A stretch of DNA of 64,000 nt from Microcoleus vaginatus HSN003 (GTDB taxonomy: Bacteria; Cyanobacteriota; Cyanobacteriia; Cyanobacteriales; Microcoleaceae): NCBI RefSeq assembly GCF_022701255.1, contig NZ_CP031705.1:682001-746000 (forward strand), written 5' to 3'. Below the pieces are notes generated by a model that made no database searches, was not told the DNA's origin, and saw only the letters and a program-made list of their open reading frames with translations. This document shows, piece by piece, positions 1 to 64,000 of this stretch; position 1 is the first letter of the stretch; each line of letters opens with the position of its first letter. The position numbers were made by a program, and so were the translations under genes.

Positions 1-2258
1 GTCACATCGCCGTAACCTCTTCCCTCCAAATCTTCCAATAGCTTAACTCCGGCTTCAGGACTGGCGATCGCCATTACATATCGTCCGGGAGTTTGAGTGG
101 GAATAAAATTGATAATTTCATCGACTTGGCGAGTCAGAAGCCAAGAAGTATCAATATCCACTGGCGGCCCTTGAATTCTCTGAGCTTGAATAAAATCAAG
201 TACCTCTGGATTAAAACTAGCATTTCCAGAATTCCCGTAATAAACTCGACCCATTGGGTGTCCTGGAATCGGCGGTGTCACCTGCAAATTGCCGTATCCG
301 TCAGACCACTGACTTACAGGATCTAAAGAACGAGGATTGCCAATTTTAAATACTTTCAAATCCCGGTCTTGAGTTGATTTAACAGGCGGGTTTTTCTCTG
401 GTTCGCTATTGCTTTTTAGGGTGACATTAAACTGGCGTATGTCCGATTTTTCGGGGAGTTGAACGTATCCGTTTTTCTGGGTATCTTGCATCCAAGTGCG
501 ATCGCCCTGGAGAATTTTTACTTTAGCGCCCGTGGGTTCTACTGCTCGTTTTAGTTGCGAGATAAATTCGCTGTTTACCGCGCCTCTGTCGCTGACCTGA
601 ACTTCGGTTACTGGTGCTGTATTGGGCGCTATCATCCAAGGACTAACGCCCATTTGGATTGTTGTGGAGGCGATTTCTTGACCGTTGTTTTGGGCAGTTG
701 CTTTGAGATTAACAGTGCCGTTCCAATTGCGATCGGCAAATTGTTTTGCTTCCACACCTAAAACAATATTCTTGCTAAAAACTAGAGGTTTAGCACCGGA
801 TATATCTACAGGTTGCCAGCCGTCGCCCGTCTTCTGAAAAACGCTGATGTGAGGGCTAGCAATGCTGTCAGCAGTGATAAATAATTGAGAGGTTTTGAAG
901 TTTTCAGACAGTGTTAAGTTAACTTGAGAAAGCATTGCTGCACGGCGAGGAGCGCTAACTTTGGTTTGTTTCCAAGTCGGTATCTTGCCGCGATCGTTAT
1001 TGCGATCGTTAAATGAAATTAGCGCGCCCTTGGACAAAGACCATTGTTCTTTTCCGGCGTCGTCTTGCTCGTTAATTTGGCCATCTCTGTTAGTATCTCC
1101 CACAAACAAAAAGTTCGGCGGGGATGCAGCCGGCGTAACTGGGGCGGAAGTTGGTGTTGCAGTTGGTTCAGGAGTGGGTTGAGAAGTTGCTTGCTGATTT
1201 CTCTCTAACTCTTGTCTTTCAAGTTCTTGTCTGGCTAATTCTTGTCTGGCTAACTCTTGTCTTTCAAGTTCTTGTCTGGCTAACTCTTGCCTTTCAAGTT
1301 CTTGTCTTTCAACTTCTTTTCTGGCTAACTCTTGCCTTTCAAGTTCTTGTCTTTCAAGTTCTTGTCTGGCTGCTTCTTGCCTTTCAAGTTCTTGTCTGGC
1401 TAACTCTTGCCTTTGGAATTCTTGCCTTTCAAGTTCTTTCCTGGCTAACTCTTGCCTTTGGAATTCTTGCCTCTCAAGTTCTTTCCTGGCTGATTCTTGC
1501 CTTTCAAGCTCTTTCCTGGCTAATTCTTGCCTTTGGAATTCTTGCCTTTCAAGTTCTTTTCTAGCCCGGTCTTTTTTCTCTTGCTCTTTTCTCTCTCTTT
1601 CTCGACGAGCAAATTCTTTTTTCTCTTGCTCTTTGCGGGCTCGCTCTCTTATCTGTTCTTCCTCAGCTCTAACTTTCTCCACAGAACGTGCAACTTGCAT
1701 CTGATAGGTAGCGACACTGAGGTTTCCTTGGTATTCGATGGTTTTGTCGATCGCCCGATCGGCCAAAAAAGATTCGTGAGGAATGAGTCGCAGTGTATTG
1801 ATAGCCAACTGCCACATCCGCTGGGACTGTTCCCAAGTAGCAGAAGAAGGATTAGAAGTGCGTCCAATTAAGACTGCTTGGGCCGCTAATTTAGCAGCAT
1901 CGTCCCAATTATATTTGGCTCTTTCTTCTATTTGAATCTGACTTTGAACGTTTTGGAGTTGCTGCGTCAGAGTTTGGGATTGCTGGCGGTGGATTGCTGA
2001 TTTCCAAACTTCTGCCGGAAACGGGGCGCTGTCGGGAGTTTTGGCAAGGTTATCTAATTGTACTTTGAGCCGATCGCGCAATTTGTAGAGTTCGGAAAGG
2101 GATTGCGGAGTTTCGGCCTCTGGCTGTCGCCCAGAGATTGCGAGTTGGTAGTTTAGGGAAGGTTGAGCCACTGTTGTGGGGACTGCAACCCAAATAATAC
2201 CGATGACGACACCGAAACCATTGATAATGGCGATCGCAATATATTTAACCAAGCGCAT
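1..2258 (-). CDS. Protein-arginine deiminase (PAD)-type secreted protein, partial (C terminus outside window)
   Basis: Starts at ATG 2258 and stays open to the window edge (about 752 residues). Domains in order: N-terminal signal/anchor (MRLVKYIAIA, hydrophobic to about residue 30); helical region; Glu/Arg/Gln-rich repeats of the LARQELERQE type (about residues 205-355); Pro/Thr linker; an EF-hand-like loop DTNRDGQIN from D388; then the PAD middle and catalytic domains. Diagnostic matches to animal PADs are SPWMIAPNT (PAD4 APWIMTPNT), WMQD at 589-592 containing the first catalytic Asp, DGYGNLQVTPP, and WLLTRQVDEIINF, matching WLSVGHVDEFLSF. In the last motif the catalytic His is Gln711 while Asp713 is kept. 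PADs convert peptidyl arginine to citrulline with calcium, and cyanobacterial PADs are known. The active-site Cys lies outside the window, so activity cannot be judged. Family assignment is firm; function here is open. Confidence 0.88.
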   Translation of the reverse strand, partial: MRLVKYIAIAIINGFGVVIGIIWVAVPTTVAQPSLNYQLAISGRQPEAETPQSLSELYKLRDRLKVQLDNLAKTPDSAPFPAEVWKSAIHRQQSQTLTQQLQNVQSQIQIEERAKYNWDDAAKLAAQAVLIGRTSNPSSATWEQSQRMWQLAINTLRLIPHESFLADRAIDKTIEYQGNLSVATYQMQVARSVEKVRAEEEQIRERARKEQEKKEFARRERERKEQEKKDRARKELERQEFQRQELARKELERQESARKELERQEFQRQELARKELERQEFQRQELARQELERQEAARQELERQELERQELARKEVERQELERQELARQELERQELARQELARQELERQELERNQQATSQPTPEPTATPTSAPVTPAASPPNFLFVGDTNRDGQINEQDDAGKEQWSLSKGALISFNDRNNDRGKIPTWKQTKVSAPRRAAMLSQVNLTLSENFKTSQLFITADSIASPHISVFQKTGDGWQPVDISGAKPLVFSKNIVLGVEAKQFADRNWNGTVNLKATAQNNGQEIASTTIQMGVSPWMIAPNTAPVTEVQVSDRGAVNSEFISQLKRAVEPTGAKVKILQGDRTWMQDTQKNGYVQLPEKSDIRQFNVTLKSNSEPEKNPPVKSTQDRDLKVFKIGNPRSLDPVSQWSDGYGNLQVTPPIPGHPMGRVYYGNSGNASFNPEVLDFIQAQRIQGPPVDIDTSWLLTRQVDEIINFIPTQTPGRYVMAIASPEAGVKLLEDLEGRGYGDV
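1200..1650 (-). repeat. In-frame coding repeats of the PAD-type protein
   Basis: Degenerate tandem DNA repeats of about 15 to 30 bp encode alternating LARQE, LARKE, ELERQE and EFQRQE units. The result is a long, highly charged helix (or coiled coil) of about 150 residues between the N-terminal domain and the PAD core. The opposite strand reads as an artificial Leu/Phe-rich frame. Confidence 0.85.
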
Positions 2259-2325
2259 ATAGTTTATCCTCTGACACGCCAATAATTTTACCTAATCTGG
2301 GGAGCAATGGGGGATTTATTTATAA

Positions 2326-2430
2326 GGACTTACGCATGGCGGCCCAGAAACCGGGTTTTTTAATAAAATACTTCGTTGCTGCAGACTGATTCGCTAAAAA
2401 CCCGGTTTCTTTGTCGGAGTCCGTAAGTCT
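2326..2430. repeat. Dispersed ~105-bp palindromic (MITE-like) element, copy A
   Basis: The ends are near-perfect inverted repeats (GACTTACGCA at left, reverse complement of GACTTACGG at right). Inside lies a second inverted pair, AGAAACCGGGTTTTTT and AAAAACCCGGTTTCTTT. The reverse complement of the whole unit matches the element at 27847-27952, including its centre. It encodes nothing and lies just upstream of the PAD-type gene. Confidence 0.75.
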
Positions 2431-2455
2431 GGTTATGGCAAATTCGCGCCTTGTT

Positions 2456-2782
2456 TTAAGCAGCCTCATTTTCTCTGATTGCTGTTTCAATTTCTTCTGG
2501 GTAAGCATCAGCATAAGCCCAAGCATTGACTAAATCAGCCGCAGTCAAATGAGGATAGCACTTCAAAAGTTCAGCATCGCTAGATCCGAGACGGCGATAA
2601 CCCACAAGTACCCAAACTGGTATGCGAGTATTGCCGATACAAGCATCGCCGCCGCACACACCAGGAGTTTTTTTAATGCCTAGAGAACCAGTGCTTAAGG
2701 TTTGAAGTAAAATTTCTATAACCGCTGCTTTATCGCCTGAATTTAAGGTTGAGATTTGAGTTTCTAATTCTTGTATAGTCAT
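2456..2782 (-). CDS. DUF433 domain protein
   Basis: 108 residues, the usual length for a stand-alone DUF433 protein. The C-terminal half carries the DUF433 signature: TPGVCGGDACIGNTRIPVW, a glycine/tyrosine turn, LLKCYPHLTAADLVNAWAYA, and a terminal acidic helix. DUF433 domains have a winged-helix-like fold and many members are antitoxins next to PIN or DUF5615 toxins, but no toxin gene is visible here. The N-terminal 40 residues (MTIQELETQISTL...) resemble a short helical leader common in cyanobacterial members. A broken second copy follows upstream on the same strand (2838-3067), so the locus has been duplicated. Function is unknown; the family call is secure. Confidence 0.85.
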   Translation of the reverse strand: MTIQELETQISTLNSGDKAAVIEILLQTLSTGSLGIKKTPGVCGGDACIGNTRIPVWVLVGYRRLGSSDAELLKCYPHLTAADLVNAWAYADAYPEEIETAIRENEAA

Positions 2783-2837
2783 AAATGCGAGCGCCGGAAT
2801 CTATTTTATCTAGATTATAGCAAAGTCGCGCCATGTT

Positions 2838-3067
2838 TTAGGCTTCCTCATTTCTAGCGATCGCAGCTTCAATTTCCTCTGGGTGTGCCTCAGCATAAGC
2901 CCAAGCATTCGCCAAATCTGCTGCATTCAAATGAGGAAATTATTGCAAAATTTGCACATCATTTGCACCCAGAAGGATCATACACCCAAGACCAAACTGG
3001 TATCCTCCTTCTTGCCCATACAAGCATCGCCTCCGCACACTGCGGGAGTTTTTTTAATACCTAGAGA
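2838..3067 (-). pseudogene. Broken second copy of the DUF433 gene
   Basis: Minus-strand DNA reads SLGIKKTPAVCGGDACMGK, loses frame, then regains homology in another frame as YPHLNAADLANAWAYAEAHPEE and stops at 2838. Both halves closely match the intact DUF433 gene at 2456-2782. The 5' part of the gene (about 35 codons) is missing: homology begins abruptly at about 3065, inside the last codons of the nuclease gene. This is a truncated, frameshifted paralogue. Confidence 0.8.
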
Positions 3068-4065
3068 ATGGAGTGTAACTTAAATAGGTCGTCAAAGAAG
3101 TTTTCCACCGTTTGTTTTGCCTTTGCATCATCCAAAAACTCATAACCACCAAACCTGTATAATTCATAGCCTGCCAGTCTTAAGCGTCTATCTTCTGCAA
3201 CCATTTCTGCATATAGTTGAGGGTTGGCTTTGTCATTTTTGGAATAGTGTTGCTTCCCATCTATTTCAATTACAATGTTTTTTCTGTAAGGAAGAAGAAG
3301 CAGGAAATCCATTCTTTCTCGGCTTAATCGTTTTACACCTTTGAGCTGTTTCGATGTATAGGGGTCATAATGCAAGTACACTTGAGGAATTAGTGCTGGT
3401 AGTTTTTCTTTCAATTTTTCCCAAAAATAGCTGTAGTACGTGTCAAGTAAAATATTTTCTGGGTGATTGTCCCCCAGAGAGGTTTTGAGTCGCTCGAATA
3501 GGTTATGACGCTGATCAGAACGTGTCAGATTATGGAGTTCTTCTTGGTCTCGCCACCAGTCTACTAACTCTTCCCATAGAAGCCCTTCTTCAACAAGTGG
3601 TCTATCATATACGAGACAGTATTCTTGATTTTTGACAATCTTAATCTCATTCCTGATTGCATCACCTAAGACAATTTCATGCTTAGGTCCCTTTGCCGCG
3701 AATATCAGGTTTTTTACCTCACTGCTAACACCCGGCACTGAAAATTCGAGTCTTGCTATGATTCCTTGATACTCGTCGTAAATTAATTGCTTTGTCTCTC
3801 TCTCTTTTTCCTCAAAGTATCCAAGAGGATACTTTTTGAATACGCCTCTTAGAATTTTAGCTTGAACTAGCGGGCTTGCCTCTTCAAGTATGCGAATGAA
3901 CTTTTCTCTTGTAGTGCCAGGTTCATAATCTTTGACGTTAATCTCCAAGTCGCAGTAGTAAGGATAAAACTCGTAGTGACTTTTGTAAGAAAAGTCACGC
4001 ATATATCCATTGTAAACTCCAATGTATTCATTTACAAGCTTGTATATCTCTGATTTCTTGAGCAT
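3061..4065 (-). CDS. AbiJ-like N-terminal domain fused to a Vsr/PD-(D/E)XK-type nuclease; putative defence protein
   Basis: 334 residues. The first 80 residues (IYKLVNEYIGVYNGYMRDFS, YEFYPYYCDL, TTREKFIRILE, QAKILRGV) look like the helical AbiJ-type N-terminal domain of abortive-infection proteins (inference from pattern). The C-terminal third has a Vsr/DUF559-like nuclease core: D253 in RMDFLLLLPY, then E267 and D269 in VIEIDGKQHY, then AEDRRLRLAGYELYRFGGYEF. AbiJ-type N-terminal domains joined to nucleases or HEPN domains are typical of anti-phage proteins. The last codons (HSIL-stop) come from the DUF433 remnant, so the original C terminus may have been replaced. No adjacent methyltransferase or partner is seen. 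Nuclease fold likely; defence role inferred. Confidence 0.68.
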   Translation of the reverse strand: MLKKSEIYKLVNEYIGVYNGYMRDFSYKSHYEFYPYYCDLEINVKDYEPGTTREKFIRILEEASPLVQAKILRGVFKKYPLGYFEEKERETKQLIYDEYQGIIARLEFSVPGVSSEVKNLIFAAKGPKHEIVLGDAIRNEIKIVKNQEYCLVYDRPLVEEGLLWEELVDWWRDQEELHNLTRSDQRHNLFERLKTSLGDNHPENILLDTYYSYFWEKLKEKLPALIPQVYLHYDPYTSKQLKGVKRLSRERMDFLLLLPYRKNIVIEIDGKQHYSKNDKANPQLYAEMVAEDRRLRLAGYELYRFGGYEFLDDAKAKQTVENFFDDLFKLHSIL

Positions 4066-4122
4066 ACTTATTCATTTATTTAGCCACTACAACCCTCTAT
4101 ATATCCTACAATCCAATCTCCT

Positions 4123-4320
4123 ATGAAGTCAACACAACAGTTTACAGTAATTATTGAACGAGAAGGTGACGGATATATATCCCTTTGCCCAGAACTTGAT
4201 ATGGCCAGCCAAGGTGACAATATAGAAGAAGCGCGACAAAATCTCATCGAAGCGCTAGAACTATTTTTTGAGACAGCAGATCCTTCTGAAGTCAAGAATC
4301 GGCTACATACAAACTATTAG
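4123..4320 (+). CDS. HicB-family antitoxin-like protein (orphan)
   Basis: 65 residues. The fold signature of HicB is clear: QFTVIIEREGDGYISLCPEL, then SQGDNIEEARQNLIEALELFFE, the partial RNase H-like domain that binds HicA mRNase toxin. No C-terminal DNA-binding domain is present, which is common in cyanobacterial short HicB proteins. A HicA gene (about 60-80 codons, dsRBD-like with a catalytic His) is not found on either side, so this is an orphan or acts with a distant partner. It is transcribed toward the 3' end of pntB, with no clear Shine-Dalgarno sequence. Confidence 0.8.
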   Translation: MKSTQQFTVIIEREGDGYISLCPELDMASQGDNIEEARQNLIEALELFFETADPSEVKNRLHTNY

Positions 4321-4415
4321 CTTATAAGACTCGGCGATTTCAATCGCTTCTTGTAAAACGAAGTCCCTCTCGCTTGAGACTGAAGAATATTGATATCAAA
4401 ACAAAACCCCAACAA

Positions 4416-4444
4416 AAACCCGGTTTCTCCAAGAAACCGGGTTT
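4416..4444. repeat. Hairpin AAACCCGGTTTCT/AGAAACCGGGTTT; possible terminator between hicB and pntB
   Basis: Perfect 13-bp inverted repeat with a 3-nt loop (CCA) between two converging genes. The arm sequence is the internal arm of the dispersed element at 2326-2430, so it may be a decayed copy co-opted as a bidirectional terminator. No long U-tract follows on either strand. Confidence 0.5.
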
Positions 4445-4486
4445 AATCATCCGCGTTAATCCGCGTTCATCTACGGTTAAAAAATC

Positions 4487-5896
4487 CTACAACTGCTTCA
4501 CCTCAGAAACCAATTTGGCAACCACATCCTTAGCGCTACCAAACAACATCATCGTCTTATCCTTGTAGAACAACTCATTATCTACACCGGAAAAACCAGC
4601 ACTCATCCCGCGCTTAATCACGATCGTATGCTTGGCCTTATCAACCTCCAAAATCGGCATCCCATAAATCGGGCTCGCCGTATCGTGACGCGCCGCCGGA
4701 TTCACCACATCATTCGCACCAATCACCAACGCCACATCCGTTTCTTCAAACTGCGGATTGATGTCGTCCATATCGTACAACTGCGGATAAGGCACGTTTG
4801 CTTCCGCCAACAGCACATTCATGTGCCCAGGCATCCGCCCAGCCACCGGGTGAATCGCGTATTTCACGTCAACACCCATTTTTTCCAAACCGTCGGCTAA
4901 CTCGCGCACGGCGTGCTGTGCTTGCGCTACAGCCATTCCGTAACCGGGAATAATTACAACCGATCGCGCATAACCCAACATCATCGCACTTTCTTCGAGA
5001 TTGATGCTGCGAACAGTTTTGTCAGTAGCACCAGCAGCCCCAGCAGCAGCCGCAGCACTACCGCCACCGCTACCAAACGCGCTAAACAGCACACTAGAAA
5101 GCGATCGATTCATCCCCTTGCACATGATTTGCGTCAAAATAATCCCCGACGCGCCCACCAATGCACCAGCGATAATCAGCATATTGTTCATCAAAATGAA
5201 CCCAGCCACACTCGCCGCAATCCCCGAATAAGAGTTAAGCAGCGACACCACCACCGGCATATCGCCGCCGCCAATCGGGAGCACAAACATGATTCCCAGA
5301 ATATTTGAAATCGCCACCAAACCGAGGAATACCGGCACATTTTCCGGGTTCGTCAGCATATAACCACTGCCGGCTAAAAGTGCGATCGCCAGCATGGCAT
5401 TAAACGGCTGTTGCAGCGGAAACGTCATTGGCGCACCCGGTAGCAATTCTTGCAGTTTCGCAAACGCCACAAGGCTACCAGTGAAAGTAATTCCGCCAAT
5501 CAACACACCCAAAAGGATCGTGATTGTCGCATCAGGCGCAGGCGATTCCGGGATGCTGAGATAGCGCCAGAATTCGCCCACAGCAACGAGTGCAGAAGCG
5601 GCGCCCCCGAAACCGTTAAGCAAACCCACCATCTGCGGCATATCCGTCATCGCCACGGTATTCGCCATAATCGTTCCCAAAATGGAACCGACGATAATTC
5701 CGACAGCAATCAATTCGTAGCTGACTACTTGCTTTTCCAGCAAAGTACCGACGATCGCAATTAACATCCCGATCGCAGCTAACACATTCCCTTGACGCGC
5801 GGTTGCAGGAGAACCCAACTGTTTCAAACCGATAATAAACAAAGATGCGGCAACTAAATAACCTAGTTGAATGCCACTGGGCAGAAAATCGCTCAC
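4487..5896 (-). CDS. pntB: NAD(P) transhydrogenase subunit beta
   Basis: 469 residues, full length. Residues 1-265 form multiple membrane helices (domain II: QLGYLVAASLFIIGLKQLGSP onward). The C-terminal 180 residues are the NADP(H)-binding domain III, with VVIIPGYGMAVAQAQHAV, YAIHPVAGRMPGHMNVLLAEA, VALVIGANDVVNPAA and the end motif MLFGSAKDVV. PntAB couples proton re-entry to hydride transfer from NADH to NADP. The start is GTG at 5896, overlapping the stop of the upstream alpha-2 gene by 4 nt (GTGA), so translation is probably coupled. An Ala-rich segment near residues 285-300 links the membrane and nucleotide domains. Confidence 0.97.
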   Translation of the reverse strand: MSDFLPSGIQLGYLVAASLFIIGLKQLGSPATARQGNVLAAIGMLIAIVGTLLEKQVVSYELIAVGIIVGSILGTIMANTVAMTDMPQMVGLLNGFGGAASALVAVGEFWRYLSIPESPAPDATITILLGVLIGGITFTGSLVAFAKLQELLPGAPMTFPLQQPFNAMLAIALLAGSGYMLTNPENVPVFLGLVAISNILGIMFVLPIGGGDMPVVVSLLNSYSGIAASVAGFILMNNMLIIAGALVGASGIILTQIMCKGMNRSLSSVLFSAFGSGGGSAAAAAGAAGATDKTVRSINLEESAMMLGYARSVVIIPGYGMAVAQAQHAVRELADGLEKMGVDVKYAIHPVAGRMPGHMNVLLAEANVPYPQLYDMDDINPQFEETDVALVIGANDVVNPAARHDTASPIYGMPILEVDKAKHTIVIKRGMSAGFSGVDNELFYKDKTMMLFGSAKDVVAKLVSEVKQL

Positions 5897-6186
5897 GCTT
5901 TAACCTCTTTTTTCTTGAACATTTGCAGCATTCGATCGGTTACTAAGAAACCGGCGACAACGTTAATTGTGGCCAGGGCGATCGCGATCGTCCCCAAAAT
6001 CGAAGTAACAGTCACATTGCCTTGGCCAGAAATCAGAATTGCACCTAAAACCGCAATTCCCGAAATCGCATTCGATCCCGACATCAAAGGTGTGTGCAGC
6101 GTCGGTGGGACTTTATTAATTACTTCAAATCCCACAAACGACGCCAGAGTAAACACCACTAAACCTGCAATCAATCCTTCTGCCAT
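5893..6186 (-). CDS. pntA2: NAD(P) transhydrogenase subunit alpha, membrane part (alpha-2)
   Basis: 97 residues with three hydrophobic helices (IAGLVVFTLASFVGFEVI; AISGIAVLGAILI; TSILGTIAIALATINVVAGF) and a basic tail FLVTDRMLQMFKKK. This is the separate domain-II part of the alpha chain, normal in cyanobacteria and other bacteria with three-gene pnt operons. It assembles with PntB in the inner or thylakoid membrane to form the proton channel. Starts at ATG 6186; its stop overlaps the pntB start. It is separated from the alpha-1 gene by 291 bp that holds a palindromic repeat. Confidence 0.95.
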   Translation of the reverse strand: MAEGLIAGLVVFTLASFVGFEVINKVPPTLHTPLMSGSNAISGIAVLGAILISGQGNVTVTSILGTIAIALATINVVAGFLVTDRMLQMFKKKEVKA

Positions 6187-6267
6187 AACAATTGGTAATT
6201 GGTAATTGGAAATTGGTGTGAAATTAACGCTAAAGTCCTTTATATCTCTCGTTTGTTGCCGAGTCTC

Positions 6268-6346
6268 GATCCCCCTAAATCCCCCTTAAGAAGGGGGACT
6301 TTGAATACTTCTTGTTCCCCCCTTAAGAAGGGGGGCTAGGGGGATC
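6268..6346. repeat. Dispersed GATCCCCCTA...TAGGGGGATC palindromic element, copy 1
   Basis: Outer inverted repeats GATCCCCCTA and TAGGGGGATC enclose two inner hairpins (CCCCCTTAAGAAGGGGG and CCCCCCTTAAGAAGGGGGG). A copy in the opposite orientation is at 40012-40092, with matching flanks (GAGTCTCG and CGAGTCTC). It lies between pntA and pntA2 and can fold strongly in RNA, so it may attenuate or process the operon transcript. Confidence 0.75.
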
Positions 6347-6477
6347 TGGCCCTAGTCACCAAACAAAAAAAGCCTTTTTGGGAGATATTTAATCAGTTCT
6401 TCAGTCCTCTTAAGAGGACTTGAGCTTTGAGGCAGGGGTTTCAACCCTTGCCGGACTTTGCCTCATAACGACAGAAT

Positions 6478-7626
6478 CTAACTGACTGCTGAAGCCTGAG
6501 CTGCCAAAGCATCGCGAACTCGCTGGTTGCTAATTTCACCGTCGCGGGCAACACAAGCACCAGCAATGATATCGTCTTCAAAATTCAAATTGAGTTCCTT
6601 ATCTTTCACCATCAACTGAAGTAAAGAGGAGATATTCTTCGAGTAAGTTTCGCTAGCGTGTACCGGCATCGACGAAGGCACATTAATCGGCCCGATGACA
6701 TTAACGCCGTTCCATTCAACATCTTTCCCCGCTTCCGTGCATTCGCAATTGCCGCCTTGTTCGCCCGCGAGGTCAACAATTACCGATCCGGGCTTCATTT
6801 GAGAAACCATTTCTCTAGTAACTAAAATAGGTGCTTTTCTGCCAGGAACTTGAGCCGTTGTAATAACTGCATCGGAAGCGCTGACGTGTTGGGTGAGCAC
6901 TTGGCGGGTGTATTCTTTGGCGGCTTCTGATAATTCTTTAGCGTAGCCTCCGGCGGCGACGGTTTCTTCCTTGAGTTCGACATCAAGGAATTTAGCGCCC
7001 AAACTTTGCACTTGTTCTTTTGTTTCCGGGCGGATGTCGAAGGCTTCGACTACCGCACCCAAACGACGCGCCGTGGCGATCGCCTGTAAGCCAGCAACGC
7101 CCACACCCATTACCAATACTTTCGCGGGGCGAATTGTACCCGCCGCCGTTGTCAGCATCGGAAAATACTTTGGCAAAGCTGCGGCTGCGATCAGTACCGC
7201 TTTGTAACCGGCGACGTTACCCTGAGATGACAGCGCATCCATGCTTTGAGCGCGGCTGGTGCGCGGGATCATTTCCATGCTGAATGCCGTTACTTTGCGA
7301 TCGGCTAAACGCTGCACTAAAGCTGGATCTCCCAGAGGATTCAAAAATCCGATGAAAACGCCTCCTTCCCGGAGTTGATGAACTTCTGATTCTTGCAGGG
7401 CCCCGATTTTCACGACGACATCGGCTTCGCCCCACAGCCTAGCGGTATCGGCGACAACCTGAGCTCCCGCTTCTTCGTAAGCAAGATCCGAGAAAAAGGA
7501 TTGTGCGCCGGCACCGGCCTCAACCCAAACTTCGACGCCCTGTTTGACTAATCGGGCTACAGCGTCGGGTACTAAAGCCACCCGGCGTTCCCCTGCTGCT
7601 ATTTCTTTTGCGATCGCTAATTTCAT
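6478..7626 (-). CDS. pntA: NAD(P) transhydrogenase subunit alpha, NAD-binding part (alpha-1)
   Basis: 382 residues, the soluble domain I with two Rossmann lobes. Visible features are the N-terminal MKLAIAKEIAAGERRVALVP, the RQD-loop equivalent region around MIPRTSRAQSMDALSSQGNVAGY, the NAD-binding glycine motif VLVMGVGVAGLQAIATARRLGA, and PGSVIVDLAGEQGGNCE. It binds NAD(H) and passes hydride to domain III of PntB. The start at 7626 is preceded by AAGGAGAG. It is first of three same-strand genes (pntA, pntA2, pntB). The final DALAAQASAVS tail is usual for split alpha chains. Confidence 0.97.
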   Translation of the reverse strand: MKLAIAKEIAAGERRVALVPDAVARLVKQGVEVWVEAGAGAQSFFSDLAYEEAGAQVVADTARLWGEADVVVKIGALQESEVHQLREGGVFIGFLNPLGDPALVQRLADRKVTAFSMEMIPRTSRAQSMDALSSQGNVAGYKAVLIAAAALPKYFPMLTTAAGTIRPAKVLVMGVGVAGLQAIATARRLGAVVEAFDIRPETKEQVQSLGAKFLDVELKEETVAAGGYAKELSEAAKEYTRQVLTQHVSASDAVITTAQVPGRKAPILVTREMVSQMKPGSVIVDLAGEQGGNCECTEAGKDVEWNGVNVIGPINVPSSMPVHASETYSKNISSLLQLMVKDKELNLNFEDDIIAGACVARDGEISNQRVRDALAAQASAVS

Positions 7627-7659
7627 GAACTCTCCTTGATTCTAGTTAACCCTTGTCTG

Positions 7660-7890
7660 GGGGTTTCAACCACGTTGACATAGACAGATATCGACAGACA
7701 TAGACAGGGCGGTTGAAACCGCGTCTACATAGACAAAACCTGCCTTCGCAGGTTGAAACTCAAATTTCCCAGTCCGCCTTGGCGGACGAGAGGCAAGTGT
7801 AGGCGCGATTTCAATCGCTGGCTGGCTCCAATTTCCCAGTCTGCGGAGGCCCAGGAGAGGCAAGTGTAGGCGCGATTTCAATCGCTGGCT
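7660..7890. repeat. Intergenic repeat cluster upstream of pntA
   Basis: Contains (i) a unit with GCGGTTGAAACCGCGTCTAC and ACCTGCCTTCGCAGGT hairpins at 7702-7760, which recurs inverted at 28738-28815, and (ii) two direct copies (7762-7824 and 7829-7890) of a ~62-bp unit ending in GTAGGCGCGATTTCAATCGC. Short frames crossing this block are repeat translations, not genes. It occupies most of the pntA upstream region. Confidence 0.7.
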
Positions 7891-8030
7891 TACTTCTCAC
7901 GTTGATAGTAAAGCCGATCGCCACAAGGAGGGCCGCTTCTTTAACTTCTTTTATAGATTGAACTCCGCTAAACTGTGAAATTTGCGTCAGGGTATGATAC
8001 ACTTTACTGCTGAGTAATTCTGTAGTTTAA

Positions 8031-8162
8031 ATGTCTGTTGTCAGTATTACCCAAATTACCCAAAAAATAATTGACCTCAGCCAGCCAGCGATCGCTCCTG
8101 CCGATCGAATAGCCGAGACAGTCGGTATATTAAAGACATTCATAGCAAATTGCCCGCAGTAA
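8031..8162 (+). CDS. Possible 43-residue small protein
   Basis: ATG 8031 to TAA 8162, reading MSVVSITQITQKIIDLSQPA and ending TFIANCPQ. Composition is protein-like and it ends 41 bp before the DUF2808 gene on the same strand, but there is no clear ribosome-binding site and no family is recognised. It could equally be untranslated leader of the DUF2808 gene. Confidence 0.2.
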   Translation: MSVVSITQITQKIIDLSQPAIAPADRIAETVGILKTFIANCPQ

Positions 8163-8203
8163 ATATTTAAGGTTCCATCGTAATTTTGGTAAGAGGAGTG
8201 ATT

Positions 8204-8716
8204 ATGAGACGATTATTTTCAGCATTAGCGGTGACAAGTTGCTTGCTGACTGGGTTGCCCGCCATCAGTTTAGCCCAGTCCATGCCAGGATTGACGATTT
8301 TCGGCGGCCCCGATCGCGGCAACCAATTAAACTATCGCTTGGATTACGGTACAGCCGGGATGAGTGGCGATAGATATCGGCTGCGAATTCCTTCCAAAAA
8401 AGTAAGTTTGGCGATCGCCCAACTGAACATATCCTATCCAGACTACTACAAAGGCGAATTCGACCAAAAAGACATTAAAGTCCGCGTCAAAGACAAAACA
8501 ATCCAATTGCAAGAAGTAATCTGGGACAAAGAAAATCGTTTCATAGAAATTTATCCCACAGAACCAATTGCCGCCGGCAACAATGTTGAGGTTGTACTCT
8601 CCAACGTCAGAAACCCATCTCCCGGCGGAATGTACCATTTCAACGTCCGCATCCGCACCCCCGGTGACGTTCCCTTGCTGCGTTACCTCGGTACTTGGTT
8701 ATTAAGCATTAATTGA
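8204..8716 (+). CDS. DUF2808 domain protein, secreted
   Basis: 170 residues from ATG 8204, chosen because AGAGGAG sits 5 nt upstream and because translation then starts with a good Sec signal peptide (MRRLFSALAVTSCLLTGLPAISLAQS, cleavage near residue 25). The mature part follows the DUF2808 pattern: DYGTAGMSGDRYRLRIP, AIAQLNISYPDYYKGEFD, then VVLSNVRNPSPGGMYHFNVR. DUF2808 is almost confined to cyanobacteria; its members are small periplasmic proteins without assigned function. A strand-rich beta-sandwich is likely. It stands alone. Confidence 0.88.
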   Translation: MRRLFSALAVTSCLLTGLPAISLAQSMPGLTIFGGPDRGNQLNYRLDYGTAGMSGDRYRLRIPSKKVSLAIAQLNISYPDYYKGEFDQKDIKVRVKDKTIQLQEVIWDKENRFIEIYPTEPIAAGNNVEVVLSNVRNPSPGGMYHFNVRIRTPGDVPLLRYLGTWLLSIN

Positions 8717-9006
8717 GGGAAGAGTTCGGGGAAGGAATTTCTCGTTAATCAAGCGATCGCGACAGAAAAATTTAACTGTTGCGATCGTTTTGCTGCGGGC
8801 AAAAATCTAACAATACTCAAATCCGGGTTTTCGGGAGTTGTAAAATAGAACCTTCGGCTCATATCGCAATTCTCAATAATTCGTAATAATAGAGTCTAGG
8901 GGCAGTCCCCCGATGGTTGCCCTTCGCTAATTAGGGGTAAGCCCAGGGGTGCTACCCCTAAAAAATGTTTACAAATCAAATAGGATTGCTCTAGCCGTAA
9001 TCTCGC
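8717..9006. other. Intergenic, repeats only
   Basis: About 290 bp without a convincing reading frame. It holds HIP1-like sites, a G-run hairpin (GGGGCAGTCCCCC near 8900) and a second one (AGGGGTAAGCCC / GGGGTGCTACCCCT, 8931-8960) just before the MFS gene. The latter resembles palindromes seen elsewhere in the window. Confidence 0.4.
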
Positions 9007-10278
9007 ATGAATCTACTAGCAAAAATCAAAACCATACAAATTCCTCCCGCGCTGCGATCGAGAAATTATCGCCTGTTTTTTGCAGGACAAGGCCTCTCAC
9101 TGATTGGCAGTTGGATGACGCAAGTCGCTACTGTTTGGCTTGTGTACAATTTGAGCGATTCGCCTTGGATGCTCGGCGTGGTGGGATTTACAAGTCAAAT
9201 TCCCACATTAATTTTACTGCCTTTTGCAGGAGTTTTGATCGATCGCTGGAACCGCCACCGAGTCATAATTGCCACTCAAATATTAGCAATGGTTCAATCC
9301 TTAGCGCTAGCATTTTTAGCGCTAACGGGAGTCGTTAACATTTGGCAGATCATGGTACTGAGTTTCTTCCAAGGCGCAATTAACGCCTTTGACGCGCCCG
9401 CACGGCAAGCTTTTGTGCCCGAACTCGTGGAAAAGAAAGAAGATTTAGCAAATGCGATCGCCCTCAACGCTTCCATGTTCAACGGCGCCAGATTAATCGG
9501 CCCAGCAATTGCAGGTTTGCTAATAGCTACAGTCGGCCCAAGTTATTGCTTTCTCATTGACGGACTCAGCTACATCGCTGTAATTGCAGGCTTATTAGCG
9601 ATGAAGATCAAAGCCCGTAAAATTGCCGCCACTAATACCAAACCCTTACAAAGATTAAAAGAAGGATTCGTTTATGCCTTCGGGTTTCCCCCGATTCGAG
9701 CAATTTTACTGCTATTAGCATTAGTAAGTTTTGCGGGAATGTCCCACACAGTTTTAGTCCCGATTTTTGCAACCAAAGTTCTGCAAGGCGACGCACAAAC
9801 CCTCGGCTTTTTGATGGCTGCTTCGGGAGTCGGAGCCTTTGGGGGGGCGATTTATTTGATTTCGCGCAAAAGTGTAGTTGGCCTCGGCAAATGGATTGCG
9901 ATTTCACCGGCAATTATGGGACTCGGGCTGATAGGTTTTGGTTTGTCCCACGTCTTGTGGCTGTCTTTAATCATGATGTTGTTCGTGGGGTTTGGTTTCA
10001 TTTTGCAATTTGCAGGAGGAAACACATTTTTGCAAACAATTGTGGAAGATGACAAACGCGGAAGAGTGATGAGCATATACACGATGGCATTTTTTGGAGT
10101 GACACCGTTTGGGAATTTAGTTGCCGGCGGATTGGCAAATTATATCGGCGCTCCCAATACAGTCATCATTGGAGGTATAGTTTGTGTTTTAGGCTCGATA
10201 GTTTTTACCAAACAGTTGCCAGCTTTAAAAAACATAGTCCGACCACTTTATCAAAAAATGGGTTTAATTCCGCACTAG
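9007..10278 (+). CDS. MFS transporter (MFS_3/EntS-like exporter)
   Basis: 423 residues with about twelve membrane helices. The start is the classic MFS_3 pattern RSRNYRLFFAGQGLSLIGSWMTQVATVWLVY, followed by the cytoplasmic loop LIDRWNRHRVIIATQ (motif A variant GVLIDRWNRHR) and FQGAINAFDAPARQAFVPELV, diagnostic of the EntS/PF05977 branch. Members export siderophores, drugs or lipids by proton antiport; the substrate here cannot be told. It stands alone, followed at 10468 by the remnant of an unrelated DHA2 exporter, so the area may once have held an efflux locus. No regulator gene is adjacent. Confidence 0.9.
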   Translation: MNLLAKIKTIQIPPALRSRNYRLFFAGQGLSLIGSWMTQVATVWLVYNLSDSPWMLGVVGFTSQIPTLILLPFAGVLIDRWNRHRVIIATQILAMVQSLALAFLALTGVVNIWQIMVLSFFQGAINAFDAPARQAFVPELVEKKEDLANAIALNASMFNGARLIGPAIAGLLIATVGPSYCFLIDGLSYIAVIAGLLAMKIKARKIAATNTKPLQRLKEGFVYAFGFPPIRAILLLLALVSFAGMSHTVLVPIFATKVLQGDAQTLGFLMAASGVGAFGGAIYLISRKSVVGLGKWIAISPAIMGLGLIGFGLSHVLWLSLIMMLFVGFGFILQFAGGNTFLQTIVEDDKRGRVMSIYTMAFFGVTPFGNLVAGGLANYIGAPNTVIIGGIVCVLGSIVFTKQLPALKNIVRPLYQKMGLIPH

Positions 10279-10467
10279 GGATTTAGTGTAAAAGCACAAA
10301 AGCCAACATTAAACAAGATTCCCAAAGCTAATATCTGACTGTATCTCTAGCAATCCTCAGCAATTTGTAAACTTCTCTCTTTCCCTCTTATCTTCTCTTT
10401 CTCTGTGCCCTCTGTGCCCTCTGCGGTTAAAACATCCAAATTAATTACGCAAGCAGAGGTTAAACTA

Positions 10468-10683
10468 ATGGCAAATACAAGTGGAATTCTACAGCAGAGC
10501 GATCGCCTTCTCTGAAAAACGTGGCTCGGCGTCATGGGAACAATTCTCGGCGCTTTCATGGCAGTTTGGGACATACAAATCACCAACGCTTCTCTCAGAG
10601 AGATTCAAGCAGCTTTAGGCGCAACTTTAGAAGAAGGTTTGGGGATTTACACCGCGTATCTAGTCGCAGAAAATATTTTTTAA
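10468..10683 (+). pseudogene. N-terminal remnant of a DHA2-family (EmrB-like) MFS exporter
   Basis: ATG 10468 opens a frame with TGA at codon 16, then reads TWLGVMGTILGAFMAVWDIQ, ITNASLREIQAALGATLEEG and TAYLVAENIF before TAA at 10683. This is the first membrane helix and following segment of EmrB/QacA-type proteins (typically GAFMAILDIQITN... and TSYLVAE). Only about 55 of roughly 500 residues remain and there is an in-frame stop, so it is dead. Confidence 0.75.
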
Positions 10684-10688
10684 CTTGT

Positions 10689-11456
10689 TCACCATTCTTG
10701 TTCGGCTTCTGCTTCTGCTTGGATTAAATTTTGCCGCAGTTGCACCCAATTTATTTGATGAGAGGGCAAATCTTCGATGAGCTTTCCGCGCTGTAAATGC
10801 AGAATTCGCGTGCTAAATTGCTCGGCTAATTCTAATTGATGGTTTACCATTACAATGGTGGTTTGGCCGTTTGTTAGCTGTGTCAATACTTGCAAAAGGT
10901 GGGCGGCTTTTCCTGCGTCTAGGGCGGATGTTGGCTCGTCTAAAAGCAAGATTTTTGGTTGCAGGATGATGCCGCGGGCGATCGCCACTAGCTGTTTTTG
11001 GCCTGTGGAAAGCTGGAATTCGCTGCGATCGAGCCATTCTTGGGGTATATGCAGTTGTTCGATCGCCCCGCTAACTCTCTCAGCAATGTTTGATGCAGTT
11101 ACGCCGCGCAGCTTCAAAGGATAAGCCAATGCTTCTCGCACCGACATTCCCAAAAGCTTCGATTCTTGCAGGATGAGGGTGATTTGTCTGCGGAGTTCGA
11201 TCGCAGGTATTTGGCGATATTCTGTATTTTCCAGATAAATCGAGCCGCTGGTGGGAGTGCTGAGGCGATTTAGCAACCGCAACAGCGTTGTTTTGCCGGC
11301 ACCTGAAGGGCCAACAATTGCCACGCGAGATCCCTTGTGTACCTGAAATGATATATTTTCCAACAAATGACTTGAGGCGATCGGTGTTTTTAAACTAACA
11401 TTATCAATTCGCAGTTGAGGATTTGTTTCTGTATTATTTTCAGAATAATTAGGCAT
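10689..11456 (-). CDS. ABC transporter ATP-binding protein (FetA/YbbL-like), no adjacent permease
   Basis: 255 residues: one complete ABC ATPase. Walker A is GPSGAGKT, the Q-loop lies in TLILQESKLLGMSVREAL, the signature is LSTGQKQLVAIARG (ST instead of the usual SG), Walker B plus D-loop is ILLLDEPTSALD, and the switch His is in VMVNHQLELA. The short length and Q-loop context resemble the YbbL/FetA group (iron or metal export with permease FetB) and the phosphate-type ATPases. No membrane subunit lies nearby, so the partner is elsewhere. The C terminus is a Glu/Ala-rich helix (IQAEAEAEQEW). Confidence 0.85.
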   Translation of the reverse strand: MPNYSENNTETNPQLRIDNVSLKTPIASSHLLENISFQVHKGSRVAIVGPSGAGKTTLLRLLNRLSTPTSGSIYLENTEYRQIPAIELRRQITLILQESKLLGMSVREALAYPLKLRGVTASNIAERVSGAIEQLHIPQEWLDRSEFQLSTGQKQLVAIARGIILQPKILLLDEPTSALDAGKAAHLLQVLTQLTNGQTTIVMVNHQLELAEQFSTRILHLQRGKLIEDLPSHQINWVQLRQNLIQAEAEAEQEW

Positions 11457-11481
11457 TTAATTAATTAAAAATATGGCTTTC

Positions 11482-11614
11482 GTGGAACGGGCATCTTGCC
11501 CGTTCTTAAGGCAGGCAAGATGCCCGCCCCCCAATCCAACTCACTCTTTGTGGAACGGGCATCTTGCCCGTTCTTAAGGCAGGCAAGATGCCCGCCCCAC
11601 AATCCAACTCAAAC
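11482..11614. repeat. Two tandem ~68-bp copies of a palindromic repeat downstream of glyQ
   Basis: Units start at 11482 and 11550. Each contains GGGCATCTTGCCCGTTCTTA and GGCAAGATGCCCGCCCC, giving a strong hairpin, plus the spacer CAATCCAACTCA. A diverged copy with arms AGGCAAGATGCC and GGCATCTTGCCT sits at 42770-42838. The tandem pair abuts the glyQ stop codon and probably forms its 3' hairpins. Confidence 0.8.
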
Positions 11615-12493
11615 TCAAACTTTTACAGCTTTTTCTAAAGGGAAACCCAGCTTTTCGCGCTGTTCCAAATAAAGCTGAGCCACTCGCCGCGCCAAATTGC
11701 GAATTTTGGTGATATACCGAGTTCTTTCAGTTACCGAAATCACACCTCTAGCATCGAGTAAATTGAAAGTGTGAGAACATTTTAACACATAATCAAGACT
11801 AGGCAAAACCAATCCTTTTTTTGTCAATTGTTCTGCTTCTTGCTCGTACAATCCAAATAAAGTAAACAGCAATTCCGGATTGGAAGCTTCAAAGTTATAA
11901 GTACACTGTTCTATTTCTCCTTGCAGGTGAACGTCGCCGTAAGTGATGCCATCTTTCCACTGAATTTTCGTCATCGCATCGACTTCTTGGAGATACATTG
12001 CTAGGCGTTCTAGTCCGTAGGTAATTTCAATGGAGACGGGGCGACAGTCAATGCTACCGCACTGTTGAAAGTAGGTAAATTGGGTGATTTCCATGCCGTC
12101 GAGCCAGACTTCCCAGCCGACGCCCCAAGCTCCGAGGGTAGGCGATTCCCAGTTGTCTTCTACGAAGCGAATATCGTGGTCTTCTGGGCGAATTCCTAAT
12201 GCTCTGAGGGAGTCTAAATAGATGTCTTGGATGTTGGGAGGAGAGGGTTTAATTAAAACTTGATATTGATAGTAATGTTGGAAGCGGTTGGGATTTTCGC
12301 CGTAGCGTCCGTCGGTGGGGCGGCGACAGGGTTCGATGTAGGCGACTGACCAAGGTTCGGGGCCAATTGCTCTGAGAAAGGTGTGGGGATTCATGGTTCC
12401 TGCACCTTTTTCTGTGTCGTAAGATTGGGCGATCAGGCAGCCTCGATCGCTCCAGAATTTGTTTAAGGTGGCAATGACTGATTGAAAGTTCAC
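11615..12493 (-). CDS. glyQ: Glycine--tRNA ligase alpha subunit
   Basis: 292 residues from GTG 12493. The frame can be extended to TTG at 12523, but the family starts at [20 protein letters not shown], so GTG is preferred. Class II core motifs are clear: [39 protein letters not shown]-type ([14 protein letters not shown] here), QVLIKPSP, and [14 protein letters not shown]. With the beta subunit (glyS, not in this window) it forms the alpha2beta2 enzyme that charges tRNA-Gly; the alpha chain holds the aminoacylation site. The separation of glyQ from glyS is usual in cyanobacteria. Confidence 0.97.
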
Positions 12494-12742
12494 TGGTTTC
12501 AATATGGCTAGTATGTGTCTCAACTTATTTAAGCATACTCAAGGCACGATTTATTGAAATAAACCCTGCCGAAATTAGATAAGAGATGCTGAACGTATCG
12601 CTGGATATTTAAGTTCTTTTTTCAGGTATATTGTATCGCTCGAGTTATGGCGATCGATAATAGCAATGTTTTCTAGATCGATACTCGCATTGCGATCGGG
12701 CGCGTTGAGTCACTAACTGACGCAAAGTGGCTGATACATAAC

Positions 12743-13037
12743 TCATGCTGCTGTCTGTAAGTGTTTGCAAGCATGAGCTTTGGTTAAGCGCACCCAAGGT
12801 TCTAGCAGCAAGTATCGATCGAATTCGACTGCTTCCGATTGGGAGAGAGTGCTGGATTTATGGCGATCGAATAGTTCGACGATTTGGCGATCGTCTCTGG
12901 GGGGGTGAGTTGCTGGAGTGCGCGATCGATGGCTTCTGGGAGGCGATCGCCCAGTTGTTGCAGTTGTTCGCCGAGGCGATCGGGAATTCCAGGATAATTT
13001 GCATTAACGTTTATACTCGCACTCGTTATAATTCTCT
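12743..13037 (-). pseudogene. Frameshifted small conserved cyanobacterial gene
   Basis: Minus strand reads SINVNANYPGIPDRLGEQLQ, then QLGDRLPEAIDRALQQLTPP, shifts frame at about 12880, and continues IVELFDRHKSSTLSQSEAVE, FDRYLLLEPWVRLTKAHA, to a stop at 12743. The pattern (short beta start, then a helix ending with LERYLxLEHLVRLAKAHAY) matches a ~100-130-residue cyanobacterial hypothetical family. There is no ATG at the expected start (ATA instead), and a shift splits the frame, so the gene is inactive. Family recognition is by pattern only. Confidence 0.55.
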
Positions 13038-13086
13038 GCCAGCAAATTACCTACTCAGCTTTTTCATGTTTGCGTTTTTATTCAAT

Positions 13087-15600
13087 TTAAGGGATTGCCT
13101 TTGTCGCATCAGCTATAGCTTCAAGTTCCGAGTAGGGAATCAAAAGAGTTTCCATAATAAATAGTTCGAGAGGCTTACTAATTTTTTCCGAGTTACCTTT
13201 AAGACAATCAATTAAAATTCGATTTGCATAAATGTAAGCCAAAAGTACAGACCAGTCTCGCTCTGTTAGCTGCCAGTGATAGTCAATCTTACGATATTTT
13301 ATGGAAAATATCCTTAGTTTATCTGCCCAAGCTTCACTATCGTCCCTACACCATTGCCGATATTCTTCCCAGTTATCGTAAATACCTATAGGACTTTGCT
13401 CGTAGAGCTGAGATAGCTCCAAGCTTAAGTTTTTCCAGTCATTTTCCTCGCAAAACTCTCTCGCTCTGTATAGATCCTCTGCGATCTCATAGAAACAAGC
13501 ATCATCAAGACTATGAAAGAACTCAAAGTCCTCCTCATTTTGGTGCAACATCCAGTCATTCTTTTCTGCTGCATACCTAACCTCATCTAAACGAAAAGCA
13601 CGCCCTAAGAGCGAAGCATGAGCACGAGCATGGCAGAGGTCTCGGTCTAAGGCGGGTTCTCCTTGTAGAGAACCAGAGGGATTACCCAGCCAAAATCCAT
13701 TTTCAGAGTTGTGATAAACATGGAGCTCAATCCTGTCATCCAATTTTGATAAGAGAGCGCTAAAATCTCCCAAGAACCAGTTTGAAAGCCCAGGGGCTTC
13801 TAATTCATCAATGGTGTTGATAAGTGTTAGTAGGCTGAGATAAAAGCTACGAAGAGTTGTTCTAGAATAGCAGCTAGAAGTATTTGATGATTTTTGAGAT
13901 ATCCACTTCAGAAGAACCTGTAATCTGTCATACCTAGAGACCGATTCATCAATACTGCACTTTAGTAAGAGAGCAAAATCATCGATATTAAATATTTTTT
14001 CAGAGAACAGTAGGATAACTTGTTCCCATTTTTTTTCATAAAGATACCAGATCAATGCTTCTCCTCGCTTGTCTTTGCAGCTAAAGTTTAGAGCGACTAA
14101 ATATTCTTGAAAAGTTAGATGCGAAAAAGACCATATTTTTTGCGAGCGCTCAATCAACAATCCATGCTGCGCTTCCATCGCCCTCAACACCGCCCGACTA
14201 TCCCGCTGCCCAATCCCCAAAAACTCCGCAATATACTCCTCAATTTCTGCCTGCTCAAATAGCACATATTGCTCTTTTTCAAACTTCTTCACTGCCAGAA
14301 AGCTCAATAATTCTAGCTTTCGCTCTACTGACAAATCGCGATAAATTTCATCTCGCTCGATTCCCCTACGTTCGTCCCACTGCTCTAGCAATAACTCCAA
14401 CCCTTCTTCATAAAGCTTGGAACGCTTCGAGTAAAACTTTCCCTTGTGGTGAAACACCGCACAAGTCAAACTCAGCAAAATCGGCGTAATTGCTAACTCC
14501 CGAATCGGCTTATTCTCCTCCAAAAAGAGCAGCCCGAGAAACTCCTTGGCTTTTGCCAGTCCCCCCGACTCCTCGCCCATCACCGCCTTATACCAATGTT
14601 GGGCAAAAGCCCGCACCTGCGGCTCGTTAAAATCCGCCACCTCCACATAATCAAACCGCTCAAACCGCGATTCCTGACTCTGCGTTCGACACGTCACAAT
14701 TACCTGCACCTGCGGATAAGTGCGAGCAAACCGCTTGATTTCCTTGGCGATGTTCTTCCCATCTTCTCCCGTCACTTCATCCAACCCATCCAGCAGCACC
14801 AGCGCCCGACCTCGATCTAACGCCAATTGAGTTTCGGCATCCGATAACCGCCAGCACCGCTCTAGATAACGCTCTAGCGAGTAGGCAACCTCACGCCCAT
14901 CCTCGACAAAATCTCGCAGTTTAATCAAAACCGGAATCCGGTGCGCTTGTAAATTACCTGCGTTGCACTCCATCACCACTCGCTGCAAATATGTGGTCTT
15001 TCCCGAACCCGGTTTGCCCACTACCATCAGGTTCGCATTCTTTGCCAGCACCTCTAAACCTGATACCCCTTTTAGCTCTTTGCCCAAACCAATGCGATCC
15101 AAACTGCGGTAGCTGGGATTTTGGCTGAAGTCCTGCCACAAGTCATCCAATTCCGATTTACGACTACTACTGAGTTCCTCCAGAATATTGACATCCACAA
15201 ACAAGTCACCCAACGGCACGCAACGATCGATTTCCCAAAGCGGCATGGTGCCGTGCAACCGTTGGATGTCATCGTGGAGGCGCGATCGTACCTGCTGAAC
15301 CAACGCATCAATGTCATCTTTCTCGCTCTCAGCAGGCGGATCTGAGAGTGAACTCGGTGGTTTACCTTTCTGCTGAACGAGTTCATCATCGGGTTCCCAT
15401 TTCAGTTTGAGCTTTTTGCAGATGCAAAGAAACTGCTGGCGCTGAACAGGTTCACCTTTGAAAAATTTGTTGATGGTAGTACGCGACATCTTTAATTGAG
15501 CAGCCAAATCGGATTTGCTACCAAATTTTGTTAATGCGTTGTCCGCGTTTTTCACTTGAGTTGGCGATAACCTCAGAGATCGCCCGGTACGTTCTGTCAT
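13087..15600 (-). CDS. NACHT-domain STAND NTPase with N-terminal HTH
   Basis: 837 residues. The N terminus (to about residue 75) is an XRE/Cro-like HTH: KSDLAAQLKMSRTTINKFFKG. The NACHT module follows: Walker A VGKPGSGKTTYLQ (G195-T202), LVLLDGLDEV Walker B (about 266-276), VIVTCRTQSQ sensor, ITPILLSLTCAVFH, and the winged-helix region with WSFSHLTFQEYLVA. The C-terminal 300 residues are helical with no recognised repeats. This order is typical of cyanobacterial NACHT proteins; bacterial NACHT proteins include anti-phage sensors. The HTH may regulate or sense nucleic acid. A small membrane protein gene diverges from its 5' side at 15741. Signalling role is inferred. Confidence 0.88.
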   Translation of the reverse strand: MTERTGRSLRLSPTQVKNADNALTKFGSKSDLAAQLKMSRTTINKFFKGEPVQRQQFLCICKKLKLKWEPDDELVQQKGKPPSSLSDPPAESEKDDIDALVQQVRSRLHDDIQRLHGTMPLWEIDRCVPLGDLFVDVNILEELSSSRKSELDDLWQDFSQNPSYRSLDRIGLGKELKGVSGLEVLAKNANLMVVGKPGSGKTTYLQRVVMECNAGNLQAHRIPVLIKLRDFVEDGREVAYSLERYLERCWRLSDAETQLALDRGRALVLLDGLDEVTGEDGKNIAKEIKRFARTYPQVQVIVTCRTQSQESRFERFDYVEVADFNEPQVRAFAQHWYKAVMGEESGGLAKAKEFLGLLFLEENKPIRELAITPILLSLTCAVFHHKGKFYSKRSKLYEEGLELLLEQWDERRGIERDEIYRDLSVERKLELLSFLAVKKFEKEQYVLFEQAEIEEYIAEFLGIGQRDSRAVLRAMEAQHGLLIERSQKIWSFSHLTFQEYLVALNFSCKDKRGEALIWYLYEKKWEQVILLFSEKIFNIDDFALLLKCSIDESVSRYDRLQVLLKWISQKSSNTSSCYSRTTLRSFYLSLLTLINTIDELEAPGLSNWFLGDFSALLSKLDDRIELHVYHNSENGFWLGNPSGSLQGEPALDRDLCHARAHASLLGRAFRLDEVRYAAEKNDWMLHQNEEDFEFFHSLDDACFYEIAEDLYRAREFCEENDWKNLSLELSQLYEQSPIGIYDNWEEYRQWCRDDSEAWADKLRIFSIKYRKIDYHWQLTERDWSVLLAYIYANRILIDCLKGNSEKISKPLELFIMETLLIPYSELEAIADATKAIP

Positions 15601-15740
15601 GTAGTGGTTTCAGGTTTCTCCAATTATAGCGACGCGATCGTAACTTGAACAAACTTGTACATAACCTGAGCGGTAGGCGATCGTATCTAAAACCAGCCTC
15701 CTATCTTGCATTTGGCAGATTGTTGAGAGTTTCAACGAAG

Positions 15741-15920
15741 ATGACCAACATGAAGAGTTCAAATAAGAAAAAATGGCTCAAAGTAATCGAGTTTAGCGTA
15801 GTGGGTATTGCCACCTGGCTCAATCCCCAAGCAGGATTTCTGCTCTTTCTGCTCCGGCTGTGCTTTCAAATCTTGGCTGCGTTGCAGAAAGATGAGGAGA
15901 GTGAAATAGATAAAAGCTAA
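15741..15920 (+). CDS. Small membrane protein divergent from the NACHT gene
   Basis: 59 residues if started at ATG 15741 (MTNMKSSNKKKWLKVIEFS); the frame is open back to 15645 but that part is basic and unstructured. It has a lysine-rich start and one or two hydrophobic helices (VIEFSVVGIATWL; FLLFLLRLCFQILAAL) and an acidic tail. No family is recognised. Its stop (TAA) is followed directly by ATG of a second short frame. Position next to a NACHT gene makes an effector or regulator role possible, but that is speculation. Confidence 0.4.
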   Translation: MTNMKSSNKKKWLKVIEFSVVGIATWLNPQAGFLLFLLRLCFQILAALQKDEESEIDKS

Positions 15921-16079
15921 ATGCTAAACGAGTAGATTGAGAAAAAATTGTCGTTGCCGAGGGCCGAAATCGACAAGCGCAAAAAGGCATCAGAACAAGC
16001 AGCAGTCAGCGGAGAAAGTAGCGAATCTCAAATTGGCGATCGCCTCAACAAACAAGCTCTCAAAAATGCCATTTTATAG
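15921..16079 (+). pseudogene. Possible small gene with in-frame stop, following the small membrane ORF
   Basis: ATG 15921 directly follows the upstream TAA, reads MLNE, hits TAG at 15933, then continues in frame as IEKKLSLPRAEIDKRKKASE and QIGDRLNKQALKNAIL to TAG at 16077. The charged, helix-prone composition after the stop suggests a former short coding region. No family is recognised. Confidence 0.3.
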
Positions 16080-16188
16080 TACGCTATCTGCCATATTTCT
16101 ACGGGCAAATAAACAGAGGCAGATATTGCTGTCTTGCGTCAGGTGTGGAGTGGAAGCGATCGCCAAATTGGCATTAAAAAACAGAATA

Positions 16189-16227
16189 GTCAGAACCCCG
16201 ACTTCTTGAATAAGTCGGGGTTCTGAC
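16189..16227. terminator. Strong hairpin GTCAGAACCCCGACTT/AAGTCGGGGTTCTGAC
   Basis: Perfect 16-bp arms with a 7-nt loop, in the gap before the converging NfeD-like gene. There is no good U-tract, so it is either a factor-assisted terminator or a dispersed palindrome. It ends 29 bp beyond the NfeD-like stop codon and could serve both strands. Confidence 0.5.
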
Positions 16228-16255
16228 AGTGAAAAAGTTGAGATTACTTTCTAGT

Positions 16256-16543
16256 TTAGTCTGCAGGAGCGAGGGAAACTAACAGAGTGATGTTGTCAAC
16301 GCCGATGACATAAACCGTGTCTCCCGGTGTGAGGGTGATTTGGCCATCGCACCGTGCGGGCCACCAGCTACCTTGGAAGCGGACGCGACCTGTTTGATTC
16401 GGGTAAATCGATTCATCAACGACTGCTTCTTCGTTGAAGTAGTTAAAATTGGTGTTGATGTAGTTATCCATTAAGAGATTGTTTTCTGTGCTGTAGGTGT
16501 GAGTAGAAAAAATTGAACCGAAAGCTTTTATTACGTTGAACAT
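16256..16543 (-). CDS. NfeD-like OB-fold protein, copy 1
   Basis: 95 residues. After an N-terminal leader ([18 protein letters not shown]) and linker, residues 45-95 form the OB-fold of NfeD C-terminal domains: [15 protein letters not shown], then [19 protein letters not shown]. Soluble NfeD domains bind stomatin/flotillin-like partners; stand-alone versions of about this size are common in cyanobacteria with unknown role. AAAGGAGT precedes the ATG. The neighbour at 16655-16942 is nearly identical from residue 35 on, so the pair is a recent tandem duplication. Confidence 0.85.
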
Positions 16544-16654
16544 TTTTTGACTCCTTTTGTGTTAATATATATTGAATTTTACTCGCCTATTTATGCTCTT
16601 TGAAAAGTAGCATTTCCTGGTTGAAATTGATTACCAGGTCGTTCATGCTCTGAT

Positions 16655-16942
16655 TTAGTCTGCGGGAGCGAGGGAAACTAACAGAGTGATGTTGTCAACG
16701 CCGATGACATAAACCGTGTCTCCCGGTGTGAGGGTGATTTGGCGATCGCAACGTGCGGGCCACCAGCTACCTTGAAAGCGGACGCGACCTGTTTGATTCG
16801 GGTAAATCGATTCATCAACGACTGCTTCTTCGTTGAAGTAGTGGAAATTGGTGTTGACGTAATTTTTGATGAGCATATTGTTAGCGCCGCTGTATCCTGG
16901 GGTAGAGAAAATCGAGCCGAAAGCTTTTACTACGTTGAACAT
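16655..16942 (-). CDS. NfeD-like OB-fold protein, copy 2
   Basis: 95 residues from ATG 16942 (CAGGACT about 10 nt upstream; an in-frame extension to 16966 adds MKTTGLNI and is less likely). The C-terminal 60 residues differ from copy 1 at one or two positions only (CDR instead of CDG), while the N-terminal linker differs more ([20 protein letters not shown]). The same OB-fold motifs [13 protein letters not shown] and [13 protein letters not shown] are present. Each copy has its own upstream region with a shared block (GCATTTCCT...GGTTGA), so both are probably expressed. Confidence 0.83.
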
Positions 16943-17042
16943 GATATTTAGTCCTGTTGTTTTCAAATATATGGATGTGTAATTGTCGGTTTATGCTATT
17001 TGAGAGGCTGCATTTCCTCGGTTGAGATTGATTGATTGCCTT

Positions 17043-17875
17043 GATATTTCATTGTTCTTGCCTTCCGTCATTCTATCAGGATAAAAGACCAAGAATTTTT
17101 GAAATGTTGAGGGGATTTGAGAAGCGGTTGCGGGGAGTATAAATCCAGTAATTCCGAGGTATTGAATTAAGGATTTCATTGTTGAGCTGTTGGTGGGATT
17201 TGCCTCAAGGGTAGATGTTGTTAGCTACATTAGAGATTGACTGATTCCGCATTACTGCTGCTGTGAAAATGTTTTATTTTTGGGTTGAATTTTTGGGTTG
17301 AATTTTTTGATTGGGTTGTGACTCACTTGCTTTACATTTACTAATTTGCCAGGAGTCGAATATCTTTGGGGCGATCGCCAGTCCACTTTCCGAGTCTGGT
17401 ACTGGCACATGACACTCGCCAACCTGCAAACAACGATTTTGCAACGGTTTTGACCTACCTATCAGGCGTGTAGCTGTGCCAATTTAGCCAACTGGACTAC
17501 CGCGAACAGTGAATTATGAACTTACGCTGTCTCGATCGCCCAATCCGGAATATCCATACATATCTAGTCGGTGACTTACGCACCAAACCCCTAAAAACTC
17601 GTTTTCTGACACCCTGTGCGCCATTAGGGGCCCGTAAGCGCATCTATGATATAAGCAAGTAAACTTGGCAACTTACCCACCCTCCCCATGCGATATTGAT
17701 TTGTACCTACCTCTTTAGAAATAGAAAATAGGCGATCGAGACTTACGCAGATATCAGGAGGCGGTACGAGTTTTTGATCGATGCAGGTCGATCGCACCCT
17801 GTTATTCAATTATTGAACAGGTCGAACTTAAAATCCATTCATAAATTCAGAATCTTAAATTCATAAAAGTCATAA
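17043..17875. other. Intergenic region of about 830 bp, repeats and possible remnants
   Basis: No convincing gene. A minus-strand frame 16991-17179 begins with a signal-like stretch but has no family match and crosses the NfeD upstream repeat. Two sites with GACTTACGCA (about 17570 and 17740) are decayed ends of the 105-bp palindromic family; near 17620 the arm TTAGGGGCCCGTAAG is visible. Confidence 0.4.
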
Positions 17876-18346
17876 TTATAGACAACCTGCTTGATACTGC
17901 ATAATTGTTACAGGAATTCTGAATAAAGTTTTAGCTAATTGAGACAAACCGAACTTGAATTTAAGCGACTGCGGCAATTCTTGTACGGAAACTTCTACGA
18001 ACCCAAAGCGAGTATAAAATGATGCGAGCCGCTTTCCCAAACATTCTAAATATAGCGGTTCTGTAGCTTGTTGAATTAAATATTTTGTGAGGTAGCTTCC
18101 CAAACCTCGATCGCGCCAATCTTTCGCCACCACCAAACTGCCCAATTCTTGCGCGCCCGCAAAGTTCCGCAACTGCCCGCAAGCTGCCAATTTTCCCTCG
18201 CATTCGATTACCCAGAATTGCTGCCAGCGTAACTGAGTTGGATCGAGTCTTGCGCTCCACACTAACTTTCTAATTGATTTGATGTCTTGAGCTGAGGCCG
18301 GGCGGATAGTGCATTCAGACGGCAACGAAAAAAAACTTTCATTCAT
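17876..18346 (-). CDS. GNAT-family N-acetyltransferase
   Basis: 156 residues, one GNAT fold. It begins CTIRPASAQDIKSIRKLVWS (strand 1/helix 1); the acetyl-CoA binding loop is VVAKDWRDRGLGSYLTKYLI (R/Q-x-x-G-x-G/A as RDRGLGS); and the end is YLECLGKRLASFYTRFGFVEV, the typical FYxxxGF motif. The substrate is unknown. The C-terminal extension (LAKTLFRIPVTIMQYQAG) ends in a hydrophobic strand and is shared with many cyanobacterial GNAT proteins of this type. It stands alone. Confidence 0.88.
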   Translation of the reverse strand: MNESFFSLPSECTIRPASAQDIKSIRKLVWSARLDPTQLRWQQFWVIECEGKLAACGQLRNFAGAQELGSLVVAKDWRDRGLGSYLTKYLIQQATEPLYLECLGKRLASFYTRFGFVEVSVQELPQSLKFKFGLSQLAKTLFRIPVTIMQYQAGCL

Positions 18347-18414
18347 TATGATTCCATAAAATGAGCTTTAGTAAATTTATTCTTATTTTCAGAGTCGAGT
18401 TCCAGATGGTGTAT

Positions 18415-19056
18415 TTAAGTATAACTGCTGTCACTGGAAATTATACCAGCTAGCCGCTTCAAAATGCGAAAAACTTCGTAAAGTTCGTTGCCTGGACTGC
18501 CAATATCGAAAAGTTTAGATACGGCATACTGCGGTGTGCCTTGTTTGGTTACTTTGATAAATCGAAAGCTGCTGCCATTTGTCAGAAGACCAAAGGTTAC
18601 TTGTTTTGGACTGGGGTCATTCAGCATATAAAATAGTAACTGAGGAAGTCCAGCTTCAACGGAATATTGTGCTCGCTTCGCTTCGATCGCCACAACCCAA
18701 AAAGATTCAATTAAAAGCAGAACATCAATACTTCCTCTGACAAGTATACCTTCATCCACGGTGACAAGTTCCACCGATTTTTCTGCTTCTATATGAAACG
18801 GATTCAGGTATAAATCTGCTAAAAAGAGCAATGGAGCAAGTACCACCATTTTCACGGTATCTTCTATCATGGAGTGGTCGGCACTGTTAGTATAGCCAGC
18901 CTTTACTTTGTCTAGATATCGCTTTTCTTCATTAGTAATTTCTGGTAAATCGTCAATCCACTCCCGGAAGAATTGCTCGTCTTCACAAAGTTGGAAGTTA
19001 AATTTTGTTTTGACATCGTGCATGGTCAGTGTTTTTGCTTGAATGCTTTGTGTCAT
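18415..19056 (-). CDS. HsdR N-terminal-like PD-(D/E)XK protein
   Basis: 213 residues. The core reads ILVRGSIDVLLLIESFWVVA followed by IEAKRAQYSVEAGLPQLLFY, which places D (GSID), E and K (IEAKR) as in PD-(D/E)XK nucleases of the type I restriction R-subunit N-terminal group. The helicase part of HsdR is absent, and no HsdM or HsdS gene is adjacent, so it is a stand-alone family member, frequent in filamentous cyanobacteria. The start may be MHDVKTKF, eleven residues inside. The 3' region (FDIGSPGNELYEVFRILKRL) is typical. Nuclease activity is plausible but unproven. Confidence 0.75.
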   Translation of the reverse strand: MTQSIQAKTLTMHDVKTKFNFQLCEDEQFFREWIDDLPEITNEEKRYLDKVKAGYTNSADHSMIEDTVKMVVLAPLLFLADLYLNPFHIEAEKSVELVTVDEGILVRGSIDVLLLIESFWVVAIEAKRAQYSVEAGLPQLLFYMLNDPSPKQVTFGLLTNGSSFRFIKVTKQGTPQYAVSKLFDIGSPGNELYEVFRILKRLAGIISSDSSYT

Positions 19057-19099
19057 AGTTTTATGTAGCTATTTGCTGGTTGGTGTTGATTGTAGCATA

Positions 19100-20149
19100 T
19101 CAACTGTCGATCGCCTCCCACAAAACCTCCGCGCCAAACCTTACCGCATCGGTACAAGGCAATCCCGTTTCTGCTTGAACTTCAGCTATTGCTAACAGCG
19201 CATCTGCCTCATTTAAGTGATGAGTGTTGAGGGCGATCGCGCTCACTTTTCCCCCTGCAAAAGCACCCGCAGCAGCAGCTAACATTTCGTACAATTCGAC
19301 CACTTTTGATAACCTGGGAATCGATACGTGCGGGTGATTGCGAATGCTAGTTTGTCCGGCTCTGTGGGCTAAAATTAAGTGAGTTGGCTGCGAACCCCGC
19401 AACAGCGGCAGAGTCGCCGTCGAACCCGGATGCAATAGCGAACCTTGCCCTTCTACGTGCAGAATATCGCATTCAGAACCCAATTTTATAACCATTTGTT
19501 CGACAGCACCAGCCGCAAAATCAACTCGCACTGCATCCAAAGGAATGCCTTCATTTCCAATCATTAAACCCGTTTGACCGGTTGCCAAAAATTGGGAACG
19601 CAAACCCCGCTGTAAGCAAATGCGATTGAGTTCCAGACTGGTTGACATTTTGCCAACGCTCATATCTGTGCCGACGGTTAATACGCGGCGACAACTTAAT
19701 TTAGCAGCAGCAGCAGAGGCGATCGCACCGACAGATTTCGGTTCCTGACGCACGTCCCAAATCCATTGATTTTCGGTTAACGGAACTGTTACCAAAGGTG
19801 CAAGTTTCGCGTGCAAACCGTTGACAACTGACAAACCTGCTGCTACCGCTTGATTAATTTCTGGCAGCCATTCCCCAGGCAAAACACCCCCGGAAGGAGC
19901 GATACCAATTAGCAGAATATCCGGCGCAAATTGCAGTGCTTCTGCAACGGAAGCAACTATCGGTACTTGTTGAGCAAGGCCAGTTAATTCAGGTAAAGAT
20001 TGTCCTGCACATTGGCGGTCTATTACTGCCACAATTTGTGCTTCGCTGTAGCGCAAAAATGCTAAACCTGTTTTCCCGGAAGGGCCGAGAATTCCCTCGT
20101 GGAACAAGATAGCCACTTTGCCATTTTGGATGGGATAGTTTTTATTCAT
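19100..20149 (-). CDS. DUF1611 protein (DgcN-like, possible glutamate N-acetyltransferase)
   Basis: 350 residues from ATG 20149; an upstream in-frame extension of 32 residues looks non-native. The family pattern is clear: KVAILFHEGILGPSGKTGLA near the start, IGIAPSGGVLPGEW, a P-loop-like VGTDMSVGKMSTSLEL (about 160-173), and EGQGSLLHPG. DUF1611 includes DgcN, which in marine bacteria and haloarchaea acts with racemase DgcA in a D-glutamate catabolic route through N-acetylglutamate. The gene just upstream on the same strand (20308-21387) is an enolase-superfamily epimerase, the same pairing. Older annotation calls this family an NAD-dependent epimerase or EBNA-1-like protein; the D-glutamate role here is inferred. 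Confidence 0.8.
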   Translation of the reverse strand: MNKNYPIQNGKVAILFHEGILGPSGKTGLAFLRYSEAQIVAVIDRQCAGQSLPELTGLAQQVPIVASVAEALQFAPDILLIGIAPSGGVLPGEWLPEINQAVAAGLSVVNGLHAKLAPLVTVPLTENQWIWDVRQEPKSVGAIASAAAAKLSCRRVLTVGTDMSVGKMSTSLELNRICLQRGLRSQFLATGQTGLMIGNEGIPLDAVRVDFAAGAVEQMVIKLGSECDILHVEGQGSLLHPGSTATLPLLRGSQPTHLILAHRAGQTSIRNHPHVSIPRLSKVVELYEMLAAAAGAFAGGKVSAIALNTHHLNEADALLAIAEVQAETGLPCTDAVRFGAEVLWEAIDS

Positions 20150-20307
20150 TGATTCACTGTAAGTAGATGAAGCTTGAAAGTATATAAGCCCTGGACGCAC
20201 TGAGTGAAACTTTAGCTTTCGCGAGCCGAAGGAAAGCAATCGCAAAGTTTATGATAGCTTGATATTCTGTTACATGGTAAAGTTTATTTACGCCTACCTA
20301 CTTACTT

Positions 20308-21387
20308 CTATTCTACAATCTCAACTCGCCGCACTCCCAATCCCGATCGCCCGTTTGGCAGCAAACACCCATTTTCGACGATCGCACCGGTGAAAGGATC
20401 GTCTAATAAATTTAAGTGACTGTCCAAATCCAAATAGTCAGCTAGCGGTGAAAGTTGTGCTGCTGCTGTATTTGCGATCGCGCTATCTGAATAGCAGCCG
20501 AACATTACTTGCAAGTTGCAGGCTTTTGCTGTGTGAATCATCCGCATAGCTTCTGTCAATCCGCCTGACTTCATCATTTTGATATTGATGCCGTGGACGC
20601 AGTGCGCTAACTTGGGTATATCGGAACTATTAAAGCAACTTTCATCAGCAAAAATTGGCAGAGGCGATTGACGGTACAGTTCTGAGAATTCATCCATATC
20701 GGCGACGGGTGAAAGCGGCTGTTCGACATAATTTATCTTGTATTTTTCCAGCCAGCGACACATTTCGATCGCGCTGGTCAAACTCCAACCGCCGTTAGCA
20801 TCTACACTGATTTTAATGTTAGCTGGTGCTTCGTCTAGCACTGCTATTAACATAGCTTTGTCGGCTGCGATTCCTGCGGGATTTCCTAATTTAACTTTGA
20901 CGGCGCGGTATTTGATGCTTGCTGGATCTGTCGCATCTTTACCAAACCAATCGCGCACTCTTTCTCTTGCACCAGACGGCGAATTAATGCCGATTGTGAC
21001 CGAGGTGGGGACGATGCGCGATCGATCTAATCCCCACATTTTCCACAGCGGCAAGCCTGCTTTTTTGCCCAGCCAGTCGTGCATTGCCATGTCTATGCCG
21101 GCGCGGGCGGCTGAGGGTAACTTGACCTCTGTTAATACTTGTTCGATTTTTTGGCGATCGAACGGAGTAAACTTTTCTAGCAGCGGTGCAACTTCCTGCA
21201 ATGCAGCTAGCAGAATTTCGGTACTTTGGGGCCGAGAACCTGTGGAAAACGGCGATGCTTCTCCCCAGCCTTCGATGCCTTCGTGTGCTAATTTTACCCA
21301 TAAATTGGTACTTTGGGCTGTTGTACCGCGGCTGATGGTAAGCGCAAACCGCTTGCGGACAGTGAAGGTTTCAATTTGAAGGTGCAT
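20308..21387 (-). CDS. Dipeptide epimerase / N-acetylglutamate racemase (enolase superfamily)
   Basis: 359 residues, full length. The muconate-lactonizing subgroup machinery is complete: catalytic K164-x-K166 in AVKVKLG, metal ligands D196 (SVDANGGW), E222 (YVEQPL) and D248 (FADESC), and the opposite catalytic K270 (INIKMMKSGG). D320-x-D322 in YLDLDSHL is the DxD that binds the substrate ammonium in L-Ala-D/L-Glu epimerases, which favours dipeptide substrates and murein peptide recycling. Pairing with the DUF1611 gene downstream (159-bp gap) instead suggests the DgcA role. Either way it interconverts alpha-carbon stereochemistry at a glutamate. Confidence 0.88.
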   Translation of the reverse strand: MHLQIETFTVRKRFALTISRGTTAQSTNLWVKLAHEGIEGWGEASPFSTGSRPQSTEILLAALQEVAPLLEKFTPFDRQKIEQVLTEVKLPSAARAGIDMAMHDWLGKKAGLPLWKMWGLDRSRIVPTSVTIGINSPSGARERVRDWFGKDATDPASIKYRAVKVKLGNPAGIAADKAMLIAVLDEAPANIKISVDANGGWSLTSAIEMCRWLEKYKINYVEQPLSPVADMDEFSELYRQSPLPIFADESCFNSSDIPKLAHCVHGINIKMMKSGGLTEAMRMIHTAKACNLQVMFGCYSDSAIANTAAAQLSPLADYLDLDSHLNLLDDPFTGAIVENGCLLPNGRSGLGVRRVEIVE

Positions 21388-21508
21388 TGTCAGTGATTGG
21401 TGATTTTTTGTAGATAAAAATCCGAGGTGGCGGATTGCGCCGCTCTTGCGATTTTTGACTTTTTACTTTATAGTTTGATTTTGCTTGTTCTAGTTTATCA
21501 AAAAGTTG

Positions 21509-22222
21509 ATGAAATTCGTGATTTCTGTTTCGCCGAAGAGAGTTGCTTTCTCTCTGAGCATTTGGGGGCTCTTCTTTGCTGTTGCTGGTTGCAGCGTACA
21601 AGTTCTGCGGTACGGTTTCAACTATCAAGAACGCTGGATTAGTTTATTTAATTTAAACACATAAATAAATTCTCCTTCGTGGTACTCGTCATTTACTTTG
21701 CTGTTTTGCGCGATTTGGCTAGGTATTATTGCTACTGCTAAGAAGAAGCAGGGCGATCGCTATTTTGGGCACTGGAAAGCGCTGGGGTTCATGTTTGTAT
21801 TTTTTTGTTTAGATGAAATCTTGAGTTTGCACGAAATATTAATTATTAACGACTTGCGAAAAGCACTGCATTTAGGAGGATTTTTTTACTTCATTTGGGT
21901 AATTCCGGGGGCGCTTTTTGTTGTGGTTACTGGGCTGGCTTATCTCAAGTTTCTCCTGCACCTACCCCGGAAAACAAGGGATTGTTTTTTACTGGCAGGC
22001 AGTATATATGTCGGTGGAGCACTTGGCATGGAAATGGTTACTGGCTATTATGCAGATGCGGTAGGTCAGCGAAACTTGATGTACGGTTTGATGACTTCTA
22101 TTGAGGAAATTATGGAAATGGTAGGGGTGATCGTATTTATTTACGCCCTGCTGTCTTACATCGGTGCCTATCTTGAAAATATTGATTTGCGGTTGAAGAT
22201 AGTGGAGAATCAAGATAGGTAA
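21509..22222 (+). pseudogene. Cyanobacterial multi-helix membrane protein gene with premature stop
   Basis: From ATG 21509 the frame reads a first membrane helix (VAFSLSIWGLFFAVAGC), QVLRYGFNYQERWISLFNLN, then TAA at 21662, and continues without a shift as INSPSWYSSFTLLFCAIWLG and five more hydrophobic stretches to 22222. The two parts form one coherent protein of about 237 residues (FNLNTE-INxPSWYSSF is the usual pattern for this family, so the stop replaces a probable Glu). The later part could still be read from TTG 21698. It is either a young pseudogene or a read error; sequence on both sides is otherwise intact. Confidence 0.7.
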
Positions 22223-22270
22223 AGCTGACGATGTGCCAAGATTATTAGGGCGGTTGAAATCGAAGACATT

Positions 22271-22717
22271 ATGACTATCTACTTTTACAGCACTCGCAGC
22301 GAATACGGCTGTTTTTCTAACTTTTCCTCTCACGGATTTGAGTTAGACGGAGAATATTGGGCCACTACAGAACATTATTTTCAAGCACAAAAGTTTCCCA
22401 AAACGGCTCATTGCGACCAAATTCGCCAAGCAAAAACGCCGAAAGATGCCGCAAAAATGGGGCGCGATCGCTCTCGTCCCCTCCGCAAAGATTGGGAAGA
22501 AGTAAAAGATGATATCATGGGAAAAGCCGTACTCCGCAAATTTGAAACTCATCCCGAAATTAGAGAAATTTTACTAGCTACTGGCGATGAGGAAATAGTC
22601 GAAAATTCCCCTATTGATTACTATTGGGGTTGCGGTAAAGATGGCAGCGGCAAAAATATGTTGGGCCAGATTTTAATGGAAGTAAGGGAAATATTGCGAA
22701 AACGCACGTCAGAGTAA
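22271..22717 (+). CDS. NADAR (YbiA/DUF1768) family protein
   Basis: 148 residues, the length of a single-domain NADAR protein. Signature segments are EYGCFSNFSSHGFELDGEYW, TTEHYFQAQKF, AAKMGRDRSRPLRKDWE, VLRKFETHPEIREILLATGD and YYWGCGKDGSGKNMLGQILM. NADAR proteins include N-glycosidases acting on ribosylated or ADP-ribosylated compounds; YbiA-type members act on riboflavin intermediates, others remove ADP-ribose from guanine. Which applies here cannot be told. No DNA ADP-ribosyltransferase gene lies next to it, so a toxin-linked antitoxin role is not supported locally. It follows a disrupted membrane gene on the same strand. Confidence 0.92.
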   Translation: MTIYFYSTRSEYGCFSNFSSHGFELDGEYWATTEHYFQAQKFPKTAHCDQIRQAKTPKDAAKMGRDRSRPLRKDWEEVKDDIMGKAVLRKFETHPEIREILLATGDEEIVENSPIDYYWGCGKDGSGKNMLGQILMEVREILRKRTSE

Positions 22718-22744
22718 AACAGAACTTAAATTTCCCAAACTAAA

Positions 22745-22772
22745 GCAGGACTTATTTAATCCTAAGTCCTGC
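22745..22772 (+). terminator. Hairpin GCAGGACTTA/TAAGTCCTGC after the NADAR gene
   Basis: Perfect 10-bp arms with an 8-nt loop, 27 bp after the NADAR stop codon. No U-tract follows. The arm contains GGACTTA, which also ends the 105-bp element family, so it may be a remnant used as a terminator. Confidence 0.45.
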
Positions 22773-23170
22773 AATGCTCCTAAGCGAGCATTTCCTCAAC
22801 TTTTTTAAACACTGAACTCAAAAATCGGTCTGAGCAACTGTCAAAACCTGTGCCAATCTCGTCAGGCTGTTCTAGTAGAGGGTTTAGCCTCTCCTCAGAG
22901 ACTGCGAAGCAGGGGAAACGGTAAAAACCCTGCACCACTTTTTTTGTTTTAACAACTACTCTCAACCGGAATTAACTTTTATGGTCGCAAGTACAGCTTT
23001 GTTAGCCAGTCGCCTCCCGGACACCGTTCCCCTGAGGTTGGCGATTCACAGGTAAAACAGCAAAACACCTGTTCTGGTTAAAGTTTGTTTTTTATTTATG
23101 CTGTATCTTTCTATTGTGTACGATTTGTGGAAAGTGTCAGCACTCCTACAGAATTCTTTACATTTGTGAT
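22773..23170. other. Intergenic, about 400 bp
   Basis: A 61-codon minus frame (22780-22965) and a 24-codon plus frame (ATG 22981) are present; neither has a ribosome-binding site, a family match, or a coding-like neighbour. I see no RNA gene. The block may be decayed mobile DNA. Confidence 0.3.
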
Positions 23171-23875
23171 TTATTTGGAGACAATCGCGCCACTCTGCCG
23201 CAGTTGCTGTTGAATTCTATTAAATTCTTTCTGTTCTGCGTTTAGCAAAGTATTGTCGATCGGCGATCGCATATCCCATTGCAATTCGGACAATAACAAC
23301 AAACAGCCAGCCATAATTATTCCTGTGGTTAGATATTGCCAAGGTGCAACAAAACTTAATAGAGGGATGCTAAATAAATGAGTTAGTCCAATCAGGAGAA
23401 AAGTGCGCGATCGCAAACCTAATCCCGTCAACAAATAGCCGATCGCGCTCAACCCCAACCACAAATCGCAAAGGTGCAGCAACAAACTTCCCCAACCGGC
23501 AAAAATACTGCAATCGGTCAGAACCAAACCAGTTATCATCAAAATCGCCCAACAGTAAAGAATCCAGCTAACTCGCTCGACTCTTACCCAAAACAAAGTC
23601 AAAACGGCCATTGCCACAGTGCCAATTAGAGTCAAAGTTGACCACAGAATCGCCTGAAAGCTCCAACTGATGGGGAAAAACTGAGCCGTAAAAAAAATCC
23701 CCCCTGTCACCAAACCCCAAAGCAGAAAAGTTTGGTCGATGCGGGTATAAAATCCTGAGAAAAGAGTAATATTTCCAATTTGCCAGCGGAGTTGCAACAG
23801 GCCTGCGCGGTCTTGTACGTCGAGATGTTCCTGTTTGCAGCGGATTAGGGGTTCGGAGGCGTTGAAAAAGGTCAT
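23171..23875 (-). CDS. Conserved cyanobacterial membrane protein of unknown function
   Basis: 234 residues with seven or so hydrophobic helices between residues 45 and 205 (FLLWGLVTGGIFFTAQFF; ILWSTLTLIGTVAMAVLTLF; ILYCWAILMITGLVL; LWLGLSAIGYLLTGLGL; FLLIGLTHLFSIPLL; TTGIIMAGCLLLL). The N terminus (ASEPLIRCKQEHLDVQDRAG) and the C-terminal helix (AEQKEFNRIQQQLRQSGAI) are soluble. No catalytic motif is visible and no family name comes to mind, though the composition and order of helices look like a conserved cyanobacterial hypothetical. It stands alone. Confidence 0.7.
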   Translation of the reverse strand: MTFFNASEPLIRCKQEHLDVQDRAGLLQLRWQIGNITLFSGFYTRIDQTFLLWGLVTGGIFFTAQFFPISWSFQAILWSTLTLIGTVAMAVLTLFWVRVERVSWILYCWAILMITGLVLTDCSIFAGWGSLLLHLCDLWLGLSAIGYLLTGLGLRSRTFLLIGLTHLFSIPLLSFVAPWQYLTTGIIMAGCLLLLSELQWDMRSPIDNTLLNAEQKEFNRIQQQLRQSGAIVSK

Positions 23876-24020
23876 CCAGTGTTGGGGAAAGTATGAAGTT
23901 TTGTGTATTCTAACAAGTCTTAAGGAATATTTTTCAGATTTTTTCTTGTTCCCCGGCTCAGCCTGAGGAGGTAGATTTGGAGGCTCTGCTTGCTGTTTTC
24001 CTCAGCGACCGAAGAGGCTG

Positions 24021-24053
24021 AAGGCTGCGTTAAACTTAAACTAACGCAGCCTT
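24021..24053. terminator. Perfect hairpin AAGGCTGCGTTA/TAACGCAGCCTT
   Basis: 12-bp arms, 9-nt loop, 12 bp downstream of the stop of the small HTH gene on the minus strand. A 64-codon minus-strand frame runs through it and is therefore dismissed. Likely acts as a 3' hairpin for that gene; no U-tract follows. Confidence 0.5.
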
Positions 24054-24064
24054 GAGGTTTGAGT

Positions 24065-24334
24065 TCAAGCAAGTCTCCAATTCTTATCTTTTGGAGAATA
24101 AATGAAGGCAACATTCACAAGAATTGAGCCATCTTTTTTGCCTGTAGAGTAAATTTGCCACGTACCTGTGGGAACCTGCCGCAGATACGGTTTATTTTTC
24201 TTTAGCCGATCGTAGATTGAGCTTTTTGAGCGTTGTACTAATTCGGCGGCACGTTCAACAGTGCAGCCAATTTCCACCGAAACTGCGATCGGCTGGGTGA
24301 ACAGATTGAGCTGTTCGCTGTTATAATTAGTCAT
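24065..24334 (-). CDS. Small HTH-like protein divergent from the P-loop/TPR gene
   Basis: 89 residues from ATG 24334, chosen because CAGGAT lies about 10 nt upstream (an in-frame extension to 24370 adds 12 residues). The centre, CTVERAAELVQRSKSSIYDRLKK, reads as a helix-turn-helix of the excisionase/MerR-like type, followed by a small beta part (TGTWQIYSTGKKDGSILV). The family is not recognised. It lies head to head with the 24668 gene across about 330 bp, so autoregulation or control of that gene is possible. Confidence 0.5.
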   Translation of the reverse strand: MTNYNSEQLNLFTQPIAVSVEIGCTVERAAELVQRSKSSIYDRLKKNKPYLRQVPTGTWQIYSTGKKDGSILVNVAFIYSPKDKNWRLA

Positions 24335-24608
24335 GAGAAATCCTGGGTCTATATAGACCATAAACAACATAAGAGTGCTACTGGTTGCAGCCAGTGGCTC
24401 CCGAAAACTGATAAGCGATCGAAAGCGTCTCTAGTACCACCTAGGGGCGCTTGTTTGCTTGTTAAGGCAGTCTAACACTGCTTTTTAAAATTTACAACAA
24501 AATCACCTATATTTTCTTCTATGTGTACAACAAAAACAACGTATATTGTGCAAACGTATGGTAGAATTAGACGTATAAAGTTTAAAAACCTTGTCTAACA
24601 AGCATTTC

Positions 24609-24671
24609 ATGGAAAACGAATCCACCAAAATTTCTCGTTCCCAGTTACTATCGAGGGGGTTGACAGTATGA
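24609..24671 (+). promoter_or_regulatory. 20-codon upstream ORF overlapping the start of the P-loop/TPR gene
   Basis: ATG 24609 starts MENESTKISRSQLLSRGLTV and ends at TGA 24669-24671, overlapping the ATG at 24668 in the ATGA arrangement typical of coupled translation. Its codons for RGL (AGGGGGTTG) contain the GAGGGGG ribosome-binding site of the large gene. It could be a leader peptide that sets translation of the 1056-residue protein. Short length makes chance possible. Confidence 0.35.
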
Positions 24672-27600
24672 AAAGTACACTTGTCTCTCGCTTCACGCCC
24701 AGTCTGATGAAGCACGAAGATTTAGAGGAGATGTTGGTGCAGCGTCACGATTTGGCAAACGAGCTAGTCGAGTCAATCCGTTTGAGCATCCTTAAGCCGA
24801 TCAAGCAGCATCACCTATTGATTGGGATGCGAGGTATTGGGAAGACGCACTTAGTCTCGCTAATGTATCACCGCGTTTCCAAAATGGAGGATTTGCGGGA
24901 AAAAGTGCTGATTGCTTGGTTGCGGGAGGAAGAGTGGGGCGTCACGTCGTTTCTCGATTTGCTCCTGCGAATTTTGCGATCGCTCCAACGAGAATATCCG
25001 GCCGAATACAATGCTAAATTGTTCGATCGGGTAGAATCGCTTTACGGTGAATCGCCCGATACCGCTCAACAGATAGCAGCAGAATTGCTGAAGGATTTTG
25101 TGGGCGATCGCACTCTGCTTTTACTTGTAGAAAATTTGGATGACTTGTTTGAAGGGTTGGGCGACAGCGGGCAGCAGCAATTCCGAGACTATTTAGAAAC
25201 TTATCATTTCTGTACGATTTTCGCGACATCTCAGCATTTATTCAAAGGAATCGAGCATAAAAAAGCCCCATTCTACGACTTCTTCAATCGCCACTATTTA
25301 GAAAAGCTACATTTAGAGCAAGTTGTCTGCTTATTGAAAAATATCGCTAAATTAGAGGACAACAAAGAACTAGAGTTATTCATAGAAACACCAAAGGGAC
25401 GTTCTCGAATTGAAGCAATCCATCACTTGGCTGGCGGCAACCACCGCGTTTATATGATTTTTGCGGAATTTTTGACTCGCGACTCGCTCGATCGACTGGT
25501 GAAACCGTTTTTGCAAACCCTAGATGAACTGACGCCGTACTATCAGGCGCGGATGGCGTGGCTTTCGCCACAGCAAAGAAAGATAGTTGAATTTTTGTGC
25601 GATCGGCGCGGGGCTGTCATGGTTAAAGAGATTGCCCAACGCTGTTTTATGACGCATCAGACAGCATCCAGCCAACTTAAACAACTGTCGGGAATGGGTT
25701 ATGTGACGAGCGAATCGATCGGGCGCGAGTCGTATTATGAACTTCAAGAAGTGCTGATGCGCTTTTGCATGGATGTGAAAAAGCATCGGGGCGAGCCCAT
25801 TAGTTTAATTGTGGATTTTTTGCGGCTGTGGTACACGCAAGAAGAGTTGAAACAACGATTGGATCGCTTGGGAGTAAGATTGATTCCGATCGGGAAAGAG
25901 CTAGTTGATAATATATGGGAAAAAACTCAGTTGAAGTATCAGCTAAGTCTGGAAACACTACCGCCTAATGCTGTCGTCGAGCGAGAATATCTGCTGCGTG
26001 CGCTTGGGCCAAGGGAAACAGATGATTGTGAAGACTCTCGCGTGGCAGCTTGCGTGCAGGAAATTGAAAATTGCAAAGAGAAGAAAGACTATGTTTCGGC
26101 TTTGAATCTAGCAAACAAACTGGTGGCCATTCGCGGTAAGGCACGGGATTGGTTAGAAAAAGGACGTTGCTTGGACAATCTCGAACGCTATGATGAAGCA
26201 TTAGAATCCTTTGATATGGCGATCGCACTTGATGACAATGATAAGTTAGCTTGGCGTATACGAGGTGGTTTACTCAACAACCTCAAACGCTACGATGAAG
26301 CTTTATCATCTTTTGATCGAGCGATTGCACTAGACGACAATGATAGGTCGGCTTCGGTTTTACGAGCCAATGTGCTTTACCACCTCAAACGCTATGAAGA
26401 AGCTTTAGCATCTTTCGATAAGGCGATAGAACTTGGTGCCAATTATCAGTTTGTTTGGGCTTTACGAGGCAATGTGCTTTACGGCCTCAAACGCTATGAA
26501 GAAGCTTTAGAATCTTTCAATAAGGCGATCGAACTTGACAACAATTATATGTGGGCTTGGGGTTTACGAGGCATTGTACTCAACAGCCTCGATCGCTACG
26601 ATGAAGCTTTAGTATCTTTCGATCGGGCGATAGAACTTAATGCCAATTATCAATCTGTTTGGGCTTTACGAAGCTATGTACTCGATAACCTCAAACGCTA
26701 TGACGAAGCTTTAGTATCTTTCGATCGAGCGATCGAACTTGGTGCCAATTATCAGGAGATTTGGGTTGGAGGAGGCAATGTCCTCTACAATCTCAAACGC
26801 TATGAAGAAGCTTTAGCATCTTACGATCGGGCGCTCGAACTTGACCCAAACGATAAGTTAGCTTGGTATATGCGAGCCGATGTACTCAATAATCTCGAAC
26901 GCTATGAAGAAGCTTTAGTATCTTTCGATCGGGCGCTCGGACTTGATAGTAATTATCCGCAGGATTGGATTAAGCGAGGAAATATACTCAAATACCTCGA
27001 CCGCTATGAAGAAGCTTTAGAATCTTACGATCGGGCGCTCAAACTTGATGCCAATTATCAAGGGGGTTGGCTTTTACGAGGCGATTTCCTCCACTACCTC
27101 AAACATTATGAAAAAGCCTTAGAATCTTACGATAGGGCAATCGAACTTGACGACAACGATTCGTTAACTTGGGCTACGCGAGGCGATATACTAAAAGACC
27201 TCAAACGCTATGAAGAAGCTTTAGTATCTTACGACAGGGCGATCAAACTTGACGACAACGATCGCTTAACTTGGGTTTCCCGAGGCGATGTACTCAACAA
27301 CCTCCAACGTTATGAAGAAGCTTTAGTATCTTTTGATCGCGCCCTCACACTTGGGCCAGATTTATATGCCTTCAACCGCGCTATCCCCATTCTCGGATTG
27401 AATCGTTGGGACGAAGGTATCGCCGCCTTAGATGACGCCTTTCAAAGCGTTGAATCTGACGATGAATCTGATGCACACGAGGCCGAATTAATTATCAATA
27501 ACCTCTTCGCCAACAAGGATGCAGCAATATGGAAACCTCGCATTGCCAGCCTAATTCCAGTTTACGAGAAACACGAATATCTCTCAATATTAGGACAGGG

Positions 27601-27838
27601 AATTGTGCGAAATATCCCCGCGCTAATGTCAGAAATGGTGAGTGACAAAGCCGCACGCACTTGGTTAGAATTGTGGCAAGAACTAACCAGCAACTACAAA
27701 CAATTCCAAATTCCCATCCGCCTGCTGAATGCGGCAGTCCGCTATAAGGAAACAAAGGGGGACAGACGAGTTTTGCTAGAACTTCCCATAGAAGAACGCA
27801 ATTTATTAGAACCCTTGGTGTCAACCAAACCCGAATAA
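24668..27838 (+). CDS. P-loop ATPase / winged-helix / TPR protein (STAND-like)
   Basis: 1056 residues. The ATPase domain spans about 1-290: Walker A GMRGIGKTHL (G53-T60), Walker B LLLLVENLDDL (E155, D158), sensor IFATSQH (184-190). A winged helix follows at about 300-370 (SPQQRKIVEFLCDRRGAVMV, TASSQLKQLSGMGYV). From about residue 505 come twelve TPRs of exactly 34 residues (NLKRYDEALxSFDRAIEL type), then a helical C terminus. The layout is that of STAND-type sensors or regulators: nucleotide switch plus repeat-based ligand platform. Cyanobacteria carry many, and few have known roles; conflict or stress signalling is an inference. GAGGGGG precedes the ATG at a suitable distance. Confidence 0.85.
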   Translation: MKSTLVSRFTPSLMKHEDLEEMLVQRHDLANELVESIRLSILKPIKQHHLLIGMRGIGKTHLVSLMYHRVSKMEDLREKVLIAWLREEEWGVTSFLDLLLRILRSLQREYPAEYNAKLFDRVESLYGESPDTAQQIAAELLKDFVGDRTLLLLVENLDDLFEGLGDSGQQQFRDYLETYHFCTIFATSQHLFKGIEHKKAPFYDFFNRHYLEKLHLEQVVCLLKNIAKLEDNKELELFIETPKGRSRIEAIHHLAGGNHRVYMIFAEFLTRDSLDRLVKPFLQTLDELTPYYQARMAWLSPQQRKIVEFLCDRRGAVMVKEIAQRCFMTHQTASSQLKQLSGMGYVTSESIGRESYYELQEVLMRFCMDVKKHRGEPISLIVDFLRLWYTQEELKQRLDRLGVRLIPIGKELVDNIWEKTQLKYQLSLETLPPNAVVEREYLLRALGPRETDDCEDSRVAACVQEIENCKEKKDYVSALNLANKLVAIRGKARDWLEKGRCLDNLERYDEALESFDMAIALDDNDKLAWRIRGGLLNNLKRYDEALSSFDRAIALDDNDRSASVLRANVLYHLKRYEEALASFDKAIELGANYQFVWALRGNVLYGLKRYEEALESFNKAIELDNNYMWAWGLRGIVLNSLDRYDEALVSFDRAIELNANYQSVWALRSYVLDNLKRYDEALVSFDRAIELGANYQEIWVGGGNVLYNLKRYEEALASYDRALELDPNDKLAWYMRADVLNNLERYEEALVSFDRALGLDSNYPQDWIKRGNILKYLDRYEEALESYDRALKLDANYQGGWLLRGDFLHYLKHYEKALESYDRAIELDDNDSLTWATRGDILKDLKRYEEALVSYDRAIKLDDNDRLTWVSRGDVLNNLQRYEEALVSFDRALTLGPDLYAFNRAIPILGLNRWDEGIAALDDAFQSVESDDESDAHEAELIINNLFANKDAAIWKPRIASLIPVYEKHEYLSILGQGIVRNIPALMSEMVSDKAARTWLELWQELTSNYKQFQIPIRLLNAAVRYKETKGDRRVLLELPIEERNLLEPLVSTKPE
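26180..27403 (+). repeat. Twelve consecutive 102-bp units encoding TPRs
   Basis: The motif encoding ERYxEAL or KRYxEAL recurs at exact 102-bp spacing from 26180 to 27302 without one indel. Several neighbouring units are nearly identical at DNA level over 30 or more bases (for example around AACGCTATGAAGAAGCTTTA), which indicates recent expansion or gene conversion rather than old TPR divergence. Confidence 0.85.
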
Positions 27839-27846
27839 GTAAAACA

Positions 27847-27952
27847 GGACTTACGCACTCCGACAAAGAAACCGGGTTTTTTACCTAATCTTCGAGTACG
27901 AACGAAGTAATTTCGTAAAAAAACCCTGTTTCTGGGCCCCGTGCGTAAGTCT
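27847..27952. repeat. Dispersed ~105-bp palindromic (MITE-like) element, copy B
   Basis: Ends GGACTTACGCAC and GTGCGTAAGTC; inner arms AAAGAAACCGGGTTTTTT and AAAAAAACCCTGTTTCT. The whole unit matches the reverse complement of 2326-2430, including TCTGGGCC before the right end and the central CAACGAAGTA-like block. Starts 8 bp after the P-loop/TPR stop codon and may end that transcript. Confidence 0.75.
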
Positions 27953-28005
27953 TATAAAATAGGTATAAAATAGAAATTGATGCTACTAGCAATGGAGTCA
28001 TCCCC

Positions 28006-28722
28006 ATGACAGCCACAATTCCCACTCAAAATTTGCCAGAAATCATCTACCCAGACAGCGACGGAAAACCCATGTCTGACAATACCAAACAGTTCCAATT
28101 AATAGTAAAAATTCAAGGCGGAATAGATGCCTTATTCAAAGACAACGAAAATGTCTTTGTAGCAGGTGATTTGCTGTGGTATCCCGTCGAAGGAGATAAT
28201 AAAACTCGCCAAGCACCTGATAAAATGGTAGTCTTTGGCAGACCCAAAGGTGACAGAGGTTCCTACCAACAGTGGCTTGAAGATAATATTGCGCCGCAAG
28301 TTGTCTTTGAAATAATATCGCCGGGAAACCGCATGACAGCAATGTTTAAGCTTTTTAAGTTTTATGAAAATTATGGAGTCGAAGAATGTTATTTCTACGA
28401 TTTAAAGGATAATGAGTTAATAGGTTGGGTGCGAAGTGACGGACAACTCAACTATATTGAATCAATGGAGGGTTGGGTAAGTCCGCGTTTGCAGATCCGT
28501 TTTCAAACTGCATCGGGAGACTTGGAAATTTATCGGCCTGATGGACAGAAGTTTTTGTCTTATGTGGAGTTGTCAAGACAACAAGAATCAGCACAGCGAC
28601 AAATGGAACTAACACAGCAACAAATGGAACAAGAACGGCAAGATAAAGAGTTAGCACAGCAAAAAGCCGATCGCCTATCGGACAAATTGCGAGAAATGGG
28701 GATAAATCCAGAGGAAATTTGA
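28006..28722 (+). CDS. Uma2-family (DUF820) putative endonuclease
   Basis: 238 residues. The Uma2 fold runs from DGKPMSDNTKQFQLIVKIQG through FVAGDLLWYPVEGDN, RQAPDKMVVFGRPKGDRGSY and APQVVFEIISPGNRM to YYDL-type strands (CYFYDLKDNELIGWV). APDKMVV and VFEIIS supply the candidate PD-(D/E)XK acidic residues. The C-terminal 50 residues are a Gln/Glu-rich coiled coil (RQMELTQQQMEQERQDKELA). Uma2 genes are multicopy in filamentous cyanobacteria; function is not established, but a link to mobile DNA or nucleic-acid conflict is often suggested. ATG 28006 follows a C-rich spacer with no strong ribosome-binding site. Confidence 0.9.
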   Translation: MTATIPTQNLPEIIYPDSDGKPMSDNTKQFQLIVKIQGGIDALFKDNENVFVAGDLLWYPVEGDNKTRQAPDKMVVFGRPKGDRGSYQQWLEDNIAPQVVFEIISPGNRMTAMFKLFKFYENYGVEECYFYDLKDNELIGWVRSDGQLNYIESMEGWVSPRLQIRFQTASGDLEIYRPDGQKFLSYVELSRQQESAQRQMELTQQQMEQERQDKELAQQKADRLSDKLREMGINPEEI

Positions 28723-28737
28723 AACTTTTAGAGACCA

Positions 28738-28815
28738 GCGGCGGTTTCAACCGCCAGGTTTCTTCACCCAGCGAAGGCGAGTTTTGTCTGTGTAGACGCG
28801 GTTTCAACCGTCGGG
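28738..28815. repeat. GCGGTTGAAACCGC-type repeat, inverted relative to 7702-7760
   Basis: Contains GGCGGTTTCAACCGCC and TAGACGCGGTTTCAACCG separated by CAGCGAAGGCGAGTTTTGTC. The reverse complement matches the block upstream of pntA. It separates the Uma2 gene from rsmB. Confidence 0.65.
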
Positions 28816-28858
28816 TATTTGAATCACCTATAATAACTTGACATATCAACCATTCCCC

Positions 28859-29362
28859 ATGCAAAATCCCCGCCAAATAGCCTTTCTCGCACTCCGCGAA
28901 GTCCACCGCCGCGGTGCATTCGCAGATGCCGCACTCGATCGCGCTTTCAGCAATTCTCAACTCAACGACCTCGATCGGCGTTTAGTGACAGAATTAGTTT
29001 ACGGTAGCGTCAGGAGAATGCGATCGATCGACTTCATCATCGACAAACTAGCAACAAAGAAATCCTCCCAACAACCGCCCGAACTCCGCACCATCTTACA
29101 TTTAGGCTTATATCAACTCGAATATCTCAACCAGATTCCCCCCTCCGCCGCCGTCAACACCACCGTTCAACTAGCAAAAGAAAACGGATTTTCAGGGCTC
29201 AGCAGTTTTGTCAACGGTTTGTTGCGACAGTATACCCGTTTAACCCCCCCAACCCCCCCTTACCAAGGGGGGGCTAAGAGTCTTCCTAATTCCCCTCAGC
29301 AAACAGAGACTAAAACTACCTCTAACTCCCCCCCTTACCAAGGGGGGGCTGGGGGGGTTTGA
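28859..29362 (+). CDS. rsmB: rsmB, N-terminal half (NusB-like RNA-binding domain)
   Basis: 167 residues from ATG 28859. Residues 1-130 are the NusB-like domain of 16S rRNA m5C967 methyltransferase: QIAFLALREVHRRGAFADAA, LVTELVYGSVRRMRSIDFII, LRTILHLGLYQLEYL and SSFVNGLLRQYTRL. After that the frame enters an inserted palindromic repeat, encoding about 36 foreign residues (TPPTPPYQGGAKSL...SPPYQGGAGGV) and a stop. The methyltransferase half follows in another frame from 29359. A TTGA overlap (TTG start inside the TGA stop) could couple both halves, so the enzyme may work as two chains. Otherwise this is a disrupted gene. Confidence 0.85.
   Translation: MQNPRQIAFLALREVHRRGAFADAALDRAFSNSQLNDLDRRLVTELVYGSVRRMRSIDFIIDKLATKKSSQQPPELRTILHLGLYQLEYLNQIPPSAAVNTTVQLAKENGFSGLSSFVNGLLRQYTRLTPPTPPYQGGAKSLPNSPQQTETKTTSNSPPYQGGAGGV
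29252..29357. repeat. Palindromic repeat inserted in rsmB
   Basis: Two copies of CCCCCCTTACCAAGGGGGGGCT flank a 40-bp A/C-rich spacer, with outer CCCCCCAACCCCCC and GCTGGGGGGGTTT arms. The build (two inner hairpins inside outer G/C-run arms) matches the elements at 6268-6346 and 40012-40092. It sits exactly in the linker between the two RsmB domains and causes the frame change. Confidence 0.75.
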
Positions 29363-30306
29363 ATTCCCTAAAATTACCCGAAAACCCAGTCCAACGCTTA
29401 GGAATTATCCACAGCTTCCCCGACTGGCTAATAGAATTGTGGAGCGAACAAATAGGCGAAACCGAAACCGAACAACTCTGTGAATGGTTCAACCAATCCC
29501 CCACAATTGATCTAAGAATCAATCCTTTAAAAAGCTCGATCGCCCAAATTGAAACTGCCTTCAAATCCCACAACATCTCAACTAGCAGAATCCCCAACTT
29601 GCCACAAGCATTAAGACTAAATGGCAGCATCGGCGCTATTCAAAACCTCCCCGGATATAGCGAAGGTTGGTGGACAATCCAAGACAGCAGCGCTCAATTA
29701 GTCACCCATTTACTAGCGCCCCAGCCAGGGGAAACCATTATCGACGCCTGCGCCGCACCGGGGGGAAAAACCACCCACAGCGCCGAATTAATGGAGGATG
29801 AAGGCACAATTTATGCCTGCGACAAAACCGCCAGCAGACTCAACAAACTTAAAGAAAATGCAGACAGACTCCAGATGAAATCGATTAAAATTCATACCGG
29901 AGACAGCCGCCATTTCCCAGAGTTTGTTAACCTCGCAGACAGAGTTTTACTAGACGCACCTTGTTCTGGCCTCGGAACCCTCCACCGCCGCGCCGACGCC
30001 CGCTGGCGACACACGCCGGAAAACATTCAAACACAATCCCAACTGCAATCGGAATTGCTAGCAAATGCAGCGACATTTGTCAAGCCGGGCGGCGTATTAG
30101 TTTACGCAACTTGCACGATTCATCCCTTGGAAAATGAAACAGTTATTCGATCGTTCTTAGACAGCAATCCTCACTGGCAAATCGAACCGCCAACAATTGA
30201 TTTACCCGTACAGCCATCACCCGAAGGATGGGTGAAAGTGTGGCCGCACAGACATCACATGGACGGCTTTTTTATGGTGAGGCTAAAGCAATTGAAAAAA
30301 AACTAA
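29359..30306 (+). CDS. rsmB: rsmB, C-terminal half (SAM-dependent m5C methyltransferase domain)
   Basis: 315 residues from TTG 29359 (NSLKLPENPVQRLGIIHSFP is the normal continuation of RsmB after the linker). SAM-binding motif I is TIIDACAAPGGKTTHSAELM; motif IV with the first catalytic Cys is LLDAPCSGLGTLHRR; the nucleophile Cys is in VLVYATCTIHPLENE; the end is HHMDGFFMVRLKQ. All active-site residues are intact, so the domain could be functional if translated with or without the NusB-like half. Methylates C967 in helix 31 of 16S rRNA during ribosome assembly. Confidence 0.88.
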   Translation: MNSLKLPENPVQRLGIIHSFPDWLIELWSEQIGETETEQLCEWFNQSPTIDLRINPLKSSIAQIETAFKSHNISTSRIPNLPQALRLNGSIGAIQNLPGYSEGWWTIQDSSAQLVTHLLAPQPGETIIDACAAPGGKTTHSAELMEDEGTIYACDKTASRLNKLKENADRLQMKSIKIHTGDSRHFPEFVNLADRVLLDAPCSGLGTLHRRADARWRHTPENIQTQSQLQSELLANAATFVKPGGVLVYATCTIHPLENETVIRSFLDSNPHWQIEPPTIDLPVQPSPEGWVKVWPHRHHMDGFFMVRLKQLKKN

Positions 30307-30329
30307 AGTCCTTACTAGCAACCGATAGT

Positions 30330-32933
30330 TTAATATCCCGGTTCTTCATAAGCAGGCTCTTGATAAGCAGGCTCTTGATAAGCAGGCTCTTGATAAGCAG
30401 GTTCTTGCCACTCGCGATACCGGGGTTGAGGATTAGGATTGTAAGGAACGATCGCCCCATCCTCATTCACAATCATCCCCCGAATAATCCTCTTAGGCTG
30501 CACCGGTTTAGCTTTAATACTGCCCTTGCGGCCCTCCAACTCCGGCAACTTCGGAAACTTCTCTACCGGCATTCCCTTAACAGCTTGACTCATAAAATCG
30601 CGCCAATTGTAGGCCGCCGTACCGCTAGTTCCCCAAGTGGGATAATTATCATCATTCCCCAGCCAAACCCCAGTCACAACCTGTGGAATGTAACCAATAA
30701 ACCACAAATCCCGCACGTTTTCCGAAGTACCAGTTTTGCCGGCTACAGCGCGATCATTTAAAGCAGCAGGCCCCCCCGTACCGTCTTGGACAACGCCCTC
30801 CAACATCCAAGTAGTAATCGCAGCACTATCCTTATCCAAAACCCGCTTCGGTTTAAATTTAGCCTGATAAATCACATCTCCCCGCTGATTAATCACCCGC
30901 TTAATTCCGTGGGCTTCAATAAAATTCCCTTGCGAGGCTAAAGTACCGTAAGCATTGGTTAACTCCAGCAAATTCACCTCCGAAGAACCCAAAGCCAGGG
31001 AATAAATCGGACTCAATTTCGTTTTAATTCCCATATCGTTGGCTAATTTGATCGCCGGTTCAAAGCCCACATCCATCAACACCTTCACAGCTACGACATT
31101 CACCGAACGCGTCAAAGCATCAGACATCGATCGCCAACCGCTAAATTTTTTGCCATAATTATTCGGTTGATAGCCGTCGATAATAATTGGTTCGTCTTCG
31201 TAACCGTCATAGGGAGAAAAACCAGCCGCCATCGCCGCGGCATAAATTAACCCTTTAAACGTCGATCCGGGCTGCCGCAAAGCCTGCGTAGCACGATTAA
31301 ACTGACTTTCTTTATAACTTCCACCTCCTACCAGGGCCTTAACTTCCCCAGTCTTAGTGTCCATAGAAACTAAAGCTGCCTGTTCAAAACCCTGACGGCG
31401 GCCATCAACTTCGATCGCATTTTTAACCACCTGTTCCGCTATTTTCTGCCACTTCAAATCCACCGTCGTCTCCACAGTCAAACCGCCAGCTTCCAAAGCA
31501 TCCTGAGAAACATAGCGTGGCAATTCCCTCCGAACGTAACTAGCAAAATAAGGTGCGACTACTTTAAATCGCTTCGGCGGACTTGGTTTAACGGCGATAG
31601 GTTCCGCCATCGCCGCCCTCGCCTCAGCCTCTGTAATTACCTTCGTTTGCTGCATTTGTTGCAGCACAAGATTGCGGCGTTTCTTAGCAATATTCGGATT
31701 AACCAAAGGCGAATATTCGCTTGGCGCCGGCGGCAAACCCGCCAAAGTTGCCATCTCTGCCAAAGTTAATTTATCGACTGTTTTGCTAAAGAAAACCAAA
31801 GCCGCATCCGCCACTCCGTAGGCATCCGAACCCAAATAAACCAGATTTAAATATCTTTCTAAAACTTGCTCTTTACTCAACTCCCGCTCTATTTTCTGAG
31901 CTAAAAGAGCTTCCCGAACCTTCCGCCTAATACTTCTTTCCTGATTAAGAAAAACAACGCGAGCCAATTGTTGGGTAATCGTACTGCCACCCTGCACTAA
32001 ATCTCTTTCTATCAAATTAGAAACAATCGATCGCACAATACCTTGATAATCCACCCCGCGATGTTGGTAAAAACGGCGGTCTTCTATGGCAATAAAAGCT
32101 TTAACCAACAGTTCGGGAATTTCTTTAAGTTTCAGTTTATCTCTAGTTGCAGGCCCCGACTGCAACAAAATCGTATTATCTGATGCCTTAATTGTCAGCG
32201 TTCCGTCGCGGTTAAAGGCTGACAAATCGTTAACATCCGGCAAACCTTTGTCTAAGGTGTACAAAATCCATAAACCGTAGATTAAAGCGCCCCCGCCTAT
32301 ACTGGCAACACCTAAACTTATCCAAAATCTAGGACGGCGGGGGATACGTTTTTTAGTATTTTCCTGCGGTGCGGTATTTTCCTGCGGTGTGCTAATTTCC
32401 TGCGGTGGGCTAATTTCCTGTAGTTCCGTATGTCTCTGCAGTTCGGTGTTCTGCGATGCCCTCTTTTCCGGCAATTTGCTACTATCGGATTTTTGGGGTG
32501 ATTTATTTCCCCGCACAATTAATCCCGGCCGCAACAATTCTTTTCCCTTGGCTTGCAAGCTGGTAACTTGAGGTTCAATTTCCAACCAAGCGATTAAGCG
32601 CTTCAACCCTTCCCAATCGCGCTTGACTATTGGATATCGAGCATATTCTGGCTCTAAATATTCTGAGTCTAAATATTCTGAGTCTAAATATTCTGACTCT
32701 AAATATTCCGACTCTTCTAGAGGTGCAGCATCTTCTGATACCACATACTCGGATCGCTCATCCCTTATGCGTGTAGGAAATTCCGCCTCCGGTTCCGGCA
32801 AGTTGAGCTTATTGCCCTTCGCAGCCTTGGGCGGTTCTCGATCGGAATTACCGCTTATTGCGTTAGTGACTTTGCTCAATGTATCTTTGATATTTGAGAA
32901 AAATTCTGCCACGTTCAGACCTTCAAACCTCAT
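30330..32933 (-). CDS. Class A penicillin-binding protein (PBP1A-type)
   Basis: About 867 residues. Order: cytoplasmic acidic/repetitive N terminus (about 1-200) with SEYLE/SEYLD repeats at 76-97; one membrane helix (about 204-226); GT51 glycosyltransferase with catalytic Glu in AIEDRRFYQHRG (285), GGSTITQQ (316) and RKVREALLAQKIE; transpeptidase with nucleophile PGSTFKG (S558), SVN (611) and KTGTSEN (734). The C terminus carries five QEPAY-type pentapeptides. It polymerises and cross-links peptidoglycan. ATG 32933 is preferred to TTG 32936. Both terminal repeats are 15-bp DNA repeats (about 30350-30405 and 32642-32705) and are likely length-variable. Confidence 0.93.
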   Translation of the reverse strand: MRFEGLNVAEFFSNIKDTLSKVTNAISGNSDREPPKAAKGNKLNLPEPEAEFPTRIRDERSEYVVSEDAAPLEESEYLESEYLDSEYLDSEYLEPEYARYPIVKRDWEGLKRLIAWLEIEPQVTSLQAKGKELLRPGLIVRGNKSPQKSDSSKLPEKRASQNTELQRHTELQEISPPQEISTPQENTAPQENTKKRIPRRPRFWISLGVASIGGGALIYGLWILYTLDKGLPDVNDLSAFNRDGTLTIKASDNTILLQSGPATRDKLKLKEIPELLVKAFIAIEDRRFYQHRGVDYQGIVRSIVSNLIERDLVQGGSTITQQLARVVFLNQERSIRRKVREALLAQKIERELSKEQVLERYLNLVYLGSDAYGVADAALVFFSKTVDKLTLAEMATLAGLPPAPSEYSPLVNPNIAKKRRNLVLQQMQQTKVITEAEARAAMAEPIAVKPSPPKRFKVVAPYFASYVRRELPRYVSQDALEAGGLTVETTVDLKWQKIAEQVVKNAIEVDGRRQGFEQAALVSMDTKTGEVKALVGGGSYKESQFNRATQALRQPGSTFKGLIYAAAMAAGFSPYDGYEDEPIIIDGYQPNNYGKKFSGWRSMSDALTRSVNVVAVKVLMDVGFEPAIKLANDMGIKTKLSPIYSLALGSSEVNLLELTNAYGTLASQGNFIEAHGIKRVINQRGDVIYQAKFKPKRVLDKDSAAITTWMLEGVVQDGTGGPAALNDRAVAGKTGTSENVRDLWFIGYIPQVVTGVWLGNDDNYPTWGTSGTAAYNWRDFMSQAVKGMPVEKFPKLPELEGRKGSIKAKPVQPKRIIRGMIVNEDGAIVPYNPNPQPRYREWQEPAYQEPAYQEPAYQEPAYEEPGY

Positions 32934-33172
32934 CAAGTCCGATTAAAAATTAAAAATTAAAAAAGCTAGCTTTCTTAAATTCTTAATTTTTAATTCGACA
33001 TTTTTTCTTGAATAACACGCTGCCTTGAATTAAGTTTTTTGAATTAAAAACTTTTTAATTCACCACTCAAAATTCAAAACTTTTCTTAACGCTGCAGAGC
33101 TTGGTATTTTTTTGAGAAGTGAATTAGATTTTTGGAATTCAAAATTTTTTAACTCAAACCTCAAAACTCTGC

Positions 33173-34183
33173 TTAACTCGCATGACCCAGTGCCAAGGCT
33201 GCTACCAGCATACCCAAAACCAGGAAAGGCTGAGCACTTGCCTGATATTTAACATCATTTTCCAGGGGATTACGCAAAAAGTACATATCCTGAAAAGTAA
33301 TTTGGGGAATTATCAGCAGCAGCAGAATGACAGCGTAAAGGTTTTGGTGGATGCTGATCAGGTAGCCTGCAATCCCAGCTTGAAAGATGTCGATCATCAA
33401 CACGCAAATCCAAGCTGCAGTAGTGATGCCAAACATCACTGGCAAAGATTTTAACCCTAATTGCCGATCGCCTTCGACACTTTTGAAATCATTGACGATC
33501 GCAATTCCCAGCCCAGCCAAACTGTAAAACAGGGTCAAAATCATAATGGTAGGATCTAGTGTACCAAACAAAGCTTGACCAGCCCACCAAGGCAGGGCAA
33601 TGTAACTAGCACCCAAGGCATAATTTCCCAACCAGCCATTCTGCTTGAGTTTCAGCGGGGGCGCAGAGTAGATATAAGCTAGAAACGCGCCACCGAGAGT
33701 CAAAACAGTCATTATCGGGAATTCATGACCCGCCCACAAGTCTAGAGCATAAGCCACCCCAATGCCAGCGGCCAATAATACCAAAATTTGCGTTACTACT
33801 TGGGGAATCGAGATAATCCCGGAGGGAATTGGACGGTAGGGCTCGTTAATGGCGTCGATGTCGCGATCGTAAAAATCGTTCAAAGTTTGAGTGTACCCTG
33901 CCAGCAACGGCCCTGACATCAACATACAAGCTGCTGCGATCAAGACATTCTCTAGGTTCCAAACATAGTTTCCAGAAGAAGCCGCCCCGCACACCACGCC
34001 CCAAATTAGGGGAATCCAGGTAATCGGTTTCATCAATTGCAAGCGAATCTTCCAGATTGAAGTTTCTCCGCTAGCGGCCCCTTTCATGCCCAACAGTTGC
34101 CTAGTTTTGGCACTGCGGTTTTCGGTAGCAGCATTTTCCGGTGCTGCTTCTGGGGAGATTTGGGATGGAGGAGAGTCAGACAT
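33173..34183 (-). CDS. chlG: Chlorophyll synthase
   Basis: 336 residues, eight to nine membrane helices, UbiA prenyltransferase family. After a 40-residue hydrophilic leader come QLMKPITWIPLIWGVVCGAA, the first Asp-rich motif NDFYDRDIDAINEPYRPIPS (chlorophyll synthase hallmark), PLKLKQNGWLGNYALGASYI and the second motif NDFKSVEGDRQLGLKSLPVM. It esterifies chlorophyllide a with phytyl or geranylgeranyl diphosphate in the thylakoid membrane, the last step of chlorophyll a synthesis. Its presence proves a phototroph. An A/T-rich hairpin region (32940-33170) follows its stop. Confidence 0.97.
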   Translation of the reverse strand: MSDSPPSQISPEAAPENAATENRSAKTRQLLGMKGAASGETSIWKIRLQLMKPITWIPLIWGVVCGAASSGNYVWNLENVLIAAACMLMSGPLLAGYTQTLNDFYDRDIDAINEPYRPIPSGIISIPQVVTQILVLLAAGIGVAYALDLWAGHEFPIMTVLTLGGAFLAYIYSAPPLKLKQNGWLGNYALGASYIALPWWAGQALFGTLDPTIMILTLFYSLAGLGIAIVNDFKSVEGDRQLGLKSLPVMFGITTAAWICVLMIDIFQAGIAGYLISIHQNLYAVILLLLIIPQITFQDMYFLRNPLENDVKYQASAQPFLVLGMLVAALALGHAS

Positions 34184-34303
34184 AATTTGATGTTAGCGGT
34201 ACTGCTACTATTGTGTCGTTTTGCATTTCAATAATAATTCAGATAGCTTACCACTGATATTTAAGGCAGATTCTTGAAAACTTACCCTGGCTTGGAGTTG
34301 ATG

Positions 34304-34474
34304 CTAAGGAAAAGTAGGAGTTTCACAATATATTGAAATATCATTTTTTTGTGTAAATGTCAAGAGGATAAATACTTTTTTTATAATTTCGCTGAGCCCG
34401 CCTTCTGGGGGTGATTTTTGCCAGTCGGTGCATTTAATGTCAATTACCAGGAGGCGATCGAGCTTTTTGGCCAT
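34304..34474 (-). pseudogene. N-terminal remnant of a 3'-5' exonuclease-family gene
   Basis: ATG 34474 starts MAKKLDRLLVIDIKCTDWQK then SPPEGGLSEIIKK, which follows the start of DEDDh exonucleases (usual pattern LVIDIESTCWEGxPPxGQxSEIIEIG). The metal-binding Glu and Thr are lost (IKCTD instead of IESTC) and the frame degrades into an A/T-rich tail ending at TAG 34304. Only about 35 residues are recognisable, so this is a truncated, inactive remnant. Confidence 0.5.
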
Positions 34475-34512
34475 GCTACCGTTGAATCATCTCATCTGGC
34501 AGAAAGTCAATC

Positions 34513-34542
34513 GATTTTAGATTTTAGATTTTAGATTTTAGA
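34513..34542. repeat. Heptanucleotide tandem repeat (GATTTTA)n
   Basis: About four copies of the 7-bp unit. The same unit recurs at 38544-38577 (other strand), 48830-48856 and 51706-51737. Short tandem heptamers are a known feature of filamentous cyanobacteria. Confidence 0.85.
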
Positions 34543-34754
34543 GATGCTACCGCTTCTTTAATCGGGTTGAAAGTGCCACTTGAGCAAGTTTGGGAGAATT
34601 ATCACCAGACTACTCTCTAAACTCCGGCGTTCACTTCGCCCCAGGTCTTCTATTTCTTCAATCAGATTTTCCCAGTAGATGTTTTAATAGTCGCGAACCC
34701 GCAACTTTTCCACAGATTTTTTTGCCATAAGCTGTTCGTGGTAACAACTGCAAA

Positions 34755-35459
34755 TTAACAAATATGGCGGTATGAATCAAAAGGCAGTCCCGTCCGCCGC
34801 TTGACTTCGACAACTGATTTGTAAGCGCCTTTTCTCTGCCTTTCTCTAACTATTTGTTCCGCCACAGCCCGATCTAAACCACTGGCGATTAACTCTTCCG
34901 GCGAAAGAATATTTAACCGTTTCCAAGTAAACTGCGCTTCTTGTTGATAATTGTAGCTGAAGCAAATCATCGGGGCGATTCGTCTGACGTGACTTTCGGG
35001 AACTCCGGCTATTTGTGATAACTCTTCGGCGTGGGTGAAAATGTAGCCTTCGTTTTGCAAAGATTCAATATCGTTGGCGTAGACGATCGGCAAACCCAAG
35101 ATTCTGACCATATCGTCTTTGGTACACTCATTAATATCTATTTTGCCGCGCACGTTTGCCAGTTCTTCGGCATTTGTCGCCGTTGCCGGAACCAGTATAC
35201 CTCTGGGTGCGGTTTTGATGAGATAGCGTTTTTTCAAATTAAAAGCAGTGACAATTTGAGCAATCCACACGATCGTACCCAAATTAGCTGAAGAAGATAC
35301 CGCTAGTGCTGCTAAAGTAATTGCAACACCCCATCCCATCCAACTGCGAATATTTGACTTTTGGCCTGCATAGGCGATCGCCAATCCGCCGAAGTAGGGA
35401 ATAAAAGCATACCACACCCAGTTTGGAGTTTGACGCAGCCAGTATAAATCTTGAGACAC
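34755..35459 (-). CDS. Helix-hairpin-helix membrane protein (ComEA-like HhH)
   Basis: 234 residues from GTG 35459, preferred because AAGGAT lies upstream; the frame can begin at GTG 35492. Two hydrophobic helices (VWYAFIPYFGGLAIAYAG; WGVAITLAALAVSSSANLG) are followed by a conserved segment with HhH motifs: KIDINECTKDDMVRILGLPI (residues near 115) and SPEELIASGLDRAVAEQIVR with ERQRKGAYKSVVEVKRRTGL. HhH motifs bind DNA without sequence specificity; ComEA-type proteins act in DNA uptake. Here the membrane helices plus two HhH units suggest a membrane-linked nucleic-acid-binding role, but no competence gene is adjacent. Confidence 0.72.
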   Translation of the reverse strand: MSQDLYWLRQTPNWVWYAFIPYFGGLAIAYAGQKSNIRSWMGWGVAITLAALAVSSSANLGTIVWIAQIVTAFNLKKRYLIKTAPRGILVPATATNAEELANVRGKIDINECTKDDMVRILGLPIVYANDIESLQNEGYIFTHAEELSQIAGVPESHVRRIAPMICFSYNYQQEAQFTWKRLNILSPEELIASGLDRAVAEQIVRERQRKGAYKSVVEVKRRTGLPFDSYRHIC

Positions 35460-35528
35460 TTTAATTTTATCCTTAAATAGCTGTGATCTCACACTTTCTT
35501 ACTTCACTCCCACTTTTTTAATAGTGGG

Positions 35529-35666
35529 CTTCCTTCTTCCTTCTTCCTTCTTCCTTCTTCCTTCTTCCTGACATCCGTTACATCCGTTACATAATCCGTT
35601 GCCGAACTTCCTTCTTCCTGACATCCGTTACATCCGTTACATAATCCGTTGCCGAACTTCCTTCTT
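35529..35666. repeat. CTTCCTT heptamers followed by a 50-bp tandem duplication
   Basis: 35529-35568 is (CTTCCTT)n. Two 50-bp units (35569-35618 and 35619-35666) follow, each holding CATCCGTTACATCCGTTACA and GCCGAACTTCC. The block ends 3 bp from the TM2 gene stop codon. Confidence 0.85.
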
Positions 35667-35668
35667 AA

Positions 35669-36016
35669 TTACAATTCTCGCAACAGTTTTTGGCGTTTTT
35701 CTTCATATTCTTCGGCCGTAATTGCGCCCATATCGTAAAGTTTTTTCAAGTCGCCGATCGCCCCTGTTACATCTTTTGCCGCTCTGAGGGCATATCCAGA
35801 CGGCAACATTCCGCCATTGTACTGTACCTGAAAAACTTGTTCCGACATCAGCAGTAGGCCGATAAAATCGAAAAATGCGATCACTGACGGAATTAATGTC
35901 CAAGAAAATAGCAAGTATAATACCCCTGCTAAGTTATTGCCCAAATAAAATTTGTGAACTCCGAAACCTCCCACAAAGAAAGCTAACGCAACTGCTACGC
36001 TTTTATCTTTTACCAT
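35669..36016 (-). CDS. TM2 domain protein with C-terminal SHOCT motif
   Basis: 115 residues. TM2 domain: KDKSVAVALAFFVGGFGVHK, FYLGNNLAGVLYLLFSW and the acidic FFDFIGLLLMS loop form two helices with a GxxGxHxFYLG turn. The C terminus is a SHOCT segment (IGDLKKLYDMGAITAEEYEE KRQKLL pattern), a short helix pair often found at the ends of membrane or signalling proteins. Function is unknown; TM2-SHOCT proteins occur widely in bacteria and may assist oligomerisation. It lies alone, between repeats and a small membrane protein gene. Confidence 0.9.
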   Translation of the reverse strand: MVKDKSVAVALAFFVGGFGVHKFYLGNNLAGVLYLLFSWTLIPSVIAFFDFIGLLLMSEQVFQVQYNGGMLPSGYALRAAKDVTGAIGDLKKLYDMGAITAEEYEEKRQKLLREL

Positions 36017-36096
36017 TTTTACTTTCCCCAGTTTTTTATTTTAACTTCCGCGATCGACCTTTAACGACCGACATAAGTAATCTTACTAATTTTTAC

Positions 36097-36309
36097 TCAT
36101 TTATTTGGGTTTTTGCGAAACTTAGACATCGCAAAATACAGCAGAACTATACCGGCTTGAGCTTGTAGAATCACCAAGTAGCCTCTCAAGAAATAATTGA
36201 GTTCGCTACCTGAATTGAGAGAAAATATTAAAAGGCCCAAGGCTGCGTAGGGTGCGAAACGCATCCAACTCGGCGTTCCCTCTAAGTTGCGGCTGTTCAA
36301 ATTGCTCAT
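36097..36309 (-). CDS. Small two-helix membrane protein, unknown
   Basis: 70 residues from ATG 36309 (GGATGAGG about 10 nt upstream; the frame may extend to 36324). Two hydrophobic segments (MRFAPYAALGLLIFSLNSG; FLRGYLVILQAQAGIVLLYFAM) and a basic end KFRKNPNK. The arrangement and size match many conserved cyanobacterial hypotheticals, but no family name can be assigned. It is oriented as the TM2 gene, 80 bp upstream of it, and may be cotranscribed. Confidence 0.55.
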   Translation of the reverse strand: MSNLNSRNLEGTPSWMRFAPYAALGLLIFSLNSGSELNYFLRGYLVILQAQAGIVLLYFAMSKFRKNPNK

Positions 36310-36324
36310 GGGTTTAAGCCTCAT

Positions 36325-36661
36325 CCTAAATTAAAATTTAGCTATAAATTAGCCGGATTGTCAACTTCCGTTCGGTACGATCGCCCGGGTGAGTCTCTCA
36401 ATCATCAGCCGACAAGATATTACTTCCATGTTAAACCCTGTTTTTCCGCTCAAGTAAGGAACGGGGGCCCGTCGAGCTGGATCTGTGGCTGATATTACAG
36501 ATTAGGGTGAACCCGCCCCTAATGAAATTCCGGTTATTTTACCGGACTACATATCAGGGGCGCACCGAGCACCCTACTGCTGTTTTTGGCAAGAGTCGAT
36601 CGCCCTGACGATCGCTCTCAAAAAAACTCGGTTAATTCACAATTATTAACAACCGCCCGAA
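36325..36661. other. Intergenic, no gene seen
   Basis: About 340 bp. It has a CGATCGCCCTGACGATCG inverted repeat near 36597-36615 and an AGGGGCG...CGCCCCT-like pair (about 36504-36560), so it appears to be repeat-derived. No reading frame has a start signal or family resemblance. Confidence 0.35.
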
Positions 36662-38257
36662 TTAACTCGCGCCGCCGCCCAAAAGAAACAGACTCAGGAG
36701 AGTACCGCTGTTCCAAAGACTGTGGAGAAGCATAGGAGCAAGGAGATTGCGCGATCGCGTGTACACAAACCCCAAAACCGCACCCAAAGTCGCCAAAGGC
36801 AGAATCTCAGAGACACTCAAGTGAGCCACAGCAAACAAGAAAGCAGAAGCTGCGATCGCCCCCCAAACAGGCAAATAGCGAGTCAGAGAAGGCAGCAGAA
36901 AGCCTCGAAACACGATTTCCTCAAAAACCGGAGCCGCGATCGCAGCAGTGCCGAAAAACACCACCAAGGCCACGTTGTCCCTACCTTCAAGAACGATCGG
37001 CAAAATCGGATTACTGCCACCTTGTCCCTGCCACAATTGCTGATTAATCAGCGACACTAAAACTACCAAAGGCAAAGCAACAAAATAGCCGCCAAATCCC
37101 CACAAAAACCAACTTCCCCGCCAATTAATCCGAAACCAACCTTCAGGCAAAGGCAAAAAAGACTTGACCGAAAAATACAGTACCGAAAGCCCCCCAGCCG
37201 ACAGCAACAAATAAGTAGCAAAGATATAAAAAGCCTTGTCGCGCGGGTCAAAAGTAGCAGGATTGAGTTTTAAAACAGCCAGAGAAACAGGCAGCAACAA
37301 ATAGGGAATCAAGATTTGGCCGACAAAGAAAAAGCCGACCACAAGCACCTGCCAAACAATCTCACCGTCCCAAGGCACATCCCAAGTCAAGCTCGCATTT
37401 CGCGCCAACAGCGGCCCCGAATCTGCTTTCTCTAACTGCTTCCGCTGCAACAGCCACTGCACGGTCAAACCAACCAGCAAAACCGTACCAATACAAAGTG
37501 ATATCGCCGGAACGCCAACGACAATTGCCAACTTTTCTACAGCTTGCTCAGCCGTTACTTGCTCTGCTGCTTGCAGCGCCACCAGGTCTTTAGAACGTTC
37601 TTGCAGCTTGTAAAGTTGAGCTAGAGCGCGATAGCGAAACCAGCCCTCCAAAGACTTTTGAATGCGCGGCTCGGCATCCGGCAGCAGTTGAGCCGGATTG
37701 CTCCAAATTCCTGTTAAAACTTGAGCAGTTTCCACCGAAGAATCGTCATCAGTTTTAGTTGGGTAGCGCTCAACTAAATTTTTCCAAGTTTGAAGCGCCG
37801 CCTCAGTTTTGCCACTGCTTGCCTGCAAAATTCCTAAACGCAAGTCAAGTTCGTTTAGCAGCCCTGACTGTTGCTTGATCGACTCTGACGCCGCCTTATT
37901 TTGAGCCAAACTCAGAGTATTATCATCAGACTTAGAGGCGATGGCAGACTGAATTTCTTTAACTTGTGCTTGACTTGTTTCGAGAGTTTTGCGAGTCGAG
38001 TCTCGCGCTTCTTGATATTGCGTCAAAGCCGTATTTAAAGGATCTGCACCGACAATATTGTTGCGCGCCGAACTTAAATTAGTAGAACTCTGATTATTTT
38101 CTCCTTGCCACTCCGAGGCGTGCAGCAGCAAATTTGTCTGGTAGAGTTCCAGCCGGCTTTGAATTTGCGGCTGGTTCCAACTAGCAAGTAAAGATAAACC
38201 GACCAGGGCGATCGCGATCGCCGTTAAAATACCTAAAATAACCCGCTTCAGTGTCAT
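36662..38257 (-). CDS. CPBP-family intramembrane glutamic endopeptidase
   Basis: 531 residues, larger than most family members because of a ~230-residue extracytoplasmic part after a signal-anchor (ILGILTAIAIALVGLSLLASW); this part is helical with a TPR-like stretch. Seven or more membrane helices follow. The protease motifs are in the C-terminal third: EEIVFRGFLLPSL (EExxxR), FLFAVAHLS (FxxxH) and LLHSLWNSG (HxxxN/B). CPBP/Abi proteins cut prenylated or other membrane substrates, or act in bacteriocin immunity; substrates in cyanobacteria are unknown. It stands alone. Confidence 0.9.
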   Translation of the reverse strand: MTLKRVILGILTAIAIALVGLSLLASWNQPQIQSRLELYQTNLLLHASEWQGENNQSSTNLSSARNNIVGADPLNTALTQYQEARDSTRKTLETSQAQVKEIQSAIASKSDDNTLSLAQNKAASESIKQQSGLLNELDLRLGILQASSGKTEAALQTWKNLVERYPTKTDDDSSVETAQVLTGIWSNPAQLLPDAEPRIQKSLEGWFRYRALAQLYKLQERSKDLVALQAAEQVTAEQAVEKLAIVVGVPAISLCIGTVLLVGLTVQWLLQRKQLEKADSGPLLARNASLTWDVPWDGEIVWQVLVVGFFFVGQILIPYLLLPVSLAVLKLNPATFDPRDKAFYIFATYLLLSAGGLSVLYFSVKSFLPLPEGWFRINWRGSWFLWGFGGYFVALPLVVLVSLINQQLWQGQGGSNPILPIVLEGRDNVALVVFFGTAAIAAPVFEEIVFRGFLLPSLTRYLPVWGAIAASAFLFAVAHLSVSEILPLATLGAVLGFVYTRSRNLLAPMLLHSLWNSGTLLSLFLLGGGAS

Positions 38258-38577
38258 TCCTGCTTTTCCGTCCCGCGCGAATCCGTGGCTAAATCTTTTC
38301 CGTCTTTAATCATAGGTCGTTGCAGACGAGAGTATCCCGACAACTGGTAAAATTTCACTGGCTCATCTTTTTGACTCTCCTCAACAAGACTTACGCCACA
38401 AATCCTCGCTCCGCCATGTATGCGTAAGGTTCACACCTTAGCCCAACGGTGCTGATGGCGCACGCTACAGGAGTAGTGCGGCCTAAGCACCCGCGATGTA
38501 TGAGGTAATATCTGCACAGCGCACCCGCAGCGGGGTAGCAGGCTAAATCTAAAATCTAAAATCTAAAATCTAAAATC
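38258..38577. repeat. Intergenic region ending in (AAAATCT)n heptamers
   Basis: About 320 bp without a gene. GACTTACGCC near 38388 and GTATGCGTAAGG near 38418 resemble ends of the 105-bp element. From 38544 to 38577 five AAAATCT copies run up to 2 bp before the ATG of the phosphatase gene and so occupy the place of its ribosome-binding site. Confidence 0.7.
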
Positions 38578-38579
38578 GA

Positions 38580-39941
38580 ATGACTCGCATTATCTTAGTC
38601 CGTCACGGCAAAAGCACCTACAATCAAGAACGCCGCATCCAAGGCCGCCTCGATAAATCAATTTTGACCGAAGCAGGCCGCAGCGCCGCCCTGCAAGTAG
38701 GCGACACACTCAGCAGTATCGCCTTTGATGCCATCTATACCAGTCCCCTGCAACGAGCCAAAGAAACAGCGGAAATCATCCTGTCGCGCTTGACAAATCC
38801 GCCACAACTCCAGCCAACTGATAGTTTGATGGAAATCGATTTGCCTCTGTGGGAAGGAATGTTGCGCCAAGATGCGATCGACAAATTCCCCGAAGCATAT
38901 CAGCAGTGGCAAAAACAGCCAGACAAATTTTCCATGAAACTGCCATCTGTGGATGGCGAAATCGAACACTTCCCCGTATTGGCAATTTTTGCTAACGCCC
39001 GTCATTTTTGGCAAGAACTTTTATCGCGCCACCGGGACGGCACAATTCTAGTAGTAGGTCATAACGGAATCAACCGCGCTCTCATAGCTACAGCGTCAGA
39101 AATTAACCCGAATTACTACCAATCTATTCAGCAGTCAAATTGCGGCATTAGCGTCCTTAATTTTGGATATTCCCCTGTTACCACCGACGAGCCAGGAGAG
39201 CCAAAAAAGAAAGTTCCAGTTCAATTAGAATCCCTGAATTTAACTTCCCATACCGGGGAAATTTTTCCCAAACCGAGGGACGGACACCAAGGCCCGCGCT
39301 TGTTGCTGGTGCGTCACGGCGAAACCGACTGGAATAAAGCAGGTAAATTTCAGGGACAAATTGACGTGCCTCTAAACGATAACGGCCGCGAACAATCCCG
39401 GCGAGCAGCAGAATTTCTCAAGGATGTAAAATTAGACTTTGCGATTAGCAGTTCGATGCTGCGCCCGAAAGAAACTGCGGAAATTATTCTCAAATATCAC
39501 GGCGGTTTGCAACTGGAACTGCGCGATGAGTTGAGAGAAATCAGCCACGGACTTTGGGAAGGAAAGTTTGAATCAGAAATCGAACAATCCTATCCTGGTT
39601 TGCTACAGGAATGGAAAACATCTCCTGAAACAGTCCAAATGCCCGAAGGAGAGAATTTGCAGCAAGTTTGGCAGAGAGCGATCGCAGCTTGGCGAGAAAT
39701 CGTACAATCAGTTTCTGGTACTGGGATTGTCGTTGCTCACGACGCCATTAACAAAGCAATTCTCTGCCACCTATTCGGTTTAGAACCCGAACATTTCTGG
39801 AAATTCAAACAAGGAAACGGAGCCGTTAGCGTGATTGATTATCCCCACGGCCCCGATGGTTTGCCGGTATTGCAGGCGATGAATGTCACAACTCATTTGA
39901 GCGGCGGCGTTTTTGACAAAACAGCAGCCGGAGCACTGTAA
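38580..39941 (+). CDS. Tandem-domain histidine phosphatase family protein
   Basis: 453 residues made of two phosphoglycerate-mutase-like domains. Domain 1 (1-190): catalytic RHG in ILVRHGKSTYNQERRIQGRL, acid in LMEIDLPLWEGM, second His in VVGHNGINRALIA. Domain 2 (about 235-440): LLLVRHGETDWNKAGKFQGQ, LREISHGLWEGK, VVAHDAINKAILC. Each domain keeps both His and the Glu, so both may be active. Two-domain members are common in cyanobacteria, where related proteins act as metal-independent phosphoserine phosphatases; substrate here is unproven. The start has no ribosome-binding site because heptamer repeats precede it. Confidence 0.9.
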   Translation: MTRIILVRHGKSTYNQERRIQGRLDKSILTEAGRSAALQVGDTLSSIAFDAIYTSPLQRAKETAEIILSRLTNPPQLQPTDSLMEIDLPLWEGMLRQDAIDKFPEAYQQWQKQPDKFSMKLPSVDGEIEHFPVLAIFANARHFWQELLSRHRDGTILVVGHNGINRALIATASEINPNYYQSIQQSNCGISVLNFGYSPVTTDEPGEPKKKVPVQLESLNLTSHTGEIFPKPRDGHQGPRLLLVRHGETDWNKAGKFQGQIDVPLNDNGREQSRRAAEFLKDVKLDFAISSSMLRPKETAEIILKYHGGLQLELRDELREISHGLWEGKFESEIEQSYPGLLQEWKTSPETVQMPEGENLQQVWQRAIAAWREIVQSVSGTGIVVAHDAINKAILCHLFGLEPEHFWKFKQGNGAVSVIDYPHGPDGLPVLQAMNVTTHLSGGVFDKTAAGAL

Positions 39942-40011
39942 ATCGGTAAAGTGCTGGGCGCGAACCCGTAGATGTATGACCGGTCTGCTGTTTGATGACG
40001 ATTAGGCCTTT

Positions 40012-40092
40012 GATCCCCCCTAGCCCCCCTTAAGAAGGGGGGAAAAGAAGCCTTCTCAAAGTCCCCCTTTTTAAGGGGGATTTAGGGGGATA
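40012..40092. repeat. Dispersed GATCCCCCTA palindromic element, copy 2 (inverted)
   Basis: Starts GATCCCCCCTAGCCCCCCTT and ends AAGGGGGATTTAGGGGGATA. It matches the reverse complement of 6268-6346 including the CGAGTCTC flank at 40095. Located after the phosphatase gene, where it may act as a 3' hairpin. Confidence 0.75.
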
Positions 40093-40251
40093 GAGACTCG
40101 TGTCAAAGCGAAATTTATCAAAGCTTTTAGGCCTAAGTTAACACCACTGCCCACCGCTACGACTACCCGCCTGAAAAATGTTTGAATTTTGATAACAACC
40201 GCGCCCGACGTTTAGGAAGTTCTTAACTGCTCAAACTAATGGGGTGGATTG

Positions 40252-40325
40252 CTTCTTCCTTCTTCCTTCTTCCTTCTTCCTTCTTCCTTCTTCCTTCTTC
40301 CTTCTTCCTTCTTCCTTCTTCCTTC
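40252..40325. repeat. Heptanucleotide tandem repeat (CTTCCTT)n
   Basis: About ten copies of the 7-bp unit, followed by CCTTCGCGTCTTCGCGG, a sequence also seen (inverted) at 41734-41760 and 51770-51800. Same heptamer as 35529-35568. Confidence 0.9.
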
Positions 40326-40391
40326 GTGTCCTTCGCGTCTTCGCGGTTCCATCTTCCATATTCCATCTTCTATATATTTGAATCTTAAGTT

Positions 40392-41705
40392 ATGAGCCGC
40401 GAACTGCTACAAAATGTACGAGTGCTAGATCCAGTTTCAGGGAGCGATCGCATCGCTGATATTCTGATTGCTGAAGGTAATATCAAAACAGTCGAAGAAA
40501 AAATTGCTGAGTTTCCTGCTGACACCCAAGTGCGGGATTGCCAAGGACTGATTTTGGGGCCGGGGTTAACTGATATCTACAGTCACAGCGGAGAACCGGG
40601 TTTTGAGGATCGGGAAACCCTGGAATCTTTGATGCAGGCTGCGGCGGCTGGGGGTTTTACGCGAGTGGCGATTTTGCCGGATACCTCGCCACCTGTTGAC
40701 AATTTGGCCGGTTTAGCTTTGTTGCAGCAACATATCCGCAATTTGTCGCCCGGGCTGCCCCACTTGTATTTTTGGGGCGCGCTGACAGCGGGCGTTAAAG
40801 GGCAGCAGATGGCGGAGTTGGGCGAGCTGGCCTCCTCTACGGTGGTGGGTTTTGCAGACGGTTTGCCGCTGTCTAATCCGGCTCTGGTGAGGCGTTTGCT
40901 GGAGTATATCAAGCCTTTGGGCAAGTCGGTGGCTTTGTGGCCGTGCGATCGAACTTTGGCAGGAAATGGCGCGGTGAGAGAGGGTGCGGTGTCAGTGCGC
41001 TTGGGTTTGCCTGGAATTCCGGCGAGTGCGGAAACTTCGGCTTTGGCGGTAATTCTGGAGTTGGTGGCATCTGCGGGAACTCCAGTGCACATCATGCGCG
41101 TTTCTACGGCGCGTAGCGTGGAATTGATTCGAGATGCCAAGGCGCGGGGTTTGCCGGTGACTGCGAGTGTGACTTGGATGCACTTGCTGTTGAATGTCGG
41201 GGCAATTTCAGGCAACTCTAAAGATTCCGGCGGGAAAAATGCTCTGACTGCTTCGTTGCCCTACGATCCGAATTTACGCCTAGAACCGCCGTTGGGCAAT
41301 CTCAGCGACCTATTAGCGTTGATTCAAGCTGTGAAAGATGGCGTAATTGATGCGATCGCGATCGACCACAAGCCGCATACTTATGAGGAGAAAACTGTGG
41401 CTTTTGCTGATAGTCCGCCCGGGGCGATCGGCTTGGAATTGGCTTTGCCTTTACTGTGGCACGGACTGGTAGAAACCGGCGAATTTTCCGCTTTAGAACT
41501 GTGGCGACTTTTGAGCGCAGGCCCTGCCGTTTGTCTCGGACAAACCCCCCTCACGGTTGCACCGGGAGTTTCTGCTGAGTTGATTTTGTTCGACCCGAAA
41601 ATGAGTTGGACTGTTGACGGGTCAAGTCTGAAGTCGCGATCGGCAAATACGCCTTGGTTGGGACAGCAATTAGCGGGAAAAGTTGTGCAAACTTGGGTGT
41701 ATTGA
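40392..41705 (+). CDS. Dihydroorotase-family protein lacking canonical metal ligands
   Basis: 437 residues with full amidohydrolase layout. The family is clear from VRVLDPVSGSDRIADILIAE, GLILGPGLTDIYSHSGEPGF, AIDHKPHTYEEK and the C-terminal LTVAPGVSAELILFDP. In active type I enzymes the first motif is DxHxHxREPG. Here it is D61-I-Y63-S-H65-S-G67-E-P-G, so one His and the substrate Arg are gone. HIxHxS is HIMRVS (His to Arg), and TPHHL is TWMHL. Such changes are expected in non-catalytic DHOase homologues that serve as partners of aspartate transcarbamoylase. Cyanobacterial members often share this pattern and are annotated pyrC, so annotated function should be treated with care. Confidence 0.8.
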   Translation: MSRELLQNVRVLDPVSGSDRIADILIAEGNIKTVEEKIAEFPADTQVRDCQGLILGPGLTDIYSHSGEPGFEDRETLESLMQAAAAGGFTRVAILPDTSPPVDNLAGLALLQQHIRNLSPGLPHLYFWGALTAGVKGQQMAELGELASSTVVGFADGLPLSNPALVRRLLEYIKPLGKSVALWPCDRTLAGNGAVREGAVSVRLGLPGIPASAETSALAVILELVASAGTPVHIMRVSTARSVELIRDAKARGLPVTASVTWMHLLLNVGAISGNSKDSGGKNALTASLPYDPNLRLEPPLGNLSDLLALIQAVKDGVIDAIAIDHKPHTYEEKTVAFADSPPGAIGLELALPLLWHGLVETGEFSALELWRLLSAGPAVCLGQTPLTVAPGVSAELILFDPKMSWTVDGSSLKSRSANTPWLGQQLAGKVVQTWVY

Positions 41706-41831
41706 CGGTTGGAATTGGGACTTATTTAACGAACCGCGAAGGGCGCCAAGGGCGCGAAGGAAGAGAAAGAAGGGAAAGAAGAAGAGGGGTAATTTGGTAA
41801 GTGGAAGCTTTTGATCTGGCAAGGTAAATAC

Positions 41832-42587
41832 ATGATTGCTGTTGTTCCTCCGTGGAATTCTCCACCACTAGACTTGACATTGGATCTGGGCGAAATTCAT
41901 GTTTGGCGCGTGTCTCTGGCTCAAACAGAATCTTGCTTGCAGAGTTTACAAGAGACTCTCTCTACGGACGAGCGGACAAAAGCCGAGGCTTTTCACTTTC
42001 CCAAAGGTCGATCGCAATTTATTGTGAGTCGTGGCGCCCTCAGAGCGATTCTGAGTCGCTATCTTAACATAAATTCTCACATTTTGCGCTTTGACTACAA
42101 TCCCTACGGCAAACCTTCTCTCATCGCCGCCCAAGGTGGAAATACCCTGCGTTTCAATGTGTCACACTCGGGCGGAATAGCTCTAATTGCGATTACCAAA
42201 AATCGAGATATTGGTGTTGATATTGAAGGCATAAATACCAACTTTCCTTGCCTGGAAATTGCTAAAAACTTTTTTTCACCCTTAGAAAACTCTGTGTTGC
42301 TTTCGCTCCCAGAGCATCTCCAACCCAGAGCATTTTTCACCTGCTGGACTCGCAAAGAAGCCTATATCAAAGCAGTCGGTAAAGGACTTTCTATTCCCCT
42401 GAATCAGTTTGATGTCAGCCTCGCACCAGGAGAACCTGCGGCGCTGTTAAATGTTGAAGACAACCCCGAAGAAGCATCGAGATGGTCTTTAATGGAATTA
42501 ATTCCGAGTCCAGATATGGTGGCGGCTGTTGCGGTTGCAGGAGATTGCTCGAAACTTTATTGTTGGCAGTGGACAGGGGAGTTTTGA
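41832..42587 (+). CDS. Sfp-type 4'-phosphopantetheinyl transferase
   Basis: 251 residues from ATG 41832 (CAAGG about 10 nt upstream; a TTG at 41811 is a weaker alternative). Motifs of Sfp/HetI-type PPTases are intact: NPYGKPSL (P1-like), FNVSHSGGIALIAITKNRDI, GVDIEG (magnesium-binding), and FFTCWTRKEAYIKAVGKGL (WxxKEAxxK). It transfers phosphopantetheine from CoA to carrier proteins. Cyanobacteria usually have one such enzyme that serves fatty-acid ACP and any PKS/NRPS carrier domains. No PKS or NRPS gene is in the window. Confidence 0.92.
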   Translation: MIAVVPPWNSPPLDLTLDLGEIHVWRVSLAQTESCLQSLQETLSTDERTKAEAFHFPKGRSQFIVSRGALRAILSRYLNINSHILRFDYNPYGKPSLIAAQGGNTLRFNVSHSGGIALIAITKNRDIGVDIEGINTNFPCLEIAKNFFSPLENSVLLSLPEHLQPRAFFTCWTRKEAYIKAVGKGLSIPLNQFDVSLAPGEPAALLNVEDNPEEASRWSLMELIPSPDMVAAVAVAGDCSKLYCWQWTGEF

Positions 42588-42619
42588 TTTATATCAATTC
42601 CGGTTGCACCGGAATTATT

Positions 42620-42653
42620 GTTGACTGTTGACTGTTGACTGTTGACTGTTGAC
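42620..42653. repeat. Heptanucleotide tandem repeat (GTTGACT)n
   Basis: Almost five copies. The same heptamer fills 48164-48227, where it encodes the N terminus of ProB. Confidence 0.9.
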
Positions 42654-42769
42654 GGGCGGGTCGAAAACTGAATGGTTGAGTGTTAACTGTTGACTCGATT
42701 TTATTATTCCGATGCAACCGGAAACGATATTATGCTGAGATGTTGCACCATTCTCAATAAGCTTTTTAT

Positions 42770-42838
42770 GAATAGGCAAGATGCCTGTTCCACAAGAAAT
42801 TCACTCTTTGTGGAACAGGCATCTTGCCTGTTCTTGAG
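42770..42838. repeat. Palindrome of the glyQ-downstream repeat family
   Basis: Arms AGGCAAGATGCCTGTTCCACA and TGTGGAACAGGCATCTTGCC form a ~20-bp stem around a 13-nt loop (AGAAATTCACTCT). TTCACTCTTTGTGGAACAGG resembles the junction between the two units at 11541-11560, so this is a rearranged copy of that family. Confidence 0.75.
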
Positions 42839-43031
42839 AATGGTGCAAGATGTGAGTTTATATCGATCGCCCACGGTAAAAGATAACGGCAACGGTCAAT
42901 ACAATAGATCTACGGGTTGAGCCTTCAAGCTCTTGGATTGCGAACTCTACATAGACAAATAAGGACACAACAATGTTGTGTCCCTACGTTTATTCGACTC
43001 CAACTTGCAATCCTACAACTGATTTAAAAAT

Positions 43032-43772
43032 TCAACCAAATCGATAGCCGAACCCACGTACCGTAATAATATATTCCGGTTGGCCCGGATCGACTTCCAA
43101 CTTTTCGCGTAGCCAACGGATGTGAACGTCAACTGTTTTGCTGTCTCCGATAAAATCTTGACCCCAAATTTTTTCCAGCAACTGATCACGAGACCAAACT
43201 CGCCGGGGATAACTCATAAATAGTTCTAGTAAGCGAAACTGTTTAGGAGAAAATTTCACTTCCAGACCCCGAACCAACACGCGGCACTCTTCAGGATACA
43301 GAGTTATGCTTTTATATTGCAGCGTCCTCGGTTCCGGTAAGCGACCGAGGCGCTGGCGTCGCATCAGCGCCCGACAGCGAGCGATAAACTCCCGCATTCC
43401 AAAAGGCTTGGTCAGATAATCATCCGATCCGGCTTCTAGATAAAAAGCGCAATTGTTGGCACTTCCTCTAGCACCTATAATCAAAATAGGGACGGGATTG
43501 CCTTGATGCCGTAACATTCGACACAGATCCAAACCGTTAATTGAATCCATAATTAACAGGTTAAAGCTCCCTTCACCGTGGTATGACGAAGAAGCCTGTA
43601 CAGAAGGCAGAGCGTTGCGCCCGTCGCTAGTAACCACCACCTCGTAGCCCTGTTCTTTAAGGGCTAAAGCTAGCATTTCCCGCAACAGATCTTCACCTTC
43701 CAATAACAAGATACGGCCGGCTTGTCCAACAGCCAACCTTGAAGGACTTTCGCTTAATTCAGCAGAAGACAT
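43032..43772 (-). CDS. OmpR/PhoB-type response regulator with atypical receiver (NblR-like)
   Basis: 246 residues from ATG 43772 (the frame extends to 43844 without likely coding). The receiver (20-135) is degenerate: RILLLEGEDLL has lost one of the paired acidic residues; D76 in LIMDSINGLDL is kept but the following loop is about five residues shorter than usual; the Thr/Ser position is G100 (ILIIGARG); K122 in YLTKPFG is kept. The C-terminal winged helix is intact (SPKQFRLLELFMSYPRRVWS to TVRGFGYRFG). An atypical, phosphorylation-independent receiver is known for NblR, the cyanobacterial regulator of phycobilisome breakdown and stress survival; orthology is plausible but not shown. No histidine kinase is adjacent. 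Confidence 0.82.
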   Translation of the reverse strand: MSSAELSESPSRLAVGQAGRILLLEGEDLLREMLALALKEQGYEVVVTSDGRNALPSVQASSSYHGEGSFNLLIMDSINGLDLCRMLRHQGNPVPILIIGARGSANNCAFYLEAGSDDYLTKPFGMREFIARCRALMRRQRLGRLPEPRTLQYKSITLYPEECRVLVRGLEVKFSPKQFRLLELFMSYPRRVWSRDQLLEKIWGQDFIGDSKTVDVHIRWLREKLEVDPGQPEYIITVRGFGYRFG

Positions 43773-43887
43773 AAATATAAGTGGGAGTGATGTTTGTATG
43801 TGGCTAGCGCGAGGTGCCTTCTTCAGTAGCTGAGGCACTCTCACGCGGAGATCGCTTGTACGAACGATCGCTCGAAAGTTCGATCGC

Positions 43888-44049
43888 TCAGAATCTTTCG
43901 CCCGTCCATCCCACAGACACGCGTTCGACTTTTGCTACTTGCTCATGTAAGGAATACAGCCGTAGAGCAGTTGCCGGAACCGCGCTGTCTGCCTGCGTCC
44001 AGGCCTCAGAAGTCTGGTCATTTTTCGGGGTCGGTGTTAATTTCATAAA
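43888..44049 (-). CDS. Possible small protein upstream of the response regulator
   Basis: 53 residues from ATG 44049 (MKLTPTPKNDQTSEAWTQAD, ending LYSLHEQVAKVERVSVGWTG ERF). Composition looks coding and the position, 115 bp upstream of the regulator on the same strand, fits an operon partner or leader. No ribosome-binding site is evident and no family is recognised. Confidence 0.3.
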   Translation of the reverse strand, partial: FMKLTPTPKNDQTSEAWTQADSAVPATALRLYSLHEQVAKVERVSVGWTGERF

Positions 44050-44310
44050 ACATTGCCCGCTGTTAATTGACCACGTAACACCCAATCAATAGGGAGATGT
44101 TAGTTATACTACTCTTAAAAGGTTATTAAAAGGTAAAATTTTGGTTATCAAGTGGTTAAATTATTAACGTTAAGTAATATAACGGTAAAAGTGCGATCGC
44201 ACTGTAGAGCTTTTTTTAAGAATACAATAATAAGTTCCCCCAAATTCCTTTTTCTTGCCGTGCCGGCTACGATCGACCATAGCAAGTAAAAATTCTGTAG
44301 ACTGCCTATC

Positions 44311-45057
44311 ATGTTGCTGCATTTGAGTACCTGGCCCGAGGTAGAAGCTTATCTCGAAAGCTCCCGAGGCATAATTATCCCGATCGGCTCCACCGAACAG
44401 CACGGGCCCACCGGCTTGATCGGGACTGACGCCATTGCCGCCAAGGCGATCGCCGGCGGTGTCGGCGAAGCTGCCAATGCCTTAATCGGCCCGACAATTA
44501 ATGTAGGCATGGCTTTGCACCACACCAGCTTTCCCGGCACAATCAGCTTCCGACCGCAGACGCTGATACTGGTAATCAGGGACTACATCACATCTTTGGC
44601 AAAAGCTGGATTTGAGAAATATTTCTTCATCAACGGTCACGGCGGCAACATTGCCACCATGAAAGCAGCATTTTCCGAGACATACGCCCATTTGTCAGAC
44701 TTGAATTTGCCGAATGCCGATCGAATCCAGTGTCAAATCGGCAATTGGTTCATGTGCGGTTCAGTGTACCAACTAGCCAAAGAATTGTACGGAAACCAAG
44801 AAGGTTCCCACGCCACCCCCAGCGAAATCGCCTTAACCCAGTACCTTTATCCAGAAGCAATCAAGCAAGCTCCGCTTTCGGAAGAAGTCGCTTCCGGGCA
44901 CAAAATTTACGGTGCTACTGACTTCCGCCGCCGATTTCCCGACGGGAGAATGGGTTCAAATCCCGGCTTAGCAACCCCCGAACACGGTCAACAGTTTTAC
45001 GAATTAGCAGTCAAAGAATTGACTAATAATTATTTGGAGTTTTTAAGTTCCGATTAA
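44311..45057 (+). CDS. Creatininase-family amidohydrolase
   Basis: 248 residues. Family motifs: IIIPIGSTEQHGPTGLIGTD (metal-binding E, H and D), NVGMALHHTSFPGTISFRP, FFINGHGGNIATM (His ligand) and GSHATPSEIALTQYL (second metal Glu). The fold is that of creatininase and of enzymes on FAPy deaminase-like or mycofactocin routes; cyanobacteria keep a conserved member of unknown substrate, so creatinine itself is unlikely. The upstream 250 bp hold direct repeats (AAAAGGTTATTAAAAGGT near 44115). Confidence 0.9.
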   Translation: MLLHLSTWPEVEAYLESSRGIIIPIGSTEQHGPTGLIGTDAIAAKAIAGGVGEAANALIGPTINVGMALHHTSFPGTISFRPQTLILVIRDYITSLAKAGFEKYFFINGHGGNIATMKAAFSETYAHLSDLNLPNADRIQCQIGNWFMCGSVYQLAKELYGNQEGSHATPSEIALTQYLYPEAIKQAPLSEEVASGHKIYGATDFRRRFPDGRMGSNPGLATPEHGQQFYELAVKELTNNYLEFLSSD

Positions 45058-45179
45058 CGTTTTTTATTCTCGTTACTAGCAATAGCTGGGTAACAAGTAA
45101 AAAAGTCAAACTCTTCTATATTTTAGAGTTATGAGTGAGTCTGCGATAGGAGAGTTTATCTGTTTGAGAAAAGCTATAT

Positions 45180-45200
45180 CTCCCGATTAACCATCGGGAG
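45180..45200. terminator. Hairpin CTCCCGAT/ATCGGGAG between converging genes
   Basis: Perfect 8-bp stem, 5-nt loop, 10 bp past the ndk stop codon and 120 bp past the creatininase-family stop. A weak T-rich stretch follows on the minus strand (GATATAGCTTTTCTC). Likely terminator of ndk, possibly of both genes. Confidence 0.6.
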
Positions 45201-45210
45201 AATATCAACA

Positions 45211-45660
45211 TTACTCCACAATCCAAGGAGTTAAACAAGGTGTCCAAGCACTCAATTCTTCTTCCTTGAACCACAGGCTAATTTCCGCATTGGCAGTTTC
45301 CACAGCATCAGAACCATGAATAATATTGCGACCGACATTCACAGCCAAATCGCCGCGAATTGTCCCCGGTTCTGAATTCAGAGGATTTGTTGCGCCAATC
45401 ATTTTCCTCGCCGAGGCCACAACGCCGTCGCCTTCCCACACCATCGCCACCATCGGCCCGGAAGTGATGAAGTCTACCAGTCCCGCAAAAAAGGGTCTTT
45501 CTTTATGTACGCCATAATGCTGTTCGGCAAGTTCGCGACTCGCCGTCATTAGCTTCATGCCAACTAGCTTAAAGCCTTTGGCTTCAAAACGACCGATAAT
45601 TTCGCCGACGAGTCCGCGCTGTACGCCGTCGGGCTTAATCGCTAAAAAAGTCCGTTCCAA
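45211..45660 (-). CDS. ndk: Nucleoside-diphosphate kinase
   Basis: 149 residues, full length. [56 protein letters not shown]-type ([21 protein letters not shown]) and the active-site His in [20 protein letters not shown] are all present. It moves the gamma phosphate among nucleoside di- and triphosphates through phospho-His. Cytosolic hexamer or tetramer. Single gene, with an A/G-rich leader containing GGAGTTAATC just upstream of the ATG. Confidence 0.98.
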
Positions 45661-46253
45661 GATTAACTCCTATAATTGTGTCAACTGATCCAAAAGATAG
45701 AGTAACTCAGAACGCACATAAAGGCAATTCTGGGAATTGGAAATTGTCATTTTGAGACTTATGGCCGAAGGAAGAAGGAATAAGGAATAAGAACAGGGAA
45801 GAGGAAAGAGGGAAGAAGCAATAAAAGCAAGGGTTAAAGAAACCCGGTTTCTACGATAAATCTGGGTTTAGCAGCGAGGAATCTGCCAAGAAACCGGGTT
45901 TCTAGACCCCTATGTGTCTAGGACTGATTTGCATGGCTCCCCTGGATTTTGTAAAAAGCATTTTTTAGGAGTGCGAGCAGGATGCTCACTTGCCTAGATA
46001 AGCTAATCAGCCTTTAAATGGTCTGTAAAGAAATAATCAAACTATTGTGGGGTCGCTTTGAGCAACGCCCGAAATATGTAATTTAAATGTAGAACATTTT
46101 ATTTCTAGCGAACAAGATGCTCAAACTTCTGGCCCAATATGATACAAGTCACAATTTCCTGTGACTGCAAACACTCTTACCTATGATATCAAATACAAAT
46201 ATGTATGATGATAAACACAATTATTTAGGCGCGAAAATATAGATAATTAACGG
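45661..46253. other. Intergenic, about 590 bp, repeat remnants
   Basis: Contains AAGAAACCCGGTTTCTACGA (45838) and AAGAAACCGGGTTTCTAGAC (45890), inner arms of the 105-bp family, and a purine-rich GAAGGAAGAAGGAATAAGGA tract near 45765. No gene or RNA is evident. The last 60 bp before 46254 are A/T-rich and could contain the promoter of the next gene. Confidence 0.4.
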
Positions 46254-47057
46254 ATGTATGAAGATTATCTTGACAGCAACCATTCAGGCGAAAAAAGTAT
46301 GAAAGGCATTGTAGCATTCATTGAACCTAAAAAACAAGAGTTTGCAAAATTGCCATTGTTTGACTTTCTAGCCAATAAACAGATTCACGCGAATCAACGA
46401 CTAATTTTTGCACCTGTACTCGCTCCTTTGGCTGTGGGATTGAGCGATTTAAATAAATATGTACTGCGAGAATCTTCTAGTAATAACAAAGTTCAGGAAC
46501 TAATTAATAAATATACTTATAAAAAAAACTATTACTGGCACGACTATCTAGAATACCTAGAGGAACTGGGCTTAAATCAGTTAATGAGTTACGGCGACTT
46601 CAGACTGCTTTGGGGTGAAGAAACTAAAAAAACTCGATCGCTTTGTTCAGTGATCGAACGCTATGCTTGGAAAGCTTCTCCCATTCAGAAACTCGTGTTA
46701 GTGGAAGTCCTCGAAGGAACTGCCCAAGTTTTTTTTGAGGCGGCGCTAGCAGTGGTAATGGAATTACAGAAAATTAACCAAAAAGAATCTGTTGATTTTG
46801 GAGGATCTTATGGGGGTTTAGAAAATTATCACCTTTTAAACACGCCAGAGATGTTGCAAATTTTAGCAGAGGTCAAACTTACTGATGCGGAATACCAAGC
46901 AGCTTTAGAATTAGCAAAAAATTTATTTGAACTGTTTACAGAATCGATGAACGAGCTATTCCGACACAGCCAAACCAATTCTTGCAAGACGGTGCTGCAA
47001 ATATCCTCAATTTCTGCCTTCGCTCATTGCCCGATCGACTGTCTCGATATTGGGTAG
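46254..47057 (+). CDS. Helical protein of unknown function, possibly heme-oxygenase-like fold
   Basis: 267 residues; a start at ATG 46299 (MKGIVAFIEPKK) is equally possible, which would give 252. Almost all-helical, with His/Glu/Tyr-rich segments spaced as in heme-oxygenase-like diiron or TenA-type proteins: NYYWHDYLEYLEELGLN, QKLVLVEVLEGTAQVFFEAA, GLENYHLLNT and FELFTESMNELFRHSQ. Glu and His in the second and fourth segments could be metal ligands. No sure family. It converges on proB with a 1-bp gap, so their transcripts overlap. Confidence 0.6.
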   Translation: MYEDYLDSNHSGEKSMKGIVAFIEPKKQEFAKLPLFDFLANKQIHANQRLIFAPVLAPLAVGLSDLNKYVLRESSSNNKVQELINKYTYKKNYYWHDYLEYLEELGLNQLMSYGDFRLLWGEETKKTRSLCSVIERYAWKASPIQKLVLVEVLEGTAQVFFEAALAVVMELQKINQKESVDFGGSYGGLENYHLLNTPEMLQILAEVKLTDAEYQAALELAKNLFELFTESMNELFRHSQTNSCKTVLQISSISAFAHCPIDCLDIG

Positions 47058-47058
47058 T

Positions 47059-48231
47059 TTAAACAATCACTAAATTATCCCGGTGTACCGCCGTTTCTAC
47101 GCCTGCATAGCCTAAAATCTCAGCAATTTTCTCTGACTTGCAGCCCTGGATTTGTCTCAATTCTAAACTGTTATAATTCACAAGCCCTCTACCAATTTGC
47201 TTGCCGGCTGCATCGCACAACTGCACGGAATCATCAGCTTGAAATTCTCCTTCTACTTGAGCAATACCCGCAGCTAAAAGCGATTTTCCGCCGTGGGAAA
47301 TTGCCTTGACAGCACCGGCATCTAAATATAGTTTTCCGGCAGGAATTAGCACGTTAGCTATCCAGTGCTTGCGAGCGTTTACAGGGCGCGGTTGAGGCTC
47401 GAATTGAGTACCGATCGACTCTCCGTTAAGTATTTTCTCGATATTACCAGGAAAGCAGCCGTCAGTGATGACTGTACGCACTCCCGATGCAGTTGCTATT
47501 CTCGCCGCTTCAATTTTTGTCACCATTCCGCCGGTTCCCCAACCGCTGCGGGAATCTCCTGTTTGCACCTGAAATTCTGTGAGCTGTGCCATACTTTGGA
47601 CGAGGGCGATCGGCTGCGCGTCGGGATTGCTGCGCGGATCTGCGGAATACAGCCGATCGACATCTGTGAGCACAAACAACCAATCTGCTTCTACCAAACT
47701 CGCTACTAGCGCCGAAAGCGTATCGTTATCGCCAAATTTGAGCTCGTCTACCGCTACTGTATCGTTTTCATTGACGATCGGAATCACGCCCAATCTGAGC
47801 AGTTGCTGAAAAGTATTGCAAGCATTAACATAACCATTACGCTGCACTAAATCGCCCCTGGTGAGCAATACTTGAGCGATCGGCTGTTGTAGAGTAGTAA
47901 ACAAGTCATCGTACACCCGCATCAGCCGCCCTTGGCCCACAGCCGCCACAGCCTGTTTCATAGCAATATTTCGCGGGCGTTCCGTCAAACCCAAGCGCGC
48001 GCAGCCCACCCCAACCGCACCCGAAGAAACCAAAACTACTCGATGACCTTGCTGCCGCAAACCGGCTAAAATTTCGACTAATGCAGCAATAGTTGAAAGA
48101 GCTAAGTTTCCGGTAGTCGATCGAGTCAGAGTCGAAGTTCCAATTTTAACAACAATAGTTTTAGTCTGTTGTCTGTTGACTGTTGACTGTTGACTGTTGA
48201 CTGTTGACTGTTGACTGTTGTCTGTTGCCAT
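47059..48231 (-). CDS. proB: Glutamate 5-kinase with repeat-encoded N terminus
   Basis: 390 residues. Residues 1-22 ([20 protein letters not shown]) are translated from GTTGACT-type heptamers; the native fold starts at [13 protein letters not shown]. The amino-acid kinase domain has [74 protein letters not shown] and TDG. A C-terminal PUA domain runs from about residue 280 ([20 protein letters not shown]). It makes gamma-glutamyl phosphate, the first and feedback-controlled step of proline synthesis. No alternative start codon exists between the ATG and the kinase domain, so the repeat must be translated unless the real start is cryptic. Confidence 0.96.
48164..48227. repeat. (GTTGACT)n heptamers inside the 5' end of proB
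   Basis: Seven to eight copies of GTTGACT or GTCTGTT. Since 7 is not a multiple of 3, three heptamers encode a 7-residue period (STVNSQQ) that repeats. Loss or gain of three copies keeps the frame, loss or gain of one breaks it. Confidence 0.9.
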
Positions 48232-48299
48232 TAGTTACCAATTCCCAATTCCTAATTCCTAATTACCAATTCCCAAGGCCTCATGCCCCATGCCCAATT

Positions 48300-48821
48300 T
48301 TAATCTTTAATTTTCAGAGAAGCTCCCAAAACTTGAGAAACCCAAACTTCAAAAGAGCGCACCGGATACTTGCGAAGCGCATACCCAGCATCAACCATTG
48401 GTTCCACTAAAATAGTAAACATACCCAAACGATTGCCAGCTAAAACATCAGTAAAAAGTCGATCGCCCACCATCGCCACCTGTTCCACCGGCAAATTCAT
48501 TGCAGCCACTGCTGTTCGCAGCTTGCGGCGCGACGGCTTAGCCGCACCTGTAATGTAAGGTAGATTCAAAGAATCAGCAATTCGACCGATCCGAGTCTGG
48601 CTTAAATTATTACTCGCCAACCACAGCGATACCACGGGTTTAATTTCTTGCACCCACAAACTGAGTTCAGGAGAAGCATTCATTGCCGTAATGGGAACGA
48701 GAGTTTCGTCCACATCCAAAACTAATCCTTTAATCTGATATTTTTGCAGAATATCTACCGTTAAATTCACGACCGAATTGCCTAGAACTAAGTCAGGCTG
48801 TAATAGTTTACCCCAAGTCAT
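48300..48821 (-). CDS. YqeG-family HAD phosphatase
   Basis: 173 residues. HAD type IIIA pattern: catalytic DxD in GLVLDVDETLVPI, SNN in LWLASNNLSQ, K in TGAAKPSRRKL and motif IV MVGDRLFTDVLAGNRLGMF. The family (YqeG/YqeG-like, also plant PGP phosphatase) includes phosphatidylglycerophosphate phosphatases, which would fit a role in making phosphatidylglycerol for thylakoids. Only 68 bp from proB on the same strand; the gap holds A/T-rich repeats CAATTCCCAATTCC. Confidence 0.92.
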   Translation of the reverse strand: MTWGKLLQPDLVLGNSVVNLTVDILQKYQIKGLVLDVDETLVPITAMNASPELSLWVQEIKPVVSLWLASNNLSQTRIGRIADSLNLPYITGAAKPSRRKLRTAVAAMNLPVEQVAMVGDRLFTDVLAGNRLGMFTILVEPMVDAGYALRKYPVRSFEVWVSQVLGASLKIKD

Positions 48822-48829
48822 AATGATTT

Positions 48830-48856
48830 TAGGTTTTAGATTTTAGATTTTAGATT
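48830..48856. repeat. Heptanucleotide tandem repeat (GATTTTA)n
   Basis: Three to four copies between yqeG and mltG; same unit as at 34513-34542 and 51706-51737. Confidence 0.8.
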
Positions 48857-48970
48857 GACACATAAGAAATTGGGAGTTAAAGATTGAAAAAGTAAAAAAT
48901 CAAAAGTGAATAATTATGGCTTTTTCTTTGTTACTTTTGACTTTTTACTTTTTTATTAGTGATTGCCCAT

Positions 48971-50095
48971 CTATGGATTCAATCGCAACTGCTGGTCAAC
49001 TTTAGCAATAGCAGCATCGTGTTCCGCCTGCGTGCGGCTAAAAATGTGAGTGCCGTCGTATCGAGCCATAAAATACAGGTATTCTGTCTTTTCTGGAGTC
49101 AGAGTCGCTTCCAGACTTGCTATTCCCGGAGCTGCGATCGGAGTTGGCGGCAGGCCTACATTAATATAAGTATTGTAAGGAGAAGGCGTTTCCACCTGCT
49201 TGAAAGTCAAAGGCTTCTCCTTCGTTTGCCTAATGCCGAGGGCGTATTCAACCGTCGGGTCAGAACCCAAGGGCATACCCTTATTCAGACGGTTGTTGAA
49301 TACCCCTGAAATGCGATTGCGCTCGCCCGCCACCACAGCCTCTTTTTCCACAATACTCGCCAGCGTCACCCACTCTTTCAAATCCAGCTTAGTATTCTTC
49401 TGATTCTTTTGATAGATCGGCAAAGCCAACTGCTCGAAACGACCGAGCATTTGCTTGATGACAGCTTGCGGGGTAATTGCATCGCCGTCTAGCTGATAAG
49501 TATCCGGGTACAAAAACCCTTCCAAATGAGGCAATCCGCTGGGTAGCCAAGGGTACTGAGCGTAGGGAACTTGACTCGCGACAGCCATAAAATCCTTAGC
49601 CGGAAAAAAGCCTTGCGCTTCAAAATAAGCGCTCATTTGTTGTAGCGACCACCCTTCGGGAATCGTGAAACTCTGCTGTACAACTTCGCCCTTCCAAATT
49701 TTGTCAGCAACTGCACTCAGAGGCTGAGTCGGCGACAGTTGGTAAGTTCCTGCTTGAAAACCTCCCTCGCGGTTTTGCAGAGTCAGCCAGCGGGCCCACA
49801 TATTCCATGCCGAGCTCGATCGAATTAACCCCGCAGCCTCTAAATCCCGGCCGATTTTTTGACTGGGAGTACCCTCCGGGATTTGGATCGAAACAGCAGC
49901 ATCTTCTGCCGGATTCCCCGATGAGGATGTGATTTTAGGCGGCGCCGAAGCCCAGCTCCACCAAGCCCAGCCTTGCCAAGCGCAAACGCCCCAGATTGCC
50001 GGCAGCAACGCCAGATAAAACAACCATTTAGAGACTTGCGAAGTACCTTTTCTTCCCTCGCGCGCGTTGCCTTTTGTCAGTTGTTGTTTACTCAT
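48971..50095 (-). CDS. mltG: Endolytic murein transglycosylase
   Basis: 374 residues. Short basic cytoplasmic start, membrane helix (WLFYLALLPAIWGVCAWQGW), then a LysM-like part (VSIQIPEGTPSQKIGRDLEA) and the YceG catalytic domain: VVQQSFTIPEGWSLQQMSAY, LEGFLYPDTYQL, and catalytic Glu in TLASIVEKEAVVAGERNRIS, followed by GVFNNRLNKGMPLGSDPTV and PSPYNTYINVGLPPTPIAAP. MltG cuts nascent glycan strands and sets their length at the cytoplasmic membrane. Next gene downstream is yqeG, upstream is the DUF3727 gene; the whole group is on one strand. Confidence 0.96.
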   Translation of the reverse strand: MSKQQLTKGNAREGRKGTSQVSKWLFYLALLPAIWGVCAWQGWAWWSWASAPPKITSSSGNPAEDAAVSIQIPEGTPSQKIGRDLEAAGLIRSSSAWNMWARWLTLQNREGGFQAGTYQLSPTQPLSAVADKIWKGEVVQQSFTIPEGWSLQQMSAYFEAQGFFPAKDFMAVASQVPYAQYPWLPSGLPHLEGFLYPDTYQLDGDAITPQAVIKQMLGRFEQLALPIYQKNQKNTKLDLKEWVTLASIVEKEAVVAGERNRISGVFNNRLNKGMPLGSDPTVEYALGIRQTKEKPLTFKQVETPSPYNTYINVGLPPTPIAAPGIASLEATLTPEKTEYLYFMARYDGTHIFSRTQAEHDAAIAKVDQQLRLNP

Positions 50096-50342
50096 AGTCC
50101 GTTGTCCTCGATAAGCGGCGGTTAACTAGCGACTAATGACTGATGACCTACGATTGATGACCGAAAAGTTACGAATACAAGCCCTTTTAAAGACCCAATT
50201 CACGCGGCCCAATTCAAAAGCCCGATCGCGAAGGCAGAAGCGGCCATCTAGAAAAAGTTCGATCGGGCGAGCAGTTTACTTTTTTATAAAATAGTAAAAA
50301 ATTCTGCTTTTTGCCATCAGACCTTGTGCCTGCAATTAATAT

Positions 50343-50921
50343 CTAATCCAGCTCGTCAAAGAACTGGTCTTCCAGCATAGGTAACATCGGTTCCAGCCTT
50401 TGGAACTCTTCTTCTGATAGCAATTCTGGCGTGCCGTCATCATTCATGCGAGCCAAGATAAAGAACGGGTCTAGAGGCGTATAAATCGCATATTCCTGTT
50501 CTTCGTGGTAGAAGCTGGTCAGCCACATCAGTTCCTCGAACTCGGACTCCTCATCTGGATCGACATCGGATGCCATATCCTCTTCGGGAAATTCCGGCAA
50601 TTCGCCAACCACAGTCAGCGTCACCGCTGTGCGTCGGAGTGTCAAGTTCTGCTCTTGCAGGACAACTTTAGCGGTATCAAAAATTTTGTCAATTTCTGTT
50701 TCGTCTTCTACAGGAATTGCTGCTTCGTCGTTATCGTCTCCGTGCCAGGTAAAAATTTCTACTGGCGAGTCAATTGGCAGCAGCAAAGCGTATTCTTCAC
50801 CTTCTAGGTTCATAGAATATTCTATGTTGCAAGTCAGCGATCGCCCAACTTCATCCGTCAAGGTGACGGACTCTTCGTTGGAATTGCCATTTTCTTTTTT
50901 GCGGTATGGGGATGAGGACAT
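50343..50921 (-). CDS. DUF3727 domain protein
   Basis: 192 residues from ATG 50921 (MSSSPYRKKENGNSNEES); the frame is open to 51023 but the extra residues are unlike the family. Two related acidic beta modules are visible: TLTDEVGRSLTCNIEYSMNL with YALLLPIDSPVEIF, and LMWLTSFYHEEQEYAIYTPL with DPFFILARM. The pattern Y-A-L/I-x-x-P-x-D/L repeats in each, as in DUF1292/DUF3727 proteins. Found in cyanobacteria and chloroplasts, often next to mltG and ruvX as here. Highly acidic (clusters of D and E). Function unknown. Confidence 0.9.
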   Translation of the reverse strand: MSSSPYRKKENGNSNEESVTLTDEVGRSLTCNIEYSMNLEGEEYALLLPIDSPVEIFTWHGDDNDEAAIPVEDETEIDKIFDTAKVVLQEQNLTLRRTAVTLTVVGELPEFPEEDMASDVDPDEESEFEELMWLTSFYHEEQEYAIYTPLDPFFILARMNDDGTPELLSEEEFQRLEPMLPMLEDQFFDELD

Positions 50922-51233
50922 CGCGTGTATCTTATTTTCCGTCAATAATTCAGTAACGTTGGCTTGACAATTGGGAATTTTCGTGGCGATATTCTGGCTA
51001 AGTGGGCGATCGCCAGTCCACAAGCTTAAACCGCGAGACTCGCGGCCTTTTCCACAGGCGAGGAGTGCAGCGTTTAAATGTCAGTCGAGTCAGCAAGCGA
51101 CACTGAGGACAAATCACGATTTTGTGCTTCTTCACTACCGAGGGTACAGCAGAATTTTCTCCAGTTTGTCAAGGGTTACAGGTGTGCGTAGCAAACTTGC
51201 ACAACCAGGATATCACGCCTCTGTTACAAGCTA

Positions 51234-51692
51234 TCAAGGATTGGGAAGGGCGGAGATATTTTGCCTTCGCTCGTCTAGCCACTGCTGCAAAATCAGGGCT
51301 GCTGCTTTGCGATCGATCGCACCCTTATTTTGCGACACCGAAATCCCTTGTGTTTTCATCAATTCCTCGGCCTCAACCGAAGTCAGGCGCTCGTCCACGT
51401 ATTCTAGGGGGAGCTCTAAGGCTGTGGCGATGCGAGTAGCATATTTCTGCACTTGTCGGGCTTGAGCGCCTAATTCTCCGTTCAGGGAGTAGGGCAAGCC
51501 TGCAACCAAAATTTCCACTCTCCGCTCTCGCACGAGCTCTCGGAGATAAGCTACGTCTCGCTCGAAGGACGATCGTACCAGTGTTGTAATGCCTGTAGCT
51601 ATTAAACCGGTGCCGTCACATCCGGCGATGCCGACTCGTTTGAGGCCGATATCTAATCCTAGTGCTGAAATCCATAATTTATCGTTGGACAT
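51234..51692 (-). CDS. ruvX: RuvX/YqgF-family nuclease (putative Holliday-junction resolvase, 16S pre-rRNA processing)
   Basis: 152 residues from ATG 51692. RNase H-like fold motifs: ALGLDIGLKRVGIAGCD (catalytic Asp), VEILVAGLPYSLNGELG, EYVDERLTSVEAEELM (Glu/Arg), and the last Asp in NKGAIDRKAAALILQQWLDE. The family matures the 5' end of 16S rRNA in Escherichia coli and was earlier thought to resolve Holliday junctions. Lies between the GNAT gene and the DUF3727 gene on the same strand; the 310-bp gap after it holds no firm gene (a 45-codon frame with CPQC at 50998-51135 is noted but unproven). Confidence 0.95.
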   Translation of the reverse strand: MSNDKLWISALGLDIGLKRVGIAGCDGTGLIATGITTLVRSSFERDVAYLRELVRERRVEILVAGLPYSLNGELGAQARQVQKYATRIATALELPLEYVDERLTSVEAEELMKTQGISVSQNKGAIDRKAAALILQQWLDERRQNISALPNP

Positions 51693-51705
51693 TATCAATC
51701 AAGCA

Positions 51706-51737
51706 ATTTTAGATTTTAGATTTTAGATTTTAGATTT
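51706..51737. repeat. Heptanucleotide tandem repeat (GATTTTA)n
   Basis: About four copies upstream of ruvX. The rest of the gap to 51942 has AACGAACCGCGAAGACGC, a recurrent intergenic motif, and no gene. Confidence 0.8.
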
Positions 51738-51942
51738 ACTTCTTTGTTAGTTACCGATTTTTTTTTAACGAACCGCGAAGACGCTAAGGACGCGAAGAAA
51801 GAAGAGAAGATAGGTAATCTTAAGTTGATATTAATCAAAAGCAGAAGGGATATTTTGGGAAGATGACAGAAAAAAAGTAATTTATTGGATGATTAATTTT
51901 CTTTTTTTCTGCCTTCTACCTTTTACCTTCTGCTTTCACTTA

Positions 51943-53274
51943 TTAAGAATTGAGTTCTCCCGGCCAGCCGCCGTCTAGAGGCAACTCTGGCAGATTTAAA
52001 GGCAAAATGCTGCTGCCATCAGTTGCTGCTGATTCGGAATTTTGGCCGCCCAAGGGGTTAACTTGATTCGTTTGACTGTTTCCTGAGTCAGCCAACAGAG
52101 GTTTAATCTCACAGGACGGGTGCCCTGCTGTTGCTTCCCCAGCCATCGGGCCGAGCCAGGACATCCGGCCCGGTACGGGTTTGCGAGTTGGCTGGAAGCT
52201 CTGCAACATTTCTGATAGCTGGAGTCCTTCGAGAGAGACTAACTTGGACTCGCGCAATTTGTGCCACACCGATCGAGACATCAGCAAACTGTGTTCCACG
52301 CGCACTGCTCCAAATTGCTCTAAATAAGCTTCCCGCTCCGGCTGATAGTCAGCGGAAGCTAGTTGCAGGCTTTGAACTGGGAAATCTTGAACAAGGCGCG
52401 CCATCTGGGACAGCAGTTCCGGGTACAGCCAAGTGTAGGCCGGGTGTACCGTCAACTGGGCGACGTGCGGTTGCTGGCCGTTGCGGGATAGCTGCACCTG
52501 AAAATAACCGATCGCGGCTTTGCGCTGCGGTTCAAATACGTAACCGCTAACTACTTCTGTTTTGCCCAGCCACTGTCTGACACCTTCGATTAAAGCGCCG
52601 AAAAAACTGGTTTTGAAATCTTGAATGTGGCGATCGAATACTTGGCGCACCAGGGGCGGCATAGACGCGGTATCCAGTTGATAGAGCAACTGAGCGTCGG
52701 CGTTGCTAACAGGTAGCAGGTTGGGCAAATCTGGGGTCGAGTTGGCCATTTCTTGCAGGCGTTCTGGGGCGATCGTCCAGTAAGTCATCTGGGCCAAAGG
52801 CTGAAACCCGTTCTGCCGATACAAAGCCAAGGAAGTTTTGTCGCCGACATTCACTTCCAACAGCCATGTCCGCGCCTCCCAGACTGCCTCAAAGCAGTAC
52901 CGCAGCAGCATTGAACCAATTCCTTTGCTGCGGGCTTCTGGGTCTACTCCTATGCGATCGATCCGCCAAGTGCTGCGGGTGCGGTTGAAAGGAGAAATCT
53001 GAATTATGCCCTTAACGGTCCCCTCTTCTTCGGCCACGTGGGCCCGAAACAGAGACTGACAAGGGTTGGGAAACAAGCTAAAAATCTTTAGCAGTCCGTA
53101 CCAGCGGCGAATCTGCTGCAACTTTTTACCTAGCACCACGTCGCAGCTTGCGCCCTTGCGATTTTCTGGCTCTTCGGCTGTTTCCGCGCACAGTTGTTCC
53201 ATCACCTCGATGTCGCGATACTGAAACGGGCGAATCACAACCGGGTTTTGGTTTTGGGAGGGAAATGAAGTCAT
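51943..53274 (-). CDS. GNAT-family N-acetyltransferase, two-domain
   Basis: 443 residues. Domain 1 (10-175) is a clear GNAT: VIRPFQYRDIEVMEQLCAET, IDRIGVDPEARSKGIGSMLL (acetyl-CoA loop R-x-K-G-I-G) and LEVNVGDKTSLALYRQNGFQ. The second part (about 185-360) has LLPVSNADAQLLYQLDTASM, YFQVQLSRNGQQPHVAQLTV and YLEQFGAVRVEHSLLMSRSV, resembling a degenerate second GNAT fold. The C-terminal 70 residues are low-complexity (Gly, Ser, Pro) and end in ELPLDGGWPGELNS. Substrate unknown. Such long cyanobacterial GNAT proteins are conserved next to ruvX in this run. Confidence 0.88.
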   Translation of the reverse strand: MTSFPSQNQNPVVIRPFQYRDIEVMEQLCAETAEEPENRKGASCDVVLGKKLQQIRRWYGLLKIFSLFPNPCQSLFRAHVAEEEGTVKGIIQISPFNRTRSTWRIDRIGVDPEARSKGIGSMLLRYCFEAVWEARTWLLEVNVGDKTSLALYRQNGFQPLAQMTYWTIAPERLQEMANSTPDLPNLLPVSNADAQLLYQLDTASMPPLVRQVFDRHIQDFKTSFFGALIEGVRQWLGKTEVVSGYVFEPQRKAAIGYFQVQLSRNGQQPHVAQLTVHPAYTWLYPELLSQMARLVQDFPVQSLQLASADYQPEREAYLEQFGAVRVEHSLLMSRSVWHKLRESKLVSLEGLQLSEMLQSFQPTRKPVPGRMSWLGPMAGEATAGHPSCEIKPLLADSGNSQTNQVNPLGGQNSESAATDGSSILPLNLPELPLDGGWPGELNS

Positions 53275-53465
53275 AGCATAAAAGTGGAGAATGGAAATTT
53301 AAAAATAAAAATTCAGAAAGGGGAAGAGTTAGGGAAGTTTTTTGTTTTGAATGGGTAAATTTTGATTTCAAAACTTATAACTTTTGATTCTTCTCCCTTT
53401 CTTGCTCGATCGAAAATTAAAAATTGCCAATCATCTTTTTGAATTTTTAATTTTCAGTTTTCAAC

Positions 53466-54647
53466 TCAAGATTTTTGTGGCAGAGGTCGAATTACAACGA
53501 CCGGTGTTCGCTCGTCAGCATTCCCGGCGGGGTTGCTACGTAAGGCTTGCTCTAAAAATGTTACCGATAAATCGGAGGTCGCTGCTAATATCTTAACTGC
53601 TTTCAAGTCATTAGCGTCTACGATCGCCGCCGCAAGTCCGGTTTCTCGTTGAATTTCTTCTACAACTTGCTGGGGATTGTCTGGGCCGAGGACAATAAAT
53701 TGGTCGAAGGGAGGCAATGTCCCGGTAACGTCATCGATCAGCCTGGCTTGTTCCCCTGCTAGTTGGTAAAAGACTCCCGGTTGACCAAATATTTTAGCCA
53801 CAGCGCCGATCGCAAATGCTGCTACTACGCGCCAAGGGCCTACTACATCAACCAACGTCTGCATTCCGCAAGCTGTGGCCAAACTCGACGTGGGCAAGAA
53901 AAACAAGCACACTCGCTTTGCCGCCCATCCGGGTTTGACTTCGCTGGGATGGCGGTAGCGTCCCTGCATCAAAGCTAAGGGAGTTTCTGCCAGGGCGACA
54001 ATATCGCCTTTCTGGGCGCGCGGCAGCACGTACCGCTTGACAATTTCGACGGGATTGTCCAGTTCCGCCAGTATGTGAGTGCGAATCGGCAAGACTTCTG
54101 CAACTCCGACATTTCGGGCGATGGGTACGGTGTCGGAGTTGGGAAATTGCAGCGGGACTACTACGTTACGGACTTTGGGGATGCGCCCGCCTGGGCCGTA
54201 GGTGACGAAGTGTACTTGCACCCAAGCTGATTGCAATTTGGTTAAATCTTGCCCTTGAATGTCTACAGAGACTTTAATTTTCGTGTTTTTTTGGGCTTTA
54301 ACAATATAGCCGAACCAGTAATCGTCTGCTCTGGCTGCTGCCTCTTTGTGGCAAGGAATCACCTTTGTCTGGGAAGTAACGCCATCTAAACTTCCGTCAG
54401 ACAGCAGTTTCACCTGTGCCCGCACTTCTGGCAACATAACCTCAAACCGCTGTGTCAGGTTGCGGAACTCCATTTCCCCGACTAAAAGATAGCGGTTGGG
54501 TTCGGAGATGGCTAAGTGCCATTCTCCGGCTGTTAGTTCTAATTTATTTGGACTTCCAGTCCGGCGATAGTTCAACTCTAGGCCTAACCCGCCCAATGCT
54601 AGCAGCGAACCTGCTGCTGCGACTCCTGTTGCTAAAGTCTCGATCAC
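53466..54647 (-). CDS. CofE-like (F420-0:gamma-glutamyl ligase) domain protein
   Basis: 393 residues. The N terminus has a membrane helix (TLATGVAAAGSLLALGGLGL) and a beta-rich domain up to about 200. The second half follows the CofE fold: LPIRTHILAELDNPVEIVKR, QKGDIVALAETPLALMQGRY, LVDVVGPWRVVAAFAIGAVA, and FDQFIVLGPDNPQQVVEEIQ. Cyanobacteria with this gene often lack coenzyme F420-dependent growth, so another amide-bond forming role is possible. The predicted anchor suggests membrane location. First gene of the minus-strand run that ends with proB. Confidence 0.8.
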   Translation of the reverse strand: MIETLATGVAAAGSLLALGGLGLELNYRRTGSPNKLELTAGEWHLAISEPNRYLLVGEMEFRNLTQRFEVMLPEVRAQVKLLSDGSLDGVTSQTKVIPCHKEAAARADDYWFGYIVKAQKNTKIKVSVDIQGQDLTKLQSAWVQVHFVTYGPGGRIPKVRNVVVPLQFPNSDTVPIARNVGVAEVLPIRTHILAELDNPVEIVKRYVLPRAQKGDIVALAETPLALMQGRYRHPSEVKPGWAAKRVCLFFLPTSSLATACGMQTLVDVVGPWRVVAAFAIGAVAKIFGQPGVFYQLAGEQARLIDDVTGTLPPFDQFIVLGPDNPQQVVEEIQRETGLAAAIVDANDLKAVKILAATSDLSVTFLEQALRSNPAGNADERTPVVVIRPLPQKS

Positions 54648-54965
54648 TCTAATTACCGCCCATAATAATTTCTGTTTACTTTAGTCGATCTCTGTCACTT
54701 CGATCGACGATCCGGTAGTAATTGAAGTTTTGGGGGATGTTGGGGGCGATCGAACTTATGCAAGATTACACGTAAGTGCGATCGCGCGTCTGCGGTGGCG
54801 GGGTTGGAGAGTGGGATGGGCGATCGGGCTTTAACAACACCGAGAATTCATTTTGCAGTCGCTTCGGCAGTATATAAAGAGGTTTTCTCAATTATAATTC
54901 ATATATTCAGTTTCAAAAACACCAAACCCACGAAATCGAATCTATGCGTGCAATCAAGCCTGAAG

Positions 54966-57702
54966 GGTAGGGTCGAGAGAAGATGTTACCATCTTCTCCC
55001 TCCCATTCGGAACCGTGCTTGCCACTTTCATAGCACACGGCTACTCGGGTGTACTCTTGTCATCTGAGGGCTTCCCCTTCTTCCGATTTGTTTGATGTTT
55101 CTTTCCTGAAGATACGAGTTTCAGGTTATGTTTCCTGATTAATTCCAAGTCGGTTTTAGTTTTAACATCGTGACAATGCCGATGCAATAGTTGAAGATTT
55201 TTGTACTCATCCTTACCTCCAATGGCTCTGGGGACGATATGGTCAACTTCCATTACATCTTCATTTCTGAAAGTAAATTCGCAATGAGAACATTTACCCT
55301 TCTGCTTTTTTAAGAGCAGTGCCAATCGACTTGACAATTCAGGATTTTTCCCCATCCTTGAACTCCAATAAACCAGGTCGCCATCGTAAGGACTTTTATC
55401 CCCTTTAACTTTCACATAGTCGGTGCTGCTACACTCGAATTCACTATGTTGTAGTAACCGAAGGGGGTTCGCTCCCTCTTCTCTGGTTGAGAATACCCAG
55501 TTATTACCGCCAATGGTGTGCCAATACAGTTGATGTCCTGCCTTGGTGTTTCCACAACGGCGTTTTGCCCAACGTCGAAGTTTCAGGTATGTGAGGTTAT
55601 CTTGTTTAGAGAGTTCTCCAACGGTTCTTGCGTCAGAGTTTGTATAGAAAGAAGTCCATCCCCTTATTACAGGGTTTAAGTCTTTAATTAACGCCGCTTG
55701 TGGCGATGACCTGTGTTTTTTGATGATTCTTCCGATTTCCTCTTGGTGAGCCTTACTTGACTTCTTATTTGGGGTGATGAGTGTGTTAAAACCTAATATC
55801 TCACGGTGCGGACTTAAACTGCTCCGATGTTTTCCAGCAGGGTATTGTCTTATGTGATGACCTAAAAAGTCAAAACCAGCTTTACCATCCTCACTTAATT
55901 CATCCTTGAAAGTGTGAGTTAGCCTTGTCTTCTCAGGTTTTAATTCTAAACCCATGCCAACTAACCATTCCGAGATTATCTCTCGGCATCTTTGAACTAC
56001 GAGCTTATCTTTGTGTATGACCACGAAATCATCAGCGTATCTGATGAAACTCAAGGAACCTACTTTATTTTGCCAGCTTTCTTGATGACCCCGTTTGTTT
56101 TGCAGGTCTATGGTTCTGGCATATTCCATGAGTGTATTCTCAAGCCCGTGGAGGGCAATATTTGCCAATAACGGAGAAATGACCCCGCCTTGTGGCGTAC
56201 CCTCAGATGTAGCAGTGAACACTCCATCGTCAATTACTCCAGATTTTAGCCAGGATTTTACTTGTCTCCTGACTTTGCCTTTTATGTTCAACTTTTGGAT
56301 TAGTTCATAATGGTTGATGCGGTCAAAACACTTTGCTATGTCTGCATCTAATACAAACTTCGCTTTATGTTGAATACAGAGTTTAATCTGCTTAATCGCA
56401 TCGTGACATGACCTGCCGGGTCTAAAACCATAGCTGTTTGGCTCAAAAATTGCCTCCCATTCCGGCTCAAGTGCGGATTTTACTACGGCTTGTAAGGCTC
56501 TGTCGTACATTACAGGTATACCCAGTGGGCGTTTTTCATTACTTCCTGGTTTTGGTATCCAAACTCTTCTAGTTGGTTTGGATCTGCCAGTTAGCTTTAA
56601 TTCCCTTGCCAGTTCTAGACGAGCTGCTGGGGATAGGCTTTTCACTCCGTCCACTCCTGCCGTCTTTTTACCAGTATTGTCCTGAGTGACCCTTCTTACT
56701 GACAAAATCCTATTAGACCAAGACCTCATCAGCGTCTTTTGAAGTTTACGAACTTTCTTGACATCTCCACAACGGTTAGCCGCGAAAATGCGTTTTTGCA
56801 ACTTGAAAACATATCTTTCAGCTTGACGCCAATTGATATCCTTCCATCCCTCTGTATTTGTTGCCAAATCAGATTTAGGCTTGTCCATTACTAATTGCAC
56901 CTTTTCACTTAATCACCTTCGCGGTTTACGTCAGCATATCCTGGGCATTACCCCATCCCTTTTTCGGCATTACCTGTTATTTCAGGTTAGGCATTAGCTT
57001 CTTAAACCATCCCAGCCTTTCGCAGCGTGTAGCCTGACAGCCTACCTCCACAATCGATTTGAAGAGGAGCATACAAAAGGATTACTTCGTTCCTACTATC
57101 CATTGATTAAATCCGTTAGGGTTCGTCTTCTCCGCCGGGGTTCTAGGTGGTGCGCTATCTCGGTATTAGAATCCTGATAGTCCTTACCCTTGTCAGATAT
57201 TCCTGACCCAGAAGTTCAGATTTTTCTGACTAGCTTATATCCTCTGGTACCATATTACGACGGTTGTTTCGACAATTTGTTAGCTTGCGCTTCTACCCCA
57301 CGACTTCATTACTTTCGCAATGATTCGGTTATAGGATTTTTGCTTGCGGTGTCGGTATTCAGCTATCCCGATAGCCCGCGTTCACCCTCGCTTTACACCA
57401 AGGTTGTCAATCTTTGTGTAGAGGAAACCAAATTTAACTCTGGTTCTCTGTGTGCTTTCAATCACGCACCATGATGTCAGGACTTGGTTTATTCTGGATT
57501 TTGGTTATGATGTTGGCGTGTACCTTCATCTTTCCCGCTTCCCCCTAGTTGTCTTGGCTAGATGCTCGACTAGGTTTCCTCACCTGCATGAATAGTAAGT
57601 TGTCATCGGCGAGGGATTAAAGTGCGAACTCCAACCTTGATTGGGTTTACCCCACCGTTGCTAGCCATCCCCCCTTTCGGGTTTCGGCTAAACGAATCGC
57701 AC
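54966..57702 (-). mobile_element. Group II intron, complete, with RT/maturase/HNH protein
   Basis: On the minus strand the 5' end begins GTGCGATTCGTTTAGCCG at 57702. About 800 nt of structured RNA (domains I-III) precede the ORF. Domain V follows it: AGCCGTGTGCTATGAAAGTG then GCAAGCACGGTTC (about 54995-55030), and domain VI GGGAGAAGATGGTAACATCT with the end CTCGACCCTAC near 54967. The exact 3' end is uncertain by 1-2 nt; 54966 is chosen because it restores the interrupted reading frame. This order matches bacterial class CL/B introns. All parts look intact, so it may be mobile. Confidence 0.88.
55041..56888 (-). CDS. ltrA: Group II intron reverse transcriptase/maturase with HNH endonuclease domain
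   Basis: 615 residues from ATG 56888 (AAAAGG lies upstream; GTG 56900 is possible). Order: N-terminal RT0/1 part (ADRCG-type FAANRCGDVKKVRKLQ), RT palm with GFRPGRSCHDAIKQI, SEGTPQGGVISPLLANIALH and the catalytic YADD in FIRYADDFVVIH, thumb/domain X (RGWTSFYTNSDARTVGEL), DNA-binding part and a C-terminal HNH nuclease (CSHCEFTFRNED, EVDHIVPRAIGGKDEYKN, LLHRHCHD). All key residues are present. The protein helps splicing and, with the intron RNA, target-primed reverse transcription into DNA. Confidence 0.97.
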   Translation of the reverse strand: MDKPKSDLATNTEGWKDINWRQAERYVFKLQKRIFAANRCGDVKKVRKLQKTLMRSWSNRILSVRRVTQDNTGKKTAGVDGVKSLSPAARLELARELKLTGRSKPTRRVWIPKPGSNEKRPLGIPVMYDRALQAVVKSALEPEWEAIFEPNSYGFRPGRSCHDAIKQIKLCIQHKAKFVLDADIAKCFDRINHYELIQKLNIKGKVRRQVKSWLKSGVIDDGVFTATSEGTPQGGVISPLLANIALHGLENTLMEYARTIDLQNKRGHQESWQNKVGSLSFIRYADDFVVIHKDKLVVQRCREIISEWLVGMGLELKPEKTRLTHTFKDELSEDGKAGFDFLGHHIRQYPAGKHRSSLSPHREILGFNTLITPNKKSSKAHQEEIGRIIKKHRSSPQAALIKDLNPVIRGWTSFYTNSDARTVGELSKQDNLTYLKLRRWAKRRCGNTKAGHQLYWHTIGGNNWVFSTREEGANPLRLLQHSEFECSSTDYVKVKGDKSPYDGDLVYWSSRMGKNPELSSRLALLLKKQKGKCSHCEFTFRNEDVMEVDHIVPRAIGGKDEYKNLQLLHRHCHDVKTKTDLELIRKHNLKLVSSGKKHQTNRKKGKPSDDKSTPE

Positions 57703-58138
57703 CTACTGATATAGTTTGCCCTTTAATCAGTGGCAATCATCTATTTAATCCAATTAAGGTAACTGTCAAGTCTCCCAAAACCTATCGCAAAGCCGTTTAT
57801 CGCATAGCACAGTTTTTCCGTCGTGAGTTTGAGTATGATTTTGTTCAGTATGGTTATGAAGGCGAAGAAAAAGACCCCAATCATGTTGCATTTCTCTGGA
57901 TCCTGAAGCTAAAGGCTATCCCAAAGAATTTAAAGTACCCTGTATTGGAGCCTGCTGCTTTAGACTTCGAGCTTCAGGTTACGCGATCCAGTGGATTTGG
58001 TTGCATCCATACTTGCGAAGACAGGGGCTGCTATCAGATACATGGGCTAAGTTTATTAATGAATTTGGAAATTTCCATGTTGAGCCTCCTTTGTCCGATG
58101 CAATGAAAGCGTTCCTGAAAAAGCATAATTATTTTTAG

Positions 58139-58634
58139 CTTCAATGAGTTGCTACCCTTATCTAGTGAAATTTAGAGTTTTTGACCCAGAAAGCGATTGC
58201 ATATTTAGCCTTTTAGACCGTAAATCAGCAACGTCTACAAAACAAATCACTTAATTCAATAATTTAATACTTAAATTTTTCAAAAAATATAACGTTTTTC
58301 TTTTAAAAACGTTAATTTATAAGCTGGCACTCCACATTTTTTGAGAATATTTATTAATAATCATTTAATCTGTAAATAACTCTGTATACATGAGTTATTT
58401 TGCATCGCTAAGCTAAGACTGTTCCAGATGTGCGATCCTCTTCGAGGGCTTCGCTAACGCGCTCCTCCAGCTTCTTCCAGGTCGAATGAACAGCGAGCCG
58501 CTAGCGCCGTAGTGGTCAGTACCTGTGAGAATCTACTTCTTAAGTAACAGTCAAAATCTAGTTCTTAGGCAGTACATTTTCGGACAAGTATATAGTTAGC
58601 CTAGTAAATGTAGCAGTAATACCAAAGGATATCT
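58139..58634. other. Intergenic, ~500 bp upstream of the LEA-like gene
   Basis: A/T-rich (58240-58400) without a gene. Near 58430-58520 is a G/C-rich patch (CTTCGAGGGCTTCGCTAACG, CGAGCCGCTAGCGCCGTAG) that looks like a repeat or remnant on either strand. AAAGGAT lies 7 nt before ATG 58635, the ribosome-binding site of the next gene. A promoter is expected between 58540 and 58620 but I cannot place it. Confidence 0.4.
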
Positions 58635-59882
58635 ATGACTGATAATAAGCAGCCTTTTAACCAACCTGAAGCAAATCCTGACTTCCAGGAAAAGAAAGTT
58701 GACAATAGCGAAAACCAGCAGCTTCAGGCTCAGACTAACGAAAACGCAGAATCACAGGAAGATCAATCATCAGGCTCAGGCATTGGCGCGAGAATAGCTG
58801 GAGCAGCAGTCGGTGGTATATTGGGTGCTCGCTCTGGAGGCATTGTTGGTGCTGTAGCAGGCTCAGTTGCTGGCGCTATGATTGGTAAAGGTACGGCTGA
58901 TACTGTTAACCGTGCTGTAGATAATTTAGGGGATGCAGCACACGCTGTAGCAGACGGTATTACACACACTGTAGAAGAGCTAGGGACAGTAGTAAAGGAA
59001 ACTGCTGAGGAAGTTAAACCATCTATCAAAGCTACAGCAGAAGCAGTCAAGGAGACTGTTGAGGAAACTAAGCCTTCGATTAAAGGTATAGCCGAATCTG
59101 TCAATGAGACAGTTAGGGAAGCCAAGCCTTCTGTAGTAGATGCAGTCAAGAGTGCATCCGAGGAAGTCAAACCTACCATTAGAGAAGTAAAAGATTCAGT
59201 CAAGCAGACAGTCGAAGGTGTCAAGCCTTCTATACAAAGTGCAGCGGACTCTATTAAGAGTACGGCGGATGAAGTTAAGCCTTCTGCCAAAGCTGTAGCT
59301 CAGGAAATTGAGGGTGCCACTAAGGATCTTAGATCGACTGTAAAAGATACAGCGAAGGCAGTGGAGCCATCTATAAAAAGTGCAGCCCAATCGCTTCAGT
59401 CATCTGGCAAGAGTGCAGCCGAATCAATCAAGTCATCTGCTCAAAGCGCAGCCGAATCTGCTAAAGGTGCAGCGCAGGATGTTAAGTCATCTGCCCAAAA
59501 TGCAACCGAATCGGCTAAAGATGCAGCGCAGGATGTTAAGTCATCTGCCCAAAATGCAACCGGATCTCCTCAAGGTGTAGCGCATGATTTTAAATCATCT
59601 GCCCCAAATGCAGCCGGATCTGCTAAACCTGCGGTGCCTGATTTTAGGTCCGCGGCCCAAAATGCAACCGGATCTCCTCAAAGTGCAGCGCATGATTTTA
59701 AATCATCTACCCAAAATGCAGCCGAATCTGCTAAACGTGCAGCGCAGGATGTTAAGTCATCTGCCCAATATCTAGCCGAATCCGCCGCAGAGGAAAATAA
59801 GGATAGCGATATTCACATCTCCGGCAGTCCTGAACTCAAGGATCAAGTGGTCATTCATGACAAGAGAATCGTTAAGGACTAG
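58635..59882 (+). CDS. LEA-like / apolipoprotein-like amphipathic repeat protein
   Basis: 415 residues. Residues 1-50 are hydrophilic and disordered (Q, N, E, S). Residues 50-85 form a glycine zipper (GARIAGAAVGGILGARSGGI, VGAVAGSVAGAMIGKGTAD), likely a membrane-inserting pair. Residues 90-400 are amphipathic helical repeats: 15-30-residue units of the kind KETAEEVKPSIKATAEAV and SAAQSAKDAAQDVKSSAQNA, close to group 3 LEA and apolipoprotein-like patterns. Such proteins protect membranes and proteins in drying or cold. The end (DSDIHISGSPELKDQVVIHD) is a short soluble tail. The C-terminal DNA repeats (60-bp units) are nearly identical. Role in stress tolerance is inferred. Confidence 0.75.
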   Translation: MTDNKQPFNQPEANPDFQEKKVDNSENQQLQAQTNENAESQEDQSSGSGIGARIAGAAVGGILGARSGGIVGAVAGSVAGAMIGKGTADTVNRAVDNLGDAAHAVADGITHTVEELGTVVKETAEEVKPSIKATAEAVKETVEETKPSIKGIAESVNETVREAKPSVVDAVKSASEEVKPTIREVKDSVKQTVEGVKPSIQSAADSIKSTADEVKPSAKAVAQEIEGATKDLRSTVKDTAKAVEPSIKSAAQSLQSSGKSAAESIKSSAQSAAESAKGAAQDVKSSAQNATESAKDAAQDVKSSAQNATGSPQGVAHDFKSSAPNAAGSAKPAVPDFRSAAQNATGSPQSAAHDFKSSTQNAAESAKRAAQDVKSSAQYLAESAAEENKDSDIHISGSPELKDQVVIHDKRIVKD

Positions 59883-59938
59883 GTAAACTAAGGGCTTAAC
59901 TTCAGCTTATTAAAGCTAGCCCTAAGAGAGTTTAACAG

Positions 59939-59970
59939 AGAGTGGATCTTAGAAAAGAGTCCACTCTTTT
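59939..59970 (+). terminator. Rho-independent-like terminator of the LEA-like gene
   Basis: Stem AGAGTGGA (59939-59946) and TCCACTCT (59960-59967) with a 13-nt loop, followed by TTTCTGTTT. Lies 57 bp after the stop codon at 59882. Confidence 0.7.
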
Positions 59971-59975
59971 CTGTT

Positions 59976-60375
59976 TAGGAGGAATGCGATCGCCTATGGT
60001 TTAGCGCAGAGTATATTTATTGAGGAACTCTCTCCCTCAAGAAGGAGATATTTCGTTCCTAGTTGATAATTAGGTTGTAGCCATTTGTCGTAACTGCTCA
60101 GAGCGCGCCACTTAATATTTCCTTAGATAATTATGAATTTTTCCCCCGACCTACTGAGAGGGAAACTTTGTTTGGCGCTAAAATTGTTAAGGCTTTGATT
60201 GTTGTGGCTCTTGGGGGCGAAGATACGGAAATATTTGTGTTGGAGGCGAACAATTGCTCCACTACTGGCAGAAGTGGTTAAAACGGCTAAAGTTATTTCT
60301 AGAAAAAGGTGCTTGATAAATCAAGAAATAGTTAGGGTGAAGCTGAGGTGACCAGTTCAACCCCTAACTATATTA
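59976..60375. other. Intergenic, possible gene remnant
   Basis: About 400 bp. The plus strand near 60150-60290 reads TLFGAKIVKALIVVALGGED, TEIFVLEANN before stopping, with no start codon or continuation; it may be a decayed fragment of an unknown gene. No RNA gene or clear promoter is seen. Confidence 0.3.
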
Positions 60376-61116
60376 TTAATATCCAAATTGCAAAGTCACA
60401 GAAGCTTCTACCTGCTGTTCCCCTCCTACGACAGGCGTTGTAGCATCAGCAGCAGCCATGCGAGCACCAGCCAATTGCCGATACATTGGAGGTGGCGGGC
60501 TAGCACCGTTGACTTGAATGCCCAGAATCTCTCCCCGCTTGAGGTTGAGGGCGCTCAAGACTGCATCCGCTTGCGATTGAGCGTCTTGAGTGGCTTTTTT
60601 GAGTGCTTGTTTTTGAGCTTGTTCGATCGCACTTTCAGCAGCGGTAAAACTCACGCCCTCGATGCGTGTGGCTCCGGCATTCACCGCATCGTCGAGCAAA
60701 GTGCCGGCAGATGCAGTATTAATCCGAAAACTGACGGTATTCGTCGCCGTATAGCCTGTCAAGCGCTGCTGGTTGTTTTCGTAGCTGTAAGTCGGGCTGA
60801 GGGTGATGCCGGCAGTTTCGAGTTTTTCGACTTGGCGCGATCGCAGCAACTCTACCACAGCGGACGATCGTCTCGCCGCTTCCTGCTGCACATCGGCCGC
60901 CGTTTTCCCCTGCACCTCAACCCCCAGCCGCACTTGCGTTTGAGTTGTAGGAATCGCTTCCACACCCCGTCCAGTAACAGTCAGCGTTCTGATCCGCTGT
61001 TCTTGAGCCACCGCCGGATCTAATCCCACGAAACTCACGAGAGTTAAGGTTAAACACAACGCTGTTAGCAGACTACGGAAATTAATGCGATCGCGACGTT
61101 GCACATTTGAATTCAT
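60376..61116 (-). CDS. SIMPL (DUF541) domain protein, exported
   Basis: 246 residues from ATG 61116; GAGGAG lies 10 nt upstream, and the alternative GTG at 61134 is part of that ribosome-binding site. Signal peptide: LLTALCLTLTLVSFVGLDPA, cleavage near AVAQEQ. The SIMPL domain follows: TLTVTGRGVEAIPTTQTQVR, LGVEVQGKTAADVQQE, YSYENNQQRLTGYTATNTVS, VSFTAAESAIEQAQKQALKK and VNGASPPPPMYRQL. Periplasmic or outer-membrane facing. SIMPL proteins form oligomeric rings; bacterial functions are little known (some reduce oxidative stress). Single gene. Confidence 0.92.
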   Translation of the reverse strand: MNSNVQRRDRINFRSLLTALCLTLTLVSFVGLDPAVAQEQRIRTLTVTGRGVEAIPTTQTQVRLGVEVQGKTAADVQQEAARRSSAVVELLRSRQVEKLETAGITLSPTYSYENNQQRLTGYTATNTVSFRINTASAGTLLDDAVNAGATRIEGVSFTAAESAIEQAQKQALKKATQDAQSQADAVLSALNLKRGEILGIQVNGASPPPPMYRQLAGARMAAADATTPVVGGEQQVEASVTLQFGY

Positions 61117-61351
61117 AAACTTGATTCTCCTCACATACCACAGATGCTATACTTTACCTTCCCACTGAAATTGCTAAATATCCGGGTTGTTACATTTTTA
61201 GCAACTAAGAAAATAGTCCGTACTTCTGAATAAATTATGAGTTATTATGATGTCCGCAGGACGCTCCACTAAAAAATTGGTGTTCTGGGTCAAATAAGAG
61301 GTTTGGCAACGATAAATATAGAAACCCACCCAGTTTATGACACTTTGACGC

Positions 61352-61396
61352 AACTACTATTTCATTTTAAATTTGATTTAAAATGAAATAGTAGTT
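61352..61396. promoter_or_regulatory. Perfect 20-bp inverted repeat 5 nt before the DUF1232 start codon
   Basis: Arms AACTACTATTTCATTTTAAA (61352-61371) and its exact reverse complement (61377-61396) flank TTTGA; only AAAAA separates it from ATG 61402. No Shine-Dalgarno sequence fits between hairpin and start. It may be a two-fold operator, a translational hairpin, or the end of a small inverted element. No second copy was noticed in the window. Confidence 0.7.
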
Positions 61397-61401
61397 AAAA
61401 A

Positions 61402-61785
61402 ATGCAATCCTTAAAACAAGTTGCCCGCCGACTCAAAAAAGAAACTTACGCTGTTTATTTAGCAAGTACAGACCAGAGAGTACCTTGGTACGCCAGAATT
61501 TTAGCAGGCCTTACGGTTGCCTATGCTTTTAGCCCGATCGACTTAATTCCTGACTTCATACCGATTCTCGGCTACTTGGACGATTTGATAATTGTACCTG
61601 TGGGAATTTGGCTGGTACTGAAGATGATTCCGCCACAGGTTTTAGCCGAGTGTCGGGAAAAAGCAGCCGCCCAAATAGAGGGAGGAAAACCGATAAATCG
61701 GGCTGCCACTGTTGTGATTATTGCCATTTGGATTGGGTTGGGAATATTAGCAGTAATTTGGCTAACACGGATATTTATACGTTAA
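61402..61785 (+). CDS. DUF1232 (YkvA-type) membrane protein
   Basis: 127 residues. The DUF1232 hallmark is [20 protein letters not shown] followed by [20 protein letters not shown]; the end is a second helix pair ([20 protein letters not shown]). The family is widespread; a few members affect envelope integrity or heavy-metal tolerance, but none has a firm mechanism. Here the leader is a 45-bp palindrome abutting the start codon. Confidence 0.9.
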
Positions 61786-61987
61786 AAAAAATCACCTATC
61801 TAGTTATTGTGTAGGGTGCGCGCCGAGCACCTTACCTTAAACAACTCGTTTGACGCAAAAATATTTAAAGTTTAAAAAATTACCATTCTAGTTATAATAT
61901 AGGGTGCAGCGCACCTTACGTTAAAAGAACTCGCCGTATCGCATCCCACTATTATTTACCTTAAACAATAAAACTAACTTTCTAGCT
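61786..61987. other. Intergenic, ~200 bp
   Basis: Two related blocks (about 61797-61835 and 61890-61920) read CTAGTTAT...TAGGGTGCGC-like, each with a GTGC/GCAC hairpin. No gene. ATG of pcrA follows without an obvious ribosome-binding site. Confidence 0.35.
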
Positions 61988-64000
61988 ATGACTCAAACCA
62001 CTGATTTCCTCAGCCACCTCAACCCATCTCAGCGCCAAGCAGTCGCCCATTATAACGGGCCGCTGTTAGTAGTAGCGGGCGCTGGTTCCGGCAAAACCAG
62101 AGCTCTAACTTACCGAGTTGCTAACTTAGTTCGCACGCATCGAGTTGATCCAGAAAATATTCTGGCGGTGACATTTACAAATAAAGCCGCCAGGGAGATG
62201 AAAGAAAGAATTGAGAAATTGCTGGCAACTCAGCAAGCTGAAGCGGAATATGGCAAACCTTTGGTAGACTTAGCCCCGGATGTGCAAACCAAATTGCGAT
62301 CGCAAATTTACCAAAGAATTACCAAACACATTTGGATGGGGACTTTTCACTCTTTGTGCGGTCGCATTCTCCGCTACGATATTGAAAAATACCAAGACGA
62401 AAAAGGTCGCCAGTGGAAGAAAAACTTTTCGATTTTTGATGAGTCAGATGCTCAAAGTCTCGTCAAACAAATTGTTACCAAAATCCTGAACCTCGACGAC
62501 AAGAAATTTGACCCGCGAAAAGTCCGCTATGTCATCAGCAACGCTAAAAATAAAGGCTTGTCACCTCAAGAATACCAAGCAGCAGAACCGGATTACAGAG
62601 GTCGTGTAATTGCCGATGTTTACAGTCGCTACCAAGACGCTTTAGCAGCCAACAATGCCCTAGATTTTGACGATTTAATCCTGGTTCCAGTTAAACTTTT
62701 GAGCCAAAACGAGGAAGTATTAAGTTACTGGCATAAAAAGTTTTGCCATATTTTAGTTGACGAATACCAAGATACTAACCGCACTCAATACGATTTGATT
62801 CGGATGTTGGTGACAAATAACGCCGACCCGAAAAGCTTCGATAAATGGCAAAACCGCTCGATTTTTGTTGTGGGCGATGTCGATCAATCAATTTACAGCT
62901 TTCGGATGGCAGATTATACCATATTGCTGGAATTTCAAGAGGATTTCGGAGATGGTTTGTCCGACGAGAAAACTCAGACAATGGTAAAATTAGAGGAAAA
63001 TTATCGATCGCGCGAAAACATCCTGCAAGTGGCGAACCACTTGATCGAACACAATACCGAACGCATCGAGAAAATTCTGCGCCCGACTCGCGAACCGGGA
63101 GCTCCGATTGTTGTCTGGCGCGCCGACAACGAATTAGAAGAAGCGCAATTTGTAGCGGGTCAAATTCATTCCTTGAAGCGCCAAAACTCGGAATACGAAC
63201 AGGGCAGTAATTTTGCGATTCTCTACCGCACAAACGCTCAATCTCGCTCCTTTGAAGAAGCGTTAATGCACTTGGATATTCCCTACAATATTGTCGGTGG
63301 CCTCAAGTTTTACGATCGCAAAGAAATCAAAGATATCCTAGCATACCTGCGGGCGCTTGCCAATCCCGACGATAGCGTCAGCCTCAAACGCATCATCAAT
63401 ACTCCCCGTCGCGGCATTGGGGATACCACATTTTCCAAAATCGAAGACGCTGCAACTCAGTTAGGCATTCCGTTGTGGGAAATCCTCAGCGATGAATCTT
63501 CTGTCAATACTCTCGCAGGGCGATCGGCAAAAGCTATTATTAAGTTTGCTGAAATGATTGGTCGTTGGCAATCGCAAGTTGAAACTCTGCCAGCTTCGCA
63601 AATTGTCCAAGGAATTATCCAAGATTCAGGCTACATTGAAGATTTGAAAAATCAAGGAACCGAGGAAGCCGAAAATCGGATAGAAAACGTCAGAGAATTG
63701 TACAATGCTGTGCTACAATTTGAAGAACAAAACGAAGAAGCGACGCTGACATCATTTTTAGCAAAAGCATCTTTAGCATCCGATTTAGATGACTTGCAGG
63801 AAGAAGATTCCCGCGTGTCGCTGATGACGCTGCACTCCGCAAAAGGGTTAGAATTCCCCGTGGTATTTCTAGTCGGAATGGAACAGGGTTTATTTCCCAA
63901 TTTCCGCAGTTTGGACGACCCGAAAGCGATCGAAGAAGAACGCCGTTTGTGCTATGTAGGCATCACTCGCGCCCAGGAATTGCTATTTCTCACCCACACT
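61988..64000 (+). CDS. pcrA: ATP-dependent DNA helicase PcrA/UvrD family, partial (C terminus outside window)
   Basis: 671 codons to the window edge, without a stop. Superfamily 1A helicase motifs in order: motif I AGAGSGKTRALTYRVANLV (G31-T37), Ia VTFTNKAAREMKERI, TFHSLCGRILR, motif II VDEYQDTNRTQY, III FVVGDVDQSIYSFRMADY, IV EENYRSRENILQ, NFAILYRTNAQSRSFEEALM, V/VI RVSLMTLHSAKGLEFPVVFL and GVTRAQE-type YVGITRAQELLFLTHT at the end. It moves 3' to 5' on ssDNA and works in mismatch and nucleotide excision repair and in replication restart. Motif order and spacing are normal. Confidence 0.97.
   Translation, partial: MTQTTDFLSHLNPSQRQAVAHYNGPLLVVAGAGSGKTRALTYRVANLVRTHRVDPENILAVTFTNKAAREMKERIEKLLATQQAEAEYGKPLVDLAPDVQTKLRSQIYQRITKHIWMGTFHSLCGRILRYDIEKYQDEKGRQWKKNFSIFDESDAQSLVKQIVTKILNLDDKKFDPRKVRYVISNAKNKGLSPQEYQAAEPDYRGRVIADVYSRYQDALAANNALDFDDLILVPVKLLSQNEEVLSYWHKKFCHILVDEYQDTNRTQYDLIRMLVTNNADPKSFDKWQNRSIFVVGDVDQSIYSFRMADYTILLEFQEDFGDGLSDEKTQTMVKLEENYRSRENILQVANHLIEHNTERIEKILRPTREPGAPIVVWRADNELEEAQFVAGQIHSLKRQNSEYEQGSNFAILYRTNAQSRSFEEALMHLDIPYNIVGGLKFYDRKEIKDILAYLRALANPDDSVSLKRIINTPRRGIGDTTFSKIEDAATQLGIPLWEILSDESSVNTLAGRSAKAIIKFAEMIGRWQSQVETLPASQIVQGIIQDSGYIEDLKNQGTEEAENRIENVRELYNAVLQFEEQNEEATLTSFLAKASLASDLDDLQEEDSRVSLMTLHSAKGLEFPVVFLVGMEQGLFPNFRSLDDPKAIEEERRLCYVGITRAQELLFLTHT

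Follow-up and report, generated by a model that had tools for sequence, protein, structure and literature searches.

The gene examined here lies at the edge of the window, i.e. of the whole stretch of 64,000 nucleotides of Microcoleus vaginatus HSN003 that was analysed. It codes for a putative pseudo-PAD (PAD, protein-arginine deiminase) on the minus strand: its ATG is at window position 2258 and it runs past the window start, which falls within the gene. The host genome is 6.76 Mb long and consists of one contig, from which the remainder of the gene was taken. The full protein has 902 aa (L009:2550-5258(-)) and the gene ends at genome position 681550. PAD sites are given in PAD4 numbering; we take His471, Asp473, Arg372, Trp347 and His644 to be the PAD4 numbers of the corresponding sites, and Arg372 to be a substrate-binding residue. 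The designations of Cys645, Asp350, Glu353 and Glu411, like those of the Ca2 ligands, follow PMC11402830. Within the window the following features were recognized:

1..2258, minus strand: pseudo-PAD gene, 5' part (residues 1-752), continuing outside the window
2163..2258, minus strand: hydrophobic export-like N-terminus, residues 1-32, kept across the family (sequence and alignment A3)
1653..2099, minus strand: N-terminal helical domain, residues 54-202 (alignment and model)
1200..1646, minus strand: Glu/Arg/Gln/Lys repeat, residues 205-353, 149 aa (sequence and partial model)
699..1097, minus strand: PAD middle domain (PAD_M, weak Pfam match), residues 388-520 (Pfam, alignment)
1..674, minus strand: 5' part of PAD_C (residues 529-893), truncated by the window edge (Pfam, model)
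483..485, minus strand: Asp592 (GAT), equivalent to PAD4 Asp350, retained (sequence, alignment)
474..476, minus strand: Lys595, replacing the Ca1 ligand Glu353 (alignment)
405..407, minus strand: Ser618 at the Arg372 position, two residues ahead of a low-confidence loop of the model (alignment, model)
282..284, minus strand: Gln659, replacing the Ca1 ligand Glu411 (alignment)
126..128, minus strand: Gln711 (CAA), replacing the catalytic His471 (sequence, PAD2 alignment)
120..122, minus strand: Asp713 (GAT), equivalent to PAD4 Asp473, retained (sequence)

The Pfam domain PAD (PF03068) matches residues 528-892 of the translation P0001 with 199 bits, for a curated cut-off of 25, and this is the single PF03068 match of the genome. 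PAD_M gave a weak match of 16 bits, under its cut-off. The same scan of the full protein, up to E 0.1, otherwise returned only HC2, below cut-off, and no PAD_N, so that the protein is not of the three-domain PAD type. A preliminary description of this DNA pointed to cyanobacterial PADs as the likely source of the animal enzymes; this concerns three-domain PADs and is not directly applicable here. Within PAD_M the first loop (GDTNRDG) is retained; the second acidic loop is mostly lost in the window genus, where it holds 1-5 acidic residues versus 8-11 in seven other tabulated genera of the family.

Upstream of the PAD domains, the N-terminus is export-like, as had been claimed and as the sequence bears out; residues 1-32 may be a cleaved signal or a membrane anchor, and the protein is probably exported. 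The helical domain (residues 54-202) has an aligned counterpart in two Cys-keeping proteins, L144 (Zarconia) and L151 (M59), with 26% and 23% identity respectively. The repeat that follows was found in the same-genus N-termini compared and is absent from those of the other genera compared. It had been described as Arg-rich and as part of a possibly arginine-binding protein, which the sequence does not support: with 44 E, 32 R, 24 Q and 11 K per 149 residues the repeat is charge-balanced, so that arginine binding is unsupported for the window protein, and its modelled part is one continuous helix. The model of the N-terminal region contains helices at residues 54-73, 84-132, 139-157 and 166-252, the last of which extends unbroken into the repeat; the repeat was modelled to residue 252, and residues 1-47 are without confidence. 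For this domain model the PDB yielded no match at E 0.001 or better. If the repeat formed one straight helix, the predicted stalk would measure very roughly 20 nm at least (1.5 A per residue).

The model of PAD_M and PAD_C (pLDDT 89.6) matches human PADs across both domains, the top hit being PAD4 (TM 0.88), with 0.89 for PAD1; the predicted fold is thus that of a PAD. Confidence drops at model residues 242-253, a gap which starts two residues past the Arg372 position.

The catalytic site was read from an alignment to human PAD2, in which QVDE falls on HVDE and QSATN on HCGTN. Together with the Pfam score this alignment upholds the family assignment made in the preliminary description, and the change of the catalytic His to Gln711 and the retention of both catalytic Asp, which it had also reported, were found again, in the DNA as well as in the alignment. 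Once the C-terminal part beyond the window had been obtained, as had been recommended, a second change appeared there: the nucleophile Cys645 is replaced by Ser879 (TCG), and its neighbour His644 by Gln878. There is no cysteine at all among the 901 residues of P0001 (initial Met left out). The positions of Arg372, Glu353 and Glu411 are occupied by Ser, Lys and Gln, and the equivalents of Asp350, Asp473 and Trp347 are retained. Compared with a catalytic PAD, the window protein therefore lacks the Cys nucleophile, the catalytic His and the Ca1 ligands and has both Asp. Such a sequence strongly supports reading it as a pseudoenzyme, probably devoid of activity. The best-matching PAD2 chain has E 6e-44, versus 5e-22 for the best PADI6 chain.

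A phylum-wide draw yielded a PAD gene in 25 of 386 genomes; in family f1, to which the window genome belongs (mostly NCBI Microcoleaceae), it is present in 57 of 61 genomes, and in 50 of 52 among the better ones, at one place per genome, G394 excepted. No in-frame stop lies inside any PF03068 match listed for these 57 genomes. G394 has a PAD gene with a frame break, G399 an aberrant C-terminus, and the Hydrocoleum copy (G429) is in two parts, with the break ahead of PAD_M and next to an undetermined base. Two drafts more than 90% complete (G416 and G434) gave no PAD match. The clade comprises Microcoleus, Tychonema, Planktothrix, Okeania, Trichodesmium, Lyngbya, Kamptonema and Hydrocoleum, all Microcoleaceae at NCBI. 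Names and groupings do not always agree: the protein of a record titled Microcoleus vaginatus WJT46 keeps its Cys and lies outside the family with Oscillatoria, and MAGs titled Richelia and Oscillatoriaceae fall inside the clade.

Catalytic positions were compared in 55 readable family copies, i.e. the 57 minus loci L079 (a MAG with an aberrant C-terminus) and L080 (frame break). None of the 55 has Cys in the nucleophile column, which contains Ser in 38, Asp in 13, Thr in 2, Met in 1 and Ala in 1. The His471 column contains His in 25, Gln in 27 and Asn in 3. Asp350 is retained in 38 copies, Glu353 in 27, Arg372 in 26, and Glu411 and His644 in 17 each; Trp347 is retained in 55/55 and Asp473 in 54/55. 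Stray cysteines elsewhere in PAD_M and PAD_C occur once each in 5 of the 57 copies (1/3 in g2, 4/10 in g3). As to L080, of the dead type and from a g148 genome, its second piece carries RQVDE and NAGLN.

Each genus shows its own pattern. In the window's genus, counting the window copy itself, Gln replaces the catalytic His in 27/27 copies and QSATN is present in all 26 readable ones, L079 being unreadable at the second motif. The preliminary description had proposed to check whether Gln711 and the Cys nucleophile are conserved in close relatives, and only Gln711 is, since Ser stands in the place of the nucleophile. His471, Glu353 and Glu411 are changed in all 27 (Glu353 always to Lys), and Arg372 is retained in 2/27. 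In Planktothrix, Asp350 is Gly in 10/10. In the group formed by Okeania, Trichodesmium and Hydrocoleum (g4, g149, g145 and g146; 13 genomes, loci L024, L036-L040, L042-L046, L048 and L053), Asp takes the place of Cys; Asp350, His471, Asp473, Arg372, Trp347 and Glu411 are retained in 13/13 and Glu353 in 12/13.

Outside the family, relatives of the same type retain Cys, His and both Asp in 19 of 20 readable cases. The same 19 also retain Arg372 and Glu353, and one has Asp for Glu411. Five Cys-keeping f2 proteins have exactly one Cys each in PAD_M and PAD_C, that of HCATN. The twentieth protein, M7585 (L141/L210, an Oscillatoriaceae MAG), was tabulated apart: it has Ser for Cys and no Arg aligned at 372, and its Ca1 glutamates are replaced by Lys and Gln, just as in Microcoleus. 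Loci L215, L034 and L216-L219 and genome G532 were left out of these counts. Cys, His and both Asp are likewise retained in 6/6 cyanobacterial PADs of the three-domain type (6 of 7, L017 left out) and in 19/19 PADs of other bacteria. The Ca2 ligands of PAD4 are not preserved in the intact relatives, which have Thr, Asn/Lys and Ser/Gly in place of Glu351, Asp369 and Asn373 respectively; we assumed these relatives to be active. Two other observations were made at the loci set aside. In Baaleninema simplex PCC 7105 (L215/L152) the PAD gene has a frame break, and its second piece carries RHVDE and HCATN. L216-L219 (genera g187 and g201) are open frames of 996-1090 aa in which a long N-terminal part precedes a divergent PAD domain with HVDE and HC(A/G)TN retained, and both g187 genomes have another PAD-like match besides.

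A tree was built from 44 chosen rows (alignment A2, with 48 rows, includes 10 of the 19 loci L154-L172). All 31 proteins of the family group in a single clade (support 100/99), and the proteins of Oscillatoria, Zarconia and Phormidium/Geitlerinema fall outside it. On this tree Cys and His each require at least two changes. M7585 groups with Oscillatoria; holding it in one clade with the family was not rejected (AU p 0.077). One further position bears on the number of losses. Arg537 is Arg in 19/19 outside relatives, 19/19 other bacteria and 5/6 three-domain rows, and Gly in 55/55 family copies, the Asp group included. M7585 keeps this Arg, for which reason we consider two losses of Cys, one in the family ancestor and one separately in M7585, likelier than one. 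A single loss including M7585 is disfavoured by the Arg537 pattern, despite the AU test.

Selection was estimated on PAD_C from 49 of the 57 family copies, by pairwise values which are not independent of each other. Median dN/dS is 0.18 in Microcoleus (26 copies; 318/325 pairs), 0.086 in Planktothrix (10 copies; 44/45 pairs) and 0.119 in the Okeania/Trichodesmium group (13 copies; 77/78 pairs). Four intact sets of four sequences each gave medians of 0.142, 0.138, 0.174 and 0.121, from 6, 5, 3 and 6 of the 6 possible pairs. There is overlap between the first and the second set; the Phormidium set has at least one genome in common with the f2g5 set. By this measure the PAD_C of the pseudo-PADs is under purifying selection, like that of the intact sets. 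Conservation was also compared column by column. Intact PADs share 75 conserved columns; of these, 7/9 active-site or Ca columns versus 18/66 others keep their residue in fewer than 50 of the 55 family copies (Fisher p 0.005), a contrast that describes more than it tests, since the nine columns were picked after the alignment had been seen.

These results leave little room for the gene as a decaying pseudogene under relaxed selection. The changes at active-site and Ca-ligand positions do differ by genus and G394 has a frame break, as decay would produce; against this stand the lack of in-frame stops in the PF03068 matches listed for the 57 genomes, dN/dS values as low as in the intact sets, and the 48 of 66 conserved non-active-site columns that are kept in at least 50 of 55 copies. 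We regard such decay as very unlikely. A read or assembly error behind CAA, which the preliminary description had named as what would overturn it, is excluded because the 26 readable same-genus copies all share Gln711 and Ser879, and the PAD2 alignment spans both motifs; the probability of an artefact of reading, assembly or alignment is negligible. The same description had offered the choice between a pseudoenzyme and an enzyme of altered chemistry. The first is strongly supported by the sequence. The second, with Ser or Asp acting in place of Cys, could appeal to the intact predicted fold and to the remaining Asp350 and Asp473; it has to accommodate a window protein free of cysteine, with His, Arg372 and the Ca1 ligands changed, and a nucleophile column whose residue varies by genus (S, D, T, M or A), although a single conserved residue would be expected there in an enzyme. 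It appears extremely improbable.

A less remote alternative is a reader of arginine peptides, in which catalysis would be lost and the pocket would still bind arginine side chains, like PADs mutated at the catalytic Cys. The substrate in the holo PAD4 structure is bound to a Cys-to-Ala mutant, and the structure of PAD3 was solved for the C646A form. The Asp group, whose 13 genomes retain the listed pocket residues around the replaced Cys, would suit such a role, as would the near-complete retention of Trp347 and Asp473 in the family. The loss of Arg537 in the Asp group too, and the state of the window genus, argue against it. The Microcoleus pocket residues are changed, so that the reader is a better fit for the sister genera than for the window protein. 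We consider it unlikely. By sequence the Okeania/Trichodesmium group would be the best arginine-reader candidate, the window protein representing a more decayed stage.

The explanation we favour, and consider probable, is an exported pseudo-deiminase with a PAD_M+PAD_C fold, whose catalysis was lost in the f1 ancestor and which has been retained for binding or scaffolding. In that ancestor Cys would have been lost and Arg537, almost invariant elsewhere, would have become Gly for good. The changes at His, Asp350 and Arg372 and at the Ca1 ligands would have followed, each genus going its own way, with purifying selection still acting on the domain. Once exported, the protein would present its PAD head on the N-terminal helical domain, in Microcoleus together with the charge-balanced helical stalk, and the head would probably bind or scaffold in the envelope or outside the cell, without catalysis. 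A wider form of this explanation, which we put forward tentatively, is that an exported dead PAD goes back to the common ancestor of the whole family and serves as a surface scaffold or arginine reader, and that the genera are successive stages of loss. These stages would lead from Okeania/Trichodesmium, with only Cys changed to Asp and the pocket kept, to Microcoleus, with pocket and calcium sites dismantled.

A known PAD close to this description is PADI6, a mammalian oocyte PAD which, according to PMC11402830, is inactive in vitro and does not bind Ca2+; its Ca1 glutamates are replaced, its Cys position is Ala flanked by cysteines, and its His and both Asp are kept. It resembles the window protein in having a PAD fold (predicted in the latter) with altered catalytic residues, a nucleophile position changed to Ala in PADI6 and to Ser in the window protein, and other residues in place of the two Ca1 glutamates (Ala/Met and Lys/Gln, respectively). 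It differs in keeping His, where the window protein has Gln and no Cys, and the window protein has in addition an export-like N-terminus, a helical domain and stalk, and no Pfam PAD_N. A common origin of the losses is unlikely, because Cys-keeping relatives stand between the two. Among these, the cyanobacterial PADs of Oscillatoria, Phormidium/Geitlerinema and Zarconia are closest in the tree, with the same PAD_M+PAD_C and with hydrophobic N-termini in those compared, but retain the catalytic residues, M7585 excepted. The three-domain cyanoPADI and animal PADs have homologous PAD_M and PAD_C, on which the window model superposes in the case of human PADs; unlike the window protein, cyanoPADI has PAD_N, keeps its catalytic residues and is active and Ca-dependent, as reported in PMC8826395.

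That survey (Cummings et al.) describes the catalytic residues as fully conserved, and its main text makes no mention of Oscillatoria, Microcoleus, Trichodesmium, Arthrospira or Planktothrix. We found no earlier report of a cyanobacterial PAD pseudoenzyme in the open-access literature, which is no proof of absence, and no open-access paper on a protein-arginine deiminase in Microcoleus or cyanobacterial proteomics, or on PAD4 C645S together with H471; among the matches listed for literature on the family genera, no deiminase term appeared. The family suggests that, not only in mammals, a PAD fold may be of use to its owner even when it no longer citrullinates, and would, if the favoured explanation is true, be a bacterial parallel to PADI6. 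A PAD role beyond catalysis becomes testable here, because the genera differ in what they have lost and Cys-keeping relatives exist. For such proteins an annotation as deiminase from the Pfam match alone would mislead.

The genomic neighbourhood was examined by clustering the ORFs around 18 loci (9 in the family, 9 outside), which showed nothing family-wide besides the PAD gene. Neighbours are common only within Microcoleus (L081/L093) and between g4 and g149 loci (L085/L086). Since no partner gene was found, the proposed binding role was reached by exclusion. Just upstream of the gene, at window positions 2327-2429, lies a palindromic element with arms of 34 nt, 79% complementary and 35 nt apart. 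At least 39 further matches, 72-94% identical, occur in the same genome (40 of 165 candidates scored), and the dispersed element looks like a small mobile or MITE-like repeat. A small ORF of 108 aa adjoins the gene (window 2456-2782); it may resemble DUF433-type proteins, and two related small ORFs are present at the Microcoleus-genus locus L093.
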